64,000 nt of DNA from an uncultured Aquimarina sp. (lineage in GTDB: Bacteria; Bacteroidota; Bacteroidia; Flavobacteriales; Flavobacteriaceae), in NCBI GenBank assembly GCA_947498785.1, contig CANMLS010000006.1, positions 124,001 to 188,000 of the forward strand, in the 5' to 3' direction. The position numbers and the translations under genes were made by a program. Below, piece after piece: positions 1-64,000 of the stretch. Each line of letters begins with the position of its first letter. Position 1 is the stretch's first letter. The notes under the pieces were generated by a model. That model made no database searches. It saw nothing but the letters and a program-made list of their open reading frames with translations, and had not been told where the DNA came from.

Positions 1-32
1 TTTTAAAAAAAATTTATTCAACCTTTTGTAAT

Positions 33-59
33 AAAAAAGCCCCGTTAGAAACTAACGGG
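33..59 (-). terminator. Rho-independent terminator read leftward
   Basis: An 8-bp perfect stem (CCCGTTAG at 41-48, CTAACGGG at 52-59) with a 3-base loop. Read on the minus strand it is followed by CTTTTTT, so it ends a leftward transcript. No minus-strand gene is visible to its right within the next 600 bases. It may be the leader attenuator of a gene left of the window, or end an unseen small RNA. Confidence 0.6.
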
Positions 60-678
60 ACTTCTGTAAGATAGATTACCCCAAAACCTATCGAACTAAA
101 CTTAACGTAAACACAATCGTCATAATTGCATATGCAAGATACTATCACTTTTTATATTTTGAAATACCCTTTAGGGGGGGAAAATCCCCTTTTTTTATAA
201 ATAGCCTCAATTTTAACATAACCCAAATGAAAATATTCGTTTAATGAATTGATTTTAAGATTTTTAAATAAATCATCGATTTTGTATTTCGATCTCTATT
301 TGATTAAAAAAAACATTTTTTAGTAAAAAACTTTAAAAAAATATAGTTTTAAAGTACAATCATTGATCAAAAAAACGTCAGGTTACAATATTTTAGCTGT
401 ACTATATACTAGATATCAAAAAGAATATCAGTCTATATTTATGTGTAATTCATTTTTGAATTCATAAGACTACCTTCAATCAGATTAAAAAATTATCTTT
501 GCTACCTCAAAATTTTACACGGTTTAGTGATTTATGTAACTACATATTCCAAAAGAGTGTAAAATTGATATTTATAAAACAAAATATAATGAAATGAGTT
601 TAGTAGCAAACTTTGAATACCACTATAATTACTACTAAACGAATTACATCTGACTATTAAAAACAAAAAGCACTACAG
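60..678. other. Intergenic region upstream of asnS
   Basis: No gene is seen. A short GC stem with a T-run (GGGGA, loop, TCCCC, then T8) lies at 177-197 and could terminate a rightward transcript. TATCTTTG at 494-501 matches the Bacteroidota -7 element TAnnTTTG. No TTG box stands at the usual distance, so it is only a weak candidate asnS promoter with a leader of about 170 bases. Confidence 0.4.
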
Positions 679-2121
679 ATGAAACATACCAAGGTAGTAG
701 AAGTACTACAAAGCGATAAACTATTACAACCTGTAGTTATTAAAGGTTGGGTTCGTTCCTTTAGAAATGATCGCTTTATAGCAGTTAACGATGGATCAAC
801 CATTAATAATATTCAGTGTGTCTTAGAGGATAACACAATTGATGCTGCAATTATCGATAGAATTAATATTGGTGCGGCTGTTGTGATCAAAGGCACTCTG
901 GCAGAAAGCCAAGGTAAAGGACAACGTGTTGAGATTTTGGTATCGAATGTTGAAATCGAAGGAGACGCTGATCCAGAGGAACTGAAATTAACCATATTAT
1001 CTCCCAAACGTCATAGCCTTGAAAAATTAAGAGAGCAAGCACACCTTAGAGTTCGTACCAATACATTTGGTGCTATAATGCGTGTTCGTTCAAAATTATC
1101 TTTTGCAATACACGAATACTTTCAAAAGAACGATTTTTACTACGTCCATACACCAGTTATCACAAAAAGTGATGCTGAAGGAGCAGGTGAAGCTTTTAAA
1201 GTGACTAATTTTGATCTTAATAATGTTCCTAAAGATGAAAACGGAGCGGTAAACTATAAAGAAGACTTCTTTGGAGGCGAGACTAATTTAACTGTTTCTG
1301 GTCAATTAGAAGCTGAAACTTATGCGATGGGATTGGGTCAGGTATATACTTTTGGCCCAACCTTTAGAGCAGAGAATTCAAATACATCTCGTCATCTTGC
1401 TGAATTTTGGATGGTAGAACCAGAAGTGGCTTTTTGTGATCTGGATGGAAATATGGATTTGGCAGAAGATTTTATAAAATATGTAATTCAGTTTGTTCTT
1501 GAAAATTGCCAGGATGATCTCGAATTTTTAGAAAATCGCCTAATACAAGAAGACAAACAAAAACCACAGGCAGAACGAGCAGAAATGTCTCTTCGTGATA
1601 AACTAAAGTTTGTATTAGAGAATAATTTTAAGCGAGTAAGTTATACCGAAGCGATTGAGATTCTTAAAAACTCTAAACCTAATAAAAAGAAGAAATTCAA
1701 ATTCCCAATTGATGGATGGGGAGCAGATTTACAAAGTGAACATGAAAGATTTCTTGTTGAAAAACACTTTAAATGTCCTGTAATTTTATTTGATTATCCA
1801 GCTGATATTAAATCTTTTTACATGCGTCTTAATGAAGATGGTAAAACGGTAAGAGCCATGGATATTTTATTCCCTGGCATTGGTGAAATTGTGGGAGGTT
1901 CTCAACGTGAAGAGCGTTTAGATGTTCTAAAAGAAAAAATGGCTGCACTCGATATCCCTGAAGAAGATTTATGGTGGTATCTTGATACGCGTCGCTTTGG
2001 AACCTGTGTACATAGTGGTTTTGGGCTTGGATTCGAACGTCTAGTTCTTTTTGTAACCGGAATGGGTAACATTAGAGATGTAATTCCTTACCCAAGAACA
2101 CCTCTTAACGCAGAGTTTTAA
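679..2121 (+). CDS. asnS: Asparaginyl-tRNA synthetase
   Basis: A class IIb aminoacyl-tRNA synthetase that charges tRNA-Asn in the cytoplasm. The N-terminal OB-fold anticodon-binding domain spans about residues 15-105. The catalytic domain follows, with the AsnRS/AspRS motif TKSDAEGAGEAF, motif 2 around FRAENSNTSRHLAEFWMVEP, and motif 3 GFGLGFERLV near the C-terminus. The 480-residue length is normal for the bacterial family. The ATG start is the first in frame and gives the expected N-terminus. A strong terminator follows immediately. In flavobacteria this gene usually lies next to rpoN, which here is at 40762. Confidence 0.97.
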   Translation: MKHTKVVEVLQSDKLLQPVVIKGWVRSFRNDRFIAVNDGSTINNIQCVLEDNTIDAAIIDRINIGAAVVIKGTLAESQGKGQRVEILVSNVEIEGDADPEELKLTILSPKRHSLEKLREQAHLRVRTNTFGAIMRVRSKLSFAIHEYFQKNDFYYVHTPVITKSDAEGAGEAFKVTNFDLNNVPKDENGAVNYKEDFFGGETNLTVSGQLEAETYAMGLGQVYTFGPTFRAENSNTSRHLAEFWMVEPEVAFCDLDGNMDLAEDFIKYVIQFVLENCQDDLEFLENRLIQEDKQKPQAERAEMSLRDKLKFVLENNFKRVSYTEAIEILKNSKPNKKKKFKFPIDGWGADLQSEHERFLVEKHFKCPVILFDYPADIKSFYMRLNEDGKTVRAMDILFPGIGEIVGGSQREERLDVLKEKMAALDIPEEDLWWYLDTRRFGTCVHSGFGLGFERLVLFVTGMGNIRDVIPYPRTPLNAEF

Positions 2122-2152
2122 TTTTTTATATTCAAAGAATGTATATCATTTT

Positions 2153-2185
2153 CCCCAATTGAGAACAATTGGGGATTTTTTATTT
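2153..2185 (+). terminator. asnS terminator
   Basis: A perfect 9-bp stem, CCCCAATTG (2153-2161) pairing with CAATTGGGG (2166-2174), with loop AGAA and then ATTTTTTATTT. It lies 31 bases after the asnS stop and marks the end of that transcript. Confidence 0.9.
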
Positions 2186-2196
2186 AAATGAAACCA

Positions 2197-2493
2197 TTAA
2201 TTCCCTTCAAACCATTGTTTAAAATCAGCAACTTTCTCTCAACTTACAATTACTTCCTTATCAGGGTTTTGATTCAATATTAGTTTTAGGCGTCTATTAG
2301 AATATACCAATACATCTTGTATCTCATTAATATTAACAATAAAGGGGGGATTTACTCTAAAATAGTTTAGGCTCTAACATTTTTTCCAACTCTTCTAATT
2401 TATATTCTATCATACACTTTTATGTTAGTATTTTCCAACAAGGTAAACATCCCTTCCTTTGGCAAAGAAAAAAAAGAGGATTAGCAGCGTAAC
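2197..2493 (-). pseudogene. Decayed LytTR response-regulator C-terminal domain
   Basis: Reading the minus strand through stops recovers a LytTR DNA-binding domain: LEELEKMLEP, then FIVNINEIQDVLVYSNRRLK, then LILNQNPDKEVIVS, a TGA stop where Arg is expected, and EKVADFKQWFEGN before the final stop at 2197. A frameshift lies in a T-run between LEP and RVN, where intact members read FFRVNR. A second frameshift lies further upstream near 2420, where MFTLLENTNIKVYDRI is read in another frame. The receiver domain is not recognisable. The order and conservation of the pieces are typical of flavobacterial LytTR regulators, so this is a dead gene, not chance. No intact partner kinase is nearby. Confidence 0.75.
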
Positions 2494-2735
2494 CTTAAAT
2501 ATAGTTTCTATAATAATCTTTGATAATTGATTCATAACTATTCGTTTTTTGATGAGTACAAAAATGGAACGTTATATCATATATAAAAAAACAAATGAAT
2601 TGAACTGTACAGGAAATGTATTGAATTGTATATCACCCCTTTTTTAATGGTCAAAAATTGTTTTTTCTATTCTAGATTTCAATTATCTATATCCAAAAGA
2701 AAATGTACATATAAAGAAAATGATTATGACTAGAA

Positions 2736-3353
2736 TTAGCTACCTAGATTTATTTGATCAATTCGTTTTTTGATTTTCTCTTCTTGATCTCTATTAAAAG
2801 ATTGTCTTAAAGCTTTTTCTTCTGTGCTCATAATATTTCCAGTCTCATGAGTATGAAATAATCCTAATGCATGACCAATTTCATGTGGACTGGTTGAAGT
2901 AAATAAATGCTCATCTGTCAACAACACCCTTTGGCTTCTTCCCATTCCAGCGATACCACGTATATTAGATCTTTTGATAATGTAAATATTTATTTTATTC
3001 TTATCATATGTTTCTTGAGATTGTGTAAAAAAAGTACTCGGTTCTGAACCTTGATTATCTGTAAGATCATACAATTCATCATTAACCATTTTTTTAGACT
3101 CATCTATCTCTAAACCAATACCCAATCTATGAAAATAGTATCCGTTTAAATAATTTATAAAATCTTTTTCATTCAAATTATAAGACGATTTATCAGAAGT
3201 ATCTTGAGATTCAACATATATAATATTAACTTTTATGGTTCTTTCTGGATTTTCGACAAATACCATGTCCATAATATTTTCTGGACTATGATCTTCTTCA
3301 CTAGAACAGGATAAAAAAGAAAGTAGCGATATAATAAGTAGTAATTTTTTCAT
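2736..3353 (-). CDS. Metzincin-type zinc metalloprotease lipoprotein
   Basis: A predicted secreted lipoprotein of 205 residues. The N-terminus carries a signal peptide ending in a lipobox, LSFLSC, with Cys16 as the lipidation site. Residues 157-167 read HEIGHALGLFH, the extended metzincin zinc motif HExxHxxGxxH, with Glu158 as general base. A plausible Met-turn (GNIMS) follows at 172-176, close to the zinc site as in compact matrixin or archaemetzincin-like proteases. The gene stands alone, flanked by long intergenic DNA and a dead regulator. The substrate is unknown. The zinc site is strong evidence of a protease; assignment to a metzincin subfamily is uncertain. Confidence 0.8.
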   Translation of the reverse strand: MKKLLLIISLLSFLSCSSEEDHSPENIMDMVFVENPERTIKVNIIYVESQDTSDKSSYNLNEKDFINYLNGYYFHRLGIGLEIDESKKMVNDELYDLTDNQGSEPSTFFTQSQETYDKNKINIYIIKRSNIRGIAGMGRSQRVLLTDEHLFTSTSPHEIGHALGLFHTHETGNIMSTEEKALRQSFNRDQEEKIKKRIDQINLGS

Positions 3354-4445
3354 GGTAGTTTTTTTGATTGACCTTTAAATGCCTTTATAACACCTGATAT
3401 TTGTTAGATTGATATGATGTGCAGATCAGTAAATTTTGAGCAATAGAAACCAACTATTAAGAAAAAGAGTCATTCTTAATTATGTAGTAAAAGCAAAATT
3501 GCTAAATCGTTTGTTCTGTTTATGTACTTAAGTCCTCCCCTGATATTTCCTTTATCAAGTGCTTATAGTTGAAGATCGATTTCCCTGATTAGAAGATACT
3601 CTGGTGTATTATCCAAAAGTGCTATTGTTTATAAAAAGTAATGATGTATTAAATTTTCTTTTTGAAAACAATAGAAAAATTCCTTTTTTCTTTTTTTTAT
3701 GATACGGAATGATAATTAAAATAAGTTTCGTCATTTTTTTAGATTTGGGAATACTTCTGGGGTAATAGAAGTATTAAATATTTAAAAGAGACACTTTTAT
3801 TCTTTTAAACTATGTTAAACATTCTTCTGGGCTTTTTGAAGACCATTTTACATTTTGACGAATTTACTTTGTACAATTGACTTTAATAGCTAGTTATCAG
3901 TGCTTTGTAAAAATAATAAGTGTTGGTGAATATTCACATACGGTAAAACCTCAATATTTCTACGCAACTCCCGAAAACCCTTGTTTTTCGTCGAAAAAAA
4001 GCCCCTTTCAATAAAAAAATAAAACATATTTAACATTTAATGAAGGTTTAATCTTACAAAATTAAAGTGTTAATGAGACTTTTATCCAAAATGAGGGGGG
4101 ATTTTGCCCCCTATCTTAACACCTAATTATCAGAACATTATATAAATTCAATAAAAAATAACCTAAATTAATCTATACTAGAACTCTAACTTGTTCTTTT
4201 TTTCAATATTACATTAAATATCAATGGGTTAAAGTAGCTGACTTATCTTTTGATTAATCATACCCTATTGCGTATTTTGACAGATCAAATTTAAAAAACG
4301 TCAATTTGAGTGATTTTTATTGTGGAATGAAGAAAAATTGTATCGAGAATAGTTTTTTGAATTCAAAATCCTATTCTCAACACACTTCTTCTAGTATCAA
4401 AGCACTCGAAATTGAGGTATTAGAATCAAAAAAAAATCCAACGGG
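3354..4445. other. Long intergenic region without a recognisable gene
   Basis: No intact gene is seen in about 1.1 kb. A GC stem-loop without a following T-run (AGGGGG at 4094-4099, CCCCCT at 4107-4112) lies in the right part. On the plus strand around 3560-3690 a stretch reads VLIVEDRFP, stop, then about 35 open residues. It faintly resembles the start of a receiver domain, but that is too weak to call. Confidence 0.4.
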
Positions 4446-5027
4446 CTAATTATGATGTTTTTTGAGTAATATCTGGGTAATAAGTTCTTTAATAACTTTA
4501 TTATCAGTATTAGGTTTCTGAAATTTACTTTTTACTCTTTCAATTTTTTCGTAATGAGGTACTTTACCTGTCTTATCCAATACTTTAAGTACTTCTTCAA
4601 AAAAACCAGTTAAAATAGGAACTACAAATCTACTTGTCTTGTTTTTCTCTTTTAGATAAATAAATTTTTTAGCATATGCCAAAAAGGTTTGGGGATATTG
4701 AGAAAATGTAACTAACGCTTCGCAAAAACTTTGATATACATCCCTTCTATTAAGGCTATTACGAAATTTTAATTTCTTTTGATCTATATATGTTGTGGTA
4801 TATAATAATACGCTTTCTCTAATAAAAGTACTGTAATCATTTTTAGAATAATAATATATTCCTATTCCAATATTTGTATTGACTACTAATACTTCGCTAC
4901 CAATATTTTCTTTTAAAAAAGATTCAAAAACTTGGACAGCAGAAGAAGACATCAATGCTTGCCTCTTGATATCAACCGATCTTATATTTACGGATTTTAT
5001 GCCTCCTATATCCTTATTTTTATTCAC
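4446..5027 (-). CDS. Uncharacterised protein downstream of katG-ankyrin
   Basis: A 193-residue soluble protein that I do not recognise. It has no signal peptide, membrane segment or clear motif. The C-terminal third is rich in Lys and Ile and probably helical. The start is GTG at 5027, overlapping the TAG stop of the ankyrin gene by one base (TAGTG), so it is almost certainly translationally coupled to it. Its place as last gene of the katG-ankyrin unit suggests a role linked to peroxide stress, but nothing in the sequence shows what it does. Confidence 0.65.
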   Translation of the reverse strand: MNKNKDIGGIKSVNIRSVDIKRQALMSSSAVQVFESFLKENIGSEVLVVNTNIGIGIYYYSKNDYSTFIRESVLLYTTTYIDQKKLKFRNSLNRRDVYQSFCEALVTFSQYPQTFLAYAKKFIYLKEKNKTSRFVVPILTGFFEEVLKVLDKTGKVPHYEKIERVKSKFQKPNTDNKVIKELITQILLKKHHN

Positions 5028-5491
5028 TAGTTTGACTTAAATAATTCTGAAAGTTCTAAACCTTGATTTCTGGCATGCATTTCTGCGGTATATCCTTTAT
5101 TATCTTTTGCATTGATATCCACTTGATTGTCTACTAATAATTTAATAATCTCCTTTTGACCAAAGGAAGCTGCATATATAAGTGCAGTAGCATCATTAAA
5201 ATTTCTATGATTTATATTTGCTCCTGATTCAATAAGCAATTTTGCTATAGTATAATGTCCCTTAAAACAAACTCCCATTAAGGCTGTATTCCCAGAAGCA
5301 TCTTTTGCATCAATATCAGGAGAATACTCTAATATCAATCTGGTAATATCTTCAAAACCGTAATATGATGCTAACAATAAAGGTGTAGAACCTCTATTAT
5401 CTTTTTGGTTGACAAGTTCTGGGGTTGTATTTAGAATTGCTTTTACTTCTTCTAAATTTTTAGATCGAATAGCACTAAAAATGTCTTTCAT
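5027..5491 (-). CDS. Ankyrin-repeat protein of the katG operon
   Basis: A 154-residue protein made almost entirely of four ankyrin repeats. Typical turns are GSTPLLLASYYGFEDI, GNTALMGVCFKGHYTI, DATALIYAASFGQKEI and KGYTAEMHARNQG. It has no signal peptide, so it should be cytoplasmic and act by protein binding. It lies 122 bases downstream of katG on the same strand. Pairing of a catalase with an ankyrin gene is known from the Pseudomonas katB-ankB pair, where the ankyrin protein supports catalase activity. A similar role for KatG is inference from context. The next gene overlaps its stop codon. Confidence 0.85.
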   Translation of the reverse strand: MKDIFSAIRSKNLEEVKAILNTTPELVNQKDNRGSTPLLLASYYGFEDITRLILEYSPDIDAKDASGNTALMGVCFKGHYTIAKLLIESGANINHRNFNDATALIYAASFGQKEIIKLLVDNQVDINAKDNKGYTAEMHARNQGLELSELFKSN

Positions 5492-5613
5492 GCGAATTTT
5501 AAATTAACTATTGTAAAAAATATACAAAATCAGTCAGGATTCCTTGATTGAAAATTTCAAAAAAGATGTCCGACTATACTCTAAATTAACAAAAATTTAT
5601 ACTCATCATTAAA

Positions 5614-8447
<2,834 letters not shown>

Positions 8448-10556
8448 ATGAAACAACAACAACACTTTTTCTATAGAAAAAGTAAAACTATCTTATTTCG
8501 ACTATTCTTTTTAGCCTTTACCCTTTTCTCTCTCCAATCCATTTTTTCTCAATCGATTGTAGAAAAAAATGGAAGATTAAGAGTATCAGGAAATCAAGTT
8601 GTCAACAAAAACAATCAACCTATAAGCCTTGCCGGTAATAGTATTTTTTGGAGTAACTTTGGTGAAGGCGCAAAATTTTATAATGCTGCAACCGTAAATC
8701 ATTTATCACAAGATTGGAACTCTAGTATTGTACGAGCATCCATGGGAGTTGAGAACCCAGGAGGTTATATCACCAATCCAACTCGCGAAAAAAACAAAGT
8801 AAAAGCTGTTGTTGAAGCAGCAATTGCAAATAATATTTATGTAATCATCGATTGGCATTCTCATAATGCCGAAGATTATCAACAACAAGCAATTTCTTTT
8901 TTTACTGAAATGGCAGAACTATATGGTAACAACGACCACGTAATATACGAAGTGTATAATGAGCCCATTGCACAATCATGGCCTACTATAAAATCATATG
9001 CAGAAGCGGTGATTGATGCCATTAGAAGTATAGATTCTGACAACTTGATTATTGTTGGTACTTCTCAATGGTCACAAAAAGTCGAAGAGGCTTCTAATAA
9101 TCCTATATCAAAAAGCAACATAGCCTATACTTTACATTTTTATGCAGGTACACACAGACAATACTTAAGAGATGAAGCTATTAGAGCAATGAATAATGGT
9201 ATCGCATTATTTGTTACAGAATGGGGTGCAGTAGAAGCGAGTGGTGATGGAGCCGCTGATAAACAAGAGACCCAAAAATGGTTAGATTTTATGAAAAATA
9301 ATAATATCAGCCATGCAAATTGGTCGGTAAGTGATAAAGCAGAAGGCGCTTCGGTAGTTGCAAGCGGAACTGGAGTATCTGGTCTTATTAATAACAATTT
9401 GACCGATACAGGTCTCTACATTAAAGACATTATTAAAAATTGGGACGATGATGTTACGAATCCACCTGTTGAAGAATGTACAGGTAATGGAGTATCCATA
9501 AACGCTGTTATACAAGCAGAAGATTTTTGCTCACAAAATGGAATTCAGACTGAAACTACAACTGATATCGGTGGTGGCATGAATGTAGGATATATTGATA
9601 ATGGAGATTACATGAGATATAGAGTAAATATTCCCGCAAATGGTAATTATGAAATAAAATATCGCATAGCCAGTATTGTAGACACGGGAAAATTACAATT
9701 TAAAGAAGGATCTTCTGTTTTAAAAACCACATCTATCCCATTAACTGATGGTTGGCAGACCTGGAGTACAATAACTACTACAGTAAACCTTACCGCAGGA
9801 TCAAAAACTATAGAACTATATACACAATCAGGGGAATTCAATATCAATTGGTTTCAAATCTCACCCGAAAGTTCTAACCCTCCACTACCTAGAGGTAATA
9901 ATTGTAAATATGGGACTCCTTCTTCAACTCCATTATCTTCTTTAGAAAATAATTCTTACTCCCATGCATATATTATAGGTACTGGCGGTCCAGACTTAAG
10001 TAATCTTACAAATTTCACAATAAATTGGAATTTACTTAATAACAAGTTACATCAACTTTCTATAAATACAAACAATGGAAGCCCAAATTGGTGGAATGAT
10101 CTACTAGACAATATAACTTATAATTTCAATAGTGAAATGCCAGCAATTAATCTAAGTGATACTGGTTTTACAAATCTTGATGGTGAGTATTGGGTTACAA
10201 AAGATCAAGATAATTTTGTAATGGTTTCTAAAAATAAAGAATTCACTATTTATTTTAGTAATTCGAATACTGCTCCAAACTGTTCTATTGATGATATGAA
10301 TAACACAATAAAAACAGAAAAAAATATACCGTTGAAACTATATCCAGTTCCTACCAATGAAACTTTAAATGTATCTGGGCTTAAAGAAAAAGTTATGATC
10401 ACAATAACGGATATAAGAGGTAAAATAGTGTTAAAAACATCTGTAGATAGTAAAACTAATACGATTAATGTTTCAACACTAAAACATGGTAATTATTTTG
10501 TAGAAATCAAAGGGAAAAAACCATACAAATCTATGCAATTCATAAAAAAGAATTAA
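8448..10556 (+). CDS. Secreted GH5 endoglucanase with CBM6 and T9SS sorting domain
   Basis: A modular cellulase-type enzyme of 702 residues, starting at ATG 8448, where a signal peptide follows (hydrophobic run ILFRLFFLAFTLFSL, cleavage near FSQ). The GH5 domain comes first, with acid/base Glu172 in YEVYNEP and nucleophile Glu258 in VTEWG. These fit retaining hydrolysis of beta-1,4-glucan or a related glycan. A CBM6-like carbohydrate-binding domain follows (IQAEDFCSQNG to INWFQIS). Next is a domain of about 120 residues that I cannot name, containing two cysteines. The end is a type IX secretion system type A sorting domain (YPVPTNETLNVSGL to KSMQFIKKN). Secretion across the outer membrane is therefore expected. 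It stands alone. Confidence 0.9.
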   Translation: MKQQQHFFYRKSKTILFRLFFLAFTLFSLQSIFSQSIVEKNGRLRVSGNQVVNKNNQPISLAGNSIFWSNFGEGAKFYNAATVNHLSQDWNSSIVRASMGVENPGGYITNPTREKNKVKAVVEAAIANNIYVIIDWHSHNAEDYQQQAISFFTEMAELYGNNDHVIYEVYNEPIAQSWPTIKSYAEAVIDAIRSIDSDNLIIVGTSQWSQKVEEASNNPISKSNIAYTLHFYAGTHRQYLRDEAIRAMNNGIALFVTEWGAVEASGDGAADKQETQKWLDFMKNNNISHANWSVSDKAEGASVVASGTGVSGLINNNLTDTGLYIKDIIKNWDDDVTNPPVEECTGNGVSINAVIQAEDFCSQNGIQTETTTDIGGGMNVGYIDNGDYMRYRVNIPANGNYEIKYRIASIVDTGKLQFKEGSSVLKTTSIPLTDGWQTWSTITTTVNLTAGSKTIELYTQSGEFNINWFQISPESSNPPLPRGNNCKYGTPSSTPLSSLENNSYSHAYIIGTGGPDLSNLTNFTINWNLLNNKLHQLSINTNNGSPNWWNDLLDNITYNFNSEMPAINLSDTGFTNLDGEYWVTKDQDNFVMVSKNKEFTIYFSNSNTAPNCSIDDMNNTIKTEKNIPLKLYPVPTNETLNVSGLKEKVMITITDIRGKIVLKTSVDSKTNTINVSTLKHGNYFVEIKGKKPYKSMQFIKKN

Positions 10557-10593
10557 AATACATTAAGAATAATAAAATGATATAAATCAATAA

Positions 10594-10686
10594 CCTCGAA
10601 GCAAGCTTGCAAGATACGCATCCGAAAAATGCAATTTGTTTTCGAGGCTAGTCTCAGGGAATTAAACCCTCTATGAGGAATTAAAA
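10594..10686. repeat. 93-bp dispersed intergenic repeat, copy 1
   Basis: This segment aligns without gaps to 60822-60914, with 75 of 93 bases identical. It begins with CCTCGAA and contains TTTCGAGG about 40 bases later, so the left half can fold into a stem-loop. The right half carries the conserved GAATTAAAC and TCTATGAG. Both copies lie in intergenic DNA. No protein frame is conserved. It may be a small mobile repeat or a structured RNA element. Confidence 0.8.
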
Positions 10687-10723
10687 TTAAGGGTTGAATT
10701 TTGACAAGTCAACCCTTAATTTT
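10683..10723. terminator. Bidirectional terminator between GH5 and the XRE regulator
   Basis: A perfect 15-bp inverted repeat, AAAATTAAGGGTTGA (10683-10697) with TCAACCCTTAATTTT (10709-10723), with an 11-base loop and T-runs on both strands. It serves the convergent genes ending at 10556 (+) and 10723 (-). Its left arm overlaps the end of the dispersed repeat by four bases. Confidence 0.9.
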
Positions 10724-11481
10724 TATCCTAATCGTTCTTTCATTTTCTGTAGTTGTTGCTCGATAAGAAACAATTTATCTTCTACATCATCTCCAAATTC
10801 TGGTATACGTCTGCAAAATACATATCGCACTCTCCACATTTCTTTTATATCAGACAAAAGGTAAGATTCTTCTTCGATATTTTTATGATCAGCTCTTAAC
10901 ACTACTTTATCTTTGATAATATATAGTCTTCTAAAAATTAATTTCCCATCAACAACTACAAAAACAAGCGTTCCGTTATTTAGTTTCTTCATTACCGTAG
11001 AAGGAACCTTTTCTCCAATTACAATATCTTTAGGATAAAAGCCTTTATCATGCGAGGACATTTCTAGGCTACTCACCGTATAGCCCCGAAAATCCTTTGT
11101 CAGGTTTACTGGCAATTGTATTGTTGGTAATTCTTTAATAAAAGATTCTTTATTATATAAAAGGATATAATCATTCGAGGTACTTTCGGTAATACAAGGA
11201 ATCAAAGCAAACTGTTCGCGTTTAACATTTTCTGCATAAGTAGTAAGATCTCCTTTAAACTTTAACAATTGATTTACCGTAAGTTCATTTGTTAGTAAAT
11301 CATCTATCACTATGCTAAAATAATTAGCTATTTTAATTAAAGTTTCAATTTTTGGCTCACTCCTTCCTTCCTCATAAGCGCCTAGAGTTCCACGTTTCAG
11401 ATCAAACAACTCAGCAAACGCCTGCTGACTTAAGCCTTTTATACTTCTAATTTTTTTTATGTTTTTTCCAAAAAATGACAT
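10723..11481 (-). CDS. XRE-family regulator with C-terminal S24-like domain
   Basis: A 252-residue transcriptional regulator. Residues 1-65 form an XRE helix-turn-helix (KIRSIKGLSQQAFAELFDLK, then TLGAYEEGRSEPK). The C-terminal half resembles the LexA/CI S24 fold (GDSM-like region around FYPKDIVIGEKVP, then NGTLVFVVVDGKLIFRRLY). A clear Ser/Lys self-cleavage pair was not confirmed, so induction by RecA-type cleavage is unproven. ATG 11481 is chosen because the seven residues upstream do not resemble the family. It is transcribed divergently from the PspA-flotillin-AAA operon, and the region between contains repeated GCTAAT sites, so it is the likely regulator of that operon and of itself. Confidence 0.85.
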   Translation of the reverse strand: MSFFGKNIKKIRSIKGLSQQAFAELFDLKRGTLGAYEEGRSEPKIETLIKIANYFSIVIDDLLTNELTVNQLLKFKGDLTTYAENVKREQFALIPCITESTSNDYILLYNKESFIKELPTIQLPVNLTKDFRGYTVSSLEMSSHDKGFYPKDIVIGEKVPSTVMKKLNNGTLVFVVVDGKLIFRRLYIIKDKVVLRADHKNIEEESYLLSDIKEMWRVRYVFCRRIPEFGDDVEDKLFLIEQQLQKMKERLG

Positions 11482-11805
11482 TCTTGCTAATTTTATTTGC
11501 AATTATAAAAATTTATTGTACATTTACACTAACAATATTAGCTAATACTTTTTAAAAATGCTAATTTTAGTAGAAATACTTCAGTATTTTATTCTTTTCT
11601 TAAGAAGCAACGGGGTTATACTAAAATTTTTAGCACAACGTATAATCATTAACTTAAATCATTCATACCCATGATACTCATTGTATATTATCTAGCTAAT
11701 TTAGCTATAGATATCATAGAAAAGTTATGCGACTTTTTGTAATATTGATACATAGTCAAATAGGAAAGAATAAATCACTTAATTATCAATCAAAATTACC
11801 ATCAC
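11482..11805. promoter_or_regulatory. Divergent control region with repeated GCTAAT sites
   Basis: The 324 bases between the XRE regulator and the PspA operon contain four copies of GCTAAT (11486, 11541, 11560, 11695). Two lie in larger palindromes: ATTAGCTAAT at 11537-11546, and TAGCTAAT followed by TTAGCTA at 11693-11707. Copies 11541 and 11560 are 19 bases apart, about two helix turns. This is the pattern expected of an XRE/S24 repressor operator array. No exact TAnnTTTG box was found. Binding by the adjacent regulator is inference. Confidence 0.55.
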
Positions 11806-12201
11806 ATGCAAGATCATTTTCAATTAGTAAAAAACTATTTACTTCAGCTTAATTATAATGTGATTCATGAAAATACGAGAGAAGGAATCATCATGATCAG
11901 CAAAGAAAATGAAGGAATCAAAAATATGATTCTTGGTGTTGCTCCTCCGATTTTGATCATGGAACAGCATATTTTTAATATCAAAAGTAAAAACGAAGTG
12001 GTGTATCGAAATTTACTTCAAAAAAATCGAGATATCGTACATGGAGCCTTTGTCCTAGATGATACCGGTGAAAAAGTTATTTTTAGAGACACTCTACAGG
12101 TAGAACACCTAGATCTTAATGAGCTAGAAGGATCTTTAAACTCTTTAGGGCTATTATTAAGTGAATATTCAGATCAAATTATAAATTATTCAAAATATTA
12201 A
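11806..12201 (+). CDS. YbjN / Tir-chaperone-like protein
   Basis: A 131-residue soluble acidic protein resembling the YbjN or type III chaperone-like fold. An amphipathic N-terminal helix (HFQLVKNYLLQL) is followed by beta strands, with the recurrent pattern of a short two-domain chaperone (VVYRNLLQKNRDIVHGAFVL). It is the first gene of a long plus-strand operon, four bases before pspA. Small proteins of this kind often precede pspA-like genes (for example YjfI before YjfJ in enterobacteria), which suggests a partner of PspA. The family assignment is moderate, and no activity can be inferred. Confidence 0.65.
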   Translation: MQDHFQLVKNYLLQLNYNVIHENTREGIIMISKENEGIKNMILGVAPPILIMEQHIFNIKSKNEVVYRNLLQKNRDIVHGAFVLDDTGEKVIFRDTLQVEHLDLNELEGSLNSLGLLLSEYSDQIINYSKY

Positions 12202-12205
12202 TACT

Positions 12206-12919
12206 ATGAACTTTTTTAAACGACTATTTAAAATCGGTGAAGCAGAAGCACATTCAGCAATTGATAAAATGGAAGACCCTATCAAAATGACCGAACAAGG
12301 GATTCGCGATATGAAAACCGACCTTGAAAAAAGCCTGGAAGCACTTGCTCAAGTAAAAGCATTAGCTATTAGAGCCCAAAATGACACAGAAGAATACGCT
12401 TTAAAAGCTGAAGATTACCAACAAAAAGCCATGTTAATCCTTAAAAAAGCACAAAAAGGAGATATGGATAGTAATGAAGCTGATCGATTGGCAAAAGAAG
12501 CCCTAATCAAAAAAGAAGAATCGCAACAGCAAGAAACTCGAAGTAAGGGTGAGTCTGAAAAATTTAATACTTCTGTTGCTCAATTGGAAAAAAGTGTACA
12601 AGAGATAAAACAAAATATTAGCAAATGGGAAAATGAACTTAAAACTCTCAAAGCTCGTGTAAAAGTATCTACAGCCACCAAAAATGTAAACAAACAAATG
12701 GCAGAAATAGATAGCTCTAGTACTGTCTCTATGTTAGAACGAATGAAAGACAAAGTGAATCAGGAAGAAGCACTTGCAGAAGCTTATGGTGATATCGCAA
12801 ATGCATCTAAATCTATTGATGAAGAACTGGATAAGGCTGTAGATGTAACCAAAGCTAATGCTGATGATAACCTAGCAAAACTCAAGGAGCAGCTAGGTAT
12901 GGACAATGACAAAAAATAA
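12206..12919 (+). CDS. pspA: PspA/IM30 family membrane-remodelling protein
   Basis: A 237-residue, almost wholly helical coiled-coil protein of the PspA/IM30/Vipp1 (ESCRT-III-like) family. The start MNFFKRLFKIGEAEAHSAI is the typical amphipathic helix that inserts into stressed membranes. MEDPIKMTEQGIRDM follows, matching the family hairpin. It has no transmembrane segment, so it acts peripherally at the inner membrane. It is preceded by a YbjN-like gene, and in the same operon are YqiJ/YqiK-like proteins and a giant AAA ATPase. The family maintains envelope integrity; a PspF-type activator is not seen here. Confidence 0.92.
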   Translation: MNFFKRLFKIGEAEAHSAIDKMEDPIKMTEQGIRDMKTDLEKSLEALAQVKALAIRAQNDTEEYALKAEDYQQKAMLILKKAQKGDMDSNEADRLAKEALIKKEESQQQETRSKGESEKFNTSVAQLEKSVQEIKQNISKWENELKTLKARVKVSTATKNVNKQMAEIDSSSTVSMLERMKDKVNQEEALAEAYGDIANASKSIDEELDKAVDVTKANADDNLAKLKEQLGMDNDKK

Positions 12920-12951
12920 AGTCGACATATTTTATCTTAAAAAGTGAAATC

Positions 12952-13234
12952 ATGATTTTTTTAACAACAGAAAGCATCTCTAGCAAAGAAACAACAGAAG
13001 TTTTTAGGTATTGCTAGAGGAAGTACAGTAAGAGCTCGAAATATAGGAAGAGATATTGAAGGGTATACAAAATTGCAAACACAATCACGAGAACAAGCTT
13101 TGCAAAGAATGATACATGATGTACAGAAACTAGGTGCTGATGCGGTAACAAATGTTAGGCTTACGACATCAATGGTAATGCAGGGAGTTTCAGAAATTTT
13201 AGCTTATGGCACGGTAGCAAAATTAAAATTATAA
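12952..13234 (+). pseudogene. YbjQ-family (UPF0145-like) gene with a one-base frameshift
   Basis: The first frame from ATG 12952 reads MIFLTTESISSKETTEVF and runs into TAG. Removing one T from the T5 run at 13001-13005 restores a continuous frame: EVLGIARGSTVRARNIGRDI, then LQTQSREQALQRMI, LGADAVTNVRLTTS and YGTVAKLKL, with stop at 13234. This is a full-length YbjQ/heavy-metal-binding-domain protein of about 93 residues, a family that forms small pentamers of unknown role. The rest is intact, so the break is recent, a sequencing error, or a slippage site. Confidence 0.85.
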
Positions 13235-13252
13235 AATAGCTGTAATAATATC

Positions 13253-13396
13253 GTTGGGAATTATACAAGTTTTATTCTGACAGTAGTTTTAATACTTCTT
13301 ATCTATTTGATTTTAAGAAGAGTTAAGATCAAAAGGCAGAAAACTTTGAAAAACGAAATAACTAATCATGAAAAAATCAATAAAAAAGGGACGTGA
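13253..13396 (+). CDS. Possible small single-span membrane protein without a standard start
   Basis: About 47 codons encode a peptide with one transmembrane segment (FILTVVLILLIYLIL) followed by a basic tail (RRVKIKRQK). Its TGA stop overlaps the GTG start of the next gene (GTGA), a typical coupled junction, which argues it is translated. No ATG, GTG or usable TTG exists in frame before the membrane segment. The gene may use a rare start, or its 5' end may be damaged. The coordinate given begins at the first residue of the plausible peptide. Confidence 0.4.
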   Translation, partial: VGNYTSFILTVVLILLIYLILRRVKIKRQKTLKNEITNHEKINKKGT

Positions 13397-13791
13397 AAAA
13401 AGTCAGTGAAATAAAAAGAGAAATTCCTTTGATAGTAGAAAAGATTGACAATATCTGCAAACAATATAAGGTAACCACAGATGAATTAATCCTAGAACTA
13501 GTTCGCTTTTTAGATTTAATTCATAGTACAGATCAAAAGCTTAGCCCTTCTTATATTGTTGATTTAGCATGGCATGAGTTTATATTATTTACTAGGTTTT
13601 ATGAACAATTCTGCATAAAACATTACTCCCGCTTTATTCATCACACTCCAGGTAAAAATGGAGATGCTAAGCTTTTTAAAAAGACAATAAAACTATACAT
13701 AAATCAATATAATGAACCTAATTCCAAAATTTGGGGAGAAATAGCAAAAGAAGAGTGGGAATCGTTAAACTGTGGTTCTTGTCATAACTAA
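13393..13791 (+). CDS. Conserved protein, glycine-rich-domain-protein-like
   Basis: A 132-residue soluble protein that starts at GTG 13393, overlapping the stop of the preceding small ORF by four bases. The central motif VDLAWHEFILFTRFYEQFC followed by FIHHTPG resembles the conserved core of the GRDP-like (DUF1399-type) family, whose function is unknown. The C-terminus is CGSCHN, a CxxC pair that could bind metal. The next gene also ends in a cysteine-rich tail. It is in the PspA-AAA operon. The family match is tentative. Confidence 0.6.
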   Translation: MKKVSEIKREIPLIVEKIDNICKQYKVTTDELILELVRFLDLIHSTDQKLSPSYIVDLAWHEFILFTRFYEQFCIKHYSRFIHHTPGKNGDAKLFKKTIKLYINQYNEPNSKIWGEIAKEEWESLNCGSCHN

Positions 13792-13804
13792 AACTAAAGA
13801 AACA

Positions 13805-14860
13805 ATGTATTTTGAAGGAATAATAACTATCGATCCATCTCAAATTACCAAAATAAATCATGTTAAACCAACCAAAGCTTTTAGAAAATTTTTACATAGT
13901 ATAACATTAGGCTCTGTATCTGACAAAGAAGAACGCGAAACATTTACAGCTGTAGCTATTCTTCAACAAATCAATGCCTGCTTTAGAAATATTGGAGTAA
14001 CTAATGTTATTAAAATTTCTCATGATGAAATCGATTTTTATCATGATAAAGAAGGAAAAGAGAATGATTTAAAACTCGCTTTAGATAAATATGAAATCGA
14101 GATAAATGAAGCAATGTCAACTCATTTTTCTAAGCTTACTTTGGTTTTAGAGCATAAAGACGAAACATTTAAATATCTTTTTGAAATTAACATTAATAGA
14201 GATCATAAAATTGGAGTGTATCCAATAGAAATTAAAGTTTCGGGACTTCTCAACAGGTTTGCAAAAAACAACCCTAAAGAAGAAATCCAAAAAATAGTAG
14301 AGCATCAAGAAGTGTTTGATCTATTTAAAAAAGAAAAAAGTGAAGAATTCGAACATTTTCTTGATGAAATAAAATTCGAACTTAAGCGGCAGATAGAAAC
14401 CGATGATATTAAAATTTTCACAAAAACAAAATACATTCTGCCCTCAAAGACAATTAACAAAGAAGGTCCTTTGCCCAAAAACCCAAAAAGAGGAGGTGTT
14501 TATGGAGGGTATTATGGTTTTAATGATTACCTCTACTATAACTTAATTTGGTCTGATGTAATGCATCATTACGGAAGTACGATTACACATTCTCATTTTG
14601 AAAATGAAAACGGAGAGTTTCTAGGATATGCAGAGGAAATCAATGCTCAGGATTCTATTTTTAATAGTGATTTAAATGATCAAGAATCAGTAAATCAAAC
14701 GCTTGAAGAAGATCCAATTACAGTAAACGAAGAGCCTGTTGAAGAATCTTCTGGCTGGTTTGATTCAGATAACTGGAGTTTTTTTGATTCTGATGATAGT
14801 TCCTCTGGTTGTAGTTCTTGTTCTTCTTGTTCGAGTTGTTCTTCATGCGGAGGAGATTAG
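13805..14860 (+). CDS. Uncharacterised protein with Ser-Cys-rich tail
   Basis: A 351-residue protein of unknown function. ATG 13805 is preferred over an upstream GTG inside the previous gene. Residues 1-200 are mixed alpha/beta and hydrophilic. A Gly/Tyr-rich segment (GGVYGGYYGFNDYLYYN) follows at about 225-250, then an acidic stretch. The end is a run of CSSC units (GCSSCSSCSSCSSCGG). There is no signal peptide. Such tails occur on proteins that are membrane- or metal-associated, but no activity can be named. It lies between the CxxC-ending gene and the YqiJ-like gene. Confidence 0.65.
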   Translation: MYFEGIITIDPSQITKINHVKPTKAFRKFLHSITLGSVSDKEERETFTAVAILQQINACFRNIGVTNVIKISHDEIDFYHDKEGKENDLKLALDKYEIEINEAMSTHFSKLTLVLEHKDETFKYLFEININRDHKIGVYPIEIKVSGLLNRFAKNNPKEEIQKIVEHQEVFDLFKKEKSEEFEHFLDEIKFELKRQIETDDIKIFTKTKYILPSKTINKEGPLPKNPKRGGVYGGYYGFNDYLYYNLIWSDVMHHYGSTITHSHFENENGEFLGYAEEINAQDSIFNSDLNDQESVNQTLEEDPITVNEEPVEESSGWFDSDNWSFFDSDDSSSGCSSCSSCSSCSSCGGD

Positions 14861-14912
14861 AAAATAGAGTTAAACATTATTTTAATAACAAACATAACTT
14901 AAATAGTAACCT

Positions 14913-15635
14913 TTGAAAGAACTTATAGACATAGCATTTTCATCAGTAAACATGGTATTAACCATACTTATGATCTTATTGATCTTATATTGGTTATTCA
15001 CTATGATTTCTGGAGTTGACTTTGATGTTGACGTAGATGTAGACATAGATATTGACATGGATACAGATATTGACATAGACACAGATGCAGGTATAGAAGG
15101 CGGAAATCTTGATTTTCAAGACATTGCTAATACCGAAGTCAATAAAGAAGATGTAGTAGGGAAAAAACGAAAACCACTAAAATGGTGGCAAATCGTACTG
15201 ATCTATTTCAATTTTGTTGGACTTCCTTTTATGTTCACCTTTACATGCTGGATTTTTATATGGTGGTTGTGTACTGTAATAACTACAAGTCTAACTTCTA
15301 CCTATAATAACAGTCTTGGTTATATCATTTTCTTGGCTGCAATTTTACCTTCTTTACTACTAACAAAGATATTTACGACACCTTTTAAAGGATTCTTTAA
15401 AAACTTAAATAAAGATGGTGATGCACCGATTGATTTAATCGGACGAAAAGGAACTTTACAATCAACAATTTCTGGAACCAAACTTGGTTCTGCAGAAGTT
15501 ATTGCAGAATCAACTCCTCTTTCAATCTATGTTAAATCATTGAATGGAGAACAAATAAATTATCATCAAAAAATTCTGATCATAAAACAATCAGAAGATA
15601 AAAATTACTATTTCGTACAATCATATAACGACTAA
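14913..15635 (+). CDS. YqiJ-like OB-fold membrane protein
   Basis: A 240-residue membrane protein placed directly before a YqiK-like flotillin, as yqiJ precedes yqiK in E. coli. TTG 14913 is taken as start because the next residues (KELIDIAFSSVNMVLT) match how the family begins. Features in order: TM1 (VLTILMILLILYWLF); an acidic loop of alternating Asp (about residues 35-58); two more membrane segments around 95-150; and a C-terminal NfeD/OB-like domain (DLIGRKGTLQSTISGTKLGS). YqiJ/NfeD-type proteins partner flotillins in membrane domains. A TTG start is unusual and could lower expression. Confidence 0.8.
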   Translation: MKELIDIAFSSVNMVLTILMILLILYWLFTMISGVDFDVDVDVDIDIDMDTDIDIDTDAGIEGGNLDFQDIANTEVNKEDVVGKKRKPLKWWQIVLIYFNFVGLPFMFTFTCWIFIWWLCTVITTSLTSTYNNSLGYIIFLAAILPSLLLTKIFTTPFKGFFKNLNKDGDAPIDLIGRKGTLQSTISGTKLGSAEVIAESTPLSIYVKSLNGEQINYHQKILIIKQSEDKNYYFVQSYND

Positions 15636-15649
15636 TTAACTTAAAAACT

Positions 15650-17716
15650 ATGAATACTATATTACCATTTATTGGAATTGGAATAGGCTTAATACTATTC
15701 TTGATCATCGTATACTTTGCGATTATCGCAATGTTCTACAAAAAAATACCTCAAGGACAGGCTCTTGTAAGAACAGGGTTTAAGGGAACCAAAGTTGCTA
15801 CAGATAAAGGACTTTATGTTGTTCCTGTATTTCATAAAGTTGAAATCATGGATATTTCTGTAAAGAAAATTCAAATTGAAAGATTAGGAAATGACGGGCT
15901 TGTATGTAAAGACAATATGAGAGCTGATATCAAAGTAGCTTTCTTTGTAAGAGTAAATAGCGAAGTTGACTTTATCAAAAAAGTTGCACAAACTATTGGC
16001 TGTGAGCGTGCTTCAGATATTTCAACACTAGAAGATCTTTTTGAAGCCAAATTCTCTGAAGCATTAAAAACAGTTGGGAAAAAATTCGAATTTACTGAGC
16101 TTTATGAAGCCAGAAGAGAATTTAGAGATGAAATTGTAGATATTATCGGTACTGATCTTAATGGATATACATTAGAAGATTGCGCAATTGACTACCTAGA
16201 ACAAACACCTGTAACATTCTTAAAATCAGACAACATATTAGACGCGGAAGGAATCAAAAAGATTACCGAATTAACTGCCGCTCAAAATATGAAATCTAAC
16301 CTCATCAAACGAGATGAGGAAAAAGTAATTCGCAAACAAGATGTTGAAGCACGTGAAGCTATTTTAGAATTAGATAAACAACTTGCTGAAAAAGAGGAAC
16401 AACAAAAACGCGAAATTGCCAATATCAAATCCCGTGAAGAAGCAGAAACCCTTAAGGTATCAGAAGAGGAACGTCTCAAATCTGAAACTGCTCGTATCGC
16501 AACCGAAGAAAAAGTAAAAGTTGCAGAAGAAAATATGCAGCGACAAATCATCGTTGCTTCTAAGAATAAAGAACGTACAGACGCTGTAGAAACAGAAAGA
16601 GTAGAAAAAGACAGAATGCTAGAGGCTACAGAACGCGAACGTATTGTAACCTTAGCTCAGATTGAAAAAGAAAAAGTAGTAGAAGTTGAGAAAAAGAACA
16701 TCCAGGATGTGATTCGCGATAGAGTAACCCTAGAAAAAGGTGTGGTTGAAGAGCAAGAGAACATGAAAGATATTGAGGCTTTCAAAACTGCTGATCGTGA
16801 GAAGCAAGTAAAAATTACCATTGCAGAAGCAAATGCAGAAGAAGCATTGATTAGAACAATCAAAGCTGCAGAAGCGCAAAAAGAAGCTGCTAAACAAAAA
16901 GCTGAAGAAATTAATATCGAAGCTCAAGCACAGAAAGAGGCTAGTGAAAAAGAAGCAGAAGCTCGTAAAACATTAGCTGAAGCACAAGCAAAAGAAGAAG
17001 CGACACTTGGTATGTCAGAAGCACAAGTAATGCATGCTAAAGCAGATGCGCATGAACGTGAAGGTCTTGTTGAAGCTACTATTATCGAGAAGAAAGCAAA
17101 AGCTGAAGCAGCAGGTATCTTGGCAAAAGCTGAAGCGATCAAAGAAGAAGGGCTAGCAGAAGCAGATGTAATCAAAGAAAAAGCACTTGCAGATGCTGCA
17201 GGAATCGAAGAGAAAGCAGAAGCAATGAAAAAACTTGATGGTGTTGGTAAAGAACATGAAGAGTTTAAACTTCGCTTAGATAAAGAATTACAAGTTGATC
17301 TGGCTCATATCAATATTCAGAAAGAAATTGCAGATGCACAAGCCGAAGTAATCGCAGAAGCGCTTAAAGCAGCTAATATTGATATCGTTGGTGGTGAAAC
17401 CATGTTCTTCGATCAGATTGTAGGTCAGATAACAAAAGCCAAAGGAATCGATAGATTGGTTAAGCATTCTGATAACATTCAGGATGTAAAAGATGCTATC
17501 TTAGGAAGCGAAGATGTAAAAGGTAACCTTTTAGAGAAAATAAAAGATTTTGCCACTCAATACGGAATCTCTTCCGAAGACATCAAAAATCTAACGATCG
17601 CCAATATATTAATGGATTTGAAACAAAAAACTACAGATCCATCAGAAAATGATTTATTCACAAATCTGTTTAACCTTGCCAAAGGATTAGGATTATCAGA
17701 TAAGAAATTGAAATAA
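15650..17716 (+). CDS. YqiK-like flotillin (SPFH/band 7) protein
   Basis: A 688-residue flotillin-type scaffold. An N-terminal membrane segment (LPFIGIGIGLILFLIIVYFA) anchors it in the inner membrane. The SPFH/band-7 domain spans about residues 30-200 (VRTGFKGTKVATDKGLYVVP). A very long Ala/Glu/Lys coiled coil follows (about 215-560). The globular C-terminal flotillin region comes next (GGETMFFDQIVGQITKAKGI). The family forms large oligomeric rings or microdomains. The upstream YqiJ-like gene is the usual partner. In this operon it likely works with PspA in membrane maintenance; that link is inference from context. Confidence 0.9.
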   Translation: MNTILPFIGIGIGLILFLIIVYFAIIAMFYKKIPQGQALVRTGFKGTKVATDKGLYVVPVFHKVEIMDISVKKIQIERLGNDGLVCKDNMRADIKVAFFVRVNSEVDFIKKVAQTIGCERASDISTLEDLFEAKFSEALKTVGKKFEFTELYEARREFRDEIVDIIGTDLNGYTLEDCAIDYLEQTPVTFLKSDNILDAEGIKKITELTAAQNMKSNLIKRDEEKVIRKQDVEAREAILELDKQLAEKEEQQKREIANIKSREEAETLKVSEEERLKSETARIATEEKVKVAEENMQRQIIVASKNKERTDAVETERVEKDRMLEATERERIVTLAQIEKEKVVEVEKKNIQDVIRDRVTLEKGVVEEQENMKDIEAFKTADREKQVKITIAEANAEEALIRTIKAAEAQKEAAKQKAEEINIEAQAQKEASEKEAEARKTLAEAQAKEEATLGMSEAQVMHAKADAHEREGLVEATIIEKKAKAEAAGILAKAEAIKEEGLAEADVIKEKALADAAGIEEKAEAMKKLDGVGKEHEEFKLRLDKELQVDLAHINIQKEIADAQAEVIAEALKAANIDIVGGETMFFDQIVGQITKAKGIDRLVKHSDNIQDVKDAILGSEDVKGNLLEKIKDFATQYGISSEDIKNLTIANILMDLKQKTTDPSENDLFTNLFNLAKGLGLSDKKLK

Positions 17717-17814
17717 AAACTGAATTCTATTCTTCCTTCTTTTTAATCAAGAGGGAAGAATTCTGAAACAATAGAATGAATATCATAACTACATTTTTAA
17801 ACCCATAAAAGTCT

Positions 17815-17848
17815 TCCCATCCTGGGGAGACCTGGGATGGGATTTGTT
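17815..17848 (+). terminator. Possible internal terminator or attenuator after the flotillin gene
   Basis: An 8-bp stem, TCCCATCC (17815-17822) with GGATGGGA (17835-17842), followed by TTTGTTT. The T-run is imperfect, so it may only reduce transcription into the downstream genes. Confidence 0.5.
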
Positions 17849-17887
17849 TAACTTTTAATACGGTTTAATTATGAGTATTGCACAGCA

Positions 17888-18133
17888 ATGGTTGCTTCGA
17901 TTAAGTTTAATGATCGAAGAAATAAAAGAGATGCTTTTAGTCATTTAAGTGGAAACACAAATGCCAAAAGCCAAGGAATTGAGATAGAACCTGTTTCTCA
18001 AGAAGCTTTAGGAAACATTCGTAAAAAGATGAGGAAACAGAATCGAGTGAATACCATAAAAGGTGTAATCATCATTTCGATAAGTATGGCGATAACAGCT
18101 TGGTTGTTTTTTAGGTTAACTTATAGAATGTAA
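17888..18133 (+). CDS. Small single-span membrane protein, paralogue A
   Basis: An 81-residue protein with a basic N-terminus, a shared core (GIEIEPVSQEALGNIRKKMR) and one C-terminal membrane segment (GVIIISISMAITAWLFF). It is clearly paralogous to the next gene. An ATG at 17871, one frame away, encodes MSIAQQ, matching the extra N-terminal residues seen in the paralogue. A one-base deletion near 17887 may have shortened this copy. The function is unknown; it belongs to the flotillin-AAA operon. Confidence 0.65.
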   Translation: MVASIKFNDRRNKRDAFSHLSGNTNAKSQGIEIEPVSQEALGNIRKKMRKQNRVNTIKGVIIISISMAITAWLFFRLTYRM

Positions 18134-18137
18134 TCTT

Positions 18138-18440
18138 ATGGGAGGATTTGGATCAGCTCAAGGAATGATTACTGCAATCAAAAACAACAATCGTAGAAAG
18201 AAAAGAGAAGCTTATGATGGATGGACTGAAAGTGACAAGGAAAGTCAAGGCATCAAAGTAGAACCCGTTTCAGAAAAAACTTTATCTGAAATAAGGAAGA
18301 AAATGAAAAAACAACAGCAAGTTACATTTATAAAAAATTTTATTATTGCAATAATTGGACTCATTGCTTTTTTCTTTTTCATACAATTAGTCTTCTTATA
18401 TTTTGAAAATGACCCTGGAATTGGATGGAATCCATATTAA
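18138..18440 (+). CDS. Small single-span membrane protein, paralogue B
   Basis: A 100-residue protein starting MGGFGSAQGMITAIK, followed by basic RRKKRE, the core GIKVEPVSEKTLSEIRKKMK and one membrane segment (NFIIAIIGLIAFFFFIQLV). The core is about half identical to that of the gene four bases upstream, so the pair arose by tandem duplication. The hydrophilic N-terminal part should face the cytoplasm. The function is unknown. Confidence 0.7.
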   Translation: MGGFGSAQGMITAIKNNNRRKKREAYDGWTESDKESQGIKVEPVSEKTLSEIRKKMKKQQQVTFIKNFIIAIIGLIAFFFFIQLVFLYFENDPGIGWNPY

Positions 18441-18458
18441 CATATTAATCTTAGAAAA

Positions 18459-18812
18459 ATGAATAAAAAATTTATAGGATTACTCACCGTATTATTAATA
18501 AGCATCAGTGCACTTGCATTAAATACGCATTTCAAAAAAAAGAAGTTAAATGCTAATGGCGTAATCGCAACGGCAGTGATCCAGAAGATAACATCAAATA
18601 AATACGAGAATGAGATAGGCACTCCTGTAGATAACATTCATATTACGTATAAGTACATCGTTCATACCAAAGAAATTGTAAAAACTCAGGAGATTTTTAG
18701 ACATGAACACGATCATTATTTTGAGTCGAATACCGTAGTTGGGGATTCCATCAGCATCAAATACAATCCTGAGCAACCTAAGAATTCGAGGATTGAGAAA
18801 ATTATGAAATAG
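18459..18812 (+). CDS. DUF3592-like membrane-anchored protein
   Basis: A 117-residue protein with an N-terminal membrane segment (IGLLTVLLISISALAL) and an extracytoplasmic beta-rich domain. The domain contains the DUF3592-like end pattern VGDSISIKYNPEQPKNSRI, in which a short beta domain closes with a YxPxxP motif. The biological role of this family is not known. It lies 18 bases after the twin small membrane genes and just before the DUF559 gene. Confidence 0.7.
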   Translation: MNKKFIGLLTVLLISISALALNTHFKKKKLNANGVIATAVIQKITSNKYENEIGTPVDNIHITYKYIVHTKEIVKTQEIFRHEHDHYFESNTVVGDSISIKYNPEQPKNSRIEKIMK

Positions 18813-18813
18813 A

Positions 18814-19179
18814 TTGAGTAAAAAACAAATTCATAACAGAAAATATCTAGAAGCTTATAGAAAAGATTTACGAAACAATGGTACTTCTGCAGAGGCATTT
18901 CTATGGAGATATTTACAAAAAAGTCAATTAAAGGGTCGTAAGTTTAGAAGGCAACATAGTATAGGTAATTACATTGTGGATTTTTATTGTCCAAAAGAAA
19001 AGCTAATTATAGAACTGGATGGTGAAATTCATAATAATCCAAGAACTAATCAATATGATGAACAAAGGACAAAGTATTTAAATAGTTTAGGATTTGTTGT
19101 GATCAGATTCGAAAACAAAATAGTATTTGATCATTTACCCTCTGTATTAAAAGAGATAAATGATAATTTTAATAAGTGA
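18814..19179 (+). CDS. DUF559 endonuclease-like protein
   Basis: A 121-residue protein of the DUF559 family, related in fold to Vsr and PD-(D/E)xK-type nucleases. The signature runs SAEAFLWRYLQKSQLKGRKF, RRQHSIGNYIVDFYC, then LIIELDGEIH, where Asp and Glu residues would bind metal. The start is TTG 18814, one base after the previous stop. It is followed by an unusual cluster of inverted repeats (19237-19352). Genes of this family often look like inserted cargo, and it interrupts what would otherwise be a run of membrane-related genes. Nuclease activity is family knowledge, not shown here. Confidence 0.8.
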   Translation: MSKKQIHNRKYLEAYRKDLRNNGTSAEAFLWRYLQKSQLKGRKFRRQHSIGNYIVDFYCPKEKLIIELDGEIHNNPRTNQYDEQRTKYLNSLGFVVIRFENKIVFDHLPSVLKEINDNFNK

Positions 19180-19236
19180 ATTTTATATACTAAAAATAAA
19201 TAAAGATTTTCACAAAGCGAAATAGAACAAAAAAGC

Positions 19237-19352
19237 TCTCCTCCTTGTACAAGGAGGAGAATGAATTCCGCAAAGTGGAAGAAAGAGGCGGTTCAAGGAC
19301 CACCCTCTATTTGTTAAAGACAAATTCTTCCCTCCTCTAAAAGGAGGGGAAC
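19237..19352. repeat. Composite inverted-repeat element after the DUF559 gene
   Basis: Three adjacent foldable units. First, a perfect 24-bp palindrome at 19237-19260 (TCTCCTCCTTGT and its complement). Second, AGAGGCGGT with ACCACCCTCT at 19284-19308. Third, CCCTCCT with AGGAGGGG at 19330-19349. The arms share the CTCC/GGAG theme. It looks like a BIME-type palindromic element rather than a simple terminator, because the palindrome lacks a T-run. Confidence 0.6.
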
Positions 19353-19388
19353 TATTGCAAACTCTGATTAAATACTAGAGTACAAATT

Positions 19389-22300
19389 ATGGAAGAAACC
19401 AATACAGAAAACAACATACAACTAGACGGGGGAACCTACGAGATTATCCAAAATCGTTTACAAAAACAAAAGGGTGAACTCCAAAATCGTCTAACACAGC
19501 TTAATGAAGCCCGTAAAGAAGTTTTTGGTAATGTAGAAACAAAGCTTATTGCCAATAATCGAATCAATACAGAACATAATTGTATTGCCCGAGATATTGT
19601 AACCATTGGCGAATATTGTCTTTTTGGGTATAATGTACATTTTGGACTTCGTACAGAGATTACGTTAGCAGATGTATTTAGCATATACACGTATACAAAT
19701 GATCATTTTACTACCAAACCATTAGATCTCATAAACGATTCGATATTTATAGATGATTTTACTAATCTTTATAAATATTATCGCAATACCATATTTTCAA
19801 AATTTGCTATTGTTGGAAATTACCTGCATATGGTATTTCAACTTAGTGAAAGTGTTTCTGATATCAAAACCTTTAAATGGTTAATCAACGAAGATAAACT
19901 TACCTATATTGATAACCGTAGTGAACATGAGTTTAAGTTCCCAAGACAACATGAATTTAATTGGACCGAAGTTACTCGTGACATGCATCGATATGGTACA
20001 CATCCACATATTTCCATTCTTGATAAAGTATTCGTCGAAACTGTAGGAGGAGATTTAACCATTAAAATAGAAGACAATACCAATGAGGGAAAAGGGATTT
20101 TGGACGAAGCTGTAGAGCATATAGATCAAACATTGGACGACGGTCAATATCGATTTGCAAATATCGGAAACTTAATCGCCTTAGAAATTAAACCTTTTCA
20201 GGAAGCACCTCGCTATTTTGTGTATAATCACAAAATACAGGAAGTCAAAAAAATAAGTTGTATCAAAGATGCCTGTGTATTGCTTCCTGATGACCACGGG
20301 ATTATTTATCCTAATGGTTATTACCTTCAATCAGGTGAATTTAAATTATTTACTAATGAAGTTAATGATGTAAAATTTCAGGAAAAAATTAGCTCTCCTA
20401 ATGGCGAAGATTTTCTTTATGTTTTTTACGAAAGTGAAAAAGGGCTATACACTCTTATGTCGTATAACGTAATCGAACAAGAAGTAACAACCCCTATTAT
20501 CTGTAATGGTTTTACTATACTAGAACAAGGAGAATTATGCTATTTTAAAACCGAAAATGAACAAACCAAACATCATGTTATTCAGATATGGCAAACGCCT
20601 TTCATAAAAGGTAACACAATACCATCAGAACACACTGACACATTGCTTTATAAGATTGGGAACAAAGACATTGTTAAAGCAATGGCAGAGAGCAATGCCC
20701 TTATAACTCTTCTTAACAAAGAAGATAATTATGATGGTTTGTATGATGATATTTCCAAATTTTCAAATGATATTGTAGATAGCTATTATTGGATTCGAGA
20801 AGAAGATACATTTAGATTAGATATTCCTCTCGAAGAAATTAATGGTGCAGCCAATGCTGCAATTGATGAATTCGAAAAAGTAGTTCAGCTTAGAAGAACT
20901 GCAACAAATATCACCAAAGAAACTAAAGATAAAGCTGAAAGTATTTTTGGCAAGATCAAAAGTAGTTCCTTTAAATCCATTGATGATTTTGTTCTGGTAT
21001 TATCACAACTACGTACCTTACGCGGTGAAGTAATAGGCTTGAATGACATTCGGTATGTAGATAAAACATTTATCGAGAAATTGGAAGCTGAAATTGCAGA
21101 ACAAACTGAAAAAATTTCACAGCGATGCGTTCAGTTTTTACTTGATGACAAAGCACTACTCCCCTATCATGCTCGTGTAAAAGAAAAACAGGAGTTACTA
21201 GAGAAGATTAAAAAAGTAATTGATGCCAAAAAATTAGAAGAAGAGGTAAATCAGATCGCTACCGATCTAGAAATGTTAATTGATATTGTTTCTAATTTAC
21301 AGATTGAAGACACCTCTCATTCTACCAAAATTATTGACAATATCTCTTTGATTTTTGCCACAATAAATCAGCTTAAAGCAGGAATCAAAAACAAAATCAA
21401 ATCTCTGGGTAGCAAAGAAGCTACTGCAGAATTTACTGCGCAACTCAAACTAGTAGATCAAAGTATTATCAATTATTTGGATATTGCCAATACTCCAGAA
21501 AAAACAGATGAACTGCTCAATAAAGTATCAGTTCAATTAGAAGATCTCGAAGGGCGATTTGCAGATTTTGAAGAATTCATCACTCAGATTATTGAGAAAA
21601 GAGAAGAGGTATATAATGCTTTCGAAGCTCGTAAAAATGGTCTGATCGAAGCTCGAAATAAGAAAGCAGTTGCTTTAGAAAATGCTGCCAATCGAATTCT
21701 AAAAGGTGTTACTAAAAAAGCATTAAGTTTTAGTTCTGTTGTGGATATCAATGGATATTTTGCATCAGATCTTATGATCAATAAATTGAGAGATATTGTC
21801 AGTCAATTGCAAAAGTTAGATGATATCGGTAAAGCAGAAGCTATTGAGACTGCTATAAAGGTAGCCAAAGAAGATGCCACTCGTAAACTTAAGGATAAAC
21901 AAGATCTATATGAAGATGGTGAGAATATCATCAAACTTGGAAAACATAAATTTGGAGTAAACAAACAACCTCTTGATCTTACCATTGTATATAGAGATGG
22001 TGGTTTAAACTATCATCTTACAGGGACCGATTTTTACCAGAAAATTACCAATGAAACCCTATTAAAATCAAAAAAATACTGGGATCAGGAACTCATTTCT
22101 GAAAATCAAGAAGTTTACCGCTCTGCCTATCTGGCCTACAAAATATTCAAACATCACAATACTTTAGATTTAAAAGCTCTTAAATCGATGGATGAAGAAG
22201 GATTATTAGAACTTGTGAAATCCGAAAGCAGTAAAAACTACGCAGAAGGGTATGTAAAAGGAGTTCATGATATCGATGCTGCCAAAATACTAAGAGTACT

Positions 22301-24302
22301 GGTAACCAAAGATCATGATTTAGGATTATTACGCTTTACCCCCAATACACGAGCTTTTGCACAATACTTCTGGCATAGTTTAGAAACAGAAAAACAAAAC
22401 TACTGGAATGAAACTATCAAAGCCTCTGGTGAAGTCCTGGTTATTTTTCCTGACAGCAATGAATATCATAAAGTACTTTCAAATTTAGAAAAAGAGATCA
22501 GACATTCATTCTCTACAACTCTAACTGGGATAGAAGGATATTCAGATAGTAATGCAAATAAAGTTGCTAAATATTTGTTTACAGAATTACAAAATGATCA
22601 TACGTTTTGTATTAGTCAAACAGCAAATGAGCTTTATGAGACTTTTATTACAGAATTACAAAAGAAAAAGGGGTTTACAAAACTAAAGAAAGCACTTCAT
22701 CTGGATGTCAAACCTCGATCAAACGGCAATGTGGACTGGAACAACAGAATCAATCTTGCCATACAGTGGGTAGCTTCATACCTAAAATCAAAGCATTCTG
22801 AACATATCGAATATAAACATGAAATAGTTTGTGTTTTATTGTTTAAAAACGAATCTACTTCAGAAGTGATTCATATGAACCCATCACAAACCATTACAGA
22901 ATTAAACGGTAGTCATACCTTAATTATAGATAATGTTTTCGAATTTAATTATCATAATTTTATTTCAAAAATGGAACAATTTACAACTATCGAAGTTCCA
23001 GCTTTTGAAGCATACCGAGAAGCAAAGCATTCTGTTACAGAAATTCTAAAAAACGATCTTAAGCTCAATGAATTCAAACCAAAAGTACTTTCCTCTTTTG
23101 TAAGAAATAAATTAATTGACCAAGTATACTTACCACTATTTGGAGATAACTTATCCAAACAATTGGGAAGCGTAGGGGATAATAAACGTACCGACCGAAT
23201 GGGGATGCTATTACTCATTTCGCCTCCGGGATATGGTAAAACAACGTTGATGGAATATATGGCCAATCGACTTGGGTTGGTATTTATGAAAATCAATGGC
23301 CCAGCAATTGGTCATGAAGTAACTTCTGTAGACCCTATGGCAGCCAATAATGCTTCTGCAAGAGAAGAACTCAAAAAACTCAATCTAGCTTTTGAGATGG
23401 GTAATAATGTAATGTTATATTTGGATGACATACAACATTGTAATCCCGAGTTTTTACAGAAGTTTATTTCTCTGGCAGATGGTACCCGAAAAATTGAAGG
23501 AGTTTATAACGGTAATCCTAAAACCTATGATTTAAGAAGTAAGAAATTTTGTGTTATTATGGCTGGGAATCCATATACAGAAAGTGGAGAAAAATTCCAG
23601 ATTCCAGATATGTTAGCTAACCGTGCCGATATTTATAATCTAGGAGATATCATTGGTGATACAGCAGATCTATTCAAATTAAGTTTGATAGAAAACGCCA
23701 TGACTTCTAACCCTGTTTTACACCAATTAAGCAGCACCTATTTTGAAGACATTTATCGTTTAATAGAAATTGTTGAAACAGGTTCTCAAGAAGGTATAGA
23801 GCTCAAAGGGAATCACACAAAACAGGAAGTACAAGATTATTTATCTGTATTAGGAAAAGTGGTTACCATACGCAATACAGTATTAAAAGTAAATGAAACG
23901 TATATCAAATCTGCCGCCATGGAAGATGCATATCGCATAGAACCTTCTTTTAAATTACAAGGGTCGTATCGTGACATGAGTAAACTTGTTTCCAAGGTAG
24001 TTCCTATTATGAATGAAAAGGAGTTACAGACATTGCTTCTTTCTCATTATGAAAATGAATCTCAGACACTAACTAGTGCTGCAGAGGCCAATTTATTGAA
24101 ATATAAAGAAATGACTAGTACAATTTCTAAAGAGGAAACTACACGTTGGGAAACTATCAAGAATGCTTTTATTAAAAACAACAAGCTCAAAGGTTTTGGA
24201 GATAAAAACGAAATGGCTCAAGTACTAGTACAAATGATGCAGTTTAGTGACCACCTAGCAGGGATACAAGATGTTTTAAAAAAAGGGTTAGACACTGATT
24301 AA
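19389..24302 (+). CDS. Giant AAA ATPase of the 'DNA repair ATPase' (DUF3686-like) family
   Basis: A 1637-residue protein ending the PspA-flotillin operon. Residues about 1-480 are a beta-rich region with motifs such as IARDIVTIGEYCLFGYNVHF typical of the family. Residues about 500-870 are predicted coiled coil. The AAA+ domain is C-terminal: Walker A PPGYGKTT at 1279-1286 (Lys1284) and Walker B LYLDD at about 1343-1347, with an Asp rather than Glu in the last acidic position. A sensor-1-like NP follows in VIMAGNPY. Databases call the family a DNA-repair ATPase, but its repeated company with PspA, flotillin and YbjN-like genes suggests an envelope or membrane-remodelling role. That is inference. 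There is no signal peptide. Confidence 0.85.
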   Translation: MEETNTENNIQLDGGTYEIIQNRLQKQKGELQNRLTQLNEARKEVFGNVETKLIANNRINTEHNCIARDIVTIGEYCLFGYNVHFGLRTEITLADVFSIYTYTNDHFTTKPLDLINDSIFIDDFTNLYKYYRNTIFSKFAIVGNYLHMVFQLSESVSDIKTFKWLINEDKLTYIDNRSEHEFKFPRQHEFNWTEVTRDMHRYGTHPHISILDKVFVETVGGDLTIKIEDNTNEGKGILDEAVEHIDQTLDDGQYRFANIGNLIALEIKPFQEAPRYFVYNHKIQEVKKISCIKDACVLLPDDHGIIYPNGYYLQSGEFKLFTNEVNDVKFQEKISSPNGEDFLYVFYESEKGLYTLMSYNVIEQEVTTPIICNGFTILEQGELCYFKTENEQTKHHVIQIWQTPFIKGNTIPSEHTDTLLYKIGNKDIVKAMAESNALITLLNKEDNYDGLYDDISKFSNDIVDSYYWIREEDTFRLDIPLEEINGAANAAIDEFEKVVQLRRTATNITKETKDKAESIFGKIKSSSFKSIDDFVLVLSQLRTLRGEVIGLNDIRYVDKTFIEKLEAEIAEQTEKISQRCVQFLLDDKALLPYHARVKEKQELLEKIKKVIDAKKLEEEVNQIATDLEMLIDIVSNLQIEDTSHSTKIIDNISLIFATINQLKAGIKNKIKSLGSKEATAEFTAQLKLVDQSIINYLDIANTPEKTDELLNKVSVQLEDLEGRFADFEEFITQIIEKREEVYNAFEARKNGLIEARNKKAVALENAANRILKGVTKKALSFSSVVDINGYFASDLMINKLRDIVSQLQKLDDIGKAEAIETAIKVAKEDATRKLKDKQDLYEDGENIIKLGKHKFGVNKQPLDLTIVYRDGGLNYHLTGTDFYQKITNETLLKSKKYWDQELISENQEVYRSAYLAYKIFKHHNTLDLKALKSMDEEGLLELVKSESSKNYAEGYVKGVHDIDAAKILRVLVTKDHDLGLLRFTPNTRAFAQYFWHSLETEKQNYWNETIKASGEVLVIFPDSNEYHKVLSNLEKEIRHSFSTTLTGIEGYSDSNANKVAKYLFTELQNDHTFCISQTANELYETFITELQKKKGFTKLKKALHLDVKPRSNGNVDWNNRINLAIQWVASYLKSKHSEHIEYKHEIVCVLLFKNESTSEVIHMNPSQTITELNGSHTLIIDNVFEFNYHNFISKMEQFTTIEVPAFEAYREAKHSVTEILKNDLKLNEFKPKVLSSFVRNKLIDQVYLPLFGDNLSKQLGSVGDNKRTDRMGMLLLISPPGYGKTTLMEYMANRLGLVFMKINGPAIGHEVTSVDPMAANNASAREELKKLNLAFEMGNNVMLYLDDIQHCNPEFLQKFISLADGTRKIEGVYNGNPKTYDLRSKKFCVIMAGNPYTESGEKFQIPDMLANRADIYNLGDIIGDTADLFKLSLIENAMTSNPVLHQLSSTYFEDIYRLIEIVETGSQEGIELKGNHTKQEVQDYLSVLGKVVTIRNTVLKVNETYIKSAAMEDAYRIEPSFKLQGSYRDMSKLVSKVVPIMNEKELQTLLLSHYENESQTLTSAAEANLLKYKEMTSTISKEETTRWETIKNAFIKNNKLKGFGDKNEMAQVLVQMMQFSDHLAGIQDVLKKGLDTD

Positions 24303-25203
24303 AACCTTACAAAAATATGCACATTCTTACAAATAACATTTGACAAATGGTTTTAAATAACCCAAATCATCTGCTTTTAACATTCTTGTTATGTGTGCTT
24401 TACACCTATTTTAAAGTTATTTTAATCTAAAAAGGGTATCCGACTCTTTATTAAAATATACAATTTCAAAAATGTAAAATCAGTTAATAGCATAAATTTG
24501 TATTAAGTTTTTCATAATGCATAATAACTCTTGGTTTCTACAATATAATGTACTTAACCTTTGTAATTTTGTATAAAAAATAACTCTTCAAAATTCTAAT
24601 TTATCGCACCAAACTTATAATTAGAATATTACCATTAAACAAAACAAACACAAGTTAACTACCTAATAACAAAAAAGTTAATCACTATACATATGGTGAA
24701 AAAACTGACCTTGTTCCATACATGTTATTTATCCGAACTAATAATCATTTAAGCGAAAACTAAAACAATTACTTTTTTTAAAAAAGTTTTTGCACTATGT
24801 TTGATTCGTATTATTTTAAAAAATAAATAAGAATTTAATAAATATAATGCTAAAATTTAGAAATATTCGTATAGATAAAAATCAAAAAAACAAGTTAATA
24901 AGAAGTACCCCCTCATCTACAAGTTAAGCTTACTTTCTTAACCTAATTGTAAAACAAATATTGAGTGATCACTTAGCAAATAGTAACACTCTACACAAAT
25001 TGCAATGAATTGGATATTAAACCAAAAATCCTCTAAATAGATACGATTTCTATTAAACTGGTTTAATACAGGACTAATTAAAAAATGGAGATATTTTTTT
25101 CATTTTTATTTATCATTCTAGAAAAACGCCCCTTAATTATAATTTATTGACCAACCAAGGATTTCTGAAATAGACAGAACTCCTAACTCTAAAACCTTAA
25201 GAC
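24303..25203. other. Intergenic region after the AAA ATPase gene
   Basis: About 900 bases of very AT-rich DNA with no gene recognised on either strand and no clean terminator. It separates the operon from the agarase region. Confidence 0.4.
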
Positions 25204-25526
25204 ATGAAAGTCATAAAACCAACTATATTAGAAATCTGTTCTTTCGTTATTGATTCTATAGCCAAAAAACTAAACAAAATTATAATTTCTAATCATCTCC
25301 TTAAGAAATTAAATTCTGCCCCACCTAATCTTCACCATATTTCACAAACGATCCCAGCAATATCTAGACAATATTGCAATAAAATTTTAACCAGAACTTA
25401 ATCTAACAGTTATATGCTTTAAATAACATAATAATAGATCTCTCTATAAGTCTACTTCAATTTATTTTTTTAATAACCTAGGAGCTTTTAACTATGATTT
25501 GCTTCTAACTCTAAAACCTTTTAAAC
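25180..25526 (+). pseudogene. Remnant of a collapsed tandem copy of the agarase gene
   Basis: The segment CTAACTCTAAAACCTT before an ATG and the first codons ATGAAAGTCATAAAAC are shared with the start of the agarase gene at 25527. The remnant frame (25204-25401, 65 codons) soon becomes nonsense-like and has no signal peptide. At 25481 a segment (AGGAGCTTTTAACTATGAT) resembles the terminator that follows the real agarase gene (AGGAGCTTTTCAATATGAT at 27739). So both ends of an agarase-like unit are present with the middle lost. I regard this as a deleted paralogue, not a functional gene. Confidence 0.6.
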
Positions 25527-27695
25527 ATGAAAGTCATAAAACTATTACTAGCAGTAATCTGCTTACTAACAACTAGTATTTACGCACAGGATTGGAATGG
25601 GATTGCGATTCCGGCAAATCCGCCTACAGGAATGATTTGGGAAATACAGCCTATATCAGATAGCTTTGATTACACCTCCTCAGGAGGAAATCGCCCTGAT
25701 GAATTCACAAATAGATGGAACGATTTATACATTAATGGTTTCTCTGGACCCTCAGCTACATCATATCACAGAGATCACACATGGACTAGTGGTGGTAAAT
25801 TGAATGTTCATGCAAACTGGGATTCAAACATACCAATTATATATACTGGTTGTATCTCATCAAAAGAAACTTTTGGCTATCCAATGTTTATGGAGTCAAG
25901 AGTAAAACTATCAAACTGTATGTTAGCCAATAACATATGGATGATAAGCACTGATGAAACTGAAGAACTGGACATGATCGAATCATATCCAAACAGCCAA
26001 GAAGGAAGAGAATGGTTAGACTCAAACATACATCTAAGTCATCATACTTTTATTCGACAACCATTTACAGATTACCAACCCAGAGATGAAGAAGAGGTAT
26101 ATGGCACCTGGTATTCTGAAACTGGAAGAGATACATGGAGAGGTGATTGGATAAGAATTGGTGTGTACTGGAAAAATCCTCATCATATAGAATATTATAT
26201 CAATGGCAGATGGGTTCGAACAATAAAGAAGAATGAGCATTCATTCCTCGATCCAGATGGAAATATCTCTCAACACACTACTAGTTTTGACGCTATAGAT
26301 AAATATGGTTATACGGGTGGTACAGGATTAAGCAAACCTATGCATATTGTCATCAATATGGAGCAGCAATCATGGCTAAGTGATTTAAACATCTACCCAA
26401 CTCAGGAAGAATTAAAGGATGAAAATAACAAAAACATATATTTAGTTGACTGGATTAGAGTCTATAAAGGTGTTCCGATCGGTGGTGGTATTCCTGTAAC
26501 TGACGTTACAATTAATCCTATTACTTTAAACCTAAGTCCTGGTCAAACTTTTGATTTAGATCACACTATAGTCCCCAGTAATGCAACCAATCAAATTGTA
26601 ACATGGACTACAAGTAATAGTACTATCGCAACGGTTAATGGAGCTGGAGTAGTAACTGCAATATCAAATGGTACAGTAACTGCAGAAGTCACCACGCAAG
26701 ATGGAAACCATATAGCTGTTTGTACCGTTACAGTTTCAGGTAGTGGAGGCAATATTCCTGTTACGGGAGTAACAGTATCTCCAACTAATTCAACTTTAAA
26801 TATAAATCAAACCGTAGATTTAAATGAAACTGTAAGCCCAAATAATGCCACAAATAAATCGGTCACCTGGTCATCTTCAAATACTAATATAGCAACTGTA
26901 AACAATTCTGGATTGGTTAGAGCAGTTGCAGAAGGTTCTGCTGTTATTACTGTAAGCACACAAGATGGTAATAAAACTGCCAATGCTAACATTACGGTTA
27001 ATGGCTCTACCTCTGGTAATGCTACTTTGGTTATCGAAGCAGAAAGCTTTACCAATACTGGAGGAACGTACAATGACGCCTTTGCTGGTGGACCTGGGTT
27101 AGGAGCTAATGTTTCGGGGTCAACGATCAACTTTGTAAATAAAGGTGACTGGATGGAGTATAGTCTCAATGTCACCCAGGCAGGCACCTATACTATAGAA
27201 TATTTGATTACTACACCATCAAATGGAGCTCAAGTGCAATTTGTAATAGATGGCGCTATCGCATCTACTACGAATATCCCAAACAACGGTTCCTGGGACA
27301 ACTATACAGCCCTTGCAGGAGGAACTGTTAATCTATCTGTAGGTTCACATACTATTAGAATAAATGCCTCTGGAAACAACGACTGGCAGTGGAATCTAGA
27401 TAAAATCACACTTAGAACAGGCAATAATAGAATAAAATCCTTAGAAGAGATAATAGGTTCAGAAATTACAGTACATCCTAATCCAGCTATACATCAAATA
27501 ACAATTTCTGGTTTAATATCTGGTGATTATAATATTGAATTATTTAATCTAATGGGTAGCAAAATAGCTCATAACAAATCTATATCAAAGGGTGAAGATA
27601 TAAAGCTTCCTATTAATGAAATAGATTCTGGATTATATATTCTAAAAATAAGCAAAGAAGGTAAAACCAGCTTTAAATCAATCATTGTAAAATAA
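25527..27695 (+). CDS. Secreted GH16 beta-agarase with two Big2 domains, CBM6 and T9SS sorting domain
   Basis: A 722-residue modular enzyme. A signal peptide (LLLAVICLLTTSIYAQ) is followed by a GH16 domain that starts DWNGIAIPANPPTGMIWE, as in marine beta-agarases. The catalytic motif is ELDMIE with nucleophile Glu147, Asp149 and acid/base Glu152. The agarase-typical HLSHHTFIRQPFTDYQP is present. It should cut beta-1,4 bonds of agarose. Two Big2 bacterial Ig-like domains follow (about residues 325-495), then a CBM6 domain (EAESFTNTGG to WNLDKITL), then a type A T9SS sorting tail (VHPNPAIHQITISGL). The product is therefore cell-surface or secreted. Assignment to agarase rather than laminarinase rests on the N-terminal and HLSHH motifs. 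Confidence 0.9.
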   Translation: MKVIKLLLAVICLLTTSIYAQDWNGIAIPANPPTGMIWEIQPISDSFDYTSSGGNRPDEFTNRWNDLYINGFSGPSATSYHRDHTWTSGGKLNVHANWDSNIPIIYTGCISSKETFGYPMFMESRVKLSNCMLANNIWMISTDETEELDMIESYPNSQEGREWLDSNIHLSHHTFIRQPFTDYQPRDEEEVYGTWYSETGRDTWRGDWIRIGVYWKNPHHIEYYINGRWVRTIKKNEHSFLDPDGNISQHTTSFDAIDKYGYTGGTGLSKPMHIVINMEQQSWLSDLNIYPTQEELKDENNKNIYLVDWIRVYKGVPIGGGIPVTDVTINPITLNLSPGQTFDLDHTIVPSNATNQIVTWTTSNSTIATVNGAGVVTAISNGTVTAEVTTQDGNHIAVCTVTVSGSGGNIPVTGVTVSPTNSTLNINQTVDLNETVSPNNATNKSVTWSSSNTNIATVNNSGLVRAVAEGSAVITVSTQDGNKTANANITVNGSTSGNATLVIEAESFTNTGGTYNDAFAGGPGLGANVSGSTINFVNKGDWMEYSLNVTQAGTYTIEYLITTPSNGAQVQFVIDGAIASTTNIPNNGSWDNYTALAGGTVNLSVGSHTIRINASGNNDWQWNLDKITLRTGNNRIKSLEEIIGSEITVHPNPAIHQITISGLISGDYNIELFNLMGSKIAHNKSISKGEDIKLPINEIDSGLYILKISKEGKTSFKSIIVK

Positions 27696-27737
27696 ACAAC
27701 TTTCATTATCTTCACTAAATTAATGGTTAAATTAATT

Positions 27738-27774
27738 CAGGAGCTTTTCAATATGATCTGCTCCTGTTTTTTTT
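27738..27774 (+). terminator. Agarase terminator
   Basis: A 7-bp stem, CAGGAGC (27738-27744) with GCTCCTG (27760-27766), followed by eight T. It lies 43 bases after the agarase stop. Confidence 0.85.
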
Positions 27775-28002
27775 AGCTAAAAACCTGTACTATATTTTTT
27801 CTACTTTAAAATACTCAAATAAAAAAACAGTGATTTTCGATTCAAAAATAGTAGTAAAACTCTTATCTAATCTTAGAAACAGTATCCTTTAACACAAAAA
27901 CACAATGTACTACTAACCAAAAAAATCACATCATCCTTTACACACATAAGAAACCAACCTCTCCTTCTGCAAACTATATCTTTTATATTTTTAAATCAGT
28001 TT

Positions 28003-28035
28003 TTGAGATGTATTTTAAAAAATTATATACATTTG
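28003..28035 (+). promoter_or_regulatory. Promoter of the MarR-GNAT operon
   Basis: TTG at 28003-28005 and TACATTTG at 28028-28035 match the Bacteroidota -33/-7 form TTG-N19..22-TAnnTTTG. CATAAG and CTTATG just downstream form an inverted repeat around 28036-28060, a plausible operator for the MarR protein itself. This placement argues against a longer MarR reading from the upstream TTG. Confidence 0.6.
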
Positions 28036-28065
28036 CATAAGCACTTATATAAATACTTATGTATA

Positions 28066-28557
28066 ATGGAAGATAAATTACAACAATTTGGAGAATTAGG
28101 CTTAGGATCCAGGTTAAAACGGTTAAGTGAATTTATGATGAAAGAAATTCAGCTTGTATACACTGCCTGCGATATTGATTTTGACCCCCATTTATTTCCA
28201 ATATTCAAGGTCATTATTGATCAGAAAGTTGCAACCACTACTGATATTCAAGAAAAACTACTATACACACAACCTGCTATCACCCAAGCTCTTAAAAAAC
28301 TAATGGATAAAAAATTAATCTCATATAAAACTGATGCTTCTGATAAAAGAAAGAAGTTTTTTAGATTATCCAAAAAAGGAAAGGAAATGCATCAGAAAAT
28401 GATTCCGCTATGGGCAGTGATCGATCAACAGATTAAATGGCTTACAGAGGGAAGTGCAATAAGTCTACTACATCACCTTAGCCATCTAGAAAATCAATTA
28501 CATATAAAATCGTTAAGTACCCGAATTCTTGAAATCTATAAAAATCCTTCTTTATGA
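28066..28557 (+). CDS. MarR-family transcriptional regulator
   Basis: A 163-residue winged-helix repressor. ATG 28066 is chosen because a promoter overlaps the upstream open frame. The DNA-binding helix region (TTTDIQEKLLYTQPAITQAL, then KLMDKKLISYKTDASDKRKK with the wing) is typical of MarR. Flanking helices form the dimer. It overlaps the following acetyltransferase gene by four bases (ATGA), so the two are cotranscribed and the regulator probably controls the enzyme. The ligand is unknown. Confidence 0.9.
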   Translation: MEDKLQQFGELGLGSRLKRLSEFMMKEIQLVYTACDIDFDPHLFPIFKVIIDQKVATTTDIQEKLLYTQPAITQALKKLMDKKLISYKTDASDKRKKFFRLSKKGKEMHQKMIPLWAVIDQQIKWLTEGSAISLLHHLSHLENQLHIKSLSTRILEIYKNPSL

Positions 28558-29027
28558 GCACTGTAAAAAACATATCAATAATCCCCTTTGATTCAAAATA
28601 CGCAAAAGACTTTGCTAGTCTTAATATAGAATGGATAAAAAAATATTTTGTGGTAGACCCACTAGACATTGAATTATTAGAAGAGTGTAAAAAAAACATT
28701 ATCAACAAGGGAGGATACATTTTTTTTGCCAAAGCTGATAACAAAATTGTAGGGACTTTTTCTCTCATCAAAATAGAAGATGGTATATATGAATTAGGGA
28801 AGATGGCTGTTTCTCCAAAATTTCAAGGTTTTAAAATAGGGCAACAGCTAATTCAATTTTGTATTAGTTTTTCAAAAGATCAGGCCTGGATAAAACTGGT
28901 ATTGTATTCAAATAGGATTCTGGAAAATGCTATTTATATCTACAAAAAACATGGTTTTAAAGAAGTTCCAATAGAGAAAAATCCACTTTATCAGCGAAGT
29001 AATATCAAAATGGAATATATATTATAA
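28554..29027 (+). CDS. GNAT-family N-acetyltransferase
   Basis: A 157-residue GNAT enzyme. The acetyl-CoA binding signature is in motif A (ELGKMAVSPKFQGFKIGQQL, the V/I-x-x-x-x-Q-G-x-G/K-I/L pattern). The C-terminal ILENAIYIYKKHGFKEVP is motif B. It starts at ATG 28554 within the MarR stop. MarR-GNAT pairs often modify small molecules or protein N-termini. The substrate cannot be inferred. Confidence 0.88.
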   Translation: MSTVKNISIIPFDSKYAKDFASLNIEWIKKYFVVDPLDIELLEECKKNIINKGGYIFFAKADNKIVGTFSLIKIEDGIYELGKMAVSPKFQGFKIGQQLIQFCISFSKDQAWIKLVLYSNRILENAIYIYKKHGFKEVPIEKNPLYQRSNIKMEYIL

Positions 29028-29071
29028 AGAAAGTATTTCTTTTCACAACTGTTACCAATAAAAAAACATTC

Positions 29072-29481
29072 ATGAAAACATTAATAAGACCAGCTGAAAT
29101 AAAGGACATAGATAAAATTTTGGAAATTGTTAATTATGAAATTGTCAATTCCACTGTTTTATATGATTATAAAGAAAAGACATATCAACAACAACTGTAT
29201 TGGTTTGAGCAAAAGAATCTTGACGGAATGCCTGTAATTGTGGTTGAAAATCAAGGCGGAGTTATTGGGTTTGGGACTTATAGAATTTTCAGACCATGAG
29301 CGGCTTATCAATTTAGTGTCGAACATTCAATTTATGTAAGTAAAAACGTAAGAGCTAATGGGATTGGAGTTTTGATTTTCATAAAAAATTTAGTTTCGAA
29401 GAAATTGGAACATTTAAAGAAATTGGATTTAAGTTTAATAAATGGTTGGATTTACGATTTCTTCAGCTTTTTTTGGAATAA
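29072..29481 (+). pseudogene. Broken phosphinothricin-acetyltransferase-like GNAT gene
   Basis: From ATG 29072 the frame reads MKTLIRPAEIKDIDKILEIV to FGTYRIFRP, then TGA at 29297. It continues in the same frame as AAYQFSVEHSIYVSKNVRA and NGIGVLIF. The C-terminus resumes in another frame as HKKFSFEEIGTFKEIGFKFN and KWLDLRFLQLFLE before TAA 29481. The expected 40 to 60 residues between GIGVLIF and HKKFSF are missing. So the gene has a nonsense change plus an internal deletion with a frameshift. The pieces match the Pat-type GNAT family. The insertion sequence lies 50 bases downstream. Confidence 0.88.
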
Positions 29482-29522
29482 AAATGGAACAAATTAAAAG
29501 GAATCTTTATTCTGCTAGAATT

Positions 29523-30497
29523 TAAAAAATTAGAGGTGGGTATTTAAATACATATCTTTAAGGTTAATAAATATGTGTTTTTATGGATGTTTTTAAAGGT
29601 CAAAATCTTCTAGAGTTCTCTGATCGATTCAAAAGTGATAAGGATTGTAAGGAATATCTAGCTTCAATTAAGTCAAAAAGTAGCTTTATATGTACTAGAT
29701 GTAATCATACTGCATATCAAAAGCGCAAAGATTTTGCTAGACATTGTAATGTATGTAATCATATTGAATCTGCTACTGCCAATACGCTATTTCATAAGGT
29801 GAAATTTGGGATTAGAAAAGCTTTTTTTATCTGTTTTGAAATGGCTACATCTACTAAAAGTTTATCAGCAAGTTATATGGCTGTTCGTTATGGTATCACT
29901 GAAAAAACGGCTCGACTTTTTATGCATAAGGTTAGAGAAGCAATGTCTTCAAGTGGTAATAATCCTATGGATGGTAATGTCCACGTGGACGAATTTGTTC
30001 TTGGAGGGAAGGATGAAGGTAAAACAGGAAGGAGCTATGACACTAAGAAAAAGAAAGCTATAACAGCTGTACAACTTACTGAAGATGGAAAAGTCAAGAG
30101 AATGTATGCTATGAAAATTGAGGATTTCTCTGCACAATCTTTACAATACATATTTGTAAATCACATAAGTAGAGATGCTAAAGTGACAACTGATAAGTGG
30201 AGAGGATATAGACCTATAGCTAAAGCCTATGATATTACTCAAATAGAAAGTAACAAAGGTCTCAACTTTAAAGCACTTCACACAATGATACATCAAGTCA
30301 AATCCTGGATAAGAACAACATATTCTTGGGTCAGTGATGATAATCTAAACAGATATTTTAATGAATTCTGTTTTAGAATAAATAGATCACAAAGCAAAGC
30401 AACTATATTCAATAATCTAATAACAAAAATGGTCATAGCTGATAAAATAAATCAAGCAGAATTGATATGTAATTAACTACTGACCTCTATAAAAAAT
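29523..30497. mobile_element. IS1595-type insertion sequence with 8-bp target duplication
   Basis: A complete 959-bp element, 29531-30489. The ends are imperfect inverted repeats of 26 bp with 22 matches: TAGAGGTGGGTATTTAA at the left (continuing into TACATATC) and the complement of TAGAGGTCAGTAGTTAA at the right. Directly outside, TAAAAAAT is present at both 29523-29530 and 30490-30497, an exact 8-bp direct repeat, the length made by IS1595-family elements. One intact transposase gene fills it. The exact duplication suggests a recent insertion. Confidence 0.92.
29583..30476 (+). CDS. IS1595-family (ISXO2-like) transposase
   Basis: A 297-residue transposase. The N-terminal zinc ribbon has the four cysteines in CTRCNH and CNVCNH. 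A helix-turn-helix-like region follows (SLSASYMAVRYGITEKTARL). The ISXO2-like DDE domain begins at VHVDEFVLGG (first Asp), with the second acidic site near VTTDKWRGYRPI and the C-terminal pattern NRYFNEFCFRINR. The length is normal. The stop lies inside the right terminal repeat, common in compact insertion sequences. Confidence 0.95.
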   Translation: MDVFKGQNLLEFSDRFKSDKDCKEYLASIKSKSSFICTRCNHTAYQKRKDFARHCNVCNHIESATANTLFHKVKFGIRKAFFICFEMATSTKSLSASYMAVRYGITEKTARLFMHKVREAMSSSGNNPMDGNVHVDEFVLGGKDEGKTGRSYDTKKKKAITAVQLTEDGKVKRMYAMKIEDFSAQSLQYIFVNHISRDAKVTTDKWRGYRPIAKAYDITQIESNKGLNFKALHTMIHQVKSWIRTTYSWVSDDNLNRYFNEFCFRINRSQSKATIFNNLITKMVIADKINQAELICN

Positions 30498-31070
30498 AAT
30501 AGAATTTGAGTTAAAAGTCGCGTAAATAAGAATCTCACCATTAAACTTCTCACAGAAACGTAATTGATAGCCTCTCATCATACACTCTTTCAAAACCAGA
30601 ACTTTGTAGATATTGAAGAAGCCATCTTAGATTAAGCAAATCATCCCACAAAAAATTATAATAATTAATCTAAATTGGTTTTACCAACTCATAATGAAAG
30701 AAAAATTATCAAATTGAATGACTTTCCAAAATGATATGGAGAAAAATCATATTTCGGTACCTTCAGCAGAACTAGAGAGATTCGGTTTTTCTATCAAAAC
30801 TCAATATTCTCTATATAATCTCCCATTACTAGAAGTGGTATGATTTTTTATATCGAAATTCACATTAATTATAAATTTTTTTGATCACCACATAATTCTT
30901 ACCATAATTATTATTCTAATATCCCAAGTCATTCACTCGGCAAACAATGGCATCTATTGATTTCCGCAATAGATTTAAAATTCACTCATATTACTACATA
31001 AGAATCACAATAATTCAAGTTTACAAATTAATAGGGGTAACAAAACAATTGCGATCGACATAAACAAAGT
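30498..31070. other. Intergenic region between the IS and the AraC gene
   Basis: No gene is called. On the minus strand near 30510-30650, two adjacent frames give protein-like fragments (WLLQYLQSSGFERVYDERLS and MMRGYQLRFCEKFNGEILIY). They might be a frameshifted remnant, but I could not identify a family. Confidence 0.35.
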
Positions 31071-31859
31071 ATGAACGTAAAAAACCAAGATTCCTCCTTT
31101 ATTAAAAAAACAGGAAGTGAAAAATTAGAAGTATTATCAATAAAAGGACAATCATTGTCTTTTCCTAAACATTTTCATGAGTCATATTGTATTACGCTTG
31201 TACTTCAAGGGATACAATGCACAAAACTAGGGAGTAATACTATATTTACATCTCCAAATAATTTATCTATAATTAATCCTTATGAGGTGCATTCGAGTTC
31301 TTTTTTGCATCCGAATGCACATTTCTATACCATATACATAAGTCCTAAAACAATAGAATCTTACTCAAATAACTTGATACAATTTCAAAATGACCCAATA
31401 TATGATATTGATCTAAACTCAACATTCATTGATATTATAAAGAAAATAAAAGTTAATGATGTAATCTCTACATCAAAAGTTTTAAATTACTTTATTGAAA
31501 ATCTAATTAAATATAAAAAAACCATTAATACTAGTCCGACATTTACCATACCATGGCAAAATGCCTCGGATTTTATAAACAACAATCTAGAAAGTTCTAT
31601 AAAAGTATCAGATCTCGCGACAATAGCAGGTATTAATAAATATAATTTTGCAAAACAATTTAAAAACACATCTGGCATGTCCCCTATGCACTACATCTTA
31701 ATGAAACGAGTTTTTGAAGCTAAGAAGAAAATTAAACCATCGACAAACCTTTCTCAACTCGCTTACGAGTATAATTTTGTAGACATGTCTCATTTCTCCA
31801 GGCATTTTAAACGCTTTGTCGGGCTTTCTCCTAAACAATACCAAAAAGTATTATTCTAA
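31071..31859 (+). CDS. AraC-family transcriptional regulator
   Basis: A 262-residue regulator. The N-terminal half is an AraC-type cupin ligand or sensing domain (FPKHFHESYCITLVLQG, then SIINPYEVHSSSF). The C-terminal 100 residues are the two-helix-turn-helix AraC DNA-binding domain (KVSDLATIAGINKYNFAKQF, then LSQLAYEYNFVDMSHFSRHF). It lies 82 bases upstream of the graspetide precursor on the same strand and probably activates that cluster. The ligand is unknown, and control of the cluster is inference from position. Confidence 0.9.
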   Translation: MNVKNQDSSFIKKTGSEKLEVLSIKGQSLSFPKHFHESYCITLVLQGIQCTKLGSNTIFTSPNNLSIINPYEVHSSSFLHPNAHFYTIYISPKTIESYSNNLIQFQNDPIYDIDLNSTFIDIIKKIKVNDVISTSKVLNYFIENLIKYKKTINTSPTFTIPWQNASDFINNNLESSIKVSDLATIAGINKYNFAKQFKNTSGMSPMHYILMKRVFEAKKKIKPSTNLSQLAYEYNFVDMSHFSRHFKRFVGLSPKQYQKVLF

Positions 31860-31941
31860 CATTACCAAGATTGTACAAGTATTTATTGTTTTTTATAGTT
31901 TTCTTTAAAGACAATTAGTATTAATTTAAATCATATATAAC

Positions 31942-32091
31942 ATGAAAAAACAAAAATCTATTGACTTATTACTAAACAGTCTGGAAAATCAAAAGGAAGC
32001 TGTCAAAATTGATGAAAACGGTAAAACAATCCAATACTGGTGTGGAACTGGTGGCGGATATGCTGGTGATGAACTTGGAGCTCACCCTTAA
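31942..32091 (+). CDS. Graspetide (grasp-with-spasm) precursor peptide
   Basis: A 49-residue peptide too short for usual gene finding. The leader MKKQKSIDLLLNSLENQKE is helical. The C-terminal part is GKTIQYWCGTGGGYAGDELG followed by AHP. Reasons to call it a precursor: its small size; its position 76 bases before an ATP-grasp ligase, a SPASM protein and a C39 exporter; a leader/core division; and acidic acceptors (Asp43, Glu44) with possible donors (Lys28, Thr29, Thr36) that an ATP-grasp ligase could join as esters or an amide. GGG at 37-39 may be the C39 cleavage region. The single Cys34 and the actual crosslinks are open questions. Confidence 0.8.
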   Translation: MKKQKSIDLLLNSLENQKEAVKIDENGKTIQYWCGTGGGYAGDELGAHP

Positions 32092-32167
32092 AACATTGAA
32101 AACCATTAATTAATCTTAAAACTTATAAGGCTACTATATCAAATAGTAGCTTTTAAACTTTTAACCC

Positions 32168-33205
32168 ATGCACTTAATTTTTTCTGAGTATATTGATTTT
32201 TCTTCAAATAGAGTTATCGATTGGTTAATATATTACGATCAAAAATATCAAAAATACATAGGACAACCAAAAACTGGAGATCATTTTAGATTTGATAACA
32301 AGATCATCACAGCTTGTTTTGGAGGTACTGATGATGAAGAATCATTTATGATTAAAGATAACAACCAAGAAATCGATTTTGAATCAGTATGGTTTAGAAG
32401 ACCTGTTCATAATACCAATTCATTTTTGTTTGATATTGAACACAACTACAAAGGAAGCTATCCAAAAGGTTTATTAGTTGATACTATACATAAAAGAGAG
32501 AAGGTGTTATGGGATTTTCTTGGGTATAAACTGAAAGAAAAACATCATCAAGGTTCATTTGAAGTAGTAGAATTGAATAAACCTATTATTTTAAAAAAAG
32601 CCCAAAGTCTTGGACTAACTATACCCAAAACATTAATTACAAATTCAAGGCAAGATCTTGAAATTTTCTTTAAAAATTGTAATAATAAGATAATTACAAA
32701 ATCTCTTGGTTCTGTAATTCCTGGTTATGAACAAAAACCACAAGACATGAATTATCTTTCATTTTATCAATTAACAAAATTAATAGACAATCTAGAAAAT
32801 ACTCCCAAATTATTTGCTCCATCTTTATTTCAAGAGTACGTAGATAAAGAATATGAAATAAGAACAATTTTTCTTAAAGGAAAGCTATATTCGGCTTCTA
32901 TCTTTAGTCAACTTAACGAACATACTAAAGTGGATATGCGTAATAGATCCGCAAATCATCCTACTCGATATATTCCGTATCAATTAGATAAAAAAATCGA
33001 AATCAGTTTAATCAAATTGATGAAAAAACTAAATCTCGACTACGGAGCTATAGATATTGTAAAAGGTATAGATGGAAGGTATTATTTTTTAGAGATTAAT
33101 CCTGTTGGACAATATGGTGATGTATCTTTACAATGTAACTATTATCTCAACAAAATAATAGCAGAAGATTTAATTAAGAATTTTAATGATGATAGATCAA
33201 TCTAA
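32168..33205 (+). CDS. gwsG: Grasp-with-spasm ATP-grasp peptide maturase
   Basis: A 345-residue ATP-grasp ligase of the type that makes omega-ester or omega-amide crosslinks in graspetides (microviridin-like). The N-terminal preATP-grasp domain includes VWFRRP, seen in MvdD/MvdC-like enzymes. The ATP-binding region includes IITKSLGSVIPG and FQEYVDKEYEIRTIFLKGKL. The Mg-binding end is DYGAIDIV followed by YYFLEINPVGQYG. It follows the precursor gene and overlaps the next small gene by 20 bases. The expected substrate is the 49-residue peptide. Confidence 0.92.
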   Translation: MHLIFSEYIDFSSNRVIDWLIYYDQKYQKYIGQPKTGDHFRFDNKIITACFGGTDDEESFMIKDNNQEIDFESVWFRRPVHNTNSFLFDIEHNYKGSYPKGLLVDTIHKREKVLWDFLGYKLKEKHHQGSFEVVELNKPIILKKAQSLGLTIPKTLITNSRQDLEIFFKNCNNKIITKSLGSVIPGYEQKPQDMNYLSFYQLTKLIDNLENTPKLFAPSLFQEYVDKEYEIRTIFLKGKLYSASIFSQLNEHTKVDMRNRSANHPTRYIPYQLDKKIEISLIKLMKKLNLDYGAIDIVKGIDGRYYFLEINPVGQYGDVSLQCNYYLNKIIAEDLIKNFNDDRSI

Positions 33206-33392
33206 AAAATACAAGGACCTTATTGACATACCCGAAAGTGAATCTGTTCCTTTTGACATACATTATATTTGTATAACCGAAAAAAAAAGTAGTAATCAAG
33301 ATGTAAAATTTGCATACATGAAAAAATATAAATCCCTTGGAGTAATTTCAGATTTTTACAAAAAAAATTCTAATATTATTGACACAAATTAA
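33186..33392 (+). CDS. Small orphan protein of the graspetide cluster
   Basis: A 68-residue protein that I cannot assign to a family. It begins MMIDQSKKYKDLIDIPESES and continues with a short hydrophobic strand (FDIHYICITEKK) and a basic helical part. It overlaps the ATP-grasp gene by 20 bases and the SPASM gene by one base (TAATG), so it is translationally embedded in the operon and very probably made. It might be a leader-binding or adaptor protein, or a second peptide substrate. It has one Cys and no double-glycine motif. Confidence 0.65.
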   Translation: MMIDQSKKYKDLIDIPESESVPFDIHYICITEKKSSNQDVKFAYMKKYKSLGVISDFYKKNSNIIDTN

Positions 33393-34396
33393 TGGATACA
33401 AATTTTCTACTATTCCCTTCCTGTATCAGTGTAGGGGGGTATTCTAATAGTCTTATAATGGATCTTGATAACGGAACTTTTATTGAAATTCCTAATCTAC
33501 TCCAAGAAATACTTTCTATTGACCTTAAACAAAACACTATAGAGGAAATTAAATCTATATTTGATAACAAATATAATGAAGGTATTGACAGTTATTTTCA
33601 GTTTTTGGTCGATAACGAATATGGTTTTTTTACACAAAAAACTACTTCTTTTAAAAATCCACAGAAGGTTTTTTATTCTCCATATAAAGTTATTTCATCA
33701 GTTTTGTCATTTGACAGGACAAGTATTTACAGTCTACCCGAAGTACTAAAACAATTGGAAAACCTCTCTTGTCAACTAATTCAAATACGATTATTTGACT
33801 TTATTGATCTACAATTATTAGAAAAGTATCTTCGTACAATAAAAGAAAGTAGCATAAGGAAAGTAGAAGTACTAATTCCTATGAATTATAAGTTGACCGA
33901 AAAGGAGCTTGTTAAGTTCGCCAATAATTTCCCTAGAACAAGTCTAATTATTTATGGCTGTGACACAAAAAAGAGGTTAAAAACCTCAGAAAATCCCAAA
34001 AAAGAAATTATATACACAACTAACAAACTGACTAAAGATTCAAAAGAAATTTATTCTATCAAATCATTTATTATAAATCATCAAATGTATTATGAAGCTC
34101 TACAATATAATACGGGATTACACAGGAAGGTTTGCATAGATACTAATGGAAATGTCAAAAACTATTTATCACACCATAAATCCTATGGCAATATATCAAA
34201 AGATAGTATTGTAGATATCATCTCAAAAAAGAGTTTTCAGACAAAATATTACATTCATAATGACATGATTGAGAAATGCAAAGATTGTCAATTTAGATAT
34301 ATGTGTTTAAGTAATTCTGATATAAAATTTGAGAAAAATAAGTATTACAAAATTGACACTTGTAACTTTGATCCTTATAACAATAGTTGGAATTAA
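33392..34396 (+). CDS. gwsS: Grasp-with-spasm SPASM-domain protein
   Basis: A 334-residue protein matching the SPASM partner of ATP-grasp maturases. The C-terminal SPASM-like region has CIDTNGN, then CKDCQFRYMC (CxxCxxxxxC), and a final TCNFDPY, suitable for auxiliary Fe-S clusters. The N-terminal two thirds look like a radical-SAM barrel (YSPYKVISSVLSFD, then LSCQLIQIRLFDF). The CxxxCxxC motif that binds the catalytic cluster is absent, so it is probably a non-radical-SAM leader-binding or scaffolding protein. It overlaps the upstream small gene by one base, and its stop lies 12 bases before the exporter gene. Confidence 0.85.
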   Translation: MDTNFLLFPSCISVGGYSNSLIMDLDNGTFIEIPNLLQEILSIDLKQNTIEEIKSIFDNKYNEGIDSYFQFLVDNEYGFFTQKTTSFKNPQKVFYSPYKVISSVLSFDRTSIYSLPEVLKQLENLSCQLIQIRLFDFIDLQLLEKYLRTIKESSIRKVEVLIPMNYKLTEKELVKFANNFPRTSLIIYGCDTKKRLKTSENPKKEIIYTTNKLTKDSKEIYSIKSFIINHQMYYEALQYNTGLHRKVCIDTNGNVKNYLSHHKSYGNISKDSIVDIISKKSFQTKYYIHNDMIEKCKDCQFRYMCLSNSDIKFEKNKYYKIDTCNFDPYNNSWN

Positions 34397-34407
34397 GTTG
34401 TTGTTTT

Positions 34408-36600
34408 ATGAGAAAAAAGTTCAAACATTATAAACAACCCAACATCATGGATTGTGGGGCAACTTGTTTAAGAATGATTGCAAAGTTTTATAACGTTCAT
34501 ATTTCTCTTGACCGATTAAATAGAATTGTTGAAACTACTAGAGAAGGAATCAACTTTGAGATGCTTAGCAACGCAGCCGACAAAATTGGCTTTAGAACAA
34601 TTGGATTAAAAATAGATACTTTAACACTATTCAACGATGCTCCTCTCCCTTGTGTTGTTACTTGGAATCATAATCATTTTGTGGTAGTTTATAAAATTAA
34701 AAAAGATAAAGTATATATTGCTGATCCCGCTTTAGACCTCCTAACTTATAGCAAAAAACAATTTATTCAAAACTGGATTGGGTATTCTGCAGATGAGACC
34801 ACAAAAGACGGATTAGTAATGCTATTCGAACCAACTCCAAAGTTATTGGAAAACAATTATAATGAGCCCGAAAAACAAGATTTTAAACATATTTTCAAAT
34901 ATCTATTCATACATAAAAAATTTCTGGTACAATTAGCCATTGGTGTTATAGCAGGAAGCATTCTTAATCTTATATTTCCTTTTTTAACTCAAAGCATTGT
35001 AGATATTGGAATTAAGAATATGGATTTAAATTATATTTATCTTATATTATTAGCTCAAATATTTATTTTCCTAGGAAAAATAAGCGTCGATATTCTACGA
35101 GGGTGGATTTTACTTCATCTGAGTACAAGAATTAACATTTCTCTTGTTTCAGATTTTTTCGTCAAACTTATGAATCTTCCAATTTCATATTTCGACACAA
35201 AGGTAACAGGTGATATTCTTGAACGTGTAGGAGACCATAAAAGAATCGAAAATCTACTTACAAATTCTCCTTTATCAATCTTTTTAGCTTTTATCAATAT
35301 TATAATTTTCGGAATTGTTCTTGCTCTCTATAGCTTTAAAATATTCACAATATATACAATAGGAAGCGTCCTTTATTTTATTTGGATATTTATCTTTATT
35401 AAAAAAAGAAGAATAATTGACATGCATCAATTTCGATTAATCGGTGAAGAAAAGACAAAAATTATTGAGCTTATAAATGGAATGCAAGAAATTAAACTTT
35501 TAAATGCAGAAAAAGAAAAAAGATGGAGTTGGGAATTCATAAAAGCTAGATCATTTAGATTAGAAATCAAAAAACTTTCTCTAGAACAACTTTTAAACAT
35601 TGGATCATTAATTATTAATGAACTTAAAAATATTATTATAATTTACATAGCATCAAAATTGGCTATTCAAGGTGATATTACTTTAGGAATGATGTTATCC
35701 ATAATGTATATTATAGGTCAATTAAATGGCCCATTAAACGAAATTCTTAAAATAAGCTATTCTGTTCAGGATGCAAAAATAAGCATTGAACGACTAAATG
35801 AAATTCACAAATTAAATAGCGAATATGATGAGAATAAATCAACGTGTGAGTTATTTGATATAAGTCAAGATATCCATATTAAGAACCTATCTTTTAATTA
35901 TCCTGGAAGAACAACAAATGTCCTTAAAAACATTAATTTAATAATACCTTCAAACAAAACGACCGCAATAGTAGGAGCTAGTGGAAGTGGTAAAACTACA
36001 CTTATAAAATTGTTGTTGAAATTTTATATTCCAAAAAATGGACTAATTAGCTTAGACAGTATAAATTTGAAGAATATTTCGCAAAAATCATGGAGAAATC
36101 AACTTAGCATTGTTATGCAAGATGGTTACATTTTTAATGATACCATTGCTAGAAATATCGCCCTAGGAAAAGGTGACATTGATAAAAAAAAATTATCCCA
36201 AGCAGTTGATGTAGCTAATATTAAAGAGTTCATAGAAAGATTACCACAAACTTATAACACTCCCATTGGAGATGATGGTGTTGGTATCAGTGGTGGAGAA
36301 AAACAAAGAATACTTATTGCAAGAGCAGTTTATAAAAATCCTTCACTAATGTTTTTTGATGAAGCTACAAGCGCTTTAGATGCAAACAACGAAAAAAAAA
36401 TCACGGAAAATCTTAACTTCTTTTTTAAGAATAAAACTGTTGTCATCATTGCACATAGGTTAAGCACCGTAAAAAATGCTGATCAAATTGTTGTTTTAGA
36501 AAAAGGAGAAGTTGTAGAAACAGGAAATCATAATAATTTAAGTAAAGCAAGGGGGAAATATTATCACTTAGTAAAAAATCAACTCGAATTAGGGGTATAA
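34408..36600 (+). CDS. C39 peptidase-containing ABC exporter
   Basis: A 730-residue bacteriocin-type exporter that cleaves leaders and secretes the peptide. The N-terminal C39 peptidase has catalytic Cys16 (NIMDCGATC), His90 (WNHNHFVVVYK) and Asp106 (IADPA). The transmembrane domain spans about residues 155-440. The nucleotide-binding domain has Walker A GASGSGKTT (Lys529), signature ISGGEKQR, Walker B SLMFFDEATSALD and switch His in IIAHRLSTV. ATG 34408 is chosen; the upstream TTG lies inside the previous gene. No HlyD-type adaptor is encoded nearby. It ends the graspetide operon before a terminator. Confidence 0.95.
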   Translation: MRKKFKHYKQPNIMDCGATCLRMIAKFYNVHISLDRLNRIVETTREGINFEMLSNAADKIGFRTIGLKIDTLTLFNDAPLPCVVTWNHNHFVVVYKIKKDKVYIADPALDLLTYSKKQFIQNWIGYSADETTKDGLVMLFEPTPKLLENNYNEPEKQDFKHIFKYLFIHKKFLVQLAIGVIAGSILNLIFPFLTQSIVDIGIKNMDLNYIYLILLAQIFIFLGKISVDILRGWILLHLSTRINISLVSDFFVKLMNLPISYFDTKVTGDILERVGDHKRIENLLTNSPLSIFLAFINIIIFGIVLALYSFKIFTIYTIGSVLYFIWIFIFIKKRRIIDMHQFRLIGEEKTKIIELINGMQEIKLLNAEKEKRWSWEFIKARSFRLEIKKLSLEQLLNIGSLIINELKNIIIIYIASKLAIQGDITLGMMLSIMYIIGQLNGPLNEILKISYSVQDAKISIERLNEIHKLNSEYDENKSTCELFDISQDIHIKNLSFNYPGRTTNVLKNINLIIPSNKTTAIVGASGSGKTTLIKLLLKFYIPKNGLISLDSINLKNISQKSWRNQLSIVMQDGYIFNDTIARNIALGKGDIDKKKLSQAVDVANIKEFIERLPQTYNTPIGDDGVGISGGEKQRILIARAVYKNPSLMFFDEATSALDANNEKKITENLNFFFKNKTVVIIAHRLSTVKNADQIVVLEKGEVVETGNHNNLSKARGKYYHLVKNQLELGV

Positions 36601-36630
36601 AATAACACAACAGTCAAATCACTTTTTTAA

Positions 36631-36653
36631 AAAGGGGGAAATACCCCCTTTTT
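36631..36653 (+). terminator. Terminator of the graspetide operon
   Basis: AAAAAGGGGG, loop AAATA, then CCCCCTTTTT form a 10-bp stem that is its own T-run. It lies about 30 bases after the exporter stop and could work in both directions. Confidence 0.85.
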
Positions 36654-36976
36654 ATCAATCAGAATTAATCCCCTGGCACACAAGACCTCCATTGACAAGG
36701 CTTACTATCAGAGATTTGCATTCATCTGATTATAACAAAAGCCTGTTTTATTTTTTTAAAACTACAGAATAATAGTATTTTTATTCAAAAGGAACACCTC
36801 TTCTTATATTGGAAAATTATTAATCCTACCAATAAAAGTATCAGGAAATTTTTACCATTATTCTAGAGAGGTTCCAAAACAAAAATTGTGACATACCCCA
36901 ACTATTAAAACTTTAAATTAAATGACAATATTCAAAAATCTAACAAATCACGTAAACATCTTAAAAACATCTAAAA
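36654..36976. other. Intergenic region after the graspetide operon
   Basis: No standard gene. On the minus strand, 36721 down to 36665 encodes an 18-residue frame, MQISDSKPCQWRSCVPGD, with a stop just before the terminator above. It has two cysteines and could be the 3' remnant of a second peptide precursor; no leader is seen upstream. Confidence 0.35.
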
Positions 36977-37675
36977 ATGGACAGAAAAACTAATTCAATC
37001 GGATACCTTCCTGTAATTATTATCACAGCGATCATTACGGCAATCATCATGTATATTATATTATGCAAATTGAAACCAGACCCACCAATAGTTGATACTC
37101 CAGAAGAAATTATTTCTCTAGAAGATGCCAAAGAACTCTATACCAGTTATACAAAAAATCGTGCCTGTATAATTAAAGCCTATGAAGCTAAGGACAGCAC
37201 CGTAACAGCTCTTTGTTCATCAGAAAGAAAACCTGATCCAAATTTTGTTCCTTCCAGAGCTTTTGATCTGGACAAAAAATTTCTGGAACAATATATTGCA
37301 TATGTTAATCAGGTTACTCCTGATACTGTTGATATTACAGGGTATCGCTTATATCTGGGTAATTATCCTGATAAAGAAAAATTTGAAGATGGTAAACCAA
37401 TACCGGACCCTAGAAGAAATACTTTTTTTATTGCACCAACAACCTTACTTGAAAATGAAACCCGGGGATTTACTTTTGTTGACAGAAACAATGATGGGAT
37501 AAATGAAATCCTTTTCTTGGAGAATGAATTTGAGTATAGAACATCAACACCAAATCAAAGTCCTTCTAAAGTAAAAATTAATACTGCAAGTTTCTTTTCA
37601 TTCTCAAGTCAATCTGGTGGAGGGCAAAGTACAATTGCAAATGAAGTAGGAGGATACCCACCTAACATTCAGTAG
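36977..37675 (+). CDS. Uncharacterised single-span membrane protein
   Basis: A 232-residue protein with an N-terminal membrane anchor (VIIITAIITAIIMYIIL) and an extracytoplasmic domain that I do not recognise. DRNNDGINEI is a dockerin/EF-hand-like Asp/Asn loop that might bind calcium. The C-terminus is Ser/Gly-rich and flexible. It lies 15 bases before a multi-span membrane gene and the sensor kinase, so it may belong to that signalling unit. Confidence 0.65.
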   Translation: MDRKTNSIGYLPVIIITAIITAIIMYIILCKLKPDPPIVDTPEEIISLEDAKELYTSYTKNRACIIKAYEAKDSTVTALCSSERKPDPNFVPSRAFDLDKKFLEQYIAYVNQVTPDTVDITGYRLYLGNYPDKEKFEDGKPIPDPRRNTFFIAPTTLLENETRGFTFVDRNNDGINEILFLENEFEYRTSTPNQSPSKVKINTASFFSFSSQSGGGQSTIANEVGGYPPNIQ

Positions 37676-37690
37676 TAACCTATAAAAATA

Positions 37691-38338
37691 ATGGCCTATT
37701 TATCTCATCTAAGAACATTTATTATAATATTCCAATTTCTTATTGCGATAATTGGTTCTATATATTTCTACAAATACAAAAAAACTTTTTTAAAATATTT
37801 TTTAATAGTACTTTGGTATGTTGCCATTAATGATTTACTAGGTTTTTTTTTAAGAAATAACGATTATAAAGTTGAAATCTTATATAACATATATTATTTG
37901 GTTGTTTTTAACTATTTAATGTTTTTGTTTAGAAACTATGTAACCAGGAAAAGTCATAAGAAATTGATATCGTCCTTCATATGTATTTATACTCTATCTT
38001 TTCTCATCAATGGTTTTTTTGAGAATTACATAATTCAATTCTCAAGAGCTCCTTATATAATTGGAGCTAGTTTCTTAGTAATCAGTATAATAATTTATTA
38101 TATTGACATTTTAAACTCAGAAAAAGTATTATATGTTAACAAAAATTTACTTTTTTGGATTAGTACTGGAGTCATAATCTATTATTGCGGAAATATTCCC
38201 TATAAAATTGTACGAAGCTATGCCAATCAATTGCGAGATGTTCCGGTTGAGTTTTTAGTTCTTTGTATTTTAACTATTGTTATGAATCTTTGTTTTATCA
38301 TTGGCTTTGTATGGAGCGACAGCAAGCAGCAATACTAA
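37691..38338 (+). CDS. Multi-span membrane protein of the kinase unit
   Basis: A 215-residue protein with about seven predicted membrane segments along its whole length (for example IIIFQFLIAIIGSIYFY and LVISIIIYYIDIL) and no large soluble domain. Its last 28 bases overlap the start of the histidine kinase gene, so translation is coupled. It is likely the membrane sensor or partner of that kinase. I cannot name a family. Confidence 0.65.
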   Translation: MAYLSHLRTFIIIFQFLIAIIGSIYFYKYKKTFLKYFLIVLWYVAINDLLGFFLRNNDYKVEILYNIYYLVVFNYLMFLFRNYVTRKSHKKLISSFICIYTLSFLINGFFENYIIQFSRAPYIIGASFLVISIIIYYIDILNSEKVLYVNKNLLFWISTGVIIYYCGNIPYKIVRSYANQLRDVPVEFLVLCILTIVMNLCFIIGFVWSDSKQQY

Positions 38339-39105
38339 TAGCAAGTATCATTCTTGTGGTAATCATCATTTTTTTGATTACATTATTTAGCATTTTTCAA
38401 AAAAGGAAGAATAGCTTGTTATTACAACAAAAAGAAGCTGAAAAAAAATTTGAAACTGCTATTGCAGAGACTCAAATTGAAATCAGAGAAGAGACCCTAC
38501 GAAATATTAGCTGGGAGTTACATGATAATATTGGCCAGCTACTCACGCTGGCCAAAATACAAGTAAATATAGCTCAGGATGATCCAGATAAGCTAGAAGA
38601 AGTTACTGATACTATTACAAAAAGTCTTACCGAGTTACGATCATTGTCAAAATTAATTAACCCTGATGCCTTAAAAAGTCTTAGTCTTACAGAAGCTATA
38701 ACACTCGAGATAGAGCGTTTTAATCGTTTACAATTTATAAAAGCAACAATAACGAGCAATGAAGAAATAGAGGTTATAGATGATAAAGTAGAGATTATTA
38801 TTTTTAGAATCTTACAAGAGTTTTTTACCAATACTATAAAACACTCTAAAGCTTCAAACCTGGATGTTAATGTACATTATGATGAGGAAAAAATAATTAT
38901 ACATGCAAAAGATGACGGAATCGGTTTTGATGGTATGAATACAACTACCAAACAAGGTATTGGTTTATCTAATATGCAAAGCCGAGGAAAACTAATAGAC
39001 GCCAATGTAAAATTAACCTCCGAAAAAGGAAAAGGAACATCAATAACACTAACCTATCACTATAAAAAAGAAAAGTTGACCGCATTAGATGACGAAGACT
39101 ATTAA
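38311..39105 (+). CDS. Sensor histidine kinase of the HisKA_3 (NarX-like) type
   Basis: A 264-residue kinase. ATG 38311 gives one N-terminal membrane segment (AAILIASIILVVIIIFLITL), a short coiled coil, and the HisKA_3 dimerisation helix with phosphoacceptor His71 (SWELHDNIGQLL). The HATPase_c domain follows, with N-box EFFTNTIKHSKA, G1 DDGIGFDGM and G2 GIGLSNMQSR. It lacks an extracellular sensor domain, so sensing probably comes from the overlapping membrane protein upstream. The LuxR-type regulator at 39536 is the likely partner. Confidence 0.9.
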   Translation: MERQQAAILIASIILVVIIIFLITLFSIFQKRKNSLLLQQKEAEKKFETAIAETQIEIREETLRNISWELHDNIGQLLTLAKIQVNIAQDDPDKLEEVTDTITKSLTELRSLSKLINPDALKSLSLTEAITLEIERFNRLQFIKATITSNEEIEVIDDKVEIIIFRILQEFFTNTIKHSKASNLDVNVHYDEEKIIIHAKDDGIGFDGMNTTTKQGIGLSNMQSRGKLIDANVKLTSEKGKGTSITLTYHYKKEKLTALDDEDY

Positions 39106-39535
39106 TTTTGTAACTTGAATACCGATAATCGTCAAATCAAGGGGTCTTTCTAAACAATAAAAAATAACAGTAAATCTGTGTTATGCCGAACTTATTTTCA
39201 GCATCTCATAGTGTACATAAAATTAATGCTTAATAACTCGATGTAAAAGATTTTAAAAGTAAAAGCCGTCAAATCAAGAGGTTTTTGGTATTAATTTCTA
39301 GACACCACTCGAGTGACCAAAGAAAAATTGTATCAGAATTAGGCTTTTACAAGAAAATTACTTGTCGTTGGTGGTTCTACCGAGCCTAGTGCAATGTATT
39401 CTATCGATAGAAGAAACACTAATTTTCTTACATCGAACTCTGGTTAAAAACAAGTTTAGATTGACAAGCAAATTATTATGTACGTCGATATTCATTATTA
39501 AAATAATTTAGCACATAATATATAAAACACAAGTC
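39106..39535. other. Intergenic region with a 20-bp direct repeat
   Basis: CGTCAAATCAAGGGGTCTTT at 39130-39149 and CGTCAAATCAAGAGGTTTTT at 39267-39286 differ at two of 20 positions and are 137 bases apart. No gene is recognised. The repeats could be regulator sites for the kinase/regulator genes or a leftover duplication. Confidence 0.45.
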
Positions 39536-40174
39536 ATGAAATACTCAGTAGTTATAGTAGAAGATCACATCTTACTATCTCAGGCACTTTCCGGTTTAGT
39601 AAACGGATTTGCAAAATTTAAAGTTTTATATATCTGTAAAAATGGGAAAGAGCTTTTAACGAGGTTTAAAGATCCAAAAAACATCCCTGATGTTGTTCTT
39701 ATGGATATCAATATGCCCATTATGAATGGAATTGAAACTACAGCTGCTCTAAAAGAGCAGTACCCACAGGTTAAGGTGCTGGCTCTTTCTGTAGAAGAAG
39801 ATGAAAAGACAATCCTAAAAATGTTGAGAGTGGGAGCTAAAGGATACCTCTTAAAAGATACCGAAAAAAGCATTCTCGAGAACGCTCTAGTAGAAGTACA
39901 GGAAACAGGATTTTATCACACCAAAGATGTGACTAATTTGCTACTAGGTACACTAAATCCAAAAAAAGAAAATACCGTTATACTTAAAGATCGGGAAATC
40001 GAATTTATTAAGCACGCTTGTACTGAAAAAACATATAAAGAAATTGCTAATGATATGTGCTTAAGTCCAAAAACTATTGAAGGTTACAGAGATTCAATTT
40101 TTGAAAAACTAAACCTTAAAAACAGAACCGGTTTGGTTATCTATGCAATTAAAAATAAATTATTTATTCCTTAA
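39536..40174 (+). CDS. LuxR/NarL-family response regulator
   Basis: A 212-residue regulator. The receiver domain has an acidic pocket (VVIVEDH), phosphoacceptor Asp57 (VVLMDINMPIMNGIE) and Lys near LLKDTEKS. The C-terminal LuxR helix-turn-helix (LKDREIEFIKHACTEKTYKE, then LSPKTIEGYRDSIFEKLNLK) binds DNA. It follows the HisKA_3 kinase after 430 bases on the same strand, a usual pairing. Targets are unknown. Confidence 0.92.
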   Translation: MKYSVVIVEDHILLSQALSGLVNGFAKFKVLYICKNGKELLTRFKDPKNIPDVVLMDINMPIMNGIETTAALKEQYPQVKVLALSVEEDEKTILKMLRVGAKGYLLKDTEKSILENALVEVQETGFYHTKDVTNLLLGTLNPKKENTVILKDREIEFIKHACTEKTYKEIANDMCLSPKTIEGYRDSIFEKLNLKNRTGLVIYAIKNKLFIP

Positions 40175-40340
40175 CATCTTTTTGCCTTTTTTTCATTTCA
40201 ACCCTTCGATATAACTCTGGGTCAGCTATAGACTGGAATCTATTACAAATATGCTATTGCCCTACAGTTTCTAATTCAACAGAAATTGTAAAAAAACAAG
40301 GGCGAATAAAAACCTTATCAATATTTTCTATATAATCACG
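40164..40340 (-). pseudogene. C-terminal remnant of an unidentified protein
   Basis: On the minus strand a 59-codon stretch reads RDYIENIDKVFIRPCFFTIS, VELETVGQ, a TAG stop, HICNRFQSIADPELYRRVEM and KKRQKDVKE, then TAA at 40164. The composition is protein-like across the single internal stop, but no start codon is available and the 5' part is gone. Its last 11 bases overlap the end of the response regulator gene. I cannot identify the family. Confidence 0.5.
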
Positions 40341-40761
40341 TTATATTTTTTAGGGATTTTTAAATACAAAAAACTACCTTTATACATATTATAATTACTT
40401 TTGGCGCGTTTATTGATGAAAGCAAAAAAAGAAACAAGAAAACCAAAAAATTAATTCTTTTATACTCTAGTATAAAGTATAATCAATTACAGAACCTAAT
40501 CTTCTGACTTTCTTGTTTATACCTTTTGTTGTTTGAATTTATTGAAAAAGAAGATCACTTTTTTTATTTCTGTGAAGAAAAAACCAAGCAGAGCTACAGT
40601 TTACTTTTATACAGGAACTAAGATAAAAAAGAACGATTTATTACTGTAAACTCAGAGAATTAATGGTATCAATGGCTTTTTTAAACGAACTAACCATCTT
40701 GTACTTCAACAAAAGCAGTGTACTTACTTGTTTTTGTAAGTAAAGGAATATTGATTTTTTT
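40341..40761. other. Intergenic region upstream of rpoN
   Basis: About 420 AT-rich bases with no gene recognised. It marks the right border of the accessory region, since the next genes are the conserved rpoN cluster. Confidence 0.4.
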
Positions 40762-42222
40762 ATGCTAAAACAACAACTAAATTTTAAATTATCTCAGAAA
40801 CTTTCTCCACAACAAATCCAGTTGATGAAGTTGATTCAACTTCCTACCCAAGCATTTGAACAACGTTTGAAACAGGAGATGGAAGAAAACCCTGCTCTGG
40901 ATGATCGCAAAGAAAAAGGAGACGAATATGAAGACACATTTAGCAATGAAAATACCGACGACGACGACTACGGAACCGAAAAGATTGAGGCAGAAATCAA
41001 TGTAGATGAATATTTAAGTGACGACGAAATCCCTAATTATAGATTAAGCACTAATAATTATAGCACCGATGATGAAGAAAAAAGTGTACCCTATGCTTCA
41101 GGAACATCTTTTCATCAACACCTCATTAATCAATTAAACACCTATAGGTTTGATAGCGAAGAAAGAGAAATAGCAGAATTTCTGGTAGGTAGCATAGATG
41201 AAAGTGGTTATATCAGAAGATCTTTATCTGATATTTTGGATGACCTTGCATTTACACAAAATGTATATACAACTGAAGAAAAAATAGAGAGCATCTTACA
41301 AATCGTACATCAACTAGACCCTGCGGGTGTTGGCGCTCGTAATCTGCAAGAATGCCTTTGGATTCAGTTAGACAGAAAAGAAACAACTATACCTATAAAA
41401 CTTGCATCGAATATATTAAAAAAGGCATTTGATCATTTTAGCAAGAAACATTATGATAAACTCTTGGTAAAGTTTGATATTACCGAAGATGATCTAAAAG
41501 ATGCTATTGAAGAGATTGAACATCTCAATCCAAAACCAGGAGGAGCATATGCTGGCAATAATCGCTTAATAGAACACGTAGTTCCTGATTTTACCATTCG
41601 AATTGTAGAAGGAGAATTAGAACTTACTTTAAACGGCCGTAATGCTCCAGAACTACATGTCTCGAGTGAATACAACAACATGCTTCAAGGATATAAAGCA
41701 AGTAAGGAAAAGTCAAAATCGCAAAAAGACGCAGTATTATTTATCAAACAAAAATTAGATGCTGCAAAATGGTTCATAGAAGCTGTTAAACAAAGGCAAC
41801 AAACACTTTTTATTACCATGAGTGCAATAATGCACTATCAAAAAAGTTATTTTCTTAGTGGAGACGAACGAAATCTTAAACCGATGATTTTAAAAGACAT
41901 TGCAGATGAGATCAACATGGATGTAAGTACAGTTTCTAGAGTAGCAAATAGTAAATATGTTGACACACCTTATGGAACAAAACTTATCAAAGAATTCTTT
42001 TCTGAATCCATGACCAATGATCAAGGTGAAGAAGTCTCTACCAGAGAAATAAAAAAAATACTGGAAATAACTATAGGAGATGAAGACAAGAAAAAACCGT
42101 TAACGGATGAAAAACTTGCCAAAATGCTCAAGGAAAAGGGATATCCTATAGCCAGAAGAACCGTAGCTAAATATAGAGAGCAATTAGACATTCCTGTTGC
42201 CAGGCTAAGAAAGAAAATTTAA
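40762..42222 (+). CDS. rpoN: RNA polymerase sigma-54 factor
   Basis: A 486-residue sigma-54. Region I is Gln/Leu-rich (KLSPQQIQLMKLIQLPTQAF). An acidic region II follows (DDDDYGTEK area). The core-binding domain contains GSIDESGYI. The C-terminal DNA-binding part has a helix-turn-helix (DIADEINMDVSTVSRVANSK) and the RpoN box ARRTVAKYRE near the end. It directs transcription from -24/-12 promoters with activator ATPases; none is seen in this window. It overlaps the next gene by one base. Confidence 0.97.
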   Translation: MLKQQLNFKLSQKLSPQQIQLMKLIQLPTQAFEQRLKQEMEENPALDDRKEKGDEYEDTFSNENTDDDDYGTEKIEAEINVDEYLSDDEIPNYRLSTNNYSTDDEEKSVPYASGTSFHQHLINQLNTYRFDSEEREIAEFLVGSIDESGYIRRSLSDILDDLAFTQNVYTTEEKIESILQIVHQLDPAGVGARNLQECLWIQLDRKETTIPIKLASNILKKAFDHFSKKHYDKLLVKFDITEDDLKDAIEEIEHLNPKPGGAYAGNNRLIEHVVPDFTIRIVEGELELTLNGRNAPELHVSSEYNNMLQGYKASKEKSKSQKDAVLFIKQKLDAAKWFIEAVKQRQQTLFITMSAIMHYQKSYFLSGDERNLKPMILKDIADEINMDVSTVSRVANSKYVDTPYGTKLIKEFFSESMTNDQGEEVSTREIKKILEITIGDEDKKKPLTDEKLAKMLKEKGYPIARRTVAKYREQLDIPVARLRKKI

Positions 42223-42827
42223 TGAACTTTTTTCTAAGAAGTGTTTCATATATTTTACATCCTTTATTGATGCCTTTTATAGGTGCAATAATTTATTTTA
42301 AAACAGCTCCAAGGTTTTTTTCCGATGAGATTATACGAGCCAAAGTTTTTGGAATAGTTGTCCTTACTATTCTAATACCCATTGTATTATACTTTTTATT
42401 AAAAAGAACAGGAACCATTAGTTCGATACATCTTGAAAATGTAAAACAACGTAAAATCCCGTTATTACTACAATCTATTTTACTGATTATAGTAATCAAA
42501 ATGATCATTGATGTTTACCACTATCCAGAATTGTACTTTTTCTTTTTGGGAATTCTATTCTCTTCCTTAAGCGCAGTTTTTATGGTACTATTTAACATTA
42601 AAGCAAGTCTCCATATGATAGGAATTAGCGGCATAACTATGTTTACAATTACACTGAGTATTCATTTTGGACTTAATCTAACCTTACTAATTGCTGCATT
42701 AATGATTTTCAATGGCTTAGTAGCCACATCAAGACTACATTGTAAAGCACACAGCAATTTAGAACTTATTCTGGGGTTTTTGATCGGGGTGATTCCCCAG
42801 CTTACTTTGGCCAACTTCTGGTTATAA
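42222..42827 (+). CDS. PAP2-superfamily-like membrane protein
   Basis: A 201-residue integral membrane protein with five or six spans. It resembles the membrane PAP2-like proteins found next to rpoN in flavobacteria. The end segment VATSRLHCKAHSNLELILGF contains the SRxxxxxH-type motif. Phosphatase activity on a lipid is possible but unproven. Its ATG overlaps the rpoN stop (TAATG). It converges with the porin gene, overlapping its 3' end by six bases. Confidence 0.75.
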   Translation: MNFFLRSVSYILHPLLMPFIGAIIYFKTAPRFFSDEIIRAKVFGIVVLTILIPIVLYFLLKRTGTISSIHLENVKQRKIPLLLQSILLIIVIKMIIDVYHYPELYFFFLGILFSSLSAVFMVLFNIKASLHMIGISGITMFTITLSIHFGLNLTLLIAALMIFNGLVATSRLHCKAHSNLELILGFLIGVIPQLTLANFWL

Positions 42828-43529
42828 AATATAGAACATCAAACCGATTTTAGCTGTATTTAGCCCTACAGATTCTCCATCGATCACTGCATCGTCATTA
42901 AATAATGAATTTACACTATAGTAGAAGTGAAAGTTGAAGGTATTCCAGCCAAAAGTAAAAGTAGCTCCGATTCTCCATCGATTTAATTCTTCAACTTTTG
43001 TTTGTTTTACTTCTCCAACAGATCCTTTAAACCTTGACTGAAAAGAATATAAATACCCCATTCTGATTCCTGTATAAATTCTATAAAACTTGTGGGTTTC
43101 GGGAGTAGAACTACGCCATCTAAATTCTAAAGGAGCTTCAACTAAATGAGTTGCAAATCTATTAGTACTAAAATCGACATCATCCAAACTAATAAAAATT
43201 CCTTGTTCTGTTTCTTCTTCCTCTCCTATAAATAAATTCTGATTATATACATTTAATGAATACCCCAAACCTAAACCAATTGCAACATTTCGCCTTTTAT
43301 TTATAGGAATATCCCTTATAAATCCCAAATGCAATCCACCTGAAAAACCAGACTGACTAATATCTTTAGGCATATTCAACAGCAGATTATAAGTTACTCC
43401 CACATAAAATTGATCTTCTCGATATAGGGAATCTATTTCTATTTTCTGATCAGTATCTTGCTCTGTTTCTTGTCCTAAAGAAACAAACATACATGAGTAA
43501 CAAATGACAAATACAAACAATCTTTTCAT
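42822..43529 (-). CDS. PorT-like outer-membrane beta-barrel protein
   Basis: A 235-residue protein with a signal peptide (RLFVFVICYSCMFVSLGQ), starting at ATG 43529 rather than the GTG three codons upstream. The rest is a series of amphipathic strands typical of small flavobacterial outer-membrane barrels (VGVTYNLLLNMP, GGLHLGFIRDIP, IGLGLGYSLNVY, FHFYYSVNSLF) ending in an aromatic-rich last strand (IGLMFYIL). It belongs to the PorT/porin-family proteins kept beside ExbD genes. Its exact role is unknown. Confidence 0.85.
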   Translation of the reverse strand: MKRLFVFVICYSCMFVSLGQETEQDTDQKIEIDSLYREDQFYVGVTYNLLLNMPKDISQSGFSGGLHLGFIRDIPINKRRNVAIGLGLGYSLNVYNQNLFIGEEEETEQGIFISLDDVDFSTNRFATHLVEAPLEFRWRSSTPETHKFYRIYTGIRMGYLYSFQSRFKGSVGEVKQTKVEELNRWRIGATFTFGWNTFNFHFYYSVNSLFNDDAVIDGESVGLNTAKIGLMFYIL

Positions 43530-43601
43530 AGTGTTCACTAAAATAAATCTATTTCTTTAAAAATTAGGAAAACTTGATAAAAACAAGGCCTAAATTATTA
43601 A

Positions 43602-43625
43602 AAATCCTGCCCAAGGACAGGATTT
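43602..43625 (-). terminator. Terminator after the distal ExbD pair
   Basis: AAATCCTG (43602-43609) pairs with CAGGATTT (43618-43625). On the minus strand it is followed by a T-run, 28 bases past the ExbD stop. Confidence 0.8.
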
Positions 43626-43652
43626 GGTTTTAAATTATGCGCACTTCAAACC

Positions 43653-44132
43653 TTATTGATTAAAATTATCTTTGGCTTGACCTGTATTAGTTGTATAATT
43701 GATCTTAAGCGCCTGTATAGCTCTTAATTCCTTTTTTATATCTCCTACAAGACCCATTTTGGTTTCTTTATCCACTTTTAATGAAGTAATCAGAAAAGGA
43801 ACCTCTGCTGGTCTTTTAAGCGTTCTTTCTGCTAGGATAAACGTTTTTATATCCTTGATGTTTGCAAATTTATCATTAAGCTGAATTCTAGCCTCAGTGC
43901 CCATATCTGTATATCTAGAACTAGGTTTTCCTGCATAAATATTCATAACTAGCTTTGTATCCAGTTTTTCGACTTGATCTGCATACGGTAATACATTTTG
44001 TATCATCAATGTATTCTGACGCATTACCGTTGCCACCATAAAGAAAAAAAGTAACATAAAAACAATGTCTGGTAATGAAGACGTTGAGATTTCTGGCAAT
44101 TGATTGTTTTTCTTATTTTTAAACTTAGACAT
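43653..44132 (-). CDS. ExbD/TolR-family protein, second pair (short)
   Basis: A 159-residue biopolymer-transport protein. It has one N-terminal membrane span with the conserved Asp (LPDIVFMLLFFFMVATVM) used for proton-driven energy transfer to TonB, and a periplasmic domain. It is closely similar to the protein at 45066, so this is the duplicate of the usual pair. It follows the longer ExbD at 44152 on the same strand after 19 bases. Confidence 0.9.
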   Translation of the reverse strand: MSKFKNKKNNQLPEISTSSLPDIVFMLLFFFMVATVMRQNTLMIQNVLPYADQVEKLDTKLVMNIYAGKPSSRYTDMGTEARIQLNDKFANIKDIKTFILAERTLKRPAEVPFLITSLKVDKETKMGLVGDIKKELRAIQALKINYTTNTGQAKDNFNQ

Positions 44133-44151
44133 GATTACAAAATTTAGGTTA

Positions 44152-44760
44152 TTATTGATTTCTTGGTTCAGCTTCAGAAAGTTTTTCTGGATACATAGAT
44201 TGAATTTTTTTAATTCGCTCTCTTAATTTTGGTTTATCACCACCATAACGTCCATCGATCAAATTTTTCTTCATTGTTACAAATGAAACACCATACAATC
44301 GTTCTGCTTCCCTGTTACGCAATTCTGTATAGGCAGCTACTAATTTATTTTGAACCGCTATATAGGTTTCATAATTAGTTTCACGACTATTAACAAGAGA
44401 GATAACTGCTTTGTTTGGGTGATCAGAAGATTTTATATCCTTAGCTCCTCTGCAATAGCTACATGTAAGATCTCTTGCCCCTCCGCCATTATCCAAAAAT
44501 TCAATTGCAGCTTTCTTGAGATCCCGAATATCCATCAAAGTACCTTCTACTAATAGTTGATTAAGTTGATTTAATTCAACTTGAAAAAGATTCTTTTTCT
44601 TGATTATAACTTCAGGAGAATCCTCTATCAGAGGAGGCAATTTTCTCATTATTCCATAATCTGTTTCTATAGTAGTAGAAACCAAAAAAAAGATGAGTAA
44701 TAAAAATGCGATATCTGCCATAGATCCCGCATTAACACTGGGTGCTAATCTTCTTACCAT
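44152..44760 (-). CDS. ExbD/TolR-family protein, second pair (long)
   Basis: A 202-residue ExbD-like protein. The N-terminal membrane span carries Asp in SMADIAFLLLIFFLVSTTIE. The periplasmic part contains a CSYC pair in place of the CTFC pair of its paralogue at 45572. About 60 percent of residues appear shared with that paralogue. The pair 44152/43653 is a tandem copy of 45572/45066, separated by a terminator and 300 bases. Confidence 0.9.
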   Translation of the reverse strand: MVRRLAPSVNAGSMADIAFLLLIFFLVSTTIETDYGIMRKLPPLIEDSPEVIIKKKNLFQVELNQLNQLLVEGTLMDIRDLKKAAIEFLDNGGGARDLTCSYCRGAKDIKSSDHPNKAVISLVNSRETNYETYIAVQNKLVAAYTELRNREAERLYGVSFVTMKKNLIDGRYGGDKPKLRERIKKIQSMYPEKLSEAEPRNQ

Positions 44761-45008
44761 AAAAAAAATATTTAGTTAATAATTATTTACAAAATCAGCA
44801 AACCATGATTATGTGTGATAAGAAGTATATAGAAGAAAAACATATTGGAGCTGCAACTCTTTTATCCAAATATTCAATATCACTTTTGGAAGGTTAGATA
44901 TTGATGTATATGTAAAATGTAAATCACAGTTATCAACATATTTGGATCAATTGTCATGCCAACATTTTGATAATACGATGAATATGTATTTACAGAAGTT
45001 TATAAACT
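44761..45008. other. Spacer between the two ExbD pairs
   Basis: About 250 bases before the terminator, with no gene. It should contain the promoter of the second ExbD pair on the minus strand; no exact consensus was found. Confidence 0.4.
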
Positions 45009-45038
45009 AAAAAAACCTGCCAAAAGGCAGGTTTTTTT
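45009..45038 (-). terminator. Terminator of the ExbB-ExbD operon
   Basis: AACCTGCC, loop AAAA, GGCAGGTT, flanked by an A-run and a T-run. It is a perfect symmetric hairpin that works in both directions, 28 bases past the ExbD stop at 45066. Confidence 0.9.
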
Positions 45039-45065
45039 ATCTAATCAGAATATTATATAGCGCTT

Positions 45066-45548
45066 TTACTTTAGATTATCGGTTGCACTACCTGTTCTGG
45101 TAGTATAATTAATCTTAAGTGCTTGAACATCTCTTAACTCACTTTTGATATCTCCAACGAGTCCCATATTGGTCTCCCCATCAACTTTTAAAGCTGTTGT
45201 CAAAAAAGGAATCAATTCCTCTCTTTTAGATGCTCTTTCTGCCAAAATAAATGCTTTTATATCAGCTACTTCAGCAAACTTATCATTAAGCTGTATTCTA
45301 GCCTGAGTACCTGCACTAGCAGCATATCTCGAACTAGGTTTTCCAGCATAAATATACATTACCAAATCTTTTTTATCTAATTTTTCAATTTGATCCGCAA
45401 CAGGTAATTTATTTTCTATCATCAATGTATTTTGACGCATTACCGTTGCCACCATAAAGAAAAACAATAACATAAATACAATATCTGGTAACGAAGCTGT
45501 AGAAATTGCAGGTAATTCACCGCCGCTTTTCTTTTTAAACTTAGACAT
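45066..45548 (-). CDS. ExbD/TolR-family protein, first pair (short)
   Basis: A 160-residue ExbD. Membrane span with conserved Asp (LPDIVFMLLFFFMVATVM), then a periplasmic domain ending ALKINYTTRTG. It is the last gene of the ExbB - membrane protein - ExbD - ExbD operon. It takes part in the ExbB/ExbD motor that drives TonB-dependent outer-membrane transport. Confidence 0.92.
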   Translation of the reverse strand: MSKFKKKSGGELPAISTASLPDIVFMLLFFFMVATVMRQNTLMIENKLPVADQIEKLDKKDLVMYIYAGKPSSRYAASAGTQARIQLNDKFAEVADIKAFILAERASKREELIPFLTTALKVDGETNMGLVGDIKSELRDVQALKINYTTRTGSATDNLK

Positions 45549-45571
45549 AAGAATATTTGTTTTACGTTATT

Positions 45572-46180
45572 TTATTTTTTTGGTTCTGCCTCTGAAAGTT
45601 TTTCAGGAAACATAAATTGTATCTTCTTGATATCTTCCTTTAAGGATTCTTTACTTCCAGTATAATTAACATCCTTTACATCTTTTTCCATTTGAACAAA
45701 AGATTTACCAAAAAGACGTTGAGCTTCTCTATTACGAAGAGTTGTATATGCTGCTACCAATTCATTTTGAACTGCAATATAAGTAGCATAATTAGTTTCT
45801 CTGTTATTACGTAAAGAAATTACCGCTTTTGTGGGATTATCAGATGAAGATGGATTTTTAGCTCCTTGACAGAACGTACATCCATCAGCTCCTTTTCCAC
45901 CACCATTATCCAAAAATGCGATTGCTGCTTCTCTAAGGTCTTTCAACTCCATAGGAGCTTCCTCAACCAATAAGTCATTATTCTTATTCAATTCTACAAC
46001 AAAAATATTTTTTTCTTTTAGAATTGGTGGCTCCACATTATCCTCTTGTGGAGGTGGAAGTTTACGGCTAATACCGCTATCTGTTTCGATAGTTGTAGTA
46101 ACCAGGAAGAATATAAGAAGTAAGAATGCAATATCTGCCATAGATCCTGCATTTACCTCTGGTGCTGCTCTTCTTGCCAT
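45572..46180 (-). CDS. ExbD/TolR-family protein, first pair (long)
   Basis: A 202-residue ExbD. The membrane span SMADIAFLLLIFFLVTTTIE includes the essential Asp. The periplasmic region holds CTFC, a possible disulfide. It is 23 bases upstream of the short ExbD and two bases after the small membrane gene, so they are cotranscribed. Confidence 0.92.
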   Translation of the reverse strand: MARRAAPEVNAGSMADIAFLLLIFFLVTTTIETDSGISRKLPPPQEDNVEPPILKEKNIFVVELNKNNDLLVEEAPMELKDLREAAIAFLDNGGGKGADGCTFCQGAKNPSSSDNPTKAVISLRNNRETNYATYIAVQNELVAAYTTLRNREAQRLFGKSFVQMEKDVKDVNYTGSKESLKEDIKKIQFMFPEKLSEAEPKK

Positions 46181-46182
46181 AA

Positions 46183-46656
46183 TTATTTACCTATTAATTT
46201 TTTAACACCCGAAAGAAACATCAATCCAACTGCAATCGCAGCTAAAAAATAAAATGTATACAATCCAGTTCCTACCCACTTAGATTCACTTGCAGAAAGT
46301 ATCTCTCCATCTTTTAGTGGGGTTTCTACGCCATCAGCCAATACAAAACCAATTATTGCAATGACAACAAAAGCGACAATACCTATTGCAGTATTTTTAA
46401 GACTTGATGGGTTTTTGGCCATAGTCGAAAACACAGCAATTAAAGTAGCCATAATAGTGATAACAAAAACCACCAAAGTAAGCATATATATCGGAGTTAC
46501 TGAAGGTGCTGCTATTTCTAAAGGAAGTTCTCTTGCTTCAGAAACACCATTTTCATCCATTAAGGTGCCTATTGAACTACTCATAAGATACCAAAGGACT
46601 ATCCCTAAGACTCCTACTCCTAGCACAACATATGATAATATTTTAGAAATTTTCAT
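46183..46656 (-). CDS. Four-span membrane protein between ExbB and ExbD
   Basis: A 157-residue protein with about four membrane segments (YVVLGVGVLGIVLWYLM, MLTLVVFVITIMATLIAVF, GIVAFVVIAIIGFVLA, FYFLAAIAVGLMFLSG). Flavobacterial ExbB-ExbD operons often contain such a gene. The function is unknown, but it is likely a structural partner of the motor. Confidence 0.75.
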   Translation of the reverse strand: MKISKILSYVVLGVGVLGIVLWYLMSSSIGTLMDENGVSEARELPLEIAAPSVTPIYMLTLVVFVITIMATLIAVFSTMAKNPSSLKNTAIGIVAFVVIAIIGFVLADGVETPLKDGEILSASESKWVGTGLYTFYFLAAIAVGLMFLSGVKKLIGK

Positions 46657-46785
46657 GTGTCTGTATTTTTAAAATTTAGAATACGTGATAGTATTCTGTT
46701 AAACAATAATAATATATAAATAGTTGTATAAAATCAATCTTTATACAAAATAGAAGTATCTAAACTTCTATTTTCTATATATCTA

Positions 46786-47589
46786 TTATTTCTTGTTTTT
46801 GTAAGATACTAACATATCGATTAAAGTAATCGAAGCATCTTCCATATCATTTACTATTCTATCAATTTTTGCTACGATGTAGTTATAAAATATCTGAAGA
46901 ATAATCGCTACAATAAGACCAAATACTGTTGTAAGAAGTGCTACTTTAATACCACCTGCTACAAGAGAAGGCTGCATATCTCCTGCTGCCTCGATCTTAT
47001 CAAAGGCTTGAATCATACCAATTACCGTACCCATAAATCCAAGCATTGGAGCAAGAGCGATAAATAACGATACCCAAGAAACATTTTTCTCTAATTGTCC
47101 CATTTGAACACCACCATAAGCAACAACTGCTTTTTCTGCAGCATCAATACTTTCGTCTGCTCTATCAAGACCTTGATAATAAATTGATGCAACAGGTCCT
47201 TTTGTATTTCTACAAACTTCTTTTGCCGCTTCAACACCACCACTATTTAATGCATCTTCTACATTCTGTTGTAGTTTTTTAGTATTTGTTGTAGAAAGAT
47301 TTAAAAAGATAATTCTTTCAATTGCTATCGCAAGACCTAAAATCAAACATAAAAGTACAATACCCATAAATCCAGGTCCACCTTCTATAAAACGCTTTTT
47401 AAGCTCCTGATGGAAGGATAAATCCTCAGTATCAGCAGTTTCAGTTGCATCTTGAATTGTTGTCGTAGTAAGAGGAGCAATTAATAATTGCACATTTGCC
47501 GTTAATAACTGGGCAGGTGCAGTAGAAGCTTGTAAGTTTCCAAAAGTCATTACTGCTGCGATTGCCAGAATAGAAAATAATCTTTTCAT
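46786..47589 (-). CDS. exbB: MotA/TolQ/ExbB proton-channel family protein
   Basis: A 267-residue ExbB. A signal-like first hydrophobic segment, then a long N-terminal extension, then three core spans (MGIVLLCLILGLAIAIERII, LFIALAPMLGFMGTVIGMIQ and VALLTTVFGLIVAIILQIFY) with the family motif GLLGTVxGM as GFMGTVIGM. It forms the proton channel with the ExbD proteins downstream. It is the first gene of that operon, 130 bases before the next. Confidence 0.93.
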   Translation of the reverse strand: MKRLFSILAIAAVMTFGNLQASTAPAQLLTANVQLLIAPLTTTTIQDATETADTEDLSFHQELKKRFIEGGPGFMGIVLLCLILGLAIAIERIIFLNLSTTNTKKLQQNVEDALNSGGVEAAKEVCRNTKGPVASIYYQGLDRADESIDAAEKAVVAYGGVQMGQLEKNVSWVSLFIALAPMLGFMGTVIGMIQAFDKIEAAGDMQPSLVAGGIKVALLTTVFGLIVAIILQIFYNYIVAKIDRIVNDMEDASITLIDMLVSYKNKK

Positions 47590-47671
47590 TGCGCTTATTC
47601 TTAATTTTAATTAGTTAAAGGGTTAAAGATATAAAAATAATATAAAATCTATCAAAAAATTAAATATATTG

Positions 47672-47759
47672 CAGAGAGGAAGGGATTCGAACCCTCGATA
47701 CGCTTTTGACGTATACACACTTTCCAGGCGTGCGCCTTCGACCACTCGGCCACCTCTCT
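47672..47759 (-). tRNA. tRNA-Ser (anticodon GGA)
   Basis: 88 bases on the minus strand. The acceptor stem AGAGAGG/CCTCTCT is perfect, the D-loop region is GCCGAGTGGTCGAAGGC, and the anticodon loop CTGGAAA holds GGA. A long variable arm (TATACG with CGTATC) is typical of serine tRNAs, and the T arm is GAGGGTTCGAATCCCTT. The discriminator base is G, as expected for Ser. CCA is not encoded. Confidence 0.97.
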
Positions 47760-47830
47760 CTTTGATTTCCCCCCTAAAATTAGGGATCGGCAAATAACAA
47801 AAAAAAAATTAACTACTAAAATTTAGGGCG

Positions 47831-48865
47831 TTAATTTTCAGACATTTCCCCTCGTATCGAGGTTTCATAGATGGTTTTGAGCACTTTAAGAGGCAATTTT
47901 TCTCCTAACAAATACATCAATTTTGCTACCGCAGCCTCTGTAGTTATGTCTTTTCCAGAAATCACTCCTGCTTTTTTTAGTGCTACACTAGTCTCATACT
48001 TCCCCATTTCTACACTTCCTCCTGTACATTGAGTAACATTTACTATCGGAACACCTTTTTTTATGGTTTCAGAAACAAGGTCTATAAACCATTTTTTTGT
48101 AGTCGTATTTCCCGCTCCATAGGTCTCAATAATTATTCCTTTTATAGTTTCTGAAGAAAAAATATCCTCAAGAATACGTTCATTAATTCCAGGAAACATT
48201 TTTAAGATAAGAATATCATTATCAAAATGAGTGTGATATACCATTTTTTTTCGCCTGTTCACCACCCTCAAAAAGGCTGTATTGACTTTGAGATGAACAC
48301 CAGATTCTACCAATGGCGGATAATTCATAGATTGAAAAGCTTCAAAATGTTCTGCATTAACCTTTGTAGTTCTATTAGCTCTAAGCAATTTATACTCAAA
48401 ATAAAGTCCTACCTCTGTTACTATAGGTTTTCCTTTTTTCTTTAATGTAGAAATCTGAACCGCTGTGATCAAATTTTCTTTTGCATCTGTCCTTAAATCT
48501 CCAATAGGTAATTGAGACCCCGTAAAAATAATCGGCTTTGCAAGATTTTCAAACATAAAACTAATGGCCGAAGCAGTATACGACATCGTATCACTTCCAT
48601 GAAGTACAACAAATCCGTCGTAATCCTCATAGTTTTTATTAATAATATCTCCTAATTCTTTCCATCTATCAACATTCATATCAGACGAATCAATAGGAGT
48701 AGAAAAACTAATAGTATCTATATTACAATCTAATTGTTTAAGTTCTGGAATATTTAACAACAATTCATCAAAATCAAAAGCAATTAAAGCCCCTGTCTTG
48801 AAGTCCTTTATCATCCCAATAGTTCCTCCCGTATATATAAGTAAAATATTTGGTGATGTATTCAT
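47831..48865 (-). CDS. ansA: Type I L-asparaginase
   Basis: A 344-residue cytoplasmic-type asparaginase that turns L-asparagine into aspartate and ammonia. Active-site motif 1 is LLIYTGGTIGM with the catalytic Thr, and motif 2 is VVLHGSDTMSYTA with Thr and Asp. ATG 48865 is preferred over a TTG five codons upstream, and no signal peptide is present. It lies next to tRNA-Ser and tatD as in related genomes. Confidence 0.93.
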   Translation of the reverse strand: MNTSPNILLIYTGGTIGMIKDFKTGALIAFDFDELLLNIPELKQLDCNIDTISFSTPIDSSDMNVDRWKELGDIINKNYEDYDGFVVLHGSDTMSYTASAISFMFENLAKPIIFTGSQLPIGDLRTDAKENLITAVQISTLKKKGKPIVTEVGLYFEYKLLRANRTTKVNAEHFEAFQSMNYPPLVESGVHLKVNTAFLRVVNRRKKMVYHTHFDNDILILKMFPGINERILEDIFSSETIKGIIIETYGAGNTTTKKWFIDLVSETIKKGVPIVNVTQCTGGSVEMGKYETSVALKKAGVISGKDITTEAAVAKLMYLLGEKLPLKVLKTIYETSIRGEMSEN

Positions 48866-48904
48866 ATAACAAATGAACAAAATTTTGATTACATCTTAAT
48901 TTAT

Positions 48905-49693
48905 CTATACTCCAAATATATCTTTAGAATTTTTGGTAGTTATTTCTGCTATCTCTACAACAGATTTCTGGTAAATGTTTTGAAGTTTTTCGATAATATT
49001 GACTAGATAAGAGCTTTCATTTCGTTTACCTCTATAAGGAGTAGGTGCCAAATATGGAGCGTCAGTTTCTAATACAATATGATCCAAAGAGATTTGATCT
49101 AAAAATGTATCAATCTTACCATTTTTAAAAGTAACTACTCCTCCGATTCCTAATTTCATATTATAACTAATAGCACGGTGAGCATCTTCCAAAGTCCCAG
49201 TAAAGCAATGGAAAATCCCAAATAAATCATCTGATTTTTCTGCTTCCAACACTTCAAAAACTTCATCAAAAGCTTCTCTGCAATGTATAACTATTGGCAA
49301 CTTATGCTTTTTTGCTAATTGGATTTGATATTTAAAAACTTGTTGTTGCTCTGATAAAAAGCTTTTATCCCAATACAAATCTATCCCTACCTCCCCTATC
49401 GCATAAAACTTTTTACCTTCTTTATTATTCAGACGATCTTCAAGTTCTTTCTCAATATGCGCAAGTTCCTCTCTATAATTCTCTTTTACATGAGTTGGAT
49501 GTAAACCTGTCATTAGAAAAACATTTTCTGGATATTTCTCTTCGACAGCATACATTGCTTTGGTGTAGGAAGAATCAATAGCTGGTACAAAAAAGCGAGT
49601 TACTCCGTTTTTTATGGCACGTTGAATCATTTCATCTTGATCTTCATCAAAGGCTTCACTATAAATATGTGTATGGGTATCGGTTAGTATCAT
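48905..49693 (-). CDS. TatD-family metal-dependent deoxyribonuclease
   Basis: A 262-residue TIM-barrel hydrolase. Metal-binding motifs are in order: TDTHTHIYSEAF at the N-terminus, AIGEVGIDLYWD, VIHCREA, GIFHCFTG and LETDAPYLAP. The family cleaves DNA from the 3' end. It lies 39 bases upstream of the asparaginase gene on the same strand. Confidence 0.95.
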   Translation of the reverse strand: MILTDTHTHIYSEAFDEDQDEMIQRAIKNGVTRFFVPAIDSSYTKAMYAVEEKYPENVFLMTGLHPTHVKENYREELAHIEKELEDRLNNKEGKKFYAIGEVGIDLYWDKSFLSEQQQVFKYQIQLAKKHKLPIVIHCREAFDEVFEVLEAEKSDDLFGIFHCFTGTLEDAHRAISYNMKLGIGGVVTFKNGKIDTFLDQISLDHIVLETDAPYLAPTPYRGKRNESSYLVNIIEKLQNIYQKSVVEIAEITTKNSKDIFGV

Positions 49694-49776
49694 GCGTCAA
49701 AAATAATTAAATTTTTACGCTTTGATTATTCTTTTTTCAGAATGTTAATTACGAATATCTAACCTGTAAATATTCC

Positions 49777-50064
49777 TTAGTTCACACTAATAATACGCTC
49801 TACTGGAATAATTGTAGATTGTTTAAGAATAACAGATTTTTCGGTTATTCCCCAAACAGTAGTTTCTACTGCTTTAGAGCCTTGATCGTCTGCAAAAATG
49901 ATTTTAACTTTTTGATGTTCGAGATTTCCTAAACTCATTGCTCTTCTTAATTTTTGACAGCGATCTCTCTTTTCCCCTTTATTTTTTAACACTTCTTCGT
50001 GTGGAAAATGCAAAAATCGTATTTGTTCTTTTTCTATAGCTTGTATTTTATTGTGTGCTCTCAT
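49777..50064 (-). CDS. Conserved small protein near tatD
   Basis: A 95-residue soluble protein beginning MRAHNKIQAIEKEQIRFLHF, with a basic centre (KGEKRDRCQKLRRAM) and a beta-rich C-terminal half (KVKIIFADDQGSKAVETTVW) that ends in a short hydrophobic strand. It looks like an all-beta regulatory or RNA-binding fold. I do not know a function; it is typical of Bacteroidota. Confidence 0.7.
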   Translation of the reverse strand: MRAHNKIQAIEKEQIRFLHFPHEEVLKNKGEKRDRCQKLRRAMSLGNLEHQKVKIIFADDQGSKAVETTVWGITEKSVILKQSTIIPVERIISVN

Positions 50065-50568
50065 AACATGTATTCTTTAAATTATTCTGAAAGTTTAGTA
50101 GTTCTCAGCTAATAAAAATTACACTGCAACATAGTATTAATCTCAAAACATATAATAATTAACAGATTTATGACACTTCAATTGTTCCACACAACTCCTC
50201 ACATCAAGAACTGATTAACATCCTAAACTAATGTTTAAAAAAATGTAACTCTAGGACTAATTTTGATTGAATTTCATAACACCAAAAACAACTAATTATC
50301 AGTAATTAAATCTGAAACTAGTCGAGATCACCTATTCATGAAACGAAAATAGCACCGCATTCTAAATCTAAAGGGAATTTTAATCTAAAAGCATATCACA
50401 CCATTTTTGATCTTGTTTTTTGGGATTTAGTTTTTAAGTTTTATAAACCCCTTTACCTCATATCACAAAAGGACCTCTACACTTCAAAAGTTATTTTTTA
50501 CCATATTAACGTCACTTCTATTTCCATTAATTATACTACTTTTACCACAAGTTTATTCAAAACAAAAC
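50065..50568. other. Divergent intergenic region
   Basis: About 500 bases with no gene recognised, between the small protein (-) and the aspartyl protease (+). Promoters for both should be here, but no exact TTG/TAnnTTTG pair was seen. Confidence 0.4.
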
Positions 50569-51006
50569 ATGAGTACACTCCGAAAATTTTTAACACAAAA
50601 AGCGTATCAACGAATCAAACTTGTTTTTACAAAAACAAATCACTTTGAAGTTAAAGCAACCCTAAATGGTATAGAGGGAAATTTTATATTAGACACAGGC
50701 GCTTCTAATTCTTGTGTTGGATTCGAAGCTGTAGAGAAATTTAATCTTTTTGCTCAAGATAGTGATGTAAAAGCTGCTGGTGCTGGAGCCACAGATATGC
50801 TTACTCAACTTTCTAAAAAGAATACTATCCAAATAGGTGGTTGGTCCAAAAAAAAGATATCCCTTGTTCTATTTGACCTTAATCATGTCAATACTGCACT
50901 TATAGCACATCATGCAGAACCTGTAGACGGTATTATAGGGGCTGATATTCTAAAAAGAGGTAAAGCGGTTATTGATTATGAGAGAACATGTCTATATTTA
51001 AAATAA
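50569..51006 (+). CDS. Retropepsin-like aspartyl protease
   Basis: A 145-residue clan AA aspartic protease. The active site is FILDTGASNSCVG (D-T-G), and the flap and second hydrophobic motif are around GIIGADILKRGKAVIDY. The chain is one pepsin-like lobe, so the active enzyme should be a homodimer as in retroviral proteases. It has no signal peptide from ATG 50569. The substrate is unknown. Confidence 0.9.
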   Translation: MSTLRKFLTQKAYQRIKLVFTKTNHFEVKATLNGIEGNFILDTGASNSCVGFEAVEKFNLFAQDSDVKAAGAGATDMLTQLSKKNTIQIGGWSKKKISLVLFDLNHVNTALIAHHAEPVDGIIGADILKRGKAVIDYERTCLYLK

Positions 51007-51075
51007 AAAGAAACACCTCTTCCGTTCCATATCGTCTAAAAATCAAATCCTTAGCAACTATCCCTTCATTTAATC

Positions 51076-52329
51076 CTACATCCCTGTTCTAATTGCTTCA
51101 ACAGGATCCAGTTTTGAAGCAGATATTGCTGGTAAAATTCCAGCAACTAAACCAATCATAGTAGAAGAAAACATGCCCCAAAATACATTAGAACTAGAAA
51201 GAATGAATTCAAAATCGCCTGTAAATTGAGATGCAAAAATAGAAATCAACCAAACCAATACTAGCCCTATCAATCCACCAAAAATAGCCAAAATAACAGC
51301 TTCAAATAAAAACTGAAACAGTATAAATCTTCTCTTAGCACCAAGTGCTTTTTGAATCCCTATAAGATTGGTGCGTTCTTTTACACTCACAAACATAATA
51401 TTTGCAATTCCGAATCCACCAACCAATAATGAAAACATCCCTATAAACCCTCCGATCTGGGACATTGTACCAGTTATATTATCTATAAAATCAGTAAATC
51501 CTTGTAGTTGATTCACAAAAAAATCATCAATCTCATCAGGTTTCAATCCACGATATGTCCTCATCTTTTGTTTTAATCCCGCAACAAATTCAGGAACATC
51601 AACACCAGACTCTGGCTTAATAATGATTGCGGGAAAAGCGGATTTATTATTATCCCCGTAGACTCTTCTTACCAAATTGACTGGGAGAATAACCATAGTA
51701 TCTTTACTATTCCCGAAAAGCCCCATTCCTTCTTTTTTAAGTACTCCAATTATAGTGATTTTTCTTCCATACAGACGTACTTTTTTACCAATAGGGTCCC
51801 CAGCGCCAAATAAATTATTTGCGATTTCGTCTCCTATAACCGCCACCGGAGCTCCAGATGCAGATTCTTGTTCATTATAAAATCTTCCTTTCACCACTTG
51901 CAATTCTTCTATTTCATAATAATCACTTGTAACAGGAATAATTTCTACATTACTAACATTATTATCTTCGTATTTCACCGTTTCAGGAGCAACATTCAAA
52001 ATAAAACTAGTCGCTTTTGCATCTGGCAAAGATCTATTTATATACTGATATTCCTCGAATGTTACATCAGGAAATTGTTCTCGTTTCCATTGTGGTATAT
52101 CTGTTGGACCAAAAGAGAACCGCATTAAATAAATAGTACTATTATCCAAAGAGCTAATACTCCCTTTGATTTCCTGTTTCAAAGAGTCTACCGCAGCCAA
52201 TACTCCTATAATAGAAAATATCCCAATAGTCACACCAAGTAACGAAAGAAATGTGCGCAACTTATTATTTATAAGCGCACTAACAGCAAAATTAAAACTC
52301 TCTTTTAATACTCTAAGATAGATTAGCAT
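51076..52329 (-). CDS. MacB/FtsX-like ABC transporter permease
   Basis: A 417-residue permease. The first span follows NKLRTFLSLLGVTIGIFSII, a large periplasmic MacB_PCD domain comes next, and three C-terminal spans (GGFIGMFSLLVGGFGIANIM, FLFEAVILAIFGGLIGLVLV and FWGMFSSTMIGLVAGILPAI) end in the family tail ASKLDPVEAIR. It is the lipoprotein-export/MacB type. The ATP-binding partner is not beside it. Confidence 0.92.
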   Translation of the reverse strand: MLIYLRVLKESFNFAVSALINNKLRTFLSLLGVTIGIFSIIGVLAAVDSLKQEIKGSISSLDNSTIYLMRFSFGPTDIPQWKREQFPDVTFEEYQYINRSLPDAKATSFILNVAPETVKYEDNNVSNVEIIPVTSDYYEIEELQVVKGRFYNEQESASGAPVAVIGDEIANNLFGAGDPIGKKVRLYGRKITIIGVLKKEGMGLFGNSKDTMVILPVNLVRRVYGDNNKSAFPAIIIKPESGVDVPEFVAGLKQKMRTYRGLKPDEIDDFFVNQLQGFTDFIDNITGTMSQIGGFIGMFSLLVGGFGIANIMFVSVKERTNLIGIQKALGAKRRFILFQFLFEAVILAIFGGLIGLVLVWLISIFASQFTGDFEFILSSSNVFWGMFSSTMIGLVAGILPAISASKLDPVEAIRTGM

Positions 52330-52425
52330 GTTCTATTTTTTGAACTAGATTTTAAATTATTTAAAGATAGGACGTTTTCCTTATATTTTTGTTACAATTT
52401 CTTTTAAACAATTACACATAATTGA

Positions 52426-52457
52426 TTGTCTAATTGGTTACTAAATTGCTACTTTTG
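52426..52457 (+). promoter_or_regulatory. purH promoter
   Basis: TTG at 52426-52428 and TACTTTTG at 52450-52457, an exact TAnnTTTG -7 box, with 21 bases between. It would give a leader of about 20 bases before purH. It is divergent from the permease gene. Confidence 0.65.
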
Positions 52458-52480
52458 CGTTTTACTAACTAAATTTTCTC

Positions 52481-54013
52481 ATGAGCAACACAAAAACTGC
52501 TAAATCTGCATTGATTTCTGTATTCAGTAAAGACGGATTAGCACCTATCGTAAAAAAATTAGATGAACTTAATGTTACTATTTATTCTACCGGAGGAACA
52601 GAAAAATTCATTAAGGATTTAGGGGTTAATGTTATACCTGTTGAGGATATTACTTCATACCCTTCTATTCTTGGAGGAAGAGTTAAAACATTACATCCAA
52701 AAGTTTTTGGAGGAATTCTAAACCGTCAAAATAATGATAGTGACGTTGCAGAGTTAGAACAATACGAGATTCCTCAAATCGATATTGTCATCGTAGACTT
52801 ATATCCTTTTGAAAAAACCGTAGCTTCTGGAGCACCAGAACAAGATATTATTGAGAAAATTGATATTGGAGGAATTTCTCTAATTAGAGCAGCAGCCAAA
52901 AACTTTGCTGATGTCACCTGTGTAGCTTCTGTCGATGATTATGCCGAATTTTTATCTGTTATTTCTGAAGGAAACGGAAATATTTCTATAGAAGATCGTA
53001 AACGTTTTGCAGCTAAAGCTTTTAATGTATCTTCTCACTATGATTCTGCTATATTTAATTATTTTAATAGTGATCATGAAATAGCTTCTCTTAAAATAAG
53101 TGAAACCAAAGGAAAAGTATTACGATATGGAGAGAACCCTCATCAAAAAGGATTTTTCTTTGGAGATTTTGAAGCCATTTTTGACAAGTTACATGGCAAA
53201 GAATTATCATACAACAATTTACTTGACGTAGATGCTGCTGTTAACTTAATGAATGAGTTTAAAAATGACGCTCCTACATTTGCAATATTAAAGCACAATA
53301 ATGCCTGTGGTCTAGCACAACGAGAAACAATTCTTCAAGCTTATATAGACGCATTAGCTGGCGATCCTGTTTCTGCTTTTGGAGGAATATTAATTAGCAA
53401 TACCAATATTGATAAAAATACTGCTGACGAAATTCATAAACTTTTCTGTGAAGTTGTCATAGCGCCTTCTTTTAGTGATGAAGCATTAGAAATACTGAAA
53501 GGAAAGAAAAATAGAATCATTTTAGTACAAAAAGAAATCAATTTACCAGAAATGCAAGTAAGAACTTGCCTTAACGGTGCTTTGGTTCAGGACAAAGACC
53601 TTAAAACAGATTCCAAATCAGATTTGAATACTGTGACTAAGACAGCTCCTACCTCTGATCAAATTGAAGATCTTCTTTTTGCTTCAAAAATTTGCAAGCA
53701 TACCAAATCAAATACTATAGTTTTCACTAAAGGAAAACAATTATTAGCAAGTGGTACTGGACAAACTTCTAGAGTAGACGCGCTTAAGCAGTCTATAGAA
53801 AAAGCAAAATCATTTAACTTTGATCTTGATGGGGCAGTTATGGCTAGTGATGCATTTTTCCCTTTCCCTGATTGTGTAGAAATAGCAGGTCATGCAGGCA
53901 TAAAAGCTGTGATTCAACCAGGGGGTTCGATAAAGGATCAATTGAGTATCGAATACTGCGATCAAAACGGAATTGCAATGGTTATGACCGGAACACGTCA
54001 TTTTAAACATTAA
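52481..54013 (+). CDS. purH: Bifunctional AICAR transformylase / IMP cyclohydrolase
   Basis: A 510-residue enzyme for the last two steps of purine synthesis. The N-terminal IMP cyclohydrolase (MGS-like) has STGGTEKFIKDLGV and GGRVKTLHPKVFGGIL. The C-terminal AICAR transformylase has LRYGENPHQKG, the catalytic Lys-His KHNNACG, and ends GTRHFKH. Length and motifs are normal. It lies directly before mreB, as is usual in flavobacteria. Confidence 0.97.
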   Translation: MSNTKTAKSALISVFSKDGLAPIVKKLDELNVTIYSTGGTEKFIKDLGVNVIPVEDITSYPSILGGRVKTLHPKVFGGILNRQNNDSDVAELEQYEIPQIDIVIVDLYPFEKTVASGAPEQDIIEKIDIGGISLIRAAAKNFADVTCVASVDDYAEFLSVISEGNGNISIEDRKRFAAKAFNVSSHYDSAIFNYFNSDHEIASLKISETKGKVLRYGENPHQKGFFFGDFEAIFDKLHGKELSYNNLLDVDAAVNLMNEFKNDAPTFAILKHNNACGLAQRETILQAYIDALAGDPVSAFGGILISNTNIDKNTADEIHKLFCEVVIAPSFSDEALEILKGKKNRIILVQKEINLPEMQVRTCLNGALVQDKDLKTDSKSDLNTVTKTAPTSDQIEDLLFASKICKHTKSNTIVFTKGKQLLASGTGQTSRVDALKQSIEKAKSFNFDLDGAVMASDAFFPFPDCVEIAGHAGIKAVIQPGGSIKDQLSIEYCDQNGIAMVMTGTRHFKH

Positions 54014-54057
54014 TTTTATTACATTTACTGAATTTTAACCCCTTTTTTTAACTTTCT

Positions 54058-55086
54058 ATGGGATTTTTTGACTTCTTTACCGAAGAGATTGCAATAGATT
54101 TAGGTACCGCTAACACATTAGTAATTCACAATGACAAAGTCGTAGTCGATAGCCCCTCTATTGTAGCCAGAGATATTATGAATGGCAAAATCATAGCTGC
54201 TGGAAAAGAAGCAGCAATGATGCAAGGGAAAACTCATGAAAATATAAAAACCATTCGACCATTAAAGGATGGAGTAATTGCAGATTTTGATGCCAGCGAG
54301 AAAATGATAAGCATGTTTATCAAAGATATCCCTGCACTAAAGAAAAAACTTTTTGCTCCTGCACTTCGTATGGTAATCTGCATACCTTCAGGTATTACTG
54401 AAGTTGAAATGCGAGCTGTAAAAGAAAGTGCAGAACGTGTAAATGGCAAGGAAGTATACCTTATTCATGAACCAATGGCAGCAGCCATTGGTATTGGAGT
54501 AGATATTATGCAACCCAAAGGAAATATGATTGTGGATATAGGAGGAGGTACAACAGAAATCGCAGTTATTGCTCTTGGAGGAATTGTTTGTGATAAGTCT
54601 GTAAAGATTGCTGGGGATGTATTTACTAATGATATTATATACTACATGCGTACACAACATAATTTATATGTTGGGGAACGTACTGCCGAAAAAATAAAAA
54701 TACAAATTGGTGCTGCGACAGAAGACCTTGAGCTACCACCAGAAGAAATGAACGTTCAGGGACGTGATCTACTCACAGGAAAACCAAAACAAGTTCAAAT
54801 TTCTTTTAGAGAAATGGCAAAAGCACTAGATAAATCTATTTTGCGCATCGAAGATGCAGTAATGGAAACTCTATCACAAACGCCACCAGAACTTGCGGCA
54901 GATATATACAATACAGGAATTTATCTTGCTGGAGGAGGCTCTATGCTTCGAGGATTAGACAAACGTTTATCGCAAAAAACTGATTTACCTGTTTATATAG
55001 CAGAAGACCCATTAAGAGCAGTTGTAAGAGGAACAGGAATTACACTTAAAAATCTAAATAGATATAAAAGTGTGCTCATTAAGTAG
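54058..55086 (+). CDS. mreB: Rod-shape-determining protein MreB
   Basis: A 342-residue bacterial actin. Phosphate 1 motif DLGTANTLV, connect 1, phosphate 2 IVDIGGGTTEIAVIAL, and adenosine motif YLAGGGSMLRGLD. It forms membrane-associated filaments that direct cell-wall elongation. First gene of mreB-mreC-mreD-mrdA-rodA. Confidence 0.97.
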   Translation: MGFFDFFTEEIAIDLGTANTLVIHNDKVVVDSPSIVARDIMNGKIIAAGKEAAMMQGKTHENIKTIRPLKDGVIADFDASEKMISMFIKDIPALKKKLFAPALRMVICIPSGITEVEMRAVKESAERVNGKEVYLIHEPMAAAIGIGVDIMQPKGNMIVDIGGGTTEIAVIALGGIVCDKSVKIAGDVFTNDIIYYMRTQHNLYVGERTAEKIKIQIGAATEDLELPPEEMNVQGRDLLTGKPKQVQISFREMAKALDKSILRIEDAVMETLSQTPPELAADIYNTGIYLAGGGSMLRGLDKRLSQKTDLPVYIAEDPLRAVVRGTGITLKNLNRYKSVLIK

Positions 55087-55219
55087 TATTAAAAAAAATA
55101 CGGACTGAAATATACCTAAATTTCTAATTTTACGTTATCCTGCTTTAATATTTATTAAACAAAGGCAAAAATCGCTTATAACAACACGTTTAACTAAAGA
55201 AATTATCACACGCTAAAGC

Positions 55220-56032
55220 ATGCAGCAGATTATTAATTTTCTAATAAAGAATAAACATTCCCTGCTATTTCTTTTGTTATTATTTTTGTCCTTAGTATTT
55301 ACAATTCAATCTCATTCTTATCACAAAAGCAAGTTTGTAAGCTCTACAAATTTTTTAAGTGGAGGACTATACGGTTGGCAACATTCGATAACTGATTATT
55401 TTGGGTTAAAACAGGAAAACAAAAGATTACTAGAGGAAAATGAATGGTTGCATAACCAGCTCAGTCTATTAGGTGTAGACTCTATCCCTAAACGGAAGAT
55501 AGACACAACGTCATTTGACAAACCTTACACCTATACTAAGGCACGGGTAATCAAAAATGATTATAGTAAGATTGATAATTATATTCTGATCGATAAAGGA
55601 GAAAAAGACAGTATTTTTCCAGATATGGGGATAATAACCGATAAAGGTATTATTGGGATTGTAGAAAATACTTCAAAAAACTATAGTAGAGTCATCTCTA
55701 TTCTTAATAGTAATTCCCGAATTAATGCTGGTTTAAAAAAATCTAATCAATACGGTTCTTTGGTATGGGATGGAAAAGACCCCAATATTATTCAATTAGA
55801 AACTATTCCGAGGCAAGCCATTTTTAAAGAAGGAGATACTATTATTACACACGGTCGCTCGACTATATTTCCCAGAGGAATTGGAATTGGGACAATTGCA
55901 AACTACAAATTAAATCAAAACAAAAGTTACTATCTTATCAATGTTAAATTATTTAATGACATGAGTAACATAGGTTTTGTCTATGCCATAAAAAGTAGAG
56001 ATATAGAAGAAATTAAAAGTCTAGAAAACTAA
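55220..56032 (+). CDS. mreC: Rod-shape-determining protein MreC
   Basis: A 270-residue protein with one N-terminal membrane span (SLLFLLLLFLSLVFTIQ), a short coiled coil (LKQENKRLLEENEWLHNQL) and the periplasmic beta domain (IDKGEKDSIFPDMGIITDKG). It links MreB to the wall synthases. Confidence 0.95.
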   Translation: MQQIINFLIKNKHSLLFLLLLFLSLVFTIQSHSYHKSKFVSSTNFLSGGLYGWQHSITDYFGLKQENKRLLEENEWLHNQLSLLGVDSIPKRKIDTTSFDKPYTYTKARVIKNDYSKIDNYILIDKGEKDSIFPDMGIITDKGIIGIVENTSKNYSRVISILNSNSRINAGLKKSNQYGSLVWDGKDPNIIQLETIPRQAIFKEGDTIITHGRSTIFPRGIGIGTIANYKLNQNKSYYLINVKLFNDMSNIGFVYAIKSRDIEEIKSLEN

Positions 56033-56036
56033 ATTT

Positions 56037-56543
56037 ATGAATAGGGATACGCTATTACATATTGTCAGGTTTATAGTTTTAGTTCTGGTTCAGGTAACTA
56101 TCCTAAATCACATTAATTTTTTAGGATCCCTTAACCCTTACATTTATATTATTTTTATACTTCTCGCTCCTATCAATATCAATAAAAGTCCTTTTCTTGT
56201 TGTAAGCTTCATCTTAGGGTTAATTATAGATATGTTTGGAGATTCTGGAGGAGTACATGCAGCCGCTTGTCTTATCATTGCTTTTTTTAGACCAGTAGCA
56301 TTGCGATTTGTTTTTGGCCTTAGTTATGAGTTTCAAACAGTAAAACTAAGTCAAGTAGGGTTTGGAGAACGATTTGCCTATGTAATTTTGATGGTTTTAA
56401 CACATCATATCGTACTTTTTTCATTAGAAATTTTTAACTTCTCTCACATACTATTAATCTTAAAAAAAACGTTGTTTTCTAGTATATTTACCATAGTGAT
56501 TACCATGCTAGTTCTGGTATTATTTAGAAGAAATGATTCATGA
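56037..56543 (+). CDS. mreD: Rod-shape-determining protein MreD
   Basis: A 168-residue membrane protein with about five spans, starting four bases after mreC and overlapping mrdA by four bases (ATGA). Sequence conservation in this family is low. The identification rests on length, topology and operon place. Confidence 0.9.
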   Translation: MNRDTLLHIVRFIVLVLVQVTILNHINFLGSLNPYIYIIFILLAPININKSPFLVVSFILGLIIDMFGDSGGVHAAACLIIAFFRPVALRFVFGLSYEFQTVKLSQVGFGERFAYVILMVLTHHIVLFSLEIFNFSHILLILKKTLFSSIFTIVITMLVLVLFRRNDS

Positions 56544-58411
56544 GAAAGTTATTACTCTACCTTATAATTGTTACCACTGGTGTTGTATTTGTTGCAAGGC
56601 TTTTTTACTTGCAGATTTACAATACTTCATTTGCTTCATTATCAGAAGATAACGCAATCAAAGTAATCTATGATTACCCGCAAAGAGGAGCTATTTATGA
56701 CAGAAACGGAAGACTACTTGTAACCAACCAACCATCATATGATGTGATGGTTATCCCGCGAGAATTAAAGCCTTTTGACACATTAGAATTTTGTTCTATT
56801 CTTAATATCAGTAAAGACAAACTTATAAAAAGTCTTAGAAAAGCAAGAGTTTATTCTCCAAGAGTACCTTCAATAATTGTTCCTCAATTAACAAAAGATG
56901 AATACGCTTATCTACAGGAAAAAATGCGAAAATTCGAAGGTTTTTATATTCAAAAGCGTTCATTGCGAGATTATCAAACTGAAAATGCCGCAAACGTATT
57001 GGGCTATATAGGAGAAGTTAATGAAGCTTTAATTCAAAGAAATCCATATTATCTATCTGGAGATCTTATCGGTATTGATGGTGTTGAAAAACAGTACGAA
57101 AAAGAACTCAGAGGTGTCAAAGGAGTAAAACGCATTCAAAAAGATCGGTTTAACAGAGATATAGGGCCATATAAAAACGGAAAGTTTGATACGTTACCAG
57201 TAAATGGTAAAGACCTTACTTTAACCCTTGATTCAAAACTACAGGCATATGGACAAAAGCTTATGGAAAATAAGCGAGGTGGTATTGTTGTTCTAGAACC
57301 CTCTACAGGAGAAATATTGGCTTTGGTAACCGCCCCTACATACAAACCAGAATTATTGGTAGGAAGAAAAAGATCTCCAAATTTTACCAAATTAGTTTAT
57401 GACACCTTAGCAATACCATTATTTGACAGAGGATTAAAAGCTGAGTATCCCCCTGGCTCACCATTTAAAACAATTAATGCATTAATTGGCTTGCAGGAAA
57501 ACGTAATCGATACCAAAGAAAGTGTTTCGTGTAGAATGGGGTACTATTATGGAAAAAGAGGCAAGAAATTGGGATGTCACTCTCACAGAAGTCCTTTAAA
57601 TATGATTCCAGGAATTGCAAACTCTTGCAATGCGTATTTTGCAACGGTATATCGAAGAGTTATAGAAAAGTATGATACTCCTCAAGAAGGTATAGATAAC
57701 TGGAGTAAACATGTACAAAGTTTTGGGTTAGGAAATTATCTAGGAAATGATTTGCCAGAAGGGAAGCGAGGAAAAGTACCAACCTCGAAAACATACAACA
57801 GAATGTATCAATACCCTACTTATAAGTGGTATGCTTCTGCTACTTTATCTAATTCTATTGGACAAGGAGAAGTATTAGCAACTCCAATTCAGTTAGCTAA
57901 TATAACCGCTGCAATTGCTAATAGAGGCTACTATTATACACCTCATATCATAAAAGCTATAGATGGAAGGCCCATAGAAAATGAAAATTATACTATCCCA
58001 AAAATCACAACCATTGACAAAGAGCATTTTGAACCTGTAATTGAAGGAATGCATCAGGTATATACTCAGGGTACAGCAAGTTCTTTGCAAGTCGAAGGAA
58101 TAGAAATTTGTGGTAAAACAGGTACCGCAGAAAATTTCACCAAAATAGACGGAAAGAAAACTCAACTTACAGATCATTCTGTATTTGTAGCATTCGCTCC
58201 TAAAACCAATCCCAAAATAGCCATTGCAGTGTTTGTAGAGAATGGGTATTGGGGTTCCAGATATGCTGGAAAAATAGCTTCGCTAATGATAGAACAGCAT
58301 ATAAACGGTAGTATTACCAGAACTGATTTAGAAAAATGGCTTCTCACTCATAGTCTCGAAGAGGAATATGCAAAACCTTATAGTGGCGAACCTTTTAAAA
58401 TTAATCAATAA
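56540..58411 (+). CDS. mrdA: Penicillin-binding protein 2
   Basis: A 623-residue elongation transpeptidase. N-terminal membrane anchor, then the dimerisation domain (YPQRGAIYDRNGRLL, then VLGYIGEVNE), then the transpeptidase with SPFK (catalytic Ser in PPGSPFKT), SCN (IANSCNAYF) and KTG (CGKTGTAENF). It crosslinks peptidoglycan together with RodA, whose gene overlaps its stop by one base. Confidence 0.96.
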   Translation: MRKLLLYLIIVTTGVVFVARLFYLQIYNTSFASLSEDNAIKVIYDYPQRGAIYDRNGRLLVTNQPSYDVMVIPRELKPFDTLEFCSILNISKDKLIKSLRKARVYSPRVPSIIVPQLTKDEYAYLQEKMRKFEGFYIQKRSLRDYQTENAANVLGYIGEVNEALIQRNPYYLSGDLIGIDGVEKQYEKELRGVKGVKRIQKDRFNRDIGPYKNGKFDTLPVNGKDLTLTLDSKLQAYGQKLMENKRGGIVVLEPSTGEILALVTAPTYKPELLVGRKRSPNFTKLVYDTLAIPLFDRGLKAEYPPGSPFKTINALIGLQENVIDTKESVSCRMGYYYGKRGKKLGCHSHRSPLNMIPGIANSCNAYFATVYRRVIEKYDTPQEGIDNWSKHVQSFGLGNYLGNDLPEGKRGKVPTSKTYNRMYQYPTYKWYASATLSNSIGQGEVLATPIQLANITAAIANRGYYYTPHIIKAIDGRPIENENYTIPKITTIDKEHFEPVIEGMHQVYTQGTASSLQVEGIEICGKTGTAENFTKIDGKKTQLTDHSVFVAFAPKTNPKIAIAVFVENGYWGSRYAGKIASLMIEQHINGSITRTDLEKWLLTHSLEEEYAKPYSGEPFKINQ

Positions 58412-59865
58412 TGGCAAAATCCAGTGTAGCCGCAATAGATTGGATAACAGTCTTATTATTTTTACTTCTAGTTGGTTTTGGATGGGGAAATATCTACTCT
58501 GCTTCTTATGAGAACCAAGTTTTTTCTTTTACCGATTTATCAGAAGTATATGTAAAACAAGGGTATTGGATTTTATTAAGTATCGTTTTAATTATCATCA
58601 CCCAAGCTATAGAAGTAAAGTTTTATGAACGTTTTGCAGGCTTGATTTATGTAATATCAATATTATCACTTCTAGGGCTTTTTGTTTTTGGAAAAAATGT
58701 TAATGGTGCTACTTCCTGGTATGGGTTTGGACCCGTTGGTCTACAACCTTCAGAATTTGCAAAATCATGTACAGCATTGGCTTTGGCCAAATACTTAAGT
58801 GATATGCAGACCAATATTAAGCTTCTTAGTTATCAGGTACGTGCATTTGTGATTATTGTATTACCAGCTGTAGTTATTATACCTCAACCTGATCCCGGAA
58901 GCGCTTTGATTTATGCCGCTTTTTTCTTCCCTCTTTACAGAGAAGGTCTAGCTGCTATATACTTGATTGTTGGTGCTTCTGCAGCCGTTTTATTTATTTT
59001 CACATTACTTTTTAGTCCAATATTTGTTGTTGTTAGTGTTTTCTTATTTATGATCGGGTTCTTAATTGCTCGAACTTCATTTATGAATAAAGAACGAAAA
59101 TCAAGAATATACTTAGTCTTAGGTATATTCATAACCATACTTATCCTTTCATATAGTATCCTTAATACACTAGAAACCTATAAAACGTTAACAATTATCA
59201 ATATAGCCATTCTAACATCTTTAATAACTGCGCTAGGTACTTTTATAGGATTATTTACTCATAGAAAACTTTCTGATCGTCAAAAACCACAATATTTTAG
59301 ATTTATTCTTATATTTCTAACAATCACAAGTTTTTGTTTTTCAGTCAATTATATTTTCAATAATATATTTGAACAAAGACATAGGGATCGATTTAATCTC
59401 GTTTTGGGCAAAGAGGTTGATACCAAAGGTATAGGGTATAATACAAATCAAAGTGAAATCGCAATAGGTAGTGGTGGCTGGACTGGCAAAGGTTTTAAAG
59501 AAGGAACACAAACCAAAGGTGGTTTTGTACCAGAACAACAAACTGATTATATATTTAGTACTGTTGGAGAAGAATGGGGTTTTCTGGGGGCGACCATGAT
59601 CATAATTCTATTTGTTTTATTATTAATTAGGCTTATACATCTGGCCGAAAGGCAAAAAACACAGTTTAGCCGAGTATATGGTTATAGTGTTATAGGCATT
59701 TTATTTATCCATTTTGCTATTAATATTGGTATGGTAACAGGGCTTATGCCTACTATTGGAATTCCTCTTCCTTTTTTTAGTTATGGAGGATCAGGATTAT
59801 GGGGGTTTACAATTTTACTTTTTATTTTTATCAAACTAGACTCGAATAGAGTCAATGAATGGTAG
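58411..59865 (+). CDS. rodA: Rod-shape-determining protein RodA (SEDS glycosyltransferase)
   Basis: A 484-residue SEDS-family peptidoglycan polymerase with about ten to twelve spans. The family signatures are present: GFGPVGLQPSEFAKSCTALA, the catalytic-loop region with PQPDPGSALIY, and the C-terminal LPFFSYGGSGLW. A long central membrane and loop stretch (residues about 215-315) makes it longer than the E. coli protein, as in other Bacteroidota. It works with the PBP2 just upstream. Confidence 0.95.
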   Translation: MAKSSVAAIDWITVLLFLLLVGFGWGNIYSASYENQVFSFTDLSEVYVKQGYWILLSIVLIIITQAIEVKFYERFAGLIYVISILSLLGLFVFGKNVNGATSWYGFGPVGLQPSEFAKSCTALALAKYLSDMQTNIKLLSYQVRAFVIIVLPAVVIIPQPDPGSALIYAAFFFPLYREGLAAIYLIVGASAAVLFIFTLLFSPIFVVVSVFLFMIGFLIARTSFMNKERKSRIYLVLGIFITILILSYSILNTLETYKTLTIINIAILTSLITALGTFIGLFTHRKLSDRQKPQYFRFILIFLTITSFCFSVNYIFNNIFEQRHRDRFNLVLGKEVDTKGIGYNTNQSEIAIGSGGWTGKGFKEGTQTKGGFVPEQQTDYIFSTVGEEWGFLGATMIIILFVLLLIRLIHLAERQKTQFSRVYGYSVIGILFIHFAINIGMVTGLMPTIGIPLPFFSYGGSGLWGFTILLFIFIKLDSNRVNEW

Positions 59866-60660
59866 CTAAAATTTCCAGGATTTTGTATCCAAAGAAGCTT
59901 CTAATTGATTTTCGATTTTATCATCTAACTTCGGAAAAAAATCAATTCCGGTTAGCCTTTCGATTTTATCTACAGGCACAACAAATTCTTTTAAAGGTGT
60001 ATTGGATTTTTTGTGTGGCATTAAAAATGCGATCATTTTGGAGCTCTTAGCACCTTTCTTTAGTATAACTTTGTAAAAATATTTTGGTACAGATACTGCT
60101 TCATAGCCAATATCATCCAAATCATCAGATAGCACTCCTCCAGTAACTACATAGACTCCATCATATAGTTGCGCCCAATATCTAGTTCTTTGCTCTAAAA
60201 TATTCCAGATACCACTATTAAATTCATGATTCTGTGGAGTCACATTTGAAGTAAAAAATGTTTCCTCAAAAGCTTCATAAGTAAACCTTCTGTCACCTGC
60301 AGGACATAAATGCCCTCTATCATAGCCAGATTTTTTATAATTACGCCAATCTGCAGAAGATGATTTCACTTTTTTATCCTGTTCAAAATATGGCCTCTTA
60401 AAATTGTTATCAGATAAATGCTCTTTTTTTAATTCGTAAGCAACCCACTCTGCTTGTTCATGTTTTTCAGAATACGATAATGAGTAATGATTATGAGTTA
60501 TTACAGCACCTGTAGTAGATGTTGGCAGATAAAAGAATCCGTATTCGGATGTATCATCCTGATTTTGTACTGTTGCATATTCTCCTTCGTATTGTTCAAA
60601 ATAGTAAAATCCAATAGTAACAATAATAATCAATATGGGATAAAGATATTTTCTTTTCAA
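59866..60660 (-). CDS. Membrane-anchored DNA/RNA non-specific endonuclease
   Basis: A 264-residue nuclease of the NUC1/EndA type. The active-site motif is DRGHLCPAGDRR (DRGH with catalytic His), followed by the metal-binding Asn in FFTSNVTPQNHEFN. An N-terminal membrane segment (YLYPILIIIVTIGFYYFE) places it outside the inner membrane. Start is TTG 60660 by comparison with the family. A farther TTG at 60747 would add 29 residues and looks wrong. It converges with rodA. Confidence 0.88.
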   Translation of the reverse strand: MKRKYLYPILIIIVTIGFYYFEQYEGEYATVQNQDDTSEYGFFYLPTSTTGAVITHNHYSLSYSEKHEQAEWVAYELKKEHLSDNNFKRPYFEQDKKVKSSSADWRNYKKSGYDRGHLCPAGDRRFTYEAFEETFFTSNVTPQNHEFNSGIWNILEQRTRYWAQLYDGVYVVTGGVLSDDLDDIGYEAVSVPKYFYKVILKKGAKSSKMIAFLMPHKKSNTPLKEFVVPVDKIERLTGIDFFPKLDDKIENQLEASLDTKSWKF

Positions 60661-61223
60661 TGTTTTGCTTTTAGAAAAACAAAAATAGTAAAATGATGAT
60701 GTCCTATCTGTTGTATATTGAGGAAAATTAATGTAAAAAGGTGTCAATTCGATTTCTATGACATAACCAAAGGATTTTTGATATACTATCTTTTTTCTAT
60801 CCTAAAATTACTCTATATCATCCTCGAAACAAGCTCACTAGATACGTTTCCGAAAAATGAATTTTGATTTCGAGACTAGCCATGGAGAATTAAACCTTCT
60901 ATGAGAGATTAAAACTTTAACACTAATATTCATCATTTTCAACCAGGTCATGAATTTTTATTTAAACACTGATTTACAATAATATAAACCCAAAAAACAA
61001 CCCTTAAAACATCAAAACTACGGATATGCCCCAGTATTTTTGAGCTATATACATATTGACGTACTGTTTTTAAAGTTTTATTTTAGTAAAGTTAAGTTTT
61101 GGAGGTCAATACTCAACAGAAATCAAATTACGTCTAAATCAACAATTACCATTTCTAGTACTCCAATAACCTACAGTAAATTAATTTTTACAGTTATTAA
61201 ACAAATCATTTTTAAAAAGGTTC
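60661..61223. other. Intergenic region holding repeat copy 2
   Basis: About 560 bases. Apart from the 93-bp repeat at 60822-60914 nothing is recognised. A short open frame at 61040-61234 has biased, non-protein-like composition and is not called. Confidence 0.45.
60822..60914. repeat. 93-bp dispersed intergenic repeat, copy 2
   Basis: Ungapped match, 75 of 93 bases, to 10594-10686. Conserved blocks are CCTCGAA, GATACG, TCCGAAAAATG, TTTCGAG, GAATTAAACC and TCTATGAG. The stem formed by CTCGAAA and TTTCGAG is kept. The two copies are 50 kb apart, one in accessory and one in core DNA. Confidence 0.8.
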
Positions 61224-62813
61224 ATGAAAAATAACATTGAAAAAATTGTAGAATCTGTTTTGGTTCAAAATCGAATAGGTAACTATGAGAAAAAGGATTT
61301 AGAGCTTCAGTTACAAATACACCCCAACTATCCAAGTTTTCAATCTATTACAGACACTCTAGACTATTTTAACATTGATAATATAGCTGTAGAAGTTCCT
61401 ATAGACGCTTTGGATCAATTACCAAAAAGCTTTGTTACTTTAATCAAAACTACAGAATCATCAGAGGAAATCGTATCCGTTATTAAAAAAAATGAACGCA
61501 TTGAAATTAATCACAGTAGCTTAAAGAAAAAGAACGTTACCCTCGAAGAATTTAAAGAAATTTGGATCCCTAAGGTCATTGCTGTTGAATACAACTCTAA
61601 ACAAAGTCTTTTATCCAATCGATCATTTCTTCATAATTTTTTAGCGATAACATTAATTACTGGTTTAGTTTTATTAGGTATAAGCAGGATCTGGACAATT
61701 GATCAAATTCTTTTTCTACTTGTATCTTTAGTGGGCGTAACTTTTAGTTTTTTTGCGTTTCGCGAAAGTTTAGGCATTCAATCTCAAACCATTCATCAAT
61801 TTTGCACTTCTGTCGGGAATACAAATTGTGGAGATGTAATTAATAATAATAGCGGTAAGATATTCAAGAATTTTTCGCTTGCTGACGCTGGCATTGTGTT
61901 TTTTAGTACACTTACTTTGTACCAAATCTTTTATGGTTTTACCAATGTATTACTCATACCAACACTAGCAGGTATCCCATTTGTATTATACTCTATATAT
62001 TCTCAAGCTTTTATTATAAAAAAATGGTGTGCTATATGCCTTGCCATGGTGACTGTTTCTGTTGGACTAACCATAATAGCACTACGAAGTCTTCAGTTTG
62101 ATATTGATATTTCTCATATTTCAGGATTTTTAATTATTACTACCTTATTCACTTCGCTTTATTTATTTGCTAAGGAAAAAATGGTAGAAAACAAGACTTT
62201 TAAAGGTGAAAACTTAAAGCTAAATCATTTTAAAAGAGATGGTCAGATTTTTAATCATTTACTTAGTCTTTCAGAAAAAATTGAAGATAATTCAACTATC
62301 GAAAACGAAATCGTATTAGGTAATCCGAATGCTCCTTTCAAAATCATTAGTCTTACCAATCCTATGTGTGGATATTGTAAAGATGCTTTTGAGGCCTATA
62401 CTCGTACTTTGAAAGCTATGGGAGATCAGCTACAGATCATTATTCGTTTAAATGTAAAAATTGATGACCCAGAGAATAAAGCAACACAAATTGCTTTGAT
62501 TCTTTTTGATATTTATCAACATAAAGGAGCTGATGAATTTATAATAGCATACAATAATTGGTTTGCAGACAGGACGCACAGTAAATGGATAAAAAAATAT
62601 GGTCTTCCTACAAAGAACCCAGACTATATTTCTGTTTTAGAAAAACAAACCGAATGGGCCGAAAAAAGCAATCTTTACTATACACCTGCTTCATTAATAA
62701 AAAACACTATCTACCCAAAAAAGTATAGTTATTCAGAGTTTTTCCATTTTATGGGTATTATGATTGAAAATCATAACGATATTATTGAAAATCAAGAGCC
62801 TGTTGAAATGTAA
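61224..62813 (+). CDS. C39-like / VKOR / thioredoxin fusion protein
   Basis: A 529-residue membrane protein with three parts. Residues 1-130 resemble a C39 peptidase (SFQSITDTLDYFNIDNIAVE, then ALDQLPKSFVTLI, then TLEEFKEIW) but lack the catalytic Cys and His, so it should bind leaders rather than cleave. A VKOR domain with about six spans follows, with a loop pair Cys194/Cys202 (FCTSVGNTNC) and the active-site CAIC near residue 270 (KKWCAICLAM). The C-terminal thioredoxin/DsbA-like domain has CGYC (Cys382, Cys385). VKOR fused to thioredoxin makes disulfides. The gene is followed 32 bases later by a four-cysteine double-glycine peptide. Confidence 0.88.
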   Translation: MKNNIEKIVESVLVQNRIGNYEKKDLELQLQIHPNYPSFQSITDTLDYFNIDNIAVEVPIDALDQLPKSFVTLIKTTESSEEIVSVIKKNERIEINHSSLKKKNVTLEEFKEIWIPKVIAVEYNSKQSLLSNRSFLHNFLAITLITGLVLLGISRIWTIDQILFLLVSLVGVTFSFFAFRESLGIQSQTIHQFCTSVGNTNCGDVINNNSGKIFKNFSLADAGIVFFSTLTLYQIFYGFTNVLLIPTLAGIPFVLYSIYSQAFIIKKWCAICLAMVTVSVGLTIIALRSLQFDIDISHISGFLIITTLFTSLYLFAKEKMVENKTFKGENLKLNHFKRDGQIFNHLLSLSEKIEDNSTIENEIVLGNPNAPFKIISLTNPMCGYCKDAFEAYTRTLKAMGDQLQIIIRLNVKIDDPENKATQIALILFDIYQHKGADEFIIAYNNWFADRTHSKWIKKYGLPTKNPDYISVLEKQTEWAEKSNLYYTPASLIKNTIYPKKYSYSEFFHFMGIMIENHNDIIENQEPVEM

Positions 62814-62845
62814 ATAGAAGAATATTCACTTTAAAACCAAATATT

Positions 62846-63019
62846 ATGAAACCAATCTCAAAAATGACAAGCGCAACACTTATTTCTAAAGAGCAACAAA
62901 AACATCTAAATGGTGGAAAAACACCTCTTGTTTTTGTTAATAGAGGAGGTTGTTCACCTGATGTAAGCTGTTGTTATCACAATGGAACCACTTGGGTACA
63001 AGGTCCTCCTTGTTTCTAA
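62846..63019 (+). CDS. Double-glycine leader peptide with four cysteines
   Basis: A 57-residue peptide. The leader MKPISKMTSATLISKEQQKH ends in LNGG at residues 21-24, the classical C39 cleavage site. The core starts KTPLVFVNRGGCSPDVSCC and ends YHNGTTWVQGPPCF, 33 residues with Cys at 36, 42, 43 and 56, enough for two disulfides. It is 32 bases after the VKOR fusion and ends at a strong terminator, so the two form one unit. It may be a bacteriocin-like or signalling peptide. No exporter is next to it; the C39 exporter at 34408 is the only one in the window. Confidence 0.85.
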   Translation: MKPISKMTSATLISKEQQKHLNGGKTPLVFVNRGGCSPDVSCCYHNGTTWVQGPPCF

Positions 63020-63030
63020 ATTTTTCAATT

Positions 63031-63073
63031 AATTTAAAGCTGTCTCTTTTTATTTATGAGACAGCTTTAAATT
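63031..63073. terminator. Bidirectional terminator between the GG peptide and dppC
   Basis: A perfect 16-bp stem, AATTTAAAGCTGTCTC (63031-63046) with GAGACAGCTTTAAATT (63058-63073), loop of 11 bases. It serves the convergent genes ending at 63019 (+) and 63085 (-). Confidence 0.9.
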
Positions 63074-63084
63074 AAATAAATTAT

Positions 63085-64000
63085 TCACCACTTCACATCC
63101 AGAGCATCTCTAAGCGCATTACCAATTAGCATAAATGCCATTACTAAACTCATAATACCCAATCCAGGTATAATGGCAAGATAAGCCTTCCCCAGAATAA
63201 TATAAGAATAATGATCCTTTATCATAGCTCCCCAACTTGGCATTGGAGGCTGAGCTCCTATCCCCAGAAAACTGAGTCCGCTCTCAATAAGAATTGCACC
63301 AGCAAAGTTAGCCGCAGAAATTACAATTACAGGTGCTAAGCTATTAGGTAGTACATGTCGTGTTATGATTCTAAAATTTGTAAACCCAAGTGCTTTGGCC
63401 GCTGTTACATACTGCATTTGCTTTACACCCAATACCTGTCCTCTTACTACACGAGCTACTTCTACCCACATGGTTAAACCAACAGCAATAAAAACCTGCC
63501 AAAACCCTTTTCCTAATGCCAAAGTAATAGCAATTACAAGCAGTAAAGTAGGAATTGACCAGGTTACATTTATCAACCACATAATCATAGCATCTATTTT
63601 ACCCCCAAAAAAACCTGCAATTGCTCCAAGTGATATTCCTAAAACCAAAGAAATCAAAACTGCAATAAAACCTATAGAAAACGAAATACGAATACCGATC
63701 AACATTCTACTTAACAAATCTCTTCCATATTTATCGGTACCTAGGATAAAAGTTGGAGTTGAAATATATTCTTTAACTAGCTCTTCTTCTGTTAAGCCCT
63801 TAGGGAAACGATCTAGTTTAATATCTTTTGATAATTCTATAACTTCTCCTTCACTATATGGAGAAACTTTTAATACGTCTTCTTCAAAACTATATCGTTC
63901 TATAGGAAGCTCTGTATCTGAGTTTTTTTCTCCAAAAAAGATTTTCTCCAAAAAAGATTGATCAGAAACATCCTGAGAGGGAATCGTTAACATTTTGACT
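63085..64000 (-). CDS. DppC-type peptide ABC transporter permease (5' end beyond window)
   Basis: At least 302 residues of a binding-protein-dependent permease. The domain begins GTDKYGRDLLSRMLIGIRIS, has spans such as IDAMIMWLINVTWSIPTLLL, the ATP-protein contact motif AAKALGFTNFRIITRHVLPN, and ends GNALRDALDVKW. In related flavobacteria the first membrane span and an insert precede this part. The frame stays open to the window edge (Ser-Lys before Met63993), so the gene is cut by the edge and the ATG at 63993 is internal. It transports oligopeptides. Confidence 0.92.
   Translation of the reverse strand, partial: VKMLTIPSQDVSDQSFLEKIFFGEKNSDTELPIERYSFEEDVLKVSPYSEGEVIELSKDIKLDRFPKGLTEEELVKEYISTPTFILGTDKYGRDLLSRMLIGIRISFSIGFIAVLISLVLGISLGAIAGFFGGKIDAMIMWLINVTWSIPTLLLVIAITLALGKGFWQVFIAVGLTMWVEVARVVRGQVLGVKQMQYVTAAKALGFTNFRIITRHVLPNSLAPVIVISAANFAGAILIESGLSFLGIGAQPPMPSWGAMIKDHYSYIILGKAYLAIIPGLGIMSLVMAFMLIGNALRDALDVKW

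Follow-up and report, generated by a model that had tools for sequence, protein, structure and literature searches.

What a peptidase-like domain without its catalytic residues does at the head of a redox enzyme, and what that enzyme acts on, is the question raised by a two-gene unit in the window, the 64,000-nucleotide stretch of an uncultured Aquimarina sp. genome that was analysed here. The fusion ORF (61224-62813, plus strand, 529 aa) joins a C39-like domain, six transmembrane helices (VKOR) and a DsbA-like thioredoxin, as judged from the ORF, Pfam, AlphaFold and Foldseek, and the peptide ORF (62846-63019, plus strand, 57 aa) begins after a gap of 32 nt. The latter encodes a double-glycine precursor peptide (21.0 bits with the leader HMM described below) whose leader (aa 1-24, nt 62846-62917) ends in LNGG at aa 21-24, followed by a core of 33 aa (nt 62918-63016) with four cysteines at positions 36, 42, 43 and 56. 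The fusion ORF and the four-cysteine LNGG peptide ORF are present as an earlier note on this DNA had described them. A hairpin with an 18-bp stem lies 3' of the peptide gene between convergent genes (63029-63075, -23.7 kcal/mol, z -7.7) and is likely the terminator that closes the unit; a terminator scanner with a loop limit of 8 gave no call at this hairpin, whose loop is 11. The neighbours of the unit, both on the opposite strand, are a DNA/RNA endonuclease gene upstream and a permease gene (named by eye) downstream.

The redox part of the fusion is complete. The VKOR domain (aa 163-286, 61710-62081, plus strand) matched its Pfam family with an E value of 3e-15 and 57 bits against a cut-off of 27.5, and alignment located its loop cysteines Cys194 and Cys202 and the motif C269-A-I-C272. 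The Thioredoxin_4/DsbA-like domain (aa 360-506, 62301-62741, plus strand; Pfam E 2.8e-6), which was also found in 44 of 53 homologues and has a DsbA-like fold according to Foldseek, carries C382-G-Y-C385 and T487-P488, presumably the cis-Pro loop of the thioredoxin family. The pair of a VKOR CAIC and a thioredoxin CGYC motif named in the earlier note was therefore recovered. To investigate the distribution of the fusion, contigs were scanned with 14 homologues, giving 370 stretches, of which 322 were confirmed and the best 80 of these 322 were retained for the homologue set. Pooling 53 and 81 full-length proteins (134) and removing 12 at ≥90% identity left 122 non-redundant fusions. All six redox columns (Cys194, Cys202, C269, C272, C382 and C385) were cysteine in 122/122 homologues, and P488 was kept in 120. 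Fusion homologues occurred in Flagellimonas, Aquimarina, Tenacibaculum, Winogradskyella, Dokdonia, Labilibaculum and others, all of them apparently Bacteroidota, and 40 of 299 genomes of the source's family, its own included, contained the fusion protein. In one homologue (L110) the C39-like part is out of frame with the VKOR-thioredoxin part, which reflects either a sequencing error or a real break. VKOR-DsbA/thioredoxin fusions occur in cyanobacteria and actinobacteria and were also encountered among the VKOR loci compared below, and they resemble the window protein in combining a four-cysteine VKOR with a thioredoxin-fold partner; what the window fusion has beyond them is an extra N-terminal helix, the C39-like domain and inverted charges.

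The N-terminal domain (aa 1-121, 61224-61586, plus strand) matched Pfam Peptidase_C39 at aa 20-124 with 19.1 bits, below the cut-off of 22, and the window protein itself was not among the 35 of 53 homologues that matched this family at E≤0.001. An AlphaFold (AF2) model built with 53 homologues had a mean pLDDT of 88.4 for the whole protein, and the N-domain alone reached 88.3 with a pTM of 0.81. The top Foldseek match of this domain in the PDB was the ComA peptidase domain (5xe8, E 1e-6, TM-score by query 0.75), and the next matches included PCAT1, the HlyB C39-like domain (3zua) and LahT with its leader (6mpz). Profile comparison (hhalign) with the C39 domains of 11 PCATs gave a probability of 98.2% and an E value of 3.9e-14. 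Because 35/53 homologues match Peptidase_C39 and the AlphaFold and Foldseek results agree, the C39 assignment is sound at the level of models and profiles despite the sub-threshold Pfam score; the C39 fold on which the earlier note had built was borne out by the model, the structural matches and the profile comparison alike. However, a DCGxxC-type motif was found in the first 60 residues of none of the 122 homologues, and only 12 had any cysteine within the first 22 residues. In the profile alignment with C39, Glu82 of the window protein occupies the position of the catalytic His and His97 that of the Asp; column 82 was His in 9/122 homologues and column 97 was Asp in 11/122. Conserved instead of the triad were H33 (115/122), P34 (117/122), P37 (114/122) and S38 (117/122). 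An active C39 protease was rejected on the absent Cys motif and the two substitutions, and the loss of the catalytic Cys and His that had been noted for the window protein extends to most of its homologues. The HlyB domain (3zua) and the PCAT/LahT peptidase domains (6mpz) have the same fold as the N-domain (Foldseek TM-score by query 0.67-0.80), but they are parts of ABC exporters, whereas the N-domain is part of a redox enzyme, where it is proposed to be a leader-docking module. That a degenerate C39 domain may be retained for recruiting substrate is an accepted idea according to the available part of PMC6363468.

If the domain docks leaders, double-glycine peptides should be found near the fusion generally. 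For the leader HMM, 136 leaders lying ≤1 kb downstream of fusions were picked by leader pattern without a Cys criterion. At ≥8 bits the HMM matched 416 of 10,416 small ORFs versus one among the same ORFs reversed, and 412 of the 416 matches were on the fusion's strand. A GG-leader peptide lay ≤500 nt downstream of the fusion in 95/122 loci and ≤5 kb downstream in 104/122; counting any side or strand within 5 kb, the number was 109/122. The leader HMM recognised no GG peptide within 5 kb of the fusion in the other 13 of the 122 loci, three of which (L064, L065 and L071) contain peptides that have ≥4 Cys behind a leader of another kind, and one of the loci without a GG peptide (L198) spans only 274 nt downstream. 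The cores, taken ≤3 kb downstream of fusions, had a median length of 38 and contained ≥3 Cys in 227 of 232 cases. Four (92 cores) and six (84) cysteines were the commonest counts, followed by seven (18), eight (17), five (12), two (3), three (3), and twelve, one and zero (1 each). The count was even in 197 cores, odd in 34 and zero in one (p 4e-29 versus equal odds, a value that treats related cores as independent). Cysteine made up 13.4% of core residues versus 0.26% of leader residues. Proximity of the fusion to double-glycine peptides, the second point on which the earlier reading hung, is therefore a feature of the family, and the cores are Cys-rich and mostly even in count.

In an alignment of seven peptides, the leader was the main common part. 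Across the leaders, position -4 was I/V/L in 99%, position -12 was L in 94% and position -7 was mostly Gln (82%). The hydrophobic groove of LahT takes leader residues -4, -7 and -12, as described in the part of PMC6363468 available, so that the fusion-linked leaders fit LahT at two of these three hydrophobic positions (-4 and -12) and differ at -7, where they carry Gln. Several loci showed other recurrent neighbours. Four fusion homologues for which no GG peptide was found within 5 kb (L069, L074, L075 and L081) have a conserved 296-aa protein downstream, at 15-120 nt in L081 and L075 and at 2.4 kb in L069 and L074, and the fusion may possibly have a different use there. In L042, L043, L051, L055, L065 and L079, a conserved protein that looks TPR-/CHAT-like by eye (478-933 aa in the ORFs found) ends ~60-230 nt upstream of the fusion, and regulators that resemble LytTR and LuxR proteins by eye were seen repeatedly near other fusion loci.

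The association was compared with C39 domains outside this context. Thirty-six stretches around C39 matches without the fusion, in which 27 PCATs were recognised, yielded 26 GG-like peptides, and a single one of these (L207, 4 Cys) had ≥3 core Cys. The difference from fusion-near cores was pronounced (Fisher p 1e-28); this control is rough, several of the 26 GG-like ORFs looking spurious, and the contrast is nonetheless large. At the genome level, a peptide profile matched 31/40 genomes with the fusion versus 4/259 without it, and 24/33 versus 4/259 once the seven profile-source genomes were removed (p 8e-24, indicative only since the genomes are related). Nine genomes had the fusion without a peptide-profile match, and four had peptides without a detected fusion. 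Chance adjacency was rejected on the strand bias, the reversed-ORF control, the Cys-poor control peptides and the genome co-occurrence. The cysteine content of the cores leaves the kind of bond to be considered. The fusion might make or isomerise another Cys-based bond, or the disulfides might be needed for export or stability alone, activity being independent of them; synthetic bacteroidetocins prepared without a disulfide-forming step were still active, and the dispensability of disulfides for activity was raised as a possibility for these peptides in the available part of PMC6671954. Against this, no other modifying enzyme was seen among 12 neighbour families (one member each, named mostly by eye), and the even Cys counts fit disulfides, which makes such an account very unlikely and disulfide formation on the core the preferred one.

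The number of peptides that one fusion would serve was evaluated in the source genome, which contains a single VKOR match, this being also the single match to the fusion. The peptide profile gave 15 matches at E≤10, and 14 places were examined (13 plus the window); the leader HMM scored ≥3 bits at nine of these 14 and lower at the other five. The nine peptides with the leader type of the window peptide were distributed over eight contigs including that of the window, each having four or six core Cys, and one of the nine leaders ends in GS. At least 17 and at least 16 peptide-profile matches were counted in two further genomes (G288 and G179), with no more than 21 candidates scored per genome. 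The fusion thus probably serves many unlinked peptides. Many peptides for a single fusion fit an enzyme that recognises the leader whatever core follows it; since it is mainly the leaders that the peptides share, unrelated cores dispersed across the genome can all be handled by one enzyme.

The side of the membrane on which the fusion works bears directly on this proposal. The model contains six membrane helices (128-153, 159-182, 219-237, 241-265, 270-288 and 296-316 onward), whereas VKOR-thioredoxin fusions usually have five. The additional one, TMa (aa 128-153, 61605-61682, plus strand), precedes the VKOR helices, and no membrane helix was present before it in the AlphaFold model. With six helices, the N-domain, both VKOR Cys pairs and the thioredoxin therefore share one side. 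The density of K+R in the loops was 0.177 on this active-site side versus 0.032 on the other, and it was higher on the active-site side in 120/122 homologues. The comparison set comprised 26 canonical VKORs belonging to the same phylum, drawn from 30 loci of a longer list with L099, L110, L118 and L095 left out (three fusion-type by eye, one without loop Cys); in 16 of the 26 a further CxxC follows, as it does in VKOR-thioredoxin fusions. The charge pattern was inverted in 5/5 comparable loops, with K+R densities in fusions versus canonical VKORs of 0.037 versus 0.228 before helix b, 0.124 versus 0.043 in the Cys loop, 0.026 versus 0.214 in the next loop, 0.254 versus 0.027 before the CxxC and 0.05 versus 0.19 after helix e; a further, final segment was too short in canonical VKORs to be compared. 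The sign of the bias was consistent in 52/53 fusions and 25/26 canonical VKORs. Since K/R-rich loops face the cytosol under the positive-inside rule, the C39-like domain, the VKOR cysteines and the thioredoxin are all predicted to be cytosolic, a topology that departs from the canonical one with active sites outside the cytosol.

Bacterial VKOR-DsbA pairs usually act outside the cytosol, and the domains of the fusion are of the DsbA/VKOR type; the VKOR and thioredoxin might accordingly be periplasmic and oxidise the core after export, with the C39-like domain periplasmic too or in another role. This arrangement appears unlikely given the six helices that place the N-domain and the thioredoxin together, the missing membrane helix ahead of TMa and the loop charges opposite to those of the canonical set. 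Furthermore, PCATs cut the leader on the cytosolic side, so that on the outer side a leader-binding domain would find nothing to bind, and such a domain would make sense only on the cytosolic side. The suggestion that oxidation precedes export, which the earlier note had drawn from the domain content, gains independent support from the predicted topology. As a precedent for a cytosolic-side VKOR, the Aeropyrum pernix enzyme is reportedly active in two compartments (Hibender et al. 2017). It is archaeal and reportedly a general oxidant and, unlike the role proposed for the fusion, is not tied to a leader-guided peptide pathway.

An export partner was searched for among the PCATs. A PCAT with its Cys motif was present in 72/122 fusion loci, 71 of these PCATs being encoded downstream of the fusion in the same orientation, and in 65 of the 106 loci with ≥6.5 kb downstream; in the available stretches, none was found in 50/122 loci (41/106 of those with ≥6.5 kb downstream). 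An HlyD-like family, named by its likeness to a protein of locus L199 that matches HlyD_3, recurred in 34/54 entries of the first locus set (53 stretches, one holding two fusions; one entry partial). A phylogenetic tree of the PCATs placed the 72 fusion-linked ones in one clade of 80 leaves (support 0.93), the other eight leaves coming from control stretches. The ABC signature STGQ was present in 71/72 linked PCATs and in the eight control members of the clade; it replaces SGGQ/SGGE in the linked PCATs and is a possible marker of this exporter clade. The linkage in 72/122 loci, and the catalytic Cys through which PCATs act, could also mean that the fusion serves the exporter, its C39-like domain docking or regulating the PCAT and its redox part acting on the PCAT catalytic Cys or on envelope proteins. 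Yet the eight same-clade PCATs lie in stretches without the fusion, and of those stretches four yielded one GG-like peptide each, two of them doubtful, and the other four none, so that none with >2 core Cys turned up; moreover, the window fusion adjoins a peptide and no PCAT. We regard service to the exporter as highly improbable, and the peptide as the preferred substrate.

No exporter adjoins the window unit, whose flanks are the endonuclease and permease genes. The source genome contains three PCATs, in the window and on contigs C2 and C11. The C2 PCAT (L199, 7200-9404, minus strand) is beside an HlyD-like gene (5854-7146, minus strand) and groups within the fusion-linked clade, its sister being a linked PCAT (support 1.0); the C11 PCAT, with LSGGQ, was used to root the tree. 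The C39 ABC transporter of the window (34387-36600) was rejected as the exporter, as it belongs to a grasp-with-spasm type locus, has ISGGE and lies just outside the linked clade. Because the C2 PCAT is in the linked clade and the window PCAT just outside it, the exporter of the window unit probably acts in trans, with the C2 PCAT as the best candidate. The grasp-with-spasm type locus occupies 32168-36600 (plus strand), ~25 kb from the fusion unit; its ATP-grasp maturase scored 226.2 bits with TIGR04192, against a cut-off of 230, and its SPASM partner was above the cut-off of TIGR04193. Another locus of the source genome (L200, 6133-6452 and 7245-10721, both on the minus strand) has a PCAT with an HlyD-like gene (by eye), next to which lie two GG peptides that lack Cys and have another type of leader.

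Taken as a whole, the fusion is probably a disulfide synthase of the membrane that is coupled to quinone and works specifically on double-glycine peptides, carrying out leader-guided oxidation before export. In this scheme, whose chemistry is deduced from the protein families, the dead C39-like domain would hold the GG leader in the cytosol while the DsbA-like domain draws electrons from the core cysteines to form disulfides. The VKOR would then re-oxidise the DsbA-like domain and pass the electrons to a membrane quinone, and a PCAT of the one clade, with an HlyD-like adaptor, would cut the leader and export the disulfide-bonded core. It counts against this explanation that the cytosol is reducing, so that the disulfides would need protection or quick export. 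To our knowledge, bacterial disulfides are normally formed outside the cytosol and without a leader.

The closest known parallel is the bacteroidetocins (proposed class IIf), whose loci, as described in the available part of Coyne et al. 2019 (PMC6671954), encode a four-cysteine GG peptide together with three other proteins, namely one with 5 TM helices, a thiol oxidoreductase and a C39-type ABC transporter. The oxidoreductase is thought to make the disulfides, and its deletion attenuates activity (PMC6671954, same part). These loci share with the fusion unit the Bacteroidota host, the GG leader, the four cysteines and a locus-encoded thiol oxidoreductase. However, the leader is 15 aa in bacteroidetocins, as far as the source extends, versus 24 aa in the window peptide, and the bacteroidetocin locus includes the 5-TM gene and an exporter, neither of which adjoins the window unit. 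Transposon insertions there span ~3 kb with four genes including the ABC transporter, judging from the accessible portion of PMC6671954, and because four genes fit into this length the oxidoreductase should be a small, separate protein, in contrast to the three-domain fusion of the window. The words C39, VKOR and thioredoxin are absent from the text of PMC6671954, and VKOR and thioredoxin have zero occurrences in the available parts of PMC10352776, PMC8546649 and PMC12648078. A C39-VKOR-thioredoxin fusion was not found in the literature among the matches listed, subscription journals being mostly outside this scope. On the parts of the sources at hand, the bacteroidetocins set a general precedent for an oxidoreductase dedicated to peptides of this kind, which does not extend to the fusion architecture. 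From the diverse cores and the resemblance to bacteroidetocins, it is a fair guess that the fusion-linked peptides are antibacterial.

If confirmed, the fusion would be a disulfide synthase that is directed to its substrates and has its active sites in the cytosol, and a dead protease domain would get a clear job. It would also offer a way to detect many cystine-rich peptides that may escape annotation, and it might be used to produce peptides with disulfides within bacterial cells. The wider proposal, which we favour by a little over even chances, is a pathway widespread in Bacteroidota in which one VKOR-thioredoxin of inverted topology, equipped with a dead C39 domain, would form disulfides at the cytosolic face on peptides chosen by their GG leaders, with unlinked and unrelated cores throughout the genome. 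If true, it would define a peptide class by leader-guided disulfide formation before export.
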